A stretch of DNA of 26,945 nucleotides from a virus (IMGVR_UViG_3300022910_000011:1-26945); one strand, 5' to 3'; shown: positions 1 through 26,945, numbered from the stretch's first letter. Notes: a model not told the origin generated them from the sequence alone. Numbers and translations: made by a program.

Positions 1-164
1 GGGTGATCTTTCCACGGACGGACCGGGCACCGGGTGCCCGTGACGTCTCGTGCCTTACGCCCGGGGAACAGGAACTCCAGCTCCGACGGGTTGTCGTGGA
101 CCAGGATCGCACCTCCCAGAGTGAACACGTCACCGGTGGTGGTCTCCAGGGCGAATTGGCTCAT
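1..164 (-). CDS. Start of an unidentified virion gene (cut by window edge)
   Basis: The first 54 codons of a minus-strand gene are visible; the rest lies outside the window. It begins at the ATG at 164, whose last two bases form part of the TGA stop of the preceding gene (ATGA overlap at 161-164), so translation is probably coupled. The visible N-terminus begins MSQFALETTTGDVFTLGGAI and looks like short beta strands. Siphophage order often puts the major tail protein just after the tail terminator, but these residues are not enough to say so. Product unknown. Confidence 0.6.
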   Translation of the reverse strand, partial: MSQFALETTTGDVFTLGGAILVHDNPSELEFLFPGRKARDVTGTRCPVRPWKDH

Positions 165-604
165 GCGCTCACCCACCGGAGGTGGAGGTCCTGCTGGTAG
201 TGGGCGTACCCGGCACCATCACCGGGGATCCGCCGCGGCTCGGTCCGGGGCGTCACGCTGAAGACCCGGACCTGGTTGAACCCCGCCGGCATGACGAGGA
301 TCTTCGGGATCAGCCCGTGAGCCACAGCGGCGGCCTTGATGGCTTCGGCTGGCTGGGCCGCGAGGTTCCACGGTGGCCGGCCGGAGTTGAGGGACACACC
401 CCAGTTGTCGATCGACATCACCGGCTCGTTCACCGGAACCTCGGTGTTCGGGGTTCCACCGGTGGTGGCCACGGTGGTGAAACCAGACGCCGACCAGGTG
501 GAGTTGTCGGCCGGAAGCTCAGTGGCGACCCGGTTGCCCAGGTACGGCACGGACGCTTTCAGCCAGGCGACGGTGACCATCTCATTGCTCGGTGTGAATC
601 CCAC
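161..604 (-). CDS. Probable tail terminator made from an internal GTG start
   Basis: This is the 147-residue C-terminal part of the 161-2101 frame, reading from the GTG at 604. A GGAGG Shine-Dalgarno sequence (plus-strand CCTCC at 612-616) sits 7 bases upstream, much better than expected by chance inside a gene. The product would begin VGFTPSNEMVTVAWLK, which matches how short actinophage tail-terminator proteins usually start. Tail terminators form a ring that caps the tail tube and joins it to the neck, and this gene lies where one is expected, after the connector genes. No stop codon precedes the GTG in frame, so whether the short protein, the long fusion or both are made cannot be settled from sequence. 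Confidence 0.45.
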   Translation of the reverse strand: MGFTPSNEMVTVAWLKASVPYLGNRVATELPADNSTWSASGFTTVATTGGTPNTEVPVNEPVMSIDNWGVSLNSGRPPWNLAAQPAEAIKAAAVAHGLIPKILVMPAGFNQVRVFSVTPRTEPRRIPGDGAGYAHYQQDLHLRWVSA

Positions 605-2101
605 GCGGGAGCCTCCGGTGTCGCGTAGGTAGCCGATCGATCCGAGCTGGACCGATCCGGTGAGGGTGACGAGGACGGCAACAGCCGACAGGGTGCCCTG
701 TCCGGACAGGCTCACGTCGGCGGTGATCGGCCCGGCCACCTGGCCGAACGCCGAGAGCGCACCGACGCCGGACAGGCCGACGGCCCCGGCCACCGACAGG
801 GCGGCGGCAACCGTGAGCGTCCCGGCTCCGCCGAGCGCGGCCGAGCCGAACGAGGTCCCCTGAGCGGCGGCCTGGAGCGTGCCCTGTCCGGACAGGCCGA
901 GCGCGGCGGCGATGTTCGGCACCACAACGGTGGCCAGCGTCCCGCTACCGGACAGCCCGACGGCGGTCGACGGGGAGGGGGTGCCGACGGCGGCCAGCGT
1001 GCCAGTCCCACCAAGCGCTGCCACACCGGGGACGGACGGCACCCCCGTGGCCGCGAGCGTACCGGCACCGGACAGGGCCGCCGTGCCGAACCCGGCACCA
1101 GAGGCCGTTGCCGTGAGCGTGCCGCCGCCGGAGAGCGCTCCCACGCCGCCCACGGACAGCCCTGCGGACGAGGTAAGGGTTCCGGCACCGGCCAGCACGG
1201 CTGTACCGGTGACACGCGGTGAGCCGACGGCGGACAGCGTGCCAGAGCCGGACAGGACGGCTGATCCGGTGATGGCCGGGACACCCGAGGGGGAGAGCGT
1301 GCCGGAACCCGAGGCCGTAGCAGGCCCGGCCGCACTGGGTGTCCCGGCCGCAGTCATCGTCCCAGCACCGGACAAGCTGGCGCTACCGGCCACGCCGATG
1401 GTGGCGTTGCTGGTGAGCGTTCCGGCCCCGGTGAAGCTGGCCGAGCCGGAGAACGACGGGGCCGAGACCGGACCGATCTCTACGGCTGTGCCGATCTCCT
1501 GGGCCAGGTTGTCCATCTTCATGCCCGTAGCCATGTTGCTGGCCGTGGACGTCGGACGCCCGTACCGCAGGATGTTGATGGTGCTGGCCGTGGTGCCGTT
1601 GCTGGAGGACTTGGAGTCCACCAGCGTGCCGGTTGAGTCGTACACCTTGAGGTTGATCACGCTGGACGAGGTTCCCCAGCCGGTCATCGTCCCGGTGATG
1701 GTGTACTTGGAGCCTGCGGTAAGGGCCGAGGTGGCGGCCGTGGTAGCTGAAGCTCCAGTACCGGAGTTCGCCGTAATCGTGGTGGTGCCCGACGGCATGA
1801 TGATATTGCCCAGGCTGGCCGAGCTGGAGCGGATGTCCAGGATCCGGTGATCACCGGACGGCGCGGATGGCACCGACACCTCGAACCGGAACGCCCCGGA
1901 CGCCGACGCTGTATCAGTCCAGGCAACGAACTGAGTAGCCGTGGTGCTGAACAAATAGGACAGGGCATCCGAAAGCGGGCCAGTCCCGGTGTAAATCGGG
2001 TTACCGACAACCGAGGTGAACGAATCACCGGAGCCGGTATCTCCCGACGTTGCGCTAGCTCCGGGAGTACCTCCCTCGGCGTTGTTGTTCAACCTGGTCA
2101 C
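161..2101 (-). CDS. Lectin-like and glycine-rich repeat protein fused in frame to a tail-terminator-like domain
   Basis: This 646-residue frame has three parts. Residues about 10-200 look like a LamG/concanavalin-type jelly roll (Ser/Thr-rich beta strands). Residues about 208-492 are 13-14 imperfect copies of a 20-21-residue unit with consensus GxAxLSGxGTLxAxG. Residues about 500-646 resemble actinophage tail-terminator/tail-completion proteins (AWLK near the start, then PVMSIDNWG and NSGRPPWN). The first two parts suggest a surface decoration or fibre protein that could bind cell-surface sugars. The last part should sit at the head-proximal end of the tail. A strong internal ribosome site at 604 suggests the terminator is also, or only, made separately. 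The gene follows the stop of the 2108-2455 gene by a few bases. Lectin and terminator assignments are from recall of family patterns only. Confidence 0.6.
   Translation of the reverse strand: MTRLNNNAEGGTPGASATSGDTGSGDSFTSVVGNPIYTGTGPLSDALSYLFSTTATQFVAWTDTASASGAFRFEVSVPSAPSGDHRILDIRSSSASLGNIIMPSGTTTITANSGTGASATTAATSALTAGSKYTITGTMTGWGTSSSVINLKVYDSTGTLVDSKSSSNGTTASTINILRYGRPTSTASNMATGMKMDNLAQEIGTAVEIGPVSAPSFSGSASFTGAGTLTSNATIGVAGSASLSGAGTMTAAGTPSAAGPATASGSGTLSPSGVPAITGSAVLSGSGTLSAVGSPRVTGTAVLAGAGTLTSSAGLSVGGVGALSGGGTLTATASGAGFGTAALSGAGTLAATGVPSVPGVAALGGTGTLAAVGTPSPSTAVGLSGSGTLATVVVPNIAAALGLSGQGTLQAAAQGTSFGSAALGGAGTLTVAAALSVAGAVGLSGVGALSAFGQVAGPITADVSLSGQGTLSAVAVLVTLTGSVQLGSIGYLRDTGGSRVGFTPSNEMVTVAWLKASVPYLGNRVATELPADNSTWSASGFTTVATTGGTPNTEVPVNEPVMSIDNWGVSLNSGRPPWNLAAQPAEAIKAAAVAHGLIPKILVMPAGFNQVRVFSVTPRTEPRRIPGDGAGYAHYQQDLHLRWVSA
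620..1475 (-). repeat. Coding tandem repeat, period about 60-63 bp
   Basis: About 13-14 degenerate units encode the repeated GxAxLSGxGTLxAxG motif of the 161-2101 protein. Units differ at many synonymous and replacement positions, so this is an old protein repeat rather than a recent satellite. Regular 20-residue Gly/Ala-rich units suggest a repetitive beta fold or stalk linking the N-terminal lectin-like part to the C-terminal domain. Confidence 0.8.
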
Positions 2102-2107
2102 AGGGGT

Positions 2108-2455
2108 TTACTCCCGGTAGAAAGCGGACTTGAACCAGCCGACTACAGGGCGACCGTTCAAATTGTTGGGGAACACGAATCGGACAATAAAAGTGTCGGC
2201 GTCTGGGCTCTGCGGTCCGATGGACGGAATGCCTCGCTCGTACTCCTGGCCGGGGTCGTTGTAGTTGATTGAATAGCTCGCGTACATCCGGATGTTGGAC
2301 TCCACCACTGCCAGGTGCTGGTAGCCCTCGGGCTTGGGAAACACCATCTCGATGTACGGCAGTCCGCCAGTAAGGCCGCTTTCACCGGGCTCATCCACCT
2401 GAAGATCCCAGGCGTAGGTGGATCGTTCGAACTTCTGAAAGATCAAATCGGTCAT
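2108..2455 (-). CDS. Unidentified virion-module protein, 115 aa
   Basis: The product begins MTDLIFQKFERSTYAWDLQV and is rich in aromatic residues and predicted beta strands, with no motif I recognise. It starts at the ATG at 2455, overlapping the end of the beta-helix gene, and stops just before the lectin/repeat gene. Its place inside a run of decoration-type genes suggests a virion structural or assembly role, perhaps an accessory to one of the two appendage proteins beside it. That is inference from position only. Confidence 0.65.
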   Translation of the reverse strand: MTDLIFQKFERSTYAWDLQVDEPGESGLTGGLPYIEMVFPKPEGYQHLAVVESNIRMYASYSINYNDPGQEYERGIPSIGPQSPDADTFIVRFVFPNNLNGRPVVGWFKSAFYRE

Positions 2456-3591
2456 CAGAATTGGACTCCTGTCATGGTCGCGCCGTCCACATAGGTGTTG
2501 GCGTCAGTCCCGAGGGTGGGGAACGTGATGTGACCGGCCCAGTTACCGGAGAACCGAGCGGTGTTCGTGTCGTCCGGCCCCGATCCCTGATTGGCCTGGG
2601 ACCGGTCGAACCGGTTGCGCAGCCAGGTACCGAGACTAGCCACACCGGTGGACCACGGGTTGCCGCCGCCGTTGATGCAGTTCTCTCCGCCCCGGAACTC
2701 GCAGTCCGTGACGACGAAACCAGTGGATGGGCCCTGGCTGGACAGGATCATCATGGCGCTGAAGTCCGGCCCCGACATCTCCCCGGTGCTCCACTTCCCG
2801 GTCCCGTTCGACGTCCAGGCCGGGACGAACGGCCAGCCCCCGGGCTGGGAGCCGACGGCCACGCTGGTACGCGGCGCGTTGTCCGCGAGCCCGTACGCCT
2901 GGGCCTCGGTGTAGAGCGTCCCGGACGCCGAGACCAGGGCCACATGGGCGTACTGGAGGGCTGGCCGGGCGTCGATCAAAACCCGGTCCAGGATGGTGCC
3001 GGAACCGCCGGCCTGGACGAACCCGTCATTGTGGGTGACCTGGTCCGTGGGGTGGACGTCACCCGGGGCCGCCCCCGTCCACCGGGCCAGCTTGCGAATC
3101 ACTACCCGGTGCAGTTCCACACCGGTAGCCCAGTTGGCCGCGCTCGCGGTGTAGCCGGACTTGGCCACCGAGACGCCATCCGTCGTCTTCTCGATCAGGA
3201 CGTCATTCAGGATGAAGTTCTGGCCCTGGATGGCATTGCGGTTGCCGGGCGTCTTGGTCCGCAAGATGCACCGGTTCAAGGTGATCCGGCGCGCGGCTGT
3301 ATTGGTCACGCTCACCAGCGGGGAGCCGGAGGTGTCACCGGTGATGATGCAGTCGTTCAGCGTGATGTCGGTGCCGGTGAACGACACCCGGGCGCCGTCG
3401 AAGTGCACGCCGTTCACCACCGTGCCGGAACCAGAATAGGTGGTGTTCGACGTGATGGTGCTGGTGGTCTGCCCCCAGGTCGCCATCTCGGCGTCGGTCG
3501 GTATTCCGGTGCTGATCGTCGCCGAGGCTGACGCCGTACCGACGTGACCCCCCGCATCCGTAACGGTAGCGGTGACGACGATCGAGACCAT
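2455..3591 (-). CDS. Right-handed beta-helix protein, likely virion appendage
   Basis: A 378-residue protein. After an Ig-like first stretch of about 30 residues, from about residue 60 onward it shows the short-strand, Asn-rich ladder typical of pectate-lyase-like parallel beta-helices (for example ITLNDCIITGD, ITLNRCILR, FILNDVLIEK, LHRVVIRK, FVVTDCEFRGG). Such folds occur in phage tailspikes and in surface proteins that bind or cut polysaccharide. I cannot identify catalytic residues with confidence. The ATG at 3591 overlaps the stop of the Ig-like gene (ATGA). Its place in the neck/connector module, far from the usual tail-fibre region, points to a head or neck appendage. Confidence 0.7.
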   Translation of the reverse strand: MVSIVVTATVTDAGGHVGTASASATISTGIPTDAEMATWGQTTSTITSNTTYSGSGTVVNGVHFDGARVSFTGTDITLNDCIITGDTSGSPLVSVTNTAARRITLNRCILRTKTPGNRNAIQGQNFILNDVLIEKTTDGVSVAKSGYTASAANWATGVELHRVVIRKLARWTGAAPGDVHPTDQVTHNDGFVQAGGSGTILDRVLIDARPALQYAHVALVSASGTLYTEAQAYGLADNAPRTSVAVGSQPGGWPFVPAWTSNGTGKWSTGEMSGPDFSAMMILSSQGPSTGFVVTDCEFRGGENCINGGGNPWSTGVASLGTWLRNRFDRSQANQGSGPDDTNTARFSGNWAGHITFPTLGTDANTYVDGATMTGVQF

Positions 3592-3857
3592 CAGGCAGTC
3601 GCGGTGAAGATCGACTGACTGGAGGTGGCCGCACCCGGGGTCCAGGTGCGAGCCGGGACGCTGGAGACGGCCACCGAACCGGGGTCGATCTGGACAGTGG
3701 TGGTCGCTGTCCCGGTGCCACCGGTGGTGTCGGTGACCACGATGGTCACGGTGAGCGGCGCCCTGTCGATGTCCGCGTGGGTGACGGTCAGCGTCATCAG
3801 TTCGCCAGGGGCGTACGTCGACTTGTTGAATGCCGCGCTGGCGGTGGGATTGGCCAT
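3591..3857 (-). CDS. Small Ig-like domain protein, 88 aa
   Basis: The short product alternates hydrophobic and Thr/Val-rich strands (for example LMTLTVTHADIDRAPLTVTI and ATTTVQID), as in a single Ig-like beta sandwich. Ig-like domains are common on phage capsids and tails and usually bind cell-surface carbohydrate weakly. The start of the next gene's product (MVSIVVTATVTDAGGHV) resembles the same pattern, so the two genes may share or split an Ig domain. It starts at the ATG at 3857, 8 bases after the preceding gene. Confidence 0.65.
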   Translation of the reverse strand: MANPTASAAFNKSTYAPGELMTLTVTHADIDRAPLTVTIVVTDTTGGTGTATTTVQIDPGSVAVSSVPARTWTPGAATSSQSIFTATA

Positions 3858-3864
3858 GGGTGCC

Positions 3865-4206
3865 TCAGGTCTGGGTGTAGGTGAAGGTCACCACGTAGGT
3901 GCCCTGGGACGCGAACGCCTGGCTGGTGACCGAGGCCCCGTCCAGGTAGGTGCCGGCCGCCGACGCCGAGTGCACGCCGACGCCGAGGACGGTGGTTCCG
4001 GCCGGGATGTCGAACGTGGCGCTCGCGGTGACGACACCGGACGCACCGGACCAGGACAGTGACTTACGGGCGTAGGCCGGGCTACCGCCGGTCACCTCGG
4101 TGCCGGCGGCGGAACCGGGCGCGGTGGTGTAGGCGGCACCCCAGAGAGCCGCGGCCCCGTAGGCAACGGCCAGTGTCTGGCGCTGGGTGGCGGTCTGGAT
4201 AGCCAT
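3865..4206 (-). CDS. Conserved virion decoration-type protein, 113 aa
   Basis: The product begins MAIQTATQRQTLAVAYGAAA and continues as alternating Gly/Ser/Thr-rich beta strands. It resembles small proteins common in the head or tail modules of actinobacterial phages, whose exact role I do not know. It starts at the ATG at 4206, right after the gp10-like gene, and is followed by the Ig-like gene. A decoration or fibre-attachment role is inferred from composition and position. Confidence 0.6.
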   Translation of the reverse strand: MAIQTATQRQTLAVAYGAAALWGAAYTTAPGSAAGTEVTGGSPAYARKSLSWSGASGVVTASATFDIPAGTTVLGVGVHSASAAGTYLDGASVTSQAFASQGTYVVTFTYTQT

Positions 4207-4208
4207 GT

Positions 4209-4586
4209 CTATCTCCCTGCTCGGATGTGGCGCTTCTGGTAGAGAGCAGGACGCATGTACGCCTGCTCTGGGGTGCCAGGATGATGGACGACGCCAGAGC
4301 GTGCGTAAAAGCCGGTCTCCCGGTTGGCCAGGGCATAGTCACCATGGGCCCGGATGATGTGGGGGCGGGAGCCGTACTCGGTGGGAGCCCAGTGGTCGGT
4401 ACCGACGAAAATCTTCGCGGTACCGGCGAAATGGAACTGGTGGATGGACGCTCGCAGTTCGCCAGTGTCGATCGGCACGTACCGCTTGGCGTCTTTCTCC
4501 ACGTCGTCGGTCACGTTTTCCACGCACCGGTCGGCAAGATTCTGGATCTTCAGGAATGCGTCAGGGTCCAGCACAACGACTGTCAC
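4209..4586 (-). CDS. HK97 gp10-like head-tail joining protein
   Basis: A 125-residue protein with the hallmark segments of the HK97 gp10/neck family: a first helix, then YVPIDTGELRASIHQ, a WAPTEYGSRPH segment and a C-terminal PAL motif region (AYMRPALYQ). The family completes the head-tail interface of siphophages. It starts with GTG at 4586. An 80-bp gap (4587-4665) separates it from the preceding connector gene, and I see no structure in that gap. Confidence 0.75.
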   Translation of the reverse strand: MTVVVLDPDAFLKIQNLADRCVENVTDDVEKDAKRYVPIDTGELRASIHQFHFAGTAKIFVGTDHWAPTEYGSRPHIIRAHGDYALANRETGFYARSGVVHHPGTPEQAYMRPALYQKRHIRAGR

Positions 4587-4665
4587 ACGATCACATCCCT
4601 TGGCTTCTCGCCGTAGGTACCGGTGCCGACGTGAGCCCGTTCTCCAGGCCGCCAGCGGTTTCAGT

Positions 4666-5004
4666 CTAGCTGGTGGTGGGCACCCGGGTGAGGTCCAGGC
4701 GTCGATCGTTCCCGGTGATCGGGTTGCTCACCGTGGTAGCGGCGTCCACCTGGTAGTAGGTGACGCCGTCCCGGTCCAGGAGCCGATCACCCTGGCGGAC
4801 ATCGACGTTCGCGTTGCACCGGCCGGTGAAGGTGATCACCGATTTCTGCCGGTCGTCGGCGTGGTCCGTCGTCGACCGGGCTGTCTCGATGATGGAGATC
4901 GGCACGCCGACCGTGACCACCGTGCCGGTGTCCGTCGGGTCATCGAACAAGCTGGTGCCGGCGCCACGAAGGACACTCACCCGCGTAGTGGCCAGGGCCC
5001 TCAC
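4666..5004 (-). CDS. Probable head-closure (stopper) protein
   Basis: A 112-residue protein. The pattern of beta strands, with a central RQGDRLLDRDGVTYYQVDAA segment, is like phage head-completion/stopper proteins, which plug the connector after DNA packaging. Start chosen at the GTG at 5004 because it overlaps the TGA of the upstream adaptor gene (GTGA); the longer open frame upstream lies over that gene and is not needed. Order adaptor, stopper, gp10-like is the usual one. The family call rests on position and strand pattern rather than a decisive motif. Confidence 0.6.
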   Translation of the reverse strand: MRALATTRVSVLRGAGTSLFDDPTDTGTVVTVGVPISIIETARSTTDHADDRQKSVITFTGRCNANVDVRQGDRLLDRDGVTYYQVDAATTVSNPITGNDRRLDLTRVPTTS

Positions 5005-5432
5005 GGCGCAGACCATTCGGTGTACGAATCGGACTCCTCGTTCAGGAAGTCCAGCACCAGGCCGCGGCCCTGGCGCACCGGCGGCGTCCGCAAGGTGCGC
5101 GTACCCTTCCAGGTCAGGTTCTTCAGTGACCGGGCGGCGATCGGTGCCAGCACCTTGGCCCACTCGGCCGTGGTCTGTACGGACAGGCCGTCCGACGACA
5201 GAGAGTCGTACTGGCTGGACCCGGTGAGGTTCGGCTGGGACGACACCCAGGCGGCCTGCCACTGAATGGCCGCCCGGATCCAGTACAGATCCCGCCCACT
5301 GATCCCCCCGGAAGCGTCCGGCGTCCGGTTGATGTAGACGGTGACGATGCCGTCCGAGGCCGCCAGGTCAGCGGCCGACGGCGTGACACCGGTGGTGTTG
5401 GTGACGTCGGAGATCGTTACGCCCCAGGTCAT
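5001..5432 (-). CDS. Head-tail adaptor (connector) protein
   Basis: A 143-residue, mainly helical protein (helices around DLYWIRAAIQWQAAW and AEWAKVLAPIAARSLKNLTW) matching the style of head-tail adaptor proteins that dock under the portal. It starts at the ATG at 5432 after a leader that contains a strong hairpin (5457-5500), and ends in a GTGA overlap with the stopper gene. Its location two genes after the major capsid supports the call. Confidence 0.65.
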   Translation of the reverse strand: MTWGVTISDVTNTTGVTPSAADLAASDGIVTVYINRTPDASGGISGRDLYWIRAAIQWQAAWVSSQPNLTGSSQYDSLSSDGLSVQTTAEWAKVLAPIAARSLKNLTWKGTRTLRTPPVRQGRGLVLDFLNEESDSYTEWSAP

Positions 5433-5456
5433 CGCACGATCCTTTCGTCGGTAGGT

Positions 5457-5500
5457 CCGGCCGGCGGAGCAGGAGGCACCCCAGAATCTCCGCCGGCCGG
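5457..5500 (-). terminator. Strong hairpin after the capsid pair of genes
   Basis: A perfect 13-bp inverted repeat: CCGGCCGGCGGAG at 5457-5469 pairs with 5488-5500, with an 18-base loop. It lies between the stop at 5505 and the adaptor start at 5432. There is no clear U-tract, so it may be a partial terminator or an RNA end-protection element that lets capsid be made in excess over connector proteins. Confidence 0.6.
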
Positions 5501-5504
5501 GGCT

Positions 5505-6014
5505 CTACTTGGCCTTGTCCGGGAGGGTCGATCCGCCCTGGGCCGCGATGGCGTTGCCGGGAACCACGACACTGGCCGCCGCTTCCGGCTCCTCCGAGCT
5601 GGCCGGAACCACCTCCACCGAGTAGGTGAGGGCACAAGTACCGGTCCACTTGTTCACCGGTCCGGCACCGTCGAATGTGGCCTCCGCCCGAGGGTGCAGG
5701 CCCAAGTTCAGGGCCTCCTGGAGAACAGCAACCTTGTTGGCCTCGTGCATGGCGTCGTGGTCGCTGGAGTTCCAGTCCGACGTAGCGTCGTCCTGGAGGT
5801 TCGGATCCGAGACCACCGGCTTCTGGATGTTGAACACCCGGTGGAACCGGCCATCCGCCGGCCAGGGGTCACGCCCGGCGGTATCCGGGGTTCGACGCTG
5901 AACGATCTCGTGATCGGTCAACTCGTTCTCGTCCTTGAACCGAGGCGTGCCCTTGACCGTGATCGACTGATCGTCGGCCGGGGGCGCAGGCTTGGTGCTC
6001 TCGTTCTTGGCCAT
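5505..6014 (-). CDS. Conserved unknown protein downstream of major capsid, 169 aa
   Basis: The product has a charged, Pro-rich, probably disordered N-terminus (about 60 residues), a middle part around FHRVFNIQKP and HEANKVAVLQEALNLGL, and an Ala/Pro-rich C-terminus. I do not recognise a family. It starts at the ATG at 6014, four bases after the capsid stop, and is followed by the strong hairpin at 5457-5500, so it shares the capsid transcript and may be made in similar amounts. A capsid-associated role is plausible only from position. Confidence 0.65.
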   Translation of the reverse strand: MAKNESTKPAPPADDQSITVKGTPRFKDENELTDHEIVQRRTPDTAGRDPWPADGRFHRVFNIQKPVVSDPNLQDDATSDWNSSDHDAMHEANKVAVLQEALNLGLHPRAEATFDGAGPVNKWTGTCALTYSVEVVPASSEEPEAAASVVVPGNAIAAQGGSTLPDKAK

Positions 6015-6017
6015 CGC

Positions 6018-7001
6018 TTACGCCACGCGCTCGGCGATGGCGAAACCGTTCTCGGTGCCGAGCACGAACCCGCGCCGCATGGCCGCCTTCATCAGCGCCT
6101 CGTCCGTCAGGTACCCGACCCCGTTACCGGCACGCTGGAGGGCGAATCCGGGGTTCGGGCTGGCGATCTGCGGAGACAGGCGGGCCATGCCCTTCACGAA
6201 CAAGTCCCGGTTGCCGATGATCAGCAACGGGTTCCCGGTCGGGTTGGACGTGTTGACGGCCGACACCCGGGCACCCATCGACCAGGTGACCGGGTACCCG
6301 AACAGGGTGGCCCGGGTGATCCCCTCCAGGGTCGGACTCTCGTTGAAGATCGGCTGACCGGTGGTGTCGAGGACGCCCCGCAGGAACGCTTTCCAGGCCG
6401 GGTTGGCGATGACGAACCCCTGGGACTCGTCGAAGAAATTCGACTGTTCGTACTTGCCGACGAAGTCAGAGAACGCTGTGTACTTCACCGCACCGGTGGC
6501 CGAGGCCGAGATGGTCTGGTAGTTGGTGTCGGCGGTGTACTGGTAGACACCCGAGGCGGAGTTGGTGGTCCGCAACGCCTTGTAGACGCTGGTCCAGTTG
6601 ACGGTGGTGCCGTTCTCGGCGGCACTGGTGCCGAGGGTGCCGTTGTCGAAGAACAGCGCCATGTTCCGGGACGCGCCGATGCGCTTGGTGGCCAGGATGT
6701 CCGGGCCGGCGTCGGTGAGGTCTTCCTCGGCCACACGCAGGACGCCACCGGCCTTGCGGGCGGTGAGCTGGACGTAGTCGTTGACGCCCGAGGTCTCGGT
6801 GTACGCGGCACCCTTGGCCACGGACGAGATGGCGAAGTCACCGGACCGGGGAATCTGCTTGGTGTCGGTGGCCATCGGCTCAGGCCGGGCCAGCTTCTCG
6901 GTGGCCGAGTACTGGATGAGCGCCTGGATGGCGACGTCTCCGGATTCGACGGCGATCCAGCCGCCGGAACCGTTACCGCCGAATGATTCGCGGTTGGGCA
7001 T
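6018..7001 (-). CDS. Major capsid protein, HK97 fold
   Basis: A 327-residue protein with the layout of HK97-fold capsids in actinophages: an N-terminal arm, a segment around DFAISSVAKGAAYTE, the VLRVAEEDLTD stretch preceding the long spine helix, and a C-terminal part (LTDEALMKAAMRRGFVLGTE). It would build the head shell around the scaffold. The ATG at 7001 follows a GGAG ribosome site 7 bases upstream that lies in the stop region of the small upstream gene. Scaffold upstream and connectors downstream fit the standard head order. Confidence 0.85.
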   Translation of the reverse strand: MPNRESFGGNGSGGWIAVESGDVAIQALIQYSATEKLARPEPMATDTKQIPRSGDFAISSVAKGAAYTETSGVNDYVQLTARKAGGVLRVAEEDLTDAGPDILATKRIGASRNMALFFDNGTLGTSAAENGTTVNWTSVYKALRTTNSASGVYQYTADTNYQTISASATGAVKYTAFSDFVGKYEQSNFFDESQGFVIANPAWKAFLRGVLDTTGQPIFNESPTLEGITRATLFGYPVTWSMGARVSAVNTSNPTGNPLLIIGNRDLFVKGMARLSPQIASPNPGFALQRAGNGVGYLTDEALMKAAMRRGFVLGTENGFAIAERVA

Positions 7002-7004
7002 GGC

Positions 7005-7205
7005 CTAACTCCTGAGGTTGGTGGAGATGGCCAGGAACGCATCGCGCATCCCGGCACAGTGGGTGTAGTGATCCGTGCCGGTACTCATCCAGGCTGCCTC
7101 GATGGCGGCCTGGGCATTCCACTCTGCGGCGTAGGCGTCACAAGCCGCCGCAACGATGGCCTTGCTCTCGTCGGTGTAGACCGACGTCGGCACCACGTTG
7201 TTCAC
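7005..7205 (-). CDS. Small unidentified protein before major capsid, 66 aa
   Basis: Start chosen at the GTG at 7205 rather than further upstream. The longer frame would run through a strong hairpin, and an AAGG ribosome site lies 7 bases before this GTG. The product (VNNVVPTSVYTDESKAIVAA at its start) is largely helical with two Cys and three His, but no clear metal site. Ends with TAG just before the capsid ribosome site. A small head protein or assembly factor is possible; function unknown. Confidence 0.6.
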   Translation of the reverse strand: MNNVVPTSVYTDESKAIVAAACDAYAAEWNAQAAIEAAWMSTGTDHYTHCAGMRDAFLAISTNLRS

Positions 7206-7216
7206 AGGTGAACCTT

Positions 7217-7253
7217 CCGGACGGGGTGAGTGGTTGGCGCTCACCCCGTCCGG
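7217..7253 (-). terminator. Strong leader hairpin upstream of the capsid genes
   Basis: CCGGACGGGGTGAG at 7217-7230 pairs perfectly (14 bp) with 7240-7253 around a 9-base loop. It lies in the 113-bp gap between the scaffold stop (7319) and the GTG at 7205. There is no U-tract on either strand, so a stability or processing element, or an attenuator, is as likely as a terminator. Confidence 0.6.
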
Positions 7254-7318
7254 GGAAGCTACGGTGCGGTAACCCTCGACCGTCCGGTGAGAGTCTCCTA
7301 GTCCAGGCCAGGGTACAC

Positions 7319-7894
7319 CTACCGGTAACCGGCCTGCTTCATCATCTTGGCCGACGTCAACTCGGTCGGATCCTTGGCCGGTGTCCTGTCGCCCGACGGT
7401 GCCGTCCGCACTCGCGGGTTACGACGACTACCGGTTTCGGCGGAGAACAGTTGCGGGTACTCCTCCTTGAGCTCCTCGATCTCGTCCTCCAGATCGAATG
7501 ACCCATGACTGTCCGGCTCGATTCCGGCCCGGTCGATCAGGTTGGCCAGCCGGGCGGCCTGCTTGGCCGAGCCGGTGAAGCCGGCGGCGGAGATCTGAGC
7601 GGCGGCGGCGTTGGTGATGGCGATGTCCCGCCACCGAGAGTCGGCCGGGGCCTCGTCCTCGTCCGCCTTGCCGCCGGAGATCTGCTCACGCATCTTCCGA
7701 TCGACGTCGGCCGGGCCCTTGCCCTTGGTCTCGGTCAGTCGCTTGATCCGCCGCTGAAGCCGGTCCCACTCGCCCTTGGTCGGCGGCTTGTACGGCTTCT
7801 CCTCCTGGACCTCGTCCTCATCGCCGGTGTCCGGGTCGTCGGTGTCGACGTCGTCCGGCTCGATCTCGTCGTTCTCGGGCAGTTGCTCACTCAC
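7319..7894 (-). CDS. Capsid scaffolding protein
   Basis: A 191-residue, highly charged protein: an acidic N-terminus (DDVDTDDPDTGDEDEVQEE), a coiled-coil-like helix (WDRLQRRIKRLTE), a central Ala-rich region and a basic, helical C-terminus ending MMKQAGYR. This acidic head and basic tail are typical of scaffold proteins that guide head assembly and then leave. It starts with GTG at 7894, 5 bases after GGAGG, and sits between the MuF-like gene and the capsid gene as expected. Confidence 0.8.
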   Translation of the reverse strand: MSEQLPENDEIEPDDVDTDDPDTGDEDEVQEEKPYKPPTKGEWDRLQRRIKRLTETKGKGPADVDRKMREQISGGKADEDEAPADSRWRDIAITNAAAAQISAAGFTGSAKQAARLANLIDRAGIEPDSHGSFDLEDEIEELKEEYPQLFSAETGSRRNPRVRTAPSGDRTPAKDPTELTSAKMMKQAGYR

Positions 7895-7903
7895 GGGTGC
7901 CTC

Positions 7904-9346
7904 CTACGATGTGACGGTCAGGACACCGTCAACGATGTCCAGAGTAGTGCCCGGTGGGAGGAGTATCTCCTCCTCGCTACCGGCCATGCCCCAGCGGTAG
8001 TTATCCCCGCGCTGGAGCTGGCTCACAGGGATAACCGGCGTGCCGGCTGGGATCAAGATCGGCGTTGTCTCCCCGAACGACAGGGCCTTGGCCGGTGACA
8101 ACGAGGTGGAGATCGGTGCCGGATCGGTGCCGGGCCGGGCTCCACCTCGGTAGACGGTGAGAGGGAACGGGGCCGGTACGGCGATCCGGCTCAAGGCGCC
8201 CAGCACCTTCCGATCGTCCACGGTGCTCGCACCAGCCCGGACTCTGCGGTTGATCCCCTCAAACTCCCCACCGGTGTACCGCAGAAGCGCCTTGCGCTCC
8301 AGGCTCTGCGGTAGTGCCGCGCCCTTCAGCGCCCGGGCCGCCTCCTTGCCGGTGAGCGGTGCGGCCGGGCGCACCTGGGGACCGGCGTCGGCCCGGGCCT
8401 GGTTCCGGCGGGCTATCTCCGCCTTGGCACCGGTGGAGTCCGGGCGGTCCCTGAACTTCCGGTCCCGGACGTTGCGGCGAGCGCGGTCCAGCACCGACTT
8501 GGGCAGCAAGGTGGTTGCGCTCTTGACCAGCCGATCAGCCGCCCGGAACCGGGCGGGCTCCGAGGCGTGATCGGTGAGACCCCGGGCCACCGACCGGGCG
8601 GCCTCCCGCGCGAGCCCGACGTCCAGCGTCCCAGCCTCCAGATCGGTGAGCTCCAGTTGGCACCGGCAGTGCGGGTGCAGGGGCGGGCCGAGCAGGAGGC
8701 CGAACTGCACCAGGGCCTTGTCGGCGTAAGTGAGCCCAGGTGGGAACGGCAGACCGGGCGCCGTCACCCGCCCCTGGTAGGCCAGGCAGTGCAGGCAGGC
8801 GTCGCGCTCGGCCACCCAGACGATGTTCTGCCCGTGCTCGCGGGCTACTTCGGCCACACCGAGGGCGATGGACCGGTGCGTCACCCACGAGGCGTCGGTG
8901 GCCTGAGTACGTACAGCCGCCTGAGCCTTGCCGATCACGGCCATGATGTCGGCCTGATCGGTCATCGGTAGCTGGGTGGAGAGCTGGATGGCGTTGTCCA
9001 GGTGAGCACCGGCCCGGGTGTCCGAGGTGTCAATGACGCGCTGGAGGGTGGCGTCCGGGATGCCCGGTCCAGCAGGACGTTCCGACGACGAGAGCTCTCC
9101 TTGCCCCAGGTCCAGACCTCGGGCACGGGCCACCTCCAGGGCACTCCCAGCCGCCGGGGTGAGCTCGGTGAGGAGCCGACGGACCAGCGTGCGCAGCACG
9201 TCCGGCGTGGCGTTGCGCAGACCGGCGGCAATCAACACGGCGGCGATGGCGGCCAGCTCGGCGGCCAGCCGCTGGGACGCCTGTTGCTGGGCGATCTCCT
9301 CGGCCTTCAGCGCGGCGGCGGCCTGGTCCTCCTGAGCCGGTGTCAT
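7904..9346 (-). CDS. MuF-like head morphogenesis protein with C-terminal ADP-ribosyltransferase
   Basis: A 480-residue two-domain protein. The N-terminal two thirds is a MuF/SPP1 gp7-like minor head protein with a probable zinc site (CLHC near residue 182, HPHCRC near 222). The C-terminal part has the signature of R-S-E ADP-ribosyltransferases: VYRGG near 395 (Arg), ISTSLSP near 410 (STS) and GSEEEILLPPG near 456 (ExE). Such enzymes transfer ADP-ribose from NAD to proteins or nucleic acids. Minor head proteins of this class can be packaged and delivered with the DNA, so this domain may act on host targets at infection. The ATG at 9346 overlaps the portal stop (ATGA). Activity is inferred from motifs. 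Confidence 0.8.
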   Translation of the reverse strand: MTPAQEDQAAAALKAEEIAQQQASQRLAAELAAIAAVLIAAGLRNATPDVLRTLVRRLLTELTPAAGSALEVARARGLDLGQGELSSSERPAGPGIPDATLQRVIDTSDTRAGAHLDNAIQLSTQLPMTDQADIMAVIGKAQAAVRTQATDASWVTHRSIALGVAEVAREHGQNIVWVAERDACLHCLAYQGRVTAPGLPFPPGLTYADKALVQFGLLLGPPLHPHCRCQLELTDLEAGTLDVGLAREAARSVARGLTDHASEPARFRAADRLVKSATTLLPKSVLDRARRNVRDRKFRDRPDSTGAKAEIARRNQARADAGPQVRPAAPLTGKEAARALKGAALPQSLERKALLRYTGGEFEGINRRVRAGASTVDDRKVLGALSRIAVPAPFPLTVYRGGARPGTDPAPISTSLSPAKALSFGETTPILIPAGTPVIPVSQLQRGDNYRWGMAGSEEEILLPPGTTLDIVDGVLTVTS

Positions 9347-10899
9347 GACGGATCAGCATTGGTGCCGGACTGGTTGACCTGGGCCAGCACCAATTCCACC
9401 GCGGCGTTGGCCGACTCCTCGGACATCACGCCGAGCGCCACACCGCTGGCCATGTCCCGGACCGCGGTACCGATCTGGCCGAGCAGGGCAACCCGCTGGG
9501 CCAGGGTGGCAGCCTCGGCAGTGGAGTCCAGCCAGGCGGCCACCTGTTCCGGCACGTAACCGGCCTCCATGAGGGTCTGATCCACCGGCACGCCGCCGGC
9601 TTGCTTGGCGGCCACCACGGCCCAGTCGTCCACCGAGTCGGCCGAGGTGACCGGTGCCCACTGCACCTCGACCCGCGGCACGGTGACGCCGACGATGCCC
9701 AGGGCGAACCGCCATTGGTCCCGCAGCGGTGAGGATTGGAGCACCTGGAGCCACTCAATCGATTTGACCAGGGGCGCCTCCTCCCGCTTCAGGCTCTCTC
9801 CCGACGGGACGTCGCCGGAGGGGTCGAAATCGTGGAGCGGGGTGTTGGTGAGCTGGGCCAGGAGCCGGATGAACATCATCACCGGTTCGAGGAAGACCGC
9901 GGGATCGGCCGCTTCGAACTGGCCCACCTCCTTGGTCCCGGTGAACGTCTGCATCGTGCCGGGGCCGGTGCGCTGGCCGGATCCGACGCCGCCGGACTTG
10001 GTCATCCCACCAGGGCTGACCGCGCTCGCGTCGCCGTCCTCCACCCACTGGGGATCGTCGTTGTTCTCGTCCAGCACGGCGTCCGGCTCCAGAAGCTGGT
10101 ACCGCTGAGCGTGCCCCTGGCTGTCCGTGGTGGTGAGGAGCGTGATCAACTCCTTGTTGATGGCATTCTGCGCCCCGTACCCCTCCTTGTGCACGGGCAC
10201 GCCGTACGGCAGTGCGGTCCGGTGGTGGAACCAGGGGATCTCGCCGAAGTCGTGGGGGAGCTCCCAGTCCTGCTCATCGTCGGCGTACGGCACCCAGCCG
10301 GACTCCTCGGTCAGGGCCCCGGAGTCGGTGCTGATCCAGCGCTCCACCCTGTCGGCGTAGTAGAGATCGACGCGCCAGATTTCCTGTTGGCCGGCCACCT
10401 TCTCACACCAGCGGAAGATCAGGAACAGCTCACGTCGCTGGTTCTGGGGGTCGTACAGCATCCTGGCGTTCTTCGGGTTGTGGCAGGTGATCTCCACACC
10501 GCAGGCCACCAGTTCCGGCTTCAGCCCGGCGATGTCGCCTTCAGCGTCGATCTCCCACATCTGGACGTAGGCGTCACCGTAGGTGAACGTGTCCTTGAGC
10601 AGGCCGGGGTAGTGGATCGCCATCTCGTTGGCGTCCCAGATCTCCATCAGCCGATCGGTGGCGGCCTCGTTGTCCGGCACCTTGACCATGTCGATCTCGC
10701 ACCGGTCCAGCCGGGCGGTGATGGCGGTGCGGATCAGGTTGAACCGGTACCCGTCGCCGGTCTCGGCCAGTTTGTCCCGGACGGTGGCCGAGGCGAAGAT
10801 CTCCTCCACCTCACCGTTGGCGTACTTCTCGGCCTCCAGGTAGTCCGGGAGGGCGTCCTCCAGGGCCGTCCAGCCGGTGAGCAAGTCCTTGACGCTCAT
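9343..10899 (-). CDS. Portal protein, SPP1 gp6-like
   Basis: A 518-residue protein with typical portal features: an N-terminal region of about 100 residues, the PWFHHRTALPYG segment mid-protein, long helices in the C-terminal half (SGESLKREEAPLVKSIEWLQ) and an Ala-rich C-terminus. It forms the twelve-fold ring at one head vertex through which terminase pumps DNA. The ATG at 10899 overlaps the stop of the large terminase gene, and its own end overlaps the MuF-like gene, as in many siphophages. Confidence 0.85.
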   Translation of the reverse strand: MSVKDLLTGWTALEDALPDYLEAEKYANGEVEEIFASATVRDKLAETGDGYRFNLIRTAITARLDRCEIDMVKVPDNEAATDRLMEIWDANEMAIHYPGLLKDTFTYGDAYVQMWEIDAEGDIAGLKPELVACGVEITCHNPKNARMLYDPQNQRRELFLIFRWCEKVAGQQEIWRVDLYYADRVERWISTDSGALTEESGWVPYADDEQDWELPHDFGEIPWFHHRTALPYGVPVHKEGYGAQNAINKELITLLTTTDSQGHAQRYQLLEPDAVLDENNDDPQWVEDGDASAVSPGGMTKSGGVGSGQRTGPGTMQTFTGTKEVGQFEAADPAVFLEPVMMFIRLLAQLTNTPLHDFDPSGDVPSGESLKREEAPLVKSIEWLQVLQSSPLRDQWRFALGIVGVTVPRVEVQWAPVTSADSVDDWAVVAAKQAGGVPVDQTLMEAGYVPEQVAAWLDSTAEAATLAQRVALLGQIGTAVRDMASGVALGVMSEESANAAVELVLAQVNQSGTNADPS

Positions 10900-12467
10900 G
10901 GTGCTCCTACGTAGCTGGTGGTGGCCGTGGCGGCCTTGACGGTCTTGCCCTTGTTCAGGAAGTAGCGCACACCGGTCACGGCGGCGTCCACCACGTCATC
11001 GTAGGCCGCCCGGGGGAACCCCACGGCCTGCTCCTCCAGCGTGGCGAACCGTTCCACATGAAACACCCGGCCGCGCTGCCAGTGCTCCAGCTCAGTGGCG
11101 AACCGTACTTCCTTCGGCTCGATCGTGTGCACGGTCCGGACCGTCACGTTGGGAATGCCTGCGAACACGTCCTTCCAGAGATCTCCGCCCTGGTTGGTCT
11201 CGACCACGATCACCCTGATCTCTGGGAACCGGGCGAGAAGCTTGAGGACGTGATCCCGTAGGTGCTGGCCGGTGAGCTTGACGCCGGCCGAGTGCTTGAT
11301 CACGCAACCGGATGGGGACACCATTCGCGCGGGCTCACGGCCGACCGGTCGCGCTCGCAACTCGGGCATAAACCCAACGACGGCAAGGCCGGTGAAGTCG
11401 CTGGTTTTACGGCTGGTGACAGCAGGATCCACGGCGAGGATGGTGCGGGTGCAGTGCCGTCCTTCTGGCTCTCCATAACGGAAGTCCTCTCGCACCCAGT
11501 AGACGCCCTCACGGGCCATCGGGTCGTTGTCGTAGTTCTTGGCGTAGGAGCGCGTGTGTCTAATGGACTGGAGCCAGGCGGTCGGCCACTTCTGCGGCCA
11601 GATCGACACCTCGGTACCGTCGTCCAGAGTCCTCAGGGGCCGGTGGTGATGGGGCTTGACCTGGTTGTCCTGGATCCAGTCGGCCGTCTCAATGCCGTCG
11701 GCGGCCTTCACCAACTGGTGCATGATGGAGCCAGGCATGGTGACCGTGCCGACGAACACCACCCGGGCGTAGATGTTCAGCGGGAAGATGGCGTCCGTGA
11801 CGGTGCCGAGGCGTTTCTCCGCCTGGTCGGCCGAGTAGTTGGCCTCATCCGGTTCGATGTCGTCCAGGATGATCAGATCGGGCCGCTTGTCGCCCACTTT
11901 CATGCCGAGCACGGCGGAGTCGATCCCACGCGCGGCGAACACCCAGCCGTTGGCCTGGTGGAGCATCCCCGCCCGGTCTGCCACGGTGGTGCCGGCCCGG
12001 CGTCGTGCTGGTGCGCAGAGCTTCGGGTAGTCGTGCTGGAGCAGGGCGTTGGTCTCCAGCTCGCGCTTCAGCGTGCTCAGGTGGCTCTCGGCCTGGCTGG
12101 TGGCGTTGGCGAACGCCGCGGCGAACTTGCTGTGCCCATTGGCCGCGGCCCACACCGGCAGGATGAGGAACCACCAGGTGCTCTTGCCGCACTCGCGGGG
12201 GGCGATCTCCGCCGTCCGGTGCTCCATCGGGCCGGATACCGGCTCGGCCCAGGCCAGGGCCTGCGTGGCCCAGTCGAAGTGGGGCTGAGCCCAGGACATG
12301 GCGCCGTCCCGGTCTTTCAGGTGGTGGCCGAAGTAGATCACGGCGAAGGCCACCGGATCGGCGCCGAGCGCACGACGGATCGCCGCCTGGCTCTGGGCAG
12401 GCTGGAACACCAGATCAATGATCTCGTTGTCCAGCCGCCGGAACCAGGCGGCGTCCCATCGTGCCAT
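10896..12467 (-). CDS. terL: Terminase large subunit
   Basis: A 523-residue packaging motor. The ATPase part has Walker A PRECGKST near residues 90-97 and Walker B RPDLIILDD near 193-200. The RNase H-like nuclease part has acidic residues in ILAVDPAVT (about 342), VIVVETNQGG (about 417) and DDVVDAAVTG (about 487). It cuts and pumps phage DNA into the head through the portal. Start set at the ATG at 12467, which overlaps the stop of the last zinc microprotein gene (TGATG); the open frame upstream lies over that gene and is not needed. Confidence 0.9.
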   Translation of the reverse strand: MARWDAAWFRRLDNEIIDLVFQPAQSQAAIRRALGADPVAFAVIYFGHHLKDRDGAMSWAQPHFDWATQALAWAEPVSGPMEHRTAEIAPRECGKSTWWFLILPVWAAANGHSKFAAAFANATSQAESHLSTLKRELETNALLQHDYPKLCAPARRRAGTTVADRAGMLHQANGWVFAARGIDSAVLGMKVGDKRPDLIILDDIEPDEANYSADQAEKRLGTVTDAIFPLNIYARVVFVGTVTMPGSIMHQLVKAADGIETADWIQDNQVKPHHHRPLRTLDDGTEVSIWPQKWPTAWLQSIRHTRSYAKNYDNDPMAREGVYWVREDFRYGEPEGRHCTRTILAVDPAVTSRKTSDFTGLAVVGFMPELRARPVGREPARMVSPSGCVIKHSAGVKLTGQHLRDHVLKLLARFPEIRVIVVETNQGGDLWKDVFAGIPNVTVRTVHTIEPKEVRFATELEHWQRGRVFHVERFATLEEQAVGFPRAAYDDVVDAAVTGVRYFLNKGKTVKAATATTSYVGAP

Positions 12468-12562
12468 CAGTAGTTCTTCACCGCTCCGCAGGCGAGGCAC
12501 CGACCTGCGATCATCCGACGGCGGAAGCAGTTCGGGCACATCTCGAACATGTCCCCGAACAT
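12467..12562 (-). CDS. Zinc-ribbon microprotein, 31 aa (C4 type)
   Basis: A 31-codon gene with four cysteines spaced C9-x2-C12-x9-C22-x2-C25 (CPNC and CLAC), a compact zinc-ribbon pattern. The ATG at 12562 overlaps the stop of the preceding microgene by one base and its own stop overlaps the terL start by one base, so all are probably coupled in translation. It is the last of six tiny genes between the terminase genes. Function unknown; its place suggests a role in DNA recognition or cutting by the terminase. Confidence 0.65.
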   Translation of the reverse strand: MFGDMFEMCPNCFRRRMIAGRCLACGAVKNY

Positions 12563-12648
12563 CAGTGCTTCCGCAAAAGTCGGTGCAAGGCCAGGGCACC
12601 GGGGCGCATCCAGCTCCCGCATGTGGGGCATTGGACGTTCTTCTCCAT
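12562..12648 (-). CDS. C2H2-like zinc microprotein, 28 aa
   Basis: Begins MEKNVQCPTCGSWMRPGALA and carries C7-x2-C10-x11-H22-x5-H28, close to a classical C2H2 zinc finger. GGGAGG (plus-strand 12654-12659) lies 5 bases before this ATG and only 2 bases before another in-frame ATG at 12651, so 12648 is preferred. It overlaps its neighbours by one base at each end. Likely to bind zinc and perhaps nucleic acid or protein. Confidence 0.65.
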   Translation of the reverse strand: MEKNVQCPTCGSWMRPGALALHRLLRKH

Positions 12649-12719
12649 CATCGCCTCCCTAGGCATACGAGAAAGTGTTGTACGGACAGGGTGCTGTGAC
12701 CGCACTTCGGGCAGGTCAT
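12648..12719 (-). CDS. C2HC zinc microprotein, 23 aa
   Basis: One of the shortest genes here: C3-x2-C6-x8-H15-x3-C19, with the motif HFLVC near its end. The gene just upstream (12716-12799) has the related HWLVC motif, so the two look like a duplicated pair. The ATG at 12719 sits in an ATGA overlap with that gene. Being bracketed on both sides by overlaps with other cysteine-patterned frames makes a chance open frame unlikely. Confidence 0.6.
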   Translation of the reverse strand: MTCPKCGHSTLSVQHFLVCLGRR

Positions 12720-12799
12720 CGGGTAGAGCTGGGGCAGACCAGCCAATGCATCGGCCCCATCGGAAACTGGCACCTCGGGCAGATCCTTTTGCCGCTCAC
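12716..12799 (-). CDS. C2HC zinc microprotein, 27 aa
   Basis: Starts with GTG at 12799 in a GTGA overlap with the basic microprotein upstream. Pattern C7-x2-C10-x7-H18-x3-C22 (CPRC, then HWLVC). It appears paralogous to the next microprotein. The N-terminus (MSGKRI) and C-terminus (PSSTR) add a little positive charge. Zinc binding is a strong inference from spacing; biological role unknown. Confidence 0.6.
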   Translation of the reverse strand: MSGKRICPRCQFPMGPMHWLVCPSSTR

Positions 12800-12936
12800 C
12801 AGTTCTTCCCCCTCTTGACCGGGACCGATGCGTTCCGGCTGGAGCGTTCGGTGCGCTCGCGCTTGATCTTGGTACTGGGGAGGGCGATTTTCTTGCCCCG
12901 CTCACCCATCTTGGGGCGGTCCTTGCCCCAGCCCAT
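12796..12936 (-). CDS. Very basic 46-aa protein in the zinc microprotein run
   Basis: A Lys/Arg-rich peptide (MGWGKDRPKMGERGKKIALP at the start, KRGKNW at the end) with no cysteine, likely disordered until it binds nucleic acid or a partner. The ATG at 12936 overlaps the stop of the C2H2 gene by one base, and its stop overlaps the next gene's GTG. It is the only member of the run without a zinc motif, which suggests a nucleic-acid-binding helper. Confidence 0.6.
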   Translation of the reverse strand: MGWGKDRPKMGERGKKIALPSTKIKRERTERSSRNASVPVKRGKNW

Positions 12937-13043
12937 CAGCGATGCCCCTTGACCAGCTTGTGCGCGGCCAAGGCCGCCGCCGTGCCGAAGCGGCCCCCGC
13001 ACTGACCACAGACGTGTGGACTGGTGGGTGTCGATTGAGCCAT
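12936..13043 (-). CDS. Classical C2H2 zinc-finger microprotein, 35 aa
   Basis: A single finger with C12-x2-C15-x12-H28-x5-H34 and the standard hydrophobic core: Phe19 four residues after Cys15 and Leu25 three before His28. GGGGAGG four bases before the ATG at 13043 is a strong ribosome site, so this is probably where translation of the microprotein run begins. Single C2H2 fingers of this kind may bind DNA or proteins. A palindrome and possible promoter lie just upstream (13057-13097). Confidence 0.7.
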   Translation of the reverse strand: MAQSTPTSPHVCGQCGGRFGTAAALAAHKLVKGHR

Positions 13044-13056
13044 GCTGCCTCCCCGT

Positions 13057-13097
13057 TCTCGGTTACTGAAGGCTTCAGGCTACACCCTTGAGCAGGG
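13057..13097 (-). promoter_or_regulatory. Possible operator and promoter before the zinc microproteins
   Basis: The 64-bp gap between the small-terminase stop and the first microgene holds an inverted repeat (ACCCT-TGAGC-AGGGT, 13083-13097 on the plus strand) next to a TAGCCT -10-like hexamer on the minus strand preceded by GTG. I cannot find a good -35. A hairpin 25901-25919 shares the central TTGAGCA on its minus strand. Either a regulated promoter or a weak terminator hairpin. Confidence 0.25.
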
Positions 13098-13106
13098 TTA
13101 CACACC

Positions 13107-13580
13107 TTACTCCGGGGTATCGGTGGCCATCCGGGCCAGCGCCTCAGCCGCGGCGGCCTCGGCCACACGGTCGGCCTGCTCACTCACCGTGACGTCGGCC
13201 TTGACCGGGGCGTCCAGGCCAAGCACCTTAGAAGCACGCTCGCCGATCTTCAGAATGCGGTCGGCGGCGGCCATCCGGACCGAGTAGTCCAGTATCGGCC
13301 GACCCTGCTCATCGAACATCGGCCGGCCGTTGCTGTACGCCTGGGTGGGCGCAGCGTCCATGATCGCGGCCATCTCCTGGCCGAGAACGTCCAGGCTATC
13401 CAGGTACTTGGCCCGGCGCTCGGCCAGATCCTCCTCCGGGATACTCGCCTGAACTGCCCGGATGATCTCGCTCACCCTGGTCTGAGCGATACCGTGCTGC
13501 TGGGCCAGCGCCTCTTGCGTGGTGCCCAGCACCCAGGCACGATAGATCGCCCCGTTACGGCCTTCCTTCGGCCTACTCAC
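13107..13580 (-). CDS. terS: Probable terminase small subunit
   Basis: A 157-residue protein with an N-terminal helix-turn-helix (TTQEALAQQHGIAQTRVSEI, residues about 20-40), a middle helical part and an Ala-rich C-terminal helix. Small terminases recognise the packaging site and hand DNA to TerL, and this gene lies upstream of terL as usual, separated from it only by the microproteins. Starts with GTG at 13580, overlapping the upstream gene by 8 bases (GTGAGTAG). The alternative is another HTH regulator. Confidence 0.6.
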   Translation of the reverse strand: MSRPKEGRNGAIYRAWVLGTTQEALAQQHGIAQTRVSEIIRAVQASIPEEDLAERRAKYLDSLDVLGQEMAAIMDAAPTQAYSNGRPMFDEQGRPILDYSVRMAAADRILKIGERASKVLGLDAPVKADVTVSEQADRVAEAAAAEALARMATDTPE

Positions 13581-13941
13581 CGAACGGATCCGTACCGGGG
13601 TGTAACAGGGTGTAATTGCGCTCGGCCCATGCGTCCCAGTCTGCCATGCCCCAGACCGGTGTAGCGGTCAGGGTGACCAGCGGCTCAGGAGTGCGTACCG
13701 CAGGCGTCGGACGGCGACCGGCCAGGACGTGACCGAGCCATTGCTTGGTGACGCCGAGGCGCTCACACACCTCGGCCGTGCCGCCGAGCTCCCAGATACC
13801 GAGGCGGTCCGTCTCATTGGACACCCGCGCGTGCCGAGCCGCAACGGTAGCGGCGTACTGGAGCGCGCGCTCGGCCAGTTCCCGGGTACCCCCGGGCCCC
13901 AGGGCGACCAGCGCGTCGCGGACGTCCTCCTCGTACCCCAT
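13573..13941 (-). CDS. Helix-turn-helix protein, 122 aa
   Basis: The middle of the protein (GTAEVCERLGVTKQWLGHVL) matches a MerR/excisionase-type or plasmid-replication-type helix-turn-helix. The N-terminal part is helical. Start is uncertain: ATG at 13941 is used here, but a GTG at 13956 is in frame and neither has a strong ribosome site. It is the first gene after the terminator at 13965-13984, so it heads the late operon and could regulate it or help terminase recognise DNA. Confidence 0.6.
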   Translation of the reverse strand: MGYEEDVRDALVALGPGGTRELAERALQYAATVAARHARVSNETDRLGIWELGGTAEVCERLGVTKQWLGHVLAGRRPTPAVRTPEPLVTLTATPVWGMADWDAWAERNYTLLHPGTDPFGE

Positions 13942-13964
13942 GTGCCTACCGTACACGCACGAAA

Positions 13965-13984
13965 GCCCCAGCCGAAGCTGGGGC
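13965..13984 (-). terminator. Rho-independent terminator with UUCG tetraloop
   Basis: On the minus strand, GCCCCAGC-TTCG-GCTGGGGC forms an 8-bp stem closed by the very stable UUCG loop and is followed by TTTC. It ends the transcript carrying primase, polymerase and endonuclease VII genes and insulates the late head operon, which starts right after it. Confidence 0.8.
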
Positions 13985-14001
13985 CGTGTTCGATCCTCTG
14001 T

Positions 14002-14223
14002 CTAGAGATCAATGTCAAAAAAGTACCCGCTACGGTCCGTGGTGATCTCGAACTCCTTGCCCACCAGACCGGCATGAACGGCGTAGTTGGCGCTCGCCCC
14101 GGGGCGACCATGGATCGTCTCACCCGTGCTGAGCTCAAGGTGGACGACACTTTTGATCCCAGACGATTTGGTCGGCTCGGTGGTGAACCACATCCGGGTA
14201 ATGGTCGCTCTCCACGTCCTCAT
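14002..14223 (-). CDS. Small beta-rich unknown protein, 73 aa
   Basis: The product alternates strands (MRTWRATITRMWFTTEP at the start, EFEITTDRSGYFFDIDL at the end), suggesting a small beta barrel. I do not recognise it. Start is uncertain: ATG at 14223 is chosen, a GTG at 14247 and an ATG at 14193 are also in frame, and none has a clear ribosome site. Its stop TAG and that of the gene upstream are each followed by the same bases (ACAGAGGAT), giving a 12-base direct repeat at 13993-14004 and 14248-14259. Confidence 0.5.
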   Translation of the reverse strand: MRTWRATITRMWFTTEPTKSSGIKSVVHLELSTGETIHGRPGASANYAVHAGLVGKEFEITTDRSGYFFDIDL

Positions 14224-14256
14224 GTCAAGGACTCTACATCCCTGCACATCCTCTGT

Positions 14257-14679
14257 CTACTCGTCCAGCAGATCGAGGAGCTCGGAATCCTGACTGGCCC
14301 ACCCTGGCCGTACCCTGCCCTCACCGAGCCACGCCTGACGCGACGGTGGATCGATGAGAGCCAGACCAAGCCGGATCAAACCCTCCGGATCGTCGCGAAA
14401 GTGGCCGACGATGTTGTTGCAGGTGTTGCACAGGAGCATCCGCACCTCACCGGTCCGGTGGTTGTGATCCACCGACAGCCGGCGGGCCTTGCCGGTGGCC
14501 CGCCGGCACCCCCAGCACCGGCCGAGCTGGAACTCCAGCAGGAGTCGGTACATCCGGACGGTGATCTTGTAGGTGCGCTCCACGTACGCCTCGTGAGCGG
14601 CCTCAGACGCCTCTGTGCGGGCCTGGCGGGGTTTCCGGGGCCCAGCGGGCGTCTGAGAGCGTCCTCGGCCGTTCAGCAC
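14257..14679 (-). CDS. Endonuclease VII-like HNH nuclease, copy 2
   Basis: A 140-residue protein with a recombination endonuclease VII core: CWGC (zinc), VDHNHRTGEVRMLLCNTCNN (catalytic Asp-His plus second zinc pair) and a following helix. Enzymes of this family cut branched DNA such as Holliday junctions, clearing replication and recombination intermediates before packaging. The N-terminus is basic. It starts with GTG at 14679, overlapping the upstream, related gene by 7 bases. Confidence 0.8.
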   Translation of the reverse strand: MLNGRGRSQTPAGPRKPRQARTEASEAAHEAYVERTYKITVRMYRLLLEFQLGRCWGCRRATGKARRLSVDHNHRTGEVRMLLCNTCNNIVGHFRDDPEGLIRLGLALIDPPSRQAWLGEGRVRPGWASQDSELLDLLDE

Positions 14680-15134
14680 TTGGTCACCACATAGCGGTAG
14701 AGCGCCAGGATTCGGTCTTCACTGTCCTTGAGAAGGCCAAGCGCGGTGTTGCAACTGGTACACAAGATCCCCCGTACGTCTCCAGTTTCGTGATCATGGT
14801 CGACATGGTCTGGCGGACCGCCGCACGATTCGCACTCGGTGACGGCGTCGATCAACTCCAGCTCGTCCTTGCCCAGGCTGTACCGGTTGGCCCGACGCAC
14901 GTGCCGGCCGCACATCCGATGCGCTACCGCCTTCTTGATGCAACCATCAATCGTGCACTTGGTCCCGATCAGTTCGGCCCGAACAGTAGGCGGCAAGGTG
15001 CCAGCCTTCTTTCTCGACTGGTAGTGACGACTACACAGGTCACGGGCCAGGGGCCGCCGAGTGCACCCGTCCTCCAAGCACTCGGCGGCGGCCCACAACC
15101 TACGTCGTTCGAACGGCTTCTCTGGTTCGTCCAT
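14673..15134 (-). CDS. Endonuclease VII-like HNH nuclease, copy 1
   Basis: A 153-residue protein. The C-terminal half has the endonuclease VII core: CESCGG, VDHDHETGDVRGILCTSCNT and LGLLKDSE. The N-terminal half holds two more cysteine/histidine clusters (CLEDGC...CSRHY and CTIDGC...CGRHV), which look like a duplicated small zinc module used for DNA binding. It starts at ATG 15134, 22 bases after the polymerase stop, and overlaps the second nuclease gene. Confidence 0.8.
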   Translation of the reverse strand: MDEPEKPFERRRLWAAAECLEDGCTRRPLARDLCSRHYQSRKKAGTLPPTVRAELIGTKCTIDGCIKKAVAHRMCGRHVRRANRYSLGKDELELIDAVTECESCGGPPDHVDHDHETGDVRGILCTSCNTALGLLKDSEDRILALYRYVVTKC

Positions 15135-15156
15135 GCACCTGAGACTAAGTGATGAA

Positions 15157-17031
15157 CTAACTCACAAGCAAGTCGCTCTTGATCTTCTTAGCGTGATCCC
15201 CTGACATCCAGCGCGATTCTCCATTTTCGTCCAGGAGTACATCCGCCTCAGCAACGATCGGTACCCCGTAAAGGTCCAGACTCATAGCGGAACCGATGCG
15301 CTCCGCAACCTCGTCTGTCCTGCTCATCGGCACCTGGAGAACTACCTCATCGTGAATCCACATCCAGAACATGCGTTCAAGTTCAGGATCGCCGCCGGAG
15401 AACCGGCGGCACGCTCCGACTAGAATTTCACGACTGGACCCTTGAATTAAATAGTTCATCAAGGCGTAGCCACGGCCCTGGCTGGCCGGCACCAGGCGAC
15501 CGGAGATGAGCCGTACTGAGCCCTCGTGCTTGAGGCCGTCGTTCAGAGCGGCGATGGCGGGATACTTAGCCCAGTAGTCGCGGATGATCTGGCGGCACTC
15601 GGCCACCGTCCGGGTGTAACCCAGGTTCTTGGCCAGCACCGTGCCACCGCCACCGTAAACGATCAGGAAATTGATCGTCTTGGCCTCCTGGCGGGTCACG
15701 CCGAGCAGATCGGCGGTGAGCTGGTGGAGATCACCGCCGGCCAGGATGGTGTCGATCATCGTCTGCTCACCGGCCAGACTGGCGACCACCCTCAACTCCA
15801 CCTGAGCGAAATCGCACGACATCAGGACGTGGCCGTCCTCGGGGAGGAACAGCCCCCGCATGACGTGATCTTTCTTGCTGAAGTTCTGCATGTTCGGTGC
15901 CGAGCAGGCCATCCGGCTGGTAACCGTGCCGACCGTGGACAGGCCCGGATGGACGTACCCGTCCGGGTCCATCACCAGCAGAAGTTCTTTGGTCCGGCGG
16001 TTGCGATCCAGCACCCGCGAGTACCGGGCATAAGCGTCGGCGACGAGACGCCCGGCCTCGTCCAGGGGCTGACGGAGCAGAAGTTTGATGTTGTCCTTGG
16101 CCAGGCTCGGCCCACCGGTGTCGGTGCGAGCCTCGTCCGGCCAGGTGGTCCAGTCCACGCCGTGCTCACCCCACCACTTCTGGAGGGCGACGCCCTGGCT
16201 CGGCTTGAGCCCGCACACCTCCATCGTGATCGCCGCCGCGGCCCGGGCCTCGGCGTCCGAGGAGGCGATCACCTCGGCCAGGCGCTCGCGGTCCACCCTC
16301 ATGCCTCTGCGGACAGTCCGAGCGGCCACCTGGGACAGCCAACGCTCGGTGGTGAGCACATGGGCGGGAGATTCGCTCGCGGACGCCAGGAGGGGCACCA
16401 GACGCCGCGCAGCGATGGCGTCCAGGCCGGCGTAGAGCAGAAAATCGGGGTCGTCCAGCGGGACGTGGGTGAACCCCCACTTTTTGAGCTCCTTGGCCTT
16501 GACGGCGCGGCGGCCGATCTCCGGGTGAGCCTCCCGGTAGAGGACGTCGAACCGGGCGGTGAGTGCCTCCTCGGCGGCCTCCAGTTCCGGCATGTTGAAC
16601 CGTGTAGCCGCAGGCTTGAGCGAGCCCTGTCCGGCGGCGGCATCGGGTGCGGCCATGATCGCCATCACGTGGGTGTCGATGAACCGATCAGTGACGTCGA
16701 CACCGAGCGCGACCTGGACGGCCTCCGGGTCCATCCGGGTGTGCGAGGCGAACGTGTTGCCGGAGTGCGCCAGGACGGCCCGGGCGATCTCGGCCTGATC
16801 CGGATCGTCCAGCCGGTAGACCACGGCCGAGGTGTCGTCCTCGGCCAACTGGATCGTCCGGCACCTCCAGTCGGGATGGTGGACGCCGGCCGGCTCCAGG
16901 CCGGTGGACTCCACGTCCAGGCCGTAGAGCCCGACTGGTGCCGGACCGGGGACGTCGAACGGGTCCAGCTCACCGACGAACGGGCAGTAGATCGTGACGG
17001 GGGTGCCGCCCAGGGTGTGGCGGATGATCAT
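15157..17031 (-). CDS. DNA polymerase I, family A
   Basis: A 624-residue replicative polymerase. The 3'-5' exonuclease domain has DVEST near residues 38-42, an SHTRMD segment near 95 and YAGLD near 230. The polymerase domain shows motif A DFAQVELR near 403, motif B RQEAKTINFLIVYGG near 444-458 and motif C HDE near 558. All expected catalytic residues are present. Start set at the ATG at 17031, in ATGA overlap with the primase stop; the longer frame upstream lies over the primase gene. It should copy the phage genome with the adjacent primase-helicase. Confidence 0.92.
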   Translation of the reverse strand: MIIRHTLGGTPVTIYCPFVGELDPFDVPGPAPVGLYGLDVESTGLEPAGVHHPDWRCRTIQLAEDDTSAVVYRLDDPDQAEIARAVLAHSGNTFASHTRMDPEAVQVALGVDVTDRFIDTHVMAIMAAPDAAAGQGSLKPAATRFNMPELEAAEEALTARFDVLYREAHPEIGRRAVKAKELKKWGFTHVPLDDPDFLLYAGLDAIAARRLVPLLASASESPAHVLTTERWLSQVAARTVRRGMRVDRERLAEVIASSDAEARAAAAITMEVCGLKPSQGVALQKWWGEHGVDWTTWPDEARTDTGGPSLAKDNIKLLLRQPLDEAGRLVADAYARYSRVLDRNRRTKELLLVMDPDGYVHPGLSTVGTVTSRMACSAPNMQNFSKKDHVMRGLFLPEDGHVLMSCDFAQVELRVVASLAGEQTMIDTILAGGDLHQLTADLLGVTRQEAKTINFLIVYGGGGTVLAKNLGYTRTVAECRQIIRDYWAKYPAIAALNDGLKHEGSVRLISGRLVPASQGRGYALMNYLIQGSSREILVGACRRFSGGDPELERMFWMWIHDEVVLQVPMSRTDEVAERIGSAMSLDLYGVPIVAEADVLLDENGESRWMSGDHAKKIKSDLLVS

Positions 17032-19514
17032 GAGTCTCTCCGAGCCGTCGATGGGTGGCAGGTGGGGCAGGCGTACCAGAGTCCGTCCACCAGGATCTCC
17101 TCGTGACCGAGCTCGCACAAGGATGTGTAGTGGTGTGCAGACGCTATCAGGTACTGATCGGGGTCTGCACTGGAACTGTCCGTTTTGTCCGGTGGCAGAA
17201 GTGGCACTTTTTCAGCTCCCTGCCCTGTTCCAGGAAATGATGTCACACCATGATCAACTTCATCACTTTTGTGTTTTCTCACGACGGGTGAGGGTGGGTT
17301 TAAAACTGCCACTTCTGCCACCCCAGAGACCGTTTTGTCCGTTTCGTCCACCCCGACCTGCGGGGTGTCCGTTTTGTCCCCTGAATCCAAAACTGCCACC
17401 CCGGGGCTCAAAACTGCCACCCCCGGATTGAAAAGTGCCACCGGCCCCTGGTCGTACTGGGACTTGTGGAGCATGGTGATGTTCCAACCCCGTACCTTGC
17501 TCGGCCCGTTACGGACTTGTTCCACCCCTGGAACGGTCTCCAGACGGGCGGCCAGCTTGTTGCGGCCGAGGGCCGAGCGACTCTCGTCGGCCGCCCATTC
17601 CTTGAACGCGGTGTGCACCTCGGCCGTCGTCATGAAGCCCTTCCCGACGACGCACCGGGCGGCGAGGAACTGGCGGACCCGGTCCGAGGCGATCTCGAAC
17701 GTCTCGCGCACCTGAGGATCGGTCACCAGTGCCACCCCGCGCTCACGGCGGGCCCGCCAAGCGGCCACCAGCCGGACGAGAATGCCCGGTAGCTCCTGGA
17801 GCATGGCCAACTCGATCTCGGGCTTCTCGGCCCCGGCGAACGTCCGGCCGAACTGAAACGGCTTGATCCGCTCGGAGTAGGCCCGGCTCCCCTCGCCGAC
17901 CGTGGGCAGTTCGTTGGCGCTGAAAGCGAACAGCGCCCGGTTGGTGAAGGAGAACTGACCGCCGTACTTGCGGTCGGCCATGATCAGGTCCTCACCCGTC
18001 ATGAGCTTGAAGATCGACAGGTCCTCCACATGGTTGGCCGACAGGTCGGCGGCCACGTTGAGCAGCTTGCCGTAGACGTTGGCCGCCATGAACCGGTTCT
18101 CCACCAACTGGTGCAGGGTCACCCCTGAGGTGTTCCGGGAGCCGGCGAGCGCCATCAGCAGGCGCAGGAACGTGCTCTTGCCGGACCGGGACGGCCCGAA
18201 CAGGAACAGCGCCTTGGTCGGCGTCGTGCTGGGGTCCAGGATCGCGCTGGCCGCCTCCTCCAGGTCGGCCATCTGCCCGGGCCCGATCGACTCCTCCAGC
18301 CACCGTTCGTAGGTCGGCGCCGTGGCATCGGGGTCCCAGGGAATGGCGAACTGGGCCGTGCTGAAGTAGTCCGGCGAGTGCGGCAGGAGCTCCCCGCTGA
18401 CGAGGTCCAGCATCCCGTTCGGCACGTTCAGGACCGGGGCCGTCATCCGGTCCGGCAGGAACCGGCCCTCGTTGGCCAGCTCACCCATCGTGAACTTCTC
18501 GGCGTTGGAGTGGTGGCTGGCCACGAACCGCTCGCCGAGAAGCTGGGTGATGGCGGACAGGAAGCTGAGTCCGTCGATCCCGTAGACCCCGTTGTCGTAC
18601 ATCGCCACCTTGCCCTCCGCCGACAGGGCCGCGGGGTACGACTCCCGGATGAACTCCGAGAGCGTCTTGACCAGCAGGCCGCCGGACACCGGATCGAAGA
18701 ACATTCCGCCCGGGGCCTGGGCCCTCTCCTCCCGCCGCGCGGCGGCCTCCTTGCGGGCCTGATCGGTGGCGCTCGGTCTCCTCGCCGCCGGCTTGGTGAT
18801 CGCTTCTGTGATCATCAGCTCCATGAGCCGGTGCCGCACGGCCTCGGGCCGTTTGGCCAGCACGTCGTCCAGGCCGTCCTTGCCGCGGCCGGGCACCTGA
18901 GCGAACTTCACCGAGTCGACGCCGTAGATGGCCAGCTCGGCGGCCAGGGCCAGACCGGCCTCGTACACCTGGAGGTTGGTCCCGGCGTCGGCGTCCAGCA
19001 CGATGATCGCGTCACCGACGCCGGCCAGGTCCATCAGGTCCTCGGTCGGCTCCCCGCCGGACTGCCAACTCCAGCACCCGGAGATGCCGTAGACCGAGCA
19101 CTCGGGCGGGGCGTAGATGGCGGCGGCGATCACCTGGTGGGTACCTTCCACCAGCAGGGCCCGCATCGCCCCGGTCACATGCCGGGCCACATGGAGCACC
19201 GGCTGGAAGCCCTTGGGGAACAGGTACTTGGAGACGGTGCCGTCGGCGTTGACGTGCGGGGTGTCCGGCTTGAGTTGGTACTGGACGGACACGCCGGGCG
19301 TCGGACTCACCAGCGGGTAGAGCATCCCGGGCAAGTACCCGTTATCGGTGGTCCAGTACGAGGGGATGTCGTCCTGAACGGCCTGCATCCCCTCCTCGTC
19401 CTGCACGGGGATCACTCCGGCGTCCCGGGCCTGCTTTGGGGTGATGGCGCGCTTGGCCAGCTCGGCCACCTGGTGATCGTTAAAACCAAGGGTCACCTGG
19501 TAGGGGTCGCTCAT
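17028..19514 (-). CDS. D5-like primase-helicase with Toprim domain
   Basis: An 828-residue protein. The N-terminal half has a Toprim-like fold (LLVEGTHQVIAA near 118, IVLDADAG near 169), expected to make primers. A linker with a D5-N-like region follows, then an SF3 helicase: Walker A FGPSRSGKST near 438-447, a Walker B-like LLNVAADLS near 485 and FAFSAN near 525. The last 130 residues are Pro/Asp-rich, with CELGHEE and YACPTCHP near the C-terminus as a possible zinc site. Starts at ATG 19514 behind GGAAGG and ends in ATGA with the polymerase. Confidence 0.9.
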   Translation of the reverse strand: MSDPYQVTLGFNDHQVAELAKRAITPKQARDAGVIPVQDEEGMQAVQDDIPSYWTTDNGYLPGMLYPLVSPTPGVSVQYQLKPDTPHVNADGTVSKYLFPKGFQPVLHVARHVTGAMRALLVEGTHQVIAAAIYAPPECSVYGISGCWSWQSGGEPTEDLMDLAGVGDAIIVLDADAGTNLQVYEAGLALAAELAIYGVDSVKFAQVPGRGKDGLDDVLAKRPEAVRHRLMELMITEAITKPAARRPSATDQARKEAAARREERAQAPGGMFFDPVSGGLLVKTLSEFIRESYPAALSAEGKVAMYDNGVYGIDGLSFLSAITQLLGERFVASHHSNAEKFTMGELANEGRFLPDRMTAPVLNVPNGMLDLVSGELLPHSPDYFSTAQFAIPWDPDATAPTYERWLEESIGPGQMADLEEAASAILDPSTTPTKALFLFGPSRSGKSTFLRLLMALAGSRNTSGVTLHQLVENRFMAANVYGKLLNVAADLSANHVEDLSIFKLMTGEDLIMADRKYGGQFSFTNRALFAFSANELPTVGEGSRAYSERIKPFQFGRTFAGAEKPEIELAMLQELPGILVRLVAAWRARRERGVALVTDPQVRETFEIASDRVRQFLAARCVVGKGFMTTAEVHTAFKEWAADESRSALGRNKLAARLETVPGVEQVRNGPSKVRGWNITMLHKSQYDQGPVALFNPGVAVLSPGVAVLDSGDKTDTPQVGVDETDKTVSGVAEVAVLNPPSPVVRKHKSDEVDHGVTSFPGTGQGAEKVPLLPPDKTDSSSADPDQYLIASAHHYTSLCELGHEEILVDGLWYACPTCHPSTARRDS

Positions 19515-19582
19515 GTGGGGTAGCCTTCCGATTGCGAATGGTGTTCCTCGGTCCGCCGGACGTGCTCTTTCGATGGGAGCTA

Positions 19583-19612
19583 GAGGGCGGGTTGCTTCGG
19601 CGGCCCGCCCTC
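19583..19612 (-). terminator. Long hairpin terminator between the HTH gene and primase
   Basis: GAGGGCGGGTTGC at 19583-19595 pairs with 19600-19612 across a TTCG tetraloop; the stem is 13 bp with two G-U pairs when read on the plus strand. It follows the HTH stop (19616) directly. On the minus strand the loop is CGAA. No strong U-tract, but the stem is very stable; it could end transcription from either side. Confidence 0.6.
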
Positions 19613-19615
19613 ACC

Positions 19616-19837
19616 CTATTCCGCGAAAGGGTCGTCCGGAACGGGCGTCACCATCGCCTCGATCTCCGAACGCTTGAACCGTACCCACTGCATCCCGCCG
19701 ATCTTGTAGCGGGTGATCCGGTGCTCGTTCGCCCACCGGTCAATGGTGCGCTCGTTGACGCCGACCAGATCGGCGGCCGCCGATCGAGTGATCATGTCGT
19801 GCTCTACCTGATCGTTCCGGTTTATCTCGTGGTCCAC
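19616..19837 (-). CDS. Excisionase/MerR-type helix-turn-helix protein, 73 aa
   Basis: A small DNA-binding protein. AAADLVGVNERTIDRWANEH forms the helix-turn-helix, followed by the ITRYKIGGMQWVRFKRSEIE wing typical of excisionase-family (winged HTH) proteins. Start at GTG 19837, with AGCAGGAG upstream. It is the gene next to the divergent promoters, so it may control the early/late switch or be an accessory excisionase. No integrase is in the window, so I prefer a regulator. Confidence 0.7.
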   Translation of the reverse strand: MDHEINRNDQVEHDMITRSAAADLVGVNERTIDRWANEHRITRYKIGGMQWVRFKRSEIEAMVTPVPDDPFAE

Positions 19838-19874
19838 GGGGGTGCTCCTGCTCTCGATGCCGCTGGTCAGTGCC

Positions 19875-19903
19875 AAGGTACAGGCCCGTAGGAGGATAGA
19901 CAA
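19875..19903 (-). promoter_or_regulatory. Promoter for the minus-strand HTH gene
   Basis: On the minus strand, TTGTCT (19898-19903) is followed after 17 bases by TACCTT (19875-19880), about 38 bases ahead of the GTG start. It lies back to back with the plus-strand promoter. Confidence 0.5.
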
Positions 19904-19905
19904 GG

Positions 19906-19934
19906 TTGCACATGTCGGTCCTGCTCGGTAGGCT
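19906..19934 (+). promoter_or_regulatory. Promoter for the plus-strand early genes
   Basis: TTGCAC (19906-19911), a 17-base spacer and TAGGCT (19929-19934) form a good sigma-70-like promoter 32 bases before the first plus-strand gene. The 129-bp region between the two arms contains both divergent promoters and probably operator sites. Confidence 0.55.
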
Positions 19935-19966
19935 CCTGCCATTGCCCATCGAGAGTGGAGCACGAC

Positions 19967-20152
19967 ATGAACATGGATCTTCTCCTCTGCACGTTCGGAA
20001 TGCTTGGCTGGTTCGGCACATTGGCCCGCCTGGGCACGGACCGCCGGGCCGGCAAGGGCCCCCGCCACCGTAACCCCGGCCTCCCCCGGATGCGCCGATC
20101 GGGCACCACGCCCCGCCGCAGGTACACCCCCGACTACTCCCTGGCCGCCTGA
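19967..20152 (+). CDS. Small early protein, hydrophobic then basic, 61 aa
   Basis: The product begins with a short hydrophobic segment (MNMDLLLCTFGMLGWFGTLA) and then becomes strongly basic. It may attach to the membrane with a positively charged inner tail. Start at ATG 19967 is chosen because GGAG ends 6 bases upstream; a GTG at 19955 is in frame. The stop overlaps the next ATG (TGATG). First gene of the plus-strand operon; function unknown. Confidence 0.55.
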   Translation: MNMDLLLCTFGMLGWFGTLARLGTDRRAGKGPRHRNPGLPRMRRSGTTPRRRYTPDYSLAA

Positions 20153-20379
20153 TGGCCGCCCCGGCTCTGCGGCGGGGCCGTAGCGGCAAGTTCACCCCGG
20201 CCAGTCTGCGGGACTACCTCCGGTACCAGATCAGCACCAAGGACGGGGTGGACCGAGAGCAGTACGCCTTCGCCGTCCTGGAGGAAATGCTCCAGACCGA
20301 CGCACCGGGCTGGACACGCTCCCAGATCAAGGCTGCGGCCGAGGGCCTCAGGCTGGGCATGAACGAAGGTGTCCGGTGA
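20152..20379 (+). CDS. Small helical early protein, 75 aa
   Basis: A basic N-terminus (ALRRGRSGKFTPASLRDYLR) is followed by helices (EQYAFAVLEEMLQTD and WTRSQIKAAAEGLRLGM). No family recognised. It overlaps both neighbours (TGATG at its start and GTGA at its end), as in early actinophage operons full of small host-takeover genes. Confidence 0.6.
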   Translation: MAAPALRRGRSGKFTPASLRDYLRYQISTKDGVDREQYAFAVLEEMLQTDAPGWTRSQIKAAAEGLRLGMNEGVR

Positions 20380-20465
20380 AAGCGCTGGTGATCTTCGGCC
20401 TGGCCCTGTCGTCCTGGGCCGCCGTCATCCTGATCACGCTCGGTCTGCTGGCGGTGTTGCGATGA
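20376..20465 (+). CDS. Single-span membrane micropeptide, 29 aa
   Basis: A 30-codon gene starting at GTG 20376 in GTGA overlap and ending in ATGA overlap with the next gene. Almost the entire product is one hydrophobic helix (LVIFGLALSSWAAVILITLG), flanked by Lys at the start and Arg at the end. It may insert in the host membrane. Overlap on both sides and clean frame support a real gene despite its size. Confidence 0.5.
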   Translation: MKALVIFGLALSSWAAVILITLGLLAVLR

Positions 20466-20665
20466 GGGGCCAGCCCGGCCGGTCGCACCCGGTGGACCCG
20501 CGGCGATTCTTTCCGCTCACGTTCAGTGAGCGACGCGTCCGCATTCAGCGCTACCACGGTGTGGAGAAGATCGCCTACCGACGGGTGTCCCGGCTGATCG
20601 CCCTCAACCCGGACCCGCGGACGCTGGGCGAGGTCATGTTGCGCGGGATCAAGGAGTCGGCGTGA
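20462..20665 (+). CDS. Small basic early protein, 67 aa
   Basis: A compact, Arg-rich protein (RRFFPLTFSERRVRIQRYH, then KIAYRRVSRLIAL and a C-terminal helix) that could bind nucleic acid. No family recognised. It overlaps neighbours by ATGA and GTGA junctions, so it is translated as part of the same chain. Confidence 0.6.
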   Translation: MRGQPGRSHPVDPRRFFPLTFSERRVRIQRYHGVEKIAYRRVSRLIALNPDPRTLGEVMLRGIKESA

Positions 20666-21093
20666 GCGAGTACCTCCTGATCGGCGGCGAGAAGGACGGC
20701 GAGATCGTCCGGTGGCCTCGGCATGACCAGGCCCCATGCATCTTCCCGACCGACGAGCCGGCAGGCCGGTGGTCGTCGATGCGCACCACCCCGCCGTACT
20801 GGCCTCATGAGTTGCGGGCCCAGGGAGAGAACGACCGTCCGGCCTACCGAGTGGCTACGCCAGATGGCTATCTCTACCCCGCCGACCATGCCCGGATCGC
20901 CTACCGGCTTCTGGCTCTGTCGCTGGAGGACCTGGCCCGGGTACGGATCGGCACGCCCAAGCCCAAAACGTCGGAGCACAGGTGCCCCCGATGCGGGTCT
21001 ACCAGGTGGGTACGCGCATCGCGTACCGGTGGTCTCACCGTGTTCGCCCAGTGCGTACCCTGTGGCGCGTTCGGTGATCGGCTGGAGAAGTGA
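20662..21093 (+). CDS. Early protein with C-terminal zinc ribbon, 143 aa
   Basis: The first 95 residues begin MSEYLLIGGEKDGEIV and resemble small phage proteins of unknown role. Near residues 108-136 a CPRCG ... CVPCG pair forms a zinc ribbon. It starts with GTG at 20662 and overlaps the helicase gene (GTGA). The link to the helicase suggests a DNA- or RNA-binding partner, but that is inference. Confidence 0.65.
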   Translation: MSEYLLIGGEKDGEIVRWPRHDQAPCIFPTDEPAGRWSSMRTTPPYWPHELRAQGENDRPAYRVATPDGYLYPADHARIAYRLLALSLEDLARVRIGTPKPKTSEHRCPRCGSTRWVRASRTGGLTVFAQCVPCGAFGDRLEK

Positions 21094-22760
21094 GCCCGGT
21101 CAACCGGGACGCCGGCCTGTTCACCCTCCGGCCGTACCAGGAACACACCGTGGCGGCCAACCGGGCCGCCCACCTGGGCCGGCGGCGGCCGACCGGCACC
21201 GGGGTGGCGAACCGGACCGCCAACGTCCTGGCCACCGGCCTGGGCAAGACGGTGATCGGCTCCACGATGGCCGCCCTGGCGCTGGAGCGGATGGAGCGGA
21301 CCATCGTCCTCACCCACCGCCAGGAGCTGGCCGACCAGTGGATGCAGAAGCTGCATAGCCAGCACCCCACCGCGTCCATCGGCCTGGTGAAGGGGTCCCG
21401 GAACGAGTGGGACGCCGACATCGTGGTCGCCAGCGTGCCGTCCATCGGCACCGAGCGTCAGCTCCGCAAGCGGCGGATTCCGGCCGACCGGTTCAGACTC
21501 GGCATCGCGGACGAGTGCCACCATTCCGCCGCTGACACCTGGCAGCAGGCGATGTCGTACTTCGGCGCGTTCAACGGGATGCCCTGGTCCGGCTTCACGG
21601 CCACCCTGGTCCGGGGTGACTCTCGGGCCCTGGGCGACACCTGGCAGGAAATTGTCGCGGATTACGACATCGGTTTCGGGGTGCGTAACCGCTTTCTGGT
21701 GAAACCGCGCGGTATCCGGGTCCGGGTCAAGGACCTGATGCTGGACGAGGTCAAGCGCAGCAGAGGCGACTTCCAGGACGAGGACCTGGGTGCGGCGATG
21801 GTGGACGCCGACGCCGGCAACACGATGGTGAAGGCGTATCAGGACCACCTGGCCGGTAAGCGCACGGCGGCGTTCGCCCCGTCCGTCTACTCCGCCCGGC
21901 GATTCACCGAGACGTTCTCCGAGGCCGGTATCCCCACCGAGATCATCACCGGGACCACTCCGGACGAACAGCGTCAGGCGATCTACGAGCGGTTCCGGCT
22001 CGGCACCACGCTGGTCATCTGGAGCGTCGGCGTACTGACGGAGGGCTGGGACGCCCCGTGGTGTGAGGCGATCCTCAACGCCCGGCCGACCGAGTCAGCC
22101 GCCCTCTACATCCAGATCGTCGGCCGCGGCCTGCGCCCGTTCGCCGCGGGCGGCAAGACGGAATGCGTCGTCCTGGACGTCGTCGGCTCCTCGGCCAAGC
22201 ACCGGCTGATGAGCCTGAAGGACCTGGCCGGGCACGAGGGCGATCCCCGGGAGACGATCGCCAGCTACACCGACGAGGACGGCACCGAGGAGCTCGGCGG
22301 CGAGTACGTCGACCCGAACGTCAAGGACTACCTGGAGGGTGAGCTGGTCGCCGAGGAGGTGGACCTGTTCGCCGACTCCGACTCGGCCTGGCTCCAGACG
22401 GACGGCCAGGTCTGGTTCATCCCCACCAGGGAGTCCTACTGGTTCTTGGCTCAGCCGCCGAACGAGGGCGGTTTCCGGCTCGGTCGCATCCCGGCCAACG
22501 GCGGCCGGGCGTACTGGGCCGAGCGCGAGCTCACCCTGGAGGCCGGGATGGCCTGGGCCGAGCGCTACGCCGGGGACGAGGACCCCTCGATCTCCAGCCG
22601 GACCGCCAGCTGGCGCAAGTCCAAGCCGAGCCAGGCGATGGCGGCCAAGGCCCAGCGGCTCGGCATCCCGTACGAGGGGATGCGCCAGGGCGAGCTCGGC
22701 GACCTGATGACGGTCGGCCACGCGAACATCGTGCTGCGGAAGTACGCGGCCAAGGTGTAG
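21090..22760 (+). CDS. SF2 helicase (DECH box)
   Basis: A 556-residue superfamily 2 helicase: Walker A ATGLGKT near 50-55, motif Ia IVLTHRQELADQW, Walker B ADECHHS near 141, motif III FTATLVRGD and motif VI QIVGRGLRP near 341. The C-terminal 200 residues are not part of the helicase core. It probably unwinds DNA during replication or recombination. It starts with GTG at 21090 in overlap with the preceding gene. Its stop TAG lies inside a TAGGGT promoter-like element. Confidence 0.9.
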   Translation: MSPVNRDAGLFTLRPYQEHTVAANRAAHLGRRRPTGTGVANRTANVLATGLGKTVIGSTMAALALERMERTIVLTHRQELADQWMQKLHSQHPTASIGLVKGSRNEWDADIVVASVPSIGTERQLRKRRIPADRFRLGIADECHHSAADTWQQAMSYFGAFNGMPWSGFTATLVRGDSRALGDTWQEIVADYDIGFGVRNRFLVKPRGIRVRVKDLMLDEVKRSRGDFQDEDLGAAMVDADAGNTMVKAYQDHLAGKRTAAFAPSVYSARRFTETFSEAGIPTEIITGTTPDEQRQAIYERFRLGTTLVIWSVGVLTEGWDAPWCEAILNARPTESAALYIQIVGRGLRPFAAGGKTECVVLDVVGSSAKHRLMSLKDLAGHEGDPRETIASYTDEDGTEELGGEYVDPNVKDYLEGELVAEEVDLFADSDSAWLQTDGQVWFIPTRESYWFLAQPPNEGGFRLGRIPANGGRAYWAERELTLEAGMAWAERYAGDEDPSISSRTASWRKSKPSQAMAAKAQRLGIPYEGMRQGELGDLMTVGHANIVLRKYAAKV

Positions 22761-22781
22761 GGTGTACGTAGATAGACACCC
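22758..22781 (+). promoter_or_regulatory. -10-like element and inverted repeat before the transporter gene
   Basis: The helicase stop codon TAG is the start of TAGGGT (22758-22763), preceded by GTG. GGGTGT at 22760-22765 pairs with ACACCC at 22776-22781. A matching GTGTAAGGT occurs before the nuclease start at 23951. It could be a promoter with operator or a weak terminator; the -35 is poor. Confidence 0.3.
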
Positions 22782-22800
22782 ATCGACAGAGGAGCGCACC

Positions 22801-23349
22801 GTGAAACGCTATACCTGGATCGTCGGCCTGGCCCTGGTGGCCTCAGTCGCACTCGCCAACTACGCCACCGCCCGCTACCACTTCGTCCCGGTGGGGTTCG
22901 GCCAGCAGGCCACCGCCGGCACGTTCTTCGCGGGCCTCTGCCTGGCCCTGCGGGACGGTCTCCAGGACCTTGGCGGCCGATGGGCCGTAGGTGCCGCCAT
23001 CCTTGCGGGTGGACTGGTCTCGGTCCTGACGTCAAATCCGACGCTGGCCGTCGCGTCCGGTGCCGCTTTTGTGGTGAGTGAAGTGCTGGATGCGGCAGTT
23101 TACACCCCGCTGAAAAATCGAGCGTCGGTGGGCTCCCCTCGGTGGGCTGGAGCCGTGACGGCCTCCAACGTGGTCGGCACGCTGGCCGATACCGTTGTGT
23201 TCCTGGCGCTGGCGTTCGGCTGGGCGGCGATCCTCCCGGCCCTGCTCGGCCAGCTGATCGGCAAGGCGTACCCCACCGTCGTCTACCTGCTCGGAGGGTG
23301 GCTCCGGCGTGCTGTACATGGCGAACCCGTCGAACTGGCGCGTCCGTGA
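22801..23349 (+). CDS. VUT/YhhQ-family queuosine-precursor transporter
   Basis: A 182-residue membrane protein matching the VUT family (YhhQ-type), which imports preQ0/preQ1 7-deazaguanine bases. It has about five to six hydrophobic segments (starting WIVGLALVASVALANYATAR and WAVGAAILAGGLVSVL) and the family signatures TAGTFFAGLCLALRDGLQDLGG, DAAVYTPLKNR and NVVGTLADTVVFLALAFGW. It starts with GTG at 22801 behind GGAG with 6-base spacing. Its 3' end overlaps the DpdA-like gene by about 40 bases. In a phage this placement fits supply of a precursor for DNA modification. Confidence 0.85.
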   Translation: MKRYTWIVGLALVASVALANYATARYHFVPVGFGQQATAGTFFAGLCLALRDGLQDLGGRWAVGAAILAGGLVSVLTSNPTLAVASGAAFVVSEVLDAAVYTPLKNRASVGSPRWAGAVTASNVVGTLADTVVFLALAFGWAAILPALLGQLIGKAYPTVVYLLGGWLRRAVHGEPVELARP

Positions 23350-25900
23350 GGCTCAGGCCGCAGGCTCGATAGGCGTCATCCACACGCCAGCTCAGCACAA
23401 CTCCCAGGTATTCGGCTCCATCCGGTGCTTCGACAACGGGTGCTTCGGCAAGGGGTACCCCGGGGACGCCGCCTGGTGGCTCTGGCTCCAAGCGTCGATA
23501 GCAGTATCGAAAGAGGCGAAAGGATCGAATCTGTTCGCAGTGGCTCCGGATGTTGTAGCAGACGCCCGGGCCACTGCGGCTCGATCAGCACCGTGGCTCC
23601 AGCCGATCCGCAGCCTCGGTATCCGGGCCGCGTTCGTTGCCCAGGACGGCATGGAGTACGAGCCGGTGGACTGGGACTCGTTCGACGCCCTGTTCATCGG
23701 CGGATCGACAGAGTGGAAGCTGGGCCCGGAGGCCCGGGCGTTCAGCTCCGAGGCCAAGGCGCGCGGCAAGTGGCTCCACATGGGCCGGGTGAACACCTGG
23801 CGGAGGTACGAGATCGCCGAGAGTTTCGGGTGCGACTCGGTGGACGGCACCACCATCCTGTTCGGGCCGTCCAAGAACCTGCCGATCGTCCTCGGCTGGG
23901 GTGTAAGGTCTGTCAAGGAAGTACAGAGCACGACACAACAGGAGGCGCACGTGCCCAGTTTCGCTAGTACGGACGGACCCAAGCAGGCCGTCCCGATCAA
24001 GAACCACCGCTACCAGATCCCCCGGTACCCGATCGACGGCCCGATCATCCAGGCCACGCCCGGTACCGGAATGCTGGTCCCCTGGACCCGCGTCTCTACC
24101 ATCCTCGACACCCACGAGGACAAGGAGGGGATATTCAAGTGGACCAAGCGGCTGGTGGTGAAGGGCCTCGGCGCCCGGGAGGACCTGTACGCGCTGGCCG
24201 CCGCCGCCAGGCTGGAGGACAAGGCGGGCCTGCTGAAGATCGCTGACCAGGCGTTCGACTACGCCAAGGGCCAGGCGTCCTCCAACCTCGGCACCGCTCT
24301 GCATGGCTTCCTGGAGCGGTGGGTGGAGGGTGACAAGGACCTCGTCATCCCCACTCAGTGGAAAGGCGACGTGGCCGCGGTGATGGCGGCGTTCCAGGAC
24401 GCCAACATCCGCCTGCGCCCGGACCTTCAGGAGATGGTCGTCGTCCGGCCCGACCTGAAGGACGGCGACGCCGGCGGTCTGGCCGGACGGCTGGACCTGG
24501 TGGTCGAGATGCTCAACCCCGAGACCGGGGAGTGGGAGCTGATCCTGGCCGACTACAAGACTGGATCGGACCCGTTGCTCTACGGCGCCTGGAAGATCCA
24601 GCAGCAACTCGGTCTGTACGGTACGGCCTGGGCGATCTGGGACGGCACGCACTGGCGGCCGATGCCGACAATCCGCCGGGACAAGATCCTGATGGTCCAC
24701 GTGCTCCCGGGCCAGGCCAGCGTTCAGATTCACATCGGCGACGTCGACCCGGTGGAGCTGGAGGCCGACCTTCAGGCCGCCTATCGGACCCGCCGCCGCC
24801 GCAAGGAGGCCAAGAAAGCCTGGCGTCCGCTGGTCACGGTGGAGGACGGGACGATCGTCGGTCCGCAGTCCGACACCTACGATGGTGATGACTCTACCGT
24901 GGTGACGACGGCGAACACCGAGCCGGGCGACGTCCAGCATCCGACGTTCGCGGTCGGACCAACCAAGCCGATCACCGAGCTGGAGCAGAGCTGGCGTGAC
25001 AGCTCCACACCGGAGCAGGTGGCTCGGGCGGAGGCGACCGTGGCCCGGGTAGCCGCCGAGTCGAACCCGAACCTGGACGGTGACGAGACCGCCGACAATG
25101 GCCACACCCACGCGGCCGAGCTGGCGCCGCTGGCCGGTCCGGGTGAGCGCGGATGCGGCGTCTGCGGCCGGAAGGGCCACCGTCGGGGGTCGCCCAAATG
25201 CCTCGGCGAGGCTGATCCCCGGTTGGTGAGCCGGAACACGGCCATGCGTCTCTCTGGTGAATCCGATGAGGACTACGCCCGAGGTGCGGCGGAGCGTGGC
25301 GAACTGATCGAACGAGAAGCCAACGGTGGCCCGACCGACGCCGGGCACTGCCGGTGCTCGATTCGTTCCGCCGGCTGGAAGGCTCCAGCAGACGGCGTCG
25401 GCCCGTGGGTGTGCGGTGACTGCGGCCTACCGTCCATGATCATTGTGCCGCTGGCGGTGCAGACCGGAGAGCAGACGGCCGAGCCGATTTCCGACGAGGA
25501 TCGGTTCCGCCTGGCGGACGCCGAACGGGCCCAGCGCGAGCAGGACGATCCGCGTAACCACGCGTTCGAGGCAGGCCCGGGATCGTCCGGCATGGTCTGC
25601 ACCCGGATGGTGATGAGGGGCGGGGGTGGCGATGAGTGCGGCGCCACTCCGGCCGCGCACGAGCCATCCGATGAGGAGGTTCTGGCCGCCGAGGCGGAGG
25701 AGCCGGACCCGTTCGACGAGGACGGTTCGGACACCCTGGGAGGTCTTCCTCTCCCGACCTGGATGGACAGAATCAACTACGCCGCCGACAAGGCCGAGCT
25801 CCGGTCGATCCGGGCCGAGGCGATGAAGGTCGGGGAATGGACCCAAGAACTCACTCGGGCCGGCCTGGAGCGCATCAAGGTCCTGGCCCAGCAGAGCTAG
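23309..25900 (+). CDS. DpdA-like DNA transglycosylase reading in frame into a Cas4-like nuclease
   Basis: The open frame covers 863 residues. The first about 198 resemble phage DpdA, a tRNA-guanine transglycosylase relative that swaps guanine in DNA for a 7-deazaguanine: FDNGCFG near 39 (first catalytic Asp), APDVVADA near 78, VAQDG near 110, FIGGSTEWKLG near 129, and GCDSVDGT near 174 (candidate nucleophile Asp). The rest is the nuclease described at 23951. The junction at 23900-23950 has noncoding-like codons, a -10-like element and a perfect ribosome site, so two genes are likely. One base fewer in the GGGG run near 23898-23901 would end DpdA at TAA 23904-23906. Start GTG 23309 is preferred (GGAGG 11 bases upstream); ATG 23318 is possible. 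Confidence 0.6.
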   Translation: MLYMANPSNWRVREAQAAGSIGVIHTPAQHNSQVFGSIRCFDNGCFGKGYPGDAAWWLWLQASIAVSKEAKGSNLFAVAPDVVADARATAARSAPWLQPIRSLGIRAAFVAQDGMEYEPVDWDSFDALFIGGSTEWKLGPEARAFSSEAKARGKWLHMGRVNTWRRYEIAESFGCDSVDGTTILFGPSKNLPIVLGWGVRSVKEVQSTTQQEAHVPSFASTDGPKQAVPIKNHRYQIPRYPIDGPIIQATPGTGMLVPWTRVSTILDTHEDKEGIFKWTKRLVVKGLGAREDLYALAAAARLEDKAGLLKIADQAFDYAKGQASSNLGTALHGFLERWVEGDKDLVIPTQWKGDVAAVMAAFQDANIRLRPDLQEMVVVRPDLKDGDAGGLAGRLDLVVEMLNPETGEWELILADYKTGSDPLLYGAWKIQQQLGLYGTAWAIWDGTHWRPMPTIRRDKILMVHVLPGQASVQIHIGDVDPVELEADLQAAYRTRRRRKEAKKAWRPLVTVEDGTIVGPQSDTYDGDDSTVVTTANTEPGDVQHPTFAVGPTKPITELEQSWRDSSTPEQVARAEATVARVAAESNPNLDGDETADNGHTHAAELAPLAGPGERGCGVCGRKGHRRGSPKCLGEADPRLVSRNTAMRLSGESDEDYARGAAERGELIEREANGGPTDAGHCRCSIRSAGWKAPADGVGPWVCGDCGLPSMIIVPLAVQTGEQTAEPISDEDRFRLADAERAQREQDDPRNHAFEAGPGSSGMVCTRMVMRGGGGDECGATPAAHEPSDEEVLAAEAEEPDPFDEDGSDTLGGLPLPTWMDRINYAADKAELRSIRAEAMKVGEWTQELTRAGLERIKVLAQQS
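23904..23950 (+). promoter_or_regulatory. -10-like element and ribosome site before the nuclease
   Basis: TAAGGT at 23904-23909, preceded by GTG as in the element at 22758, then AGGAGG at 23940-23945 five bases before GTG 23951. Codons in this stretch (GTA, AGG, TCT, GAA, ACA, CAA) are unlike those of the flanking genes, as expected for an intergenic region. Confidence 0.45.
23951..25900 (+). CDS. Cas4/RecB-like exonuclease with zinc-binding tail
   Basis: Reading from the GTG at 23951 gives 649 residues. The PD-(D/E)xK core shows GTALHGFLERW near 114-124 (His), GRLDLVV near 179-185 (Asp), LADYKTGS near 200-207 (Asp and Lys) and QLGLYG near 219-224, the ordered set of RecB/Cas4-type exonucleases. 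The C-terminal part carries cysteine groups CGVCGRKGHRRGSPKC near 401-416, HCRC with CGDC near 466-492 and a third Cys/His group near 549-563, probably zinc sites; Cas4 proteins usually hold an iron-sulphur cluster instead. It likely processes DNA ends for recombination with the helicase. A phage Cas4-like protein alone does not imply CRISPR. Confidence 0.75.
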   Translation: MPSFASTDGPKQAVPIKNHRYQIPRYPIDGPIIQATPGTGMLVPWTRVSTILDTHEDKEGIFKWTKRLVVKGLGAREDLYALAAAARLEDKAGLLKIADQAFDYAKGQASSNLGTALHGFLERWVEGDKDLVIPTQWKGDVAAVMAAFQDANIRLRPDLQEMVVVRPDLKDGDAGGLAGRLDLVVEMLNPETGEWELILADYKTGSDPLLYGAWKIQQQLGLYGTAWAIWDGTHWRPMPTIRRDKILMVHVLPGQASVQIHIGDVDPVELEADLQAAYRTRRRRKEAKKAWRPLVTVEDGTIVGPQSDTYDGDDSTVVTTANTEPGDVQHPTFAVGPTKPITELEQSWRDSSTPEQVARAEATVARVAAESNPNLDGDETADNGHTHAAELAPLAGPGERGCGVCGRKGHRRGSPKCLGEADPRLVSRNTAMRLSGESDEDYARGAAERGELIEREANGGPTDAGHCRCSIRSAGWKAPADGVGPWVCGDCGLPSMIIVPLAVQTGEQTAEPISDEDRFRLADAERAQREQDDPRNHAFEAGPGSSGMVCTRMVMRGGGGDECGATPAAHEPSDEEVLAAEAEEPDPFDEDGSDTLGGLPLPTWMDRINYAADKAELRSIRAEAMKVGEWTQELTRAGLERIKVLAQQS

Positions 25901-25919
25901 ACAGGGTGCTCAACCCTGT
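25901..25919 (+). terminator. Palindromic hairpin after the nuclease gene
   Basis: ACAGGGT (25901-25907) pairs with ACCCTGT (25913-25919) around a 5-base loop, just after the TAG stop. No U-tract, so terminator or operator. On the minus strand its central TTGAGCA is shared with the palindrome at 13083-13097. Confidence 0.4.
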
Positions 25920-25931
25920 GTAGAGTTGCAC

Positions 25932-25961
25932 TTGTCAGCAGGGAACGGGTCACGGTAGGAC
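25932..25961 (+). promoter_or_regulatory. Possible promoter for the structured RNA region
   Basis: TTGTCA at 25932-25937, an 18-base spacer and TAGGAC at 25956-25961. It would transcribe the tRNA-like elements and perhaps the last gene. The -10 lacks the usual final T. Confidence 0.35.
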
Positions 25962-26031
25962 AACTCCGCTGGAGCTACTGACTCGGGACAGGTTGACACG
26001 GTAAAAGCCCGGTGAGTGCACCACCGGAGCC

Positions 26032-26095
26032 GATCTCGATACTGCTGGTGCCGCCCCTGGAACATCGGGCTGGAGGTTCAATTCCTCCCGGGATC
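26032..26095 (+). ncRNA. tRNA-like element with shortened D region
   Basis: GATCTCG (26032-26038) pairs with CGGGATC (26089-26095) as a 7-bp acceptor-like stem with one G-U pair. GGAGG-TTCAATT-CCTCC (26072-26088) is a good T-arm with a T-loop-like sequence. The middle 33 bases are 7-8 too few for a standard tRNA. The anticodon stem would be GCCC/GGGC with a large loop. Likely a decayed tRNA or a tRNA-like RNA. Confidence 0.35.
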
Positions 26096-26162
26096 ACGAT
26101 CGGTACGTATCGCGGAAGCAAGGCGGGCCCTCGGCTTGCTGGACCGGGAAAGGTGCCGAGGT

Positions 26163-26231
26163 TCTCCGATAGCTCAACTGGTGAGCTTGACCTGGTGATC
26201 AGGTGGTGCGGGTTCGAATCCCGCTCGGAGA
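26163..26231 (+). tRNA. tRNA-like gene with aberrant anticodon arm
   Basis: TCTCCGA and TCGGAGA make a perfect 7-bp acceptor stem. The D-arm is GCTC/GAGC, and GCGGG-TTCGAAT-CCCGC is a perfect T-arm. Only 21 bases separate the D-stem and T-stem instead of 22-23. The best anticodon fold is a stem ACCTG/CAGGT with a 5-base loop; opening it to seven bases gives GGTGATC, which lacks the conserved U33. I therefore assign no amino acid. CCA is not encoded. Probably a nonfunctional or specialised tRNA. Confidence 0.55.
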
Positions 26232-26235
26232 GCGA

Positions 26236-26283
26236 CGGACGGCACGCCGTGACTGGCACCGGGAGACCGGCGGCCGTCCGCCA
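26236..26283 (+). ncRNA. Structured RNA ending in GCCA
   Basis: CGGACGGC (26236-26243) pairs with GCCGTCCG (26273-26280) and is followed by CCA. Inside, CCGG-GAGA-CCGG (26259-26270) is a GNRA-type hairpin. It begins 4 bases after the tRNA-like gene. It looks like an acceptor-stem mimic but has no T-arm. Could also be a plain processing or terminator structure. Confidence 0.3.
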
Positions 26284-26302
26284 GATGTTGATCGGTCCAG
26301 GG

Positions 26303-26322
26303 CCCCGGAGTCATGACCGGGG
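26303..26322 (+). terminator. Hairpin CCCCGG/CCGGGG, possible terminator
   Basis: A 6-bp GC stem with an 8-base loop that contains TCATGA, followed by a GT-rich stretch. It may terminate the RNA region. The loop has T followed by CAT, as an anticodon loop would, but no matching acceptor or T-arm could be found around it. Confidence 0.35.
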
Positions 26323-26423
26323 TGGTGTTGTCCAAGCCTGGGAGAGCAGTACGAGGTAGCCTGCTCACCGTACGATCGACCCGCACGACGATCCCCGATC
26401 CCAGATCTACGAGAGAGATTCAG

Positions 26424-26945
26424 ATGCCGAATTTCGGAAGCACCGGCACCAAGAACACCACCACGGTTCCCAAGCTCGGCTCCACCGGTGGTGGAGCCTT
26501 CATCAAGCCGGCCAACCTGGTCGGATGCCTGGTCATCATCGACCCGGTGCACGTCGACCGGATCGAGGCGTACGTCCCCAAGGGCCAGGAGAAGGCCAAG
26601 GACGCCGGCCTGAAAGACCGCATGGTGGCCGACGTCGTCTCGCTGGCCGGGAACGTCAAGGGCGAGTATCCGGGCGTCTGGTGGACCCAGTCGCTCCTGG
26701 TCCGTGAGGGCAAGCGCATCCTCAACATCACGGACCAGACGCGCGAGCACTCCGAGGAGGTCCGCAAGACGGGCAACATGGAGGCGTATGTCCCGGACGG
26801 GCCCAAGCTGGACGAGGTCCTGGCCGGCCGCTTGCTCCGCAAGCCCAAGAAGGACTTCCTGGACGTCTTCCCCACGCCGGCCGCGCTGGAGGAGGCGTTC
26901 GCCAAGAACGCCAAGATGGTCCCGAACAACTCCTACACCTGGACC
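26424..26945 (+). CDS. Incomplete gene, possible single-strand DNA-binding protein
   Basis: 174 codons are visible and the frame stays open at the window edge. Start at ATG 26424, 6 bases after GAGAGAG. The N-terminal 25 residues are Gly/Thr-rich and probably disordered. Then come strands LVGCLVIIDPVHVDRIEAYV, VADVVSLAG and WWTQSLLVREG, arranged like the OB-fold of single-strand DNA-binding proteins in actinophages. The position after helicase and exonuclease fits a replication or recombination role. I cannot confirm the family from these residues alone. Confidence 0.6.
   Translation, partial: MPNFGSTGTKNTTTVPKLGSTGGGAFIKPANLVGCLVIIDPVHVDRIEAYVPKGQEKAKDAGLKDRMVADVVSLAGNVKGEYPGVWWTQSLLVREGKRILNITDQTREHSEEVRKTGNMEAYVPDGPKLDEVLAGRLLRKPKKDFLDVFPTPAALEEAFAKNAKMVPNNSYTWT

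Follow-up and report, generated by a model that had tools for sequence, protein, structure and literature searches.

Small single-domain proteins with predicted zinc-binding motifs have already been described in viruses, with many encoded per genome in HF1-like haloviruses, so that zinc microproteins as a kind are not new (PMC7230728). In Haloferax, C(P)XCG zinc-finger microproteins of under 70-100 aa are mostly of unknown function (PMC11241148; PMC6562870), and zinc binding is absent in several of those predicted in haloarchaea (PMC11241148). In Halobacterium salinarum, the zinc microprotein Brz and the co-transcribed basic protein Brb jointly tune transcription (PMC3184054). A freestanding single-finger protein of an archaeal virus, AFV1p06, binds DNA (PMC3541406), and lambda Orf73, a small protein of the DksA family, reprograms RNA polymerase (PMC9239242).

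The window analyzed here is the whole of a 26,945-nucleotide (26.9 kb) IMG/VR virus contig with 67% GC, derived from a soil phage. Its minus strand carries, in order, two endonuclease VII genes, a gene for an HTH protein, the small terminase gene terS, an array of very short genes, the large terminase gene terL, the portal gene, and head genes. The identity of terL (10896..12467, minus strand) is secure (PHROG 38, E 2.5e-65), and that of terS (13107..13580, minus strand) rests on its position, its HTH plus helical oligomerisation region, a weak homology (30% identity) to the annotated terminase small subunit of Streptomyces phage KimJongPhill, and a fold comparison in which the small terminase of phage G20c ranked first (Foldseek E 0.05, probability 0.96). 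The two endonuclease VII-type genes adjoin each other upstream of terS at 14257-15134 (minus strand), and close relatives carry the first of them at 93-94% identity. An excisionase/MerR-like protein encoded at 19616-19882 (minus strand) suggests that the phage may be temperate. A search of genomes for its host by TerL of prophages returned a single 44% match on an archaeal MAG contig. Elsewhere, the plus strand contains a tRNA-like gene (26163-26233), the anticodon loop of which was unreadable by ARAGORN, and, at 22762-25900, a gene for a VUT_1 (YhhQ-like) transporter and, after it, an ORF of 863 aa. The first 197 aa of this ORF match PHROG 15826 and are fused to a RecB-like exonuclease; this N-terminal part resembles, to our reading, a TGT/DpdA-type deazaguanine enzyme, and it is possibly an acquired DNA modification, since in relative L005 (L094) the exonuclease is present but most of this part is missing.

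As the preliminary description had it, six overlapping ORFs of 23-46 codons lie between terS and terL (13043-12467), five with zinc-type patterns and one encoding a very basic product; all are on the minus strand. A stop/start overlap of 1 or 4 bases is found at every junction, that between m6 and terL included, with the sequences TGATG, GTGA, ATGA, ATGA, TGATG, and TGATG in order from m1/m2 to m6/terL. The first gene, m1 (12936..13043), encodes a 35-aa protein (MAQSTPTSPHVCGQCGGRFGTAAALAAHKLVKGHR) with a classical C2H2 finger (C-x2-C-x12-H-x5-H), and m2 (12796..12936; 1-nt overlap with m1) encodes the very basic product, which has 46 aa and no Cys. The GTG-initiated m3 (12716..12799; 4-nt overlap with m2) specifies a 27-aa protein (VSGKRICPRCQFPMGPMHWLVCPSSTR) with the pattern C-x2-C-x7-HWLVC (CPRC..HWLVC) and the C-terminus HWLVCPSSTR. 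Similarly, the 23-aa product of m4 (MTCPKCGHSTLSVQHFLVCLGRR; 12648..12719; 4-nt overlap with m3) has the pattern C-x2-C-x8-HFLVC (CPKC..HFLVC). The 29-aa product of m5 (MMEKNVQCPTCGSWMRPGALALHRLLRKH; 12562..12651; 4-nt overlap with m4) is C2H2-like (C-x2-C-x11-H-x5-H), and the 31-aa product of m6 (MFGDMFEMCPNCFRRRMIAGRCLACGAVKNY; 12467..12562; 1-nt overlap with m5 and with terL) is a C4 ribbon (CPNC..CLAC).

Chains of at least six short coupled ORFs are not rare in this GC-rich sequence and occurred in 55 of 1,200 dinucleotide-shuffled strands (about 5%). Zinc-type ORFs numbered five in the observed chain versus a maximum of two in the 1,200 shuffled strands, where the outcomes were 0, 1, or 2 and 2 was reached twice; the zinc pattern was picked after the array had been seen, which weakens this number but hardly the contrast. 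Codon phase provides an independent test: GC content at codon positions 1/2/3 of the chain is 0.53/0.55/0.82 (GC3 vs GC1+2, p = 7e-11), only 2 of the 729 phase combinations of the six segments, the observed one included, reach the observed GC3, and the best GC3 phase switches exactly at the predicted borders of the microgenes. Single frames through the region on either strand have non-coding codon usage (-39 to -69 bits, vs -1.3 for the chain). An antisense 163-aa ORF on the plus strand was rejected because its codon usage is non-coding, and programmed frameshifting was rejected for lack of slippery sites in the array. Under the same criteria, no closely spaced pair of zinc micro-ORFs was found in 1.79 Mb of viral DNA. 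This DNA was not chosen for the feature; most of it came from TerL loci and the records containing them, and loci that overlap were counted in. Shine-Dalgarno pairing is strong in the case of m1 and m3, of intermediate quality before m2 and m5, and weak before m6; m4, which also has poor codon usage, has none and must therefore depend on coupling. The coding signal and the coupling of the array are thus features of the sequence itself, and the six microgenes are almost certainly real phage genes, of a kind that standard annotation tends to miss, which bears out the earlier remark that they are too short for most gene callers.

The array occupies an exchangeable slot (12468..13079, minus strand) that is sharply bounded at either end and whose DNA is without homology in the four closest relatives (L002, L003, L004, and L005), in which terS is 72-88% and TerL 86-94% identical and the DNA of the two genes is 73-89% identical to that of the window. 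Homology to these relatives ends at 13079-13080, 28 bases past terS, and resumes at 12458-12470, at the start of terL. In place of the array, all four carry an unrelated cassette for two helical proteins plus another small one, the latter with a membrane-type N-terminus in L003-L005 (L003 and L004 read identically in this region), and the window has no trace of that cassette. Other relatives hold yet other contents: the slot of L011 is empty, with terS and terL almost directly adjacent, that of L007 encodes a DUF3310 protein, and that of L022 encodes one or more zinc-type proteins. Basic microproteins of PHROG 4974 are encoded in the slots of L018 and L019, with similar ones in L016, L017, and L021, and in L016 the basic microprotein is accompanied by a CPxC..H..H finger protein. 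The recurrence of such proteins suggests that basic microproteins in the terS-terL slot may be a wider theme, and m2 may be a functional analogue of the PHROG 4974 type. A zinc micro-ORF lies within 1.5 kb upstream of TerL in 9 of 86 non-redundant loci; a search of relatives for conserved microgenes between the terminase genes, which had been proposed as a check, found the array itself in 0 of these 86, and the four closest relatives have no part of it. Judged from these comparisons, the array is very probably an exchangeable accessory cassette, and its microgenes would be dispensable accessory genes and not terminase subunits.

Composite protein scans, run on IMG/VR and on 84,980 prokaryote genomes, found no homologue of the array as a whole at the sensitivity of the searches and in collections that may lack near-identical records. 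Searched singly against 50,697 phage records, the microproteins gave nothing convincing except m3-like microgenes of Streptomyces phages; m2 had no homologue in these records, and m3 gave nothing convincing against 28 records of relatives. When IMG/VR was scanned with a DNA pattern for CPxC microgenes in tandem, the matches listed were mostly due to chance or to large proteins, and chain analysis of these yielded a few pairs and one set of three coupled zinc micro-ORFs, in another virus (L162:6734-7178; 112 kb contig IMGVR_UViG_3300018432_000002). A conserved overlapping set of three genes, encoding a CxxC protein, a 39-aa protein, and a further CxxC protein, was also observed at L126:5273-5669, L183:3221-3617, and L204:616-1012. 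The product of m4 matches PHROG 17181 (E 6e-4), and a pattern search with m3 and m4 gave five matches of which only L244 was useful. The regulator-like L244 protein, with a match to PHROG 1123 and a weak one to a transcription-regulator PHROG, has an N-terminal finger with 52% identity to m4 over 21 residues, part of this identity being by selection because the protein was found with a pattern built from m3 and m4.

The m3-like microgenes came from a weak match (E 1) in Streptomyces phage Kradal, at a place between genes 2 and 1 for which no gene is annotated. There, a 35-codon frame (L325:1286-1393; MK620894) overlaps gene 2 at its start by GTGA and runs at its end into gene 1, which encodes a CPRC zinc-type protein; the GTGA start overlap and the end overlapping a further zinc-type microgene, features of the Kradal group (Kradal, Kela, and Frankenweenie), resemble the array. 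With the Kradal peptide as query, this gene was also found in six more large Streptomyces phages. An unannotated CPxC-HW microgene of 35-40 codons overlaps gene 1 at the genome end in L325, L331, L332, and L333; the microgene is kept in Frankenweenie, Kela, and JustBecause, and the copy in Satis (L330) has a stop after the His. A diverged CPAC-HW form of 34-35 codons adjoins thyX in the 68-69 kb Streptomyces phages phiRKBJ001 (L327:1201-1305), Wentworth (L328:1207-1311), and Dryad (L329:1201-1308); by inspection it is also present in Gibson and PHTowN, in gaps of L334 and L335, and it was not found in Yara. These microgenes (34-40 codons) are unannotated in every record for which the gene table was read, their Cys and His positions are kept except in Satis, and their dN/dS is about 0.2-0.35 (about 0.2 in the thyX-adjoining form), a pattern of substitution indicating that they are under purifying selection in Streptomyces phages.

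The phages that carry this family include the closest cultured relatives of the window TerL. Its CPxC and HW motifs recur in m3, which shares the CPxC-x7-8-HW core of the family (GK-x-[IV]CPxC...GP-x-HW). However, m3 lacks the aromatic C-terminus of the family and its Cys 9 residues after the His, the third Cys of m3 being 4 residues after it, and the Streptomyces genes occur singly, some near the genome end and others next to thyX, rather than in a terS-terL slot. With a profile of the family, m3 was the best non-member among 83,594 frames, at an E of 0.021 that is weak and rises to 0.3 when the Kradal sequence found with m3 is left out. The relation of m3 to the family is therefore suggestive only.

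The product of m1 follows the classical C2H2 pattern C-x2-4-C-x12-H-x3-5-H with its hydrophobic core positions (VCGQCGGRFGTAAALAAHKLVKGH). AlphaFold2 without an alignment predicts a beta-beta-alpha finger with pLDDT above 90 over the core, sequence matches to C2H2 proteins of the PDB reach 6e-16, and C2H2 fingers make up most of the best PDB matches in Foldseek, at an E of only about 1 because the chain is so short. Pfam scores of the microgenes are below the gathering cut-offs (for m1, 16.1 bits vs 25.2 for PF00096). A common CPxC...H core can be aligned across the products of m3, m4, and m5, which may have arisen by duplication of a single small finger but are too short for proof. The five zinc sites of the array differ in type.

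Set beside the known systems, the array shares with the halovirus and haloarchaeal microproteins a small, single-domain, predicted zinc protein, and its products (23-46 aa) are below the 70-aa bound used for C(P)XCG microproteins. However, the haloarchaeal proteins usually have two C(P)XCG motifs, whereas m1, m3, m4, and m5 have one CxxC pair each and only m6 has two, just one of them followed by G; the hosts are also different, and the window products are still smaller, come from one contiguous overlapping array, and are of mixed zinc types. AFV1p06 resembles m1 as a virus-encoded freestanding single finger with the classical C2H2 fold but differs in its extensions, in Glu as the fourth ligand, and in being encoded by a single gene. 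The claim that no system like this array had been described holds for the array itself, although zinc microproteins are known from haloviruses as well as haloarchaea (PMC7230728; PMC11241148), and a related-looking family exists in Streptomyces phages. In open-licence papers, no description was found of the array, of its placement between terS and terL, or of the CPxC-HW microgenes. The novelty lies in the tight overlap of genes for several zinc types in one array, in the location of this array in an exchangeable slot between terS and terL, and in the CPxC-HW microgenes that cultured Streptomyces phages conserve but their annotation lacks.

Directly 3' of terS, a conserved element (13077..13105, minus strand) with the dyad ACCCTG/GGGTGTAG occurs once per genome in the window and its close relatives. 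In the relatives it reads TTGTAC-N17-TAGCGT or TAGTGT with an internal dyad and is promoter-like; in the window it reads GTGTGT-N17-TAGCCT, with a poor -35 box, and the leader downstream of it has a strong ACGGGGAG Shine-Dalgarno at its end, before m1. A general promoter scan did not report this element. On our reading it would serve as the promoter of the transcript into terL, and a packaging or operator site is a possible alternative. TACACCC repeats were considered as a multi-site operator and rejected, as they are not repeated likewise in the relatives.

The best explanation overall, to which we give about an even chance, is that the coupled zinc microproteins and their basic partner are trans-acting regulators encoded by an exchangeable cassette. 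The six microgenes would form one cargo cassette heading the terL transcript behind the promoter-like element and would be translated by stop/start-coupled reinitiation, so that the small proteins would probably be made in similar amounts. Five of them would each fold around one zinc ion, as their Cys and His patterns suggest, and m2 would be a basic, probably disordered, nucleic-acid-binding partner. Acting in trans while the phage infects its host, the small zinc proteins would adjust transcription of either genome, or a different host function, by binding to DNA, RNA, or RNA polymerase, and the place of the array in a transcript leading to late genes suits a late role more than an early takeover. 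Such regulators are favoured by the finger prediction for m1 and by a basic partner in m2 that resembles the Brz-Brb pair, in which the genes for a zinc microprotein and its small basic partner likewise stand together; m1 and m2 overlap and would be co-transcribed, whereas Brz-Brb is an archaeal chromosomal regulator of bop with two genes, not six, and is likened here by gene pairing (PMC3184054; PMC2253796). The model also draws on the selection acting on the m3-like microgenes, the m4-like finger of the regulator-like L244 protein, the basic microprotein and finger protein together in the L016 slot, and the precedents of AFV1p06 and lambda Orf73; counting against it are the mixed zinc types, the haloarchaeal C(P)XCG proteins that bind no zinc, the low Pfam scores, the lack of a Shine-Dalgarno and the poor codon usage of m4, and the weakness of the m3 match. 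That the microproteins are directed at nucleic acid or polymerase in particular is a tentative reading, and the earlier suggestion of host- or nucleic-acid-directed microproteins is plausible. It is a doubtful further reading that the coupled single-finger proteins form a split reader acting jointly on one nucleic-acid target or partner, with specificity changed by swaps of whole cassettes at a fixed slot and with related microgenes as a widespread unannotated layer of actinobacteriophage genomes.

The main rival, unlikely though worth weighing, is that the microproteins serve counter-defence or host takeover by binding a host protein (a nuclease, polymerase, or defence effector) and not nucleic acid, the cassette being traded because hosts differ. 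The different cargo of the slot in close relatives would fit this, very small and varied proteins suit inhibitor-type proteins, and small phage proteins often act in phage-host interactions (PMC11323111). Against it are the classical nucleic-acid-type finger of m1 and the strongly basic m2, along with the absence of any match to the PADLOC defence library, in which inhibitors are not listed anyway.

HNH endonucleases are encoded beside terminase genes, and the array is like them in consisting of small genes that adjoin a terminase. The fingers might accordingly be accessory packaging subunits that help TerS/TerL to recognise or cut the packaging site, for which the translational coupling to terL and the endonuclease VII genes upstream of terS could be cited. 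However, none of the six matches an HNH or other nuclease family in Pfam and PHROG profile searches, the array is not kept in relatives, and terS and terL almost adjoin in L011. The lack of any such gene beside TerL proteins of 86-94% identity makes the array a replaceable cassette, so its position beside terL does not imply a packaging function, and the other slot contents of relatives indicate that a terminase of this type can package DNA without the microgenes. The terminase-modulating role first proposed is thus not supported by the close relatives, and packaging is an improbable function. Still less probable is a role in cis only, in which the short coupled frames set terL translation and the peptides do nothing: coupling links all the frames in series and joins them to terL, and m4 depends on it, but it would not need five independent zinc patterns, and terL has a good Shine-Dalgarno of its own. 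An artefact, whether chance frames or a multi-finger gene broken by sequencing errors, is very hard to credit even for a single metagenome contig with a chain length that shuffling can reproduce, since the zinc content, GC3 phase, and codon usage speak against it and indels would not give six in-register stop/start overlaps with Shine-Dalgarno sites and no slippery heptamer.

If the regulator model is right, part of phage coding capacity would be hidden below the usual gene-length limits, in the form of functional zinc proteins of 23-40 codons, overlapping arrays, and a slot for cassette exchange. The CPxC-HW microgenes of cultured Streptomyces phages make this idea testable now in common laboratory strains, and the terS-terL slot would be a natural place for finding more accessory cargo.
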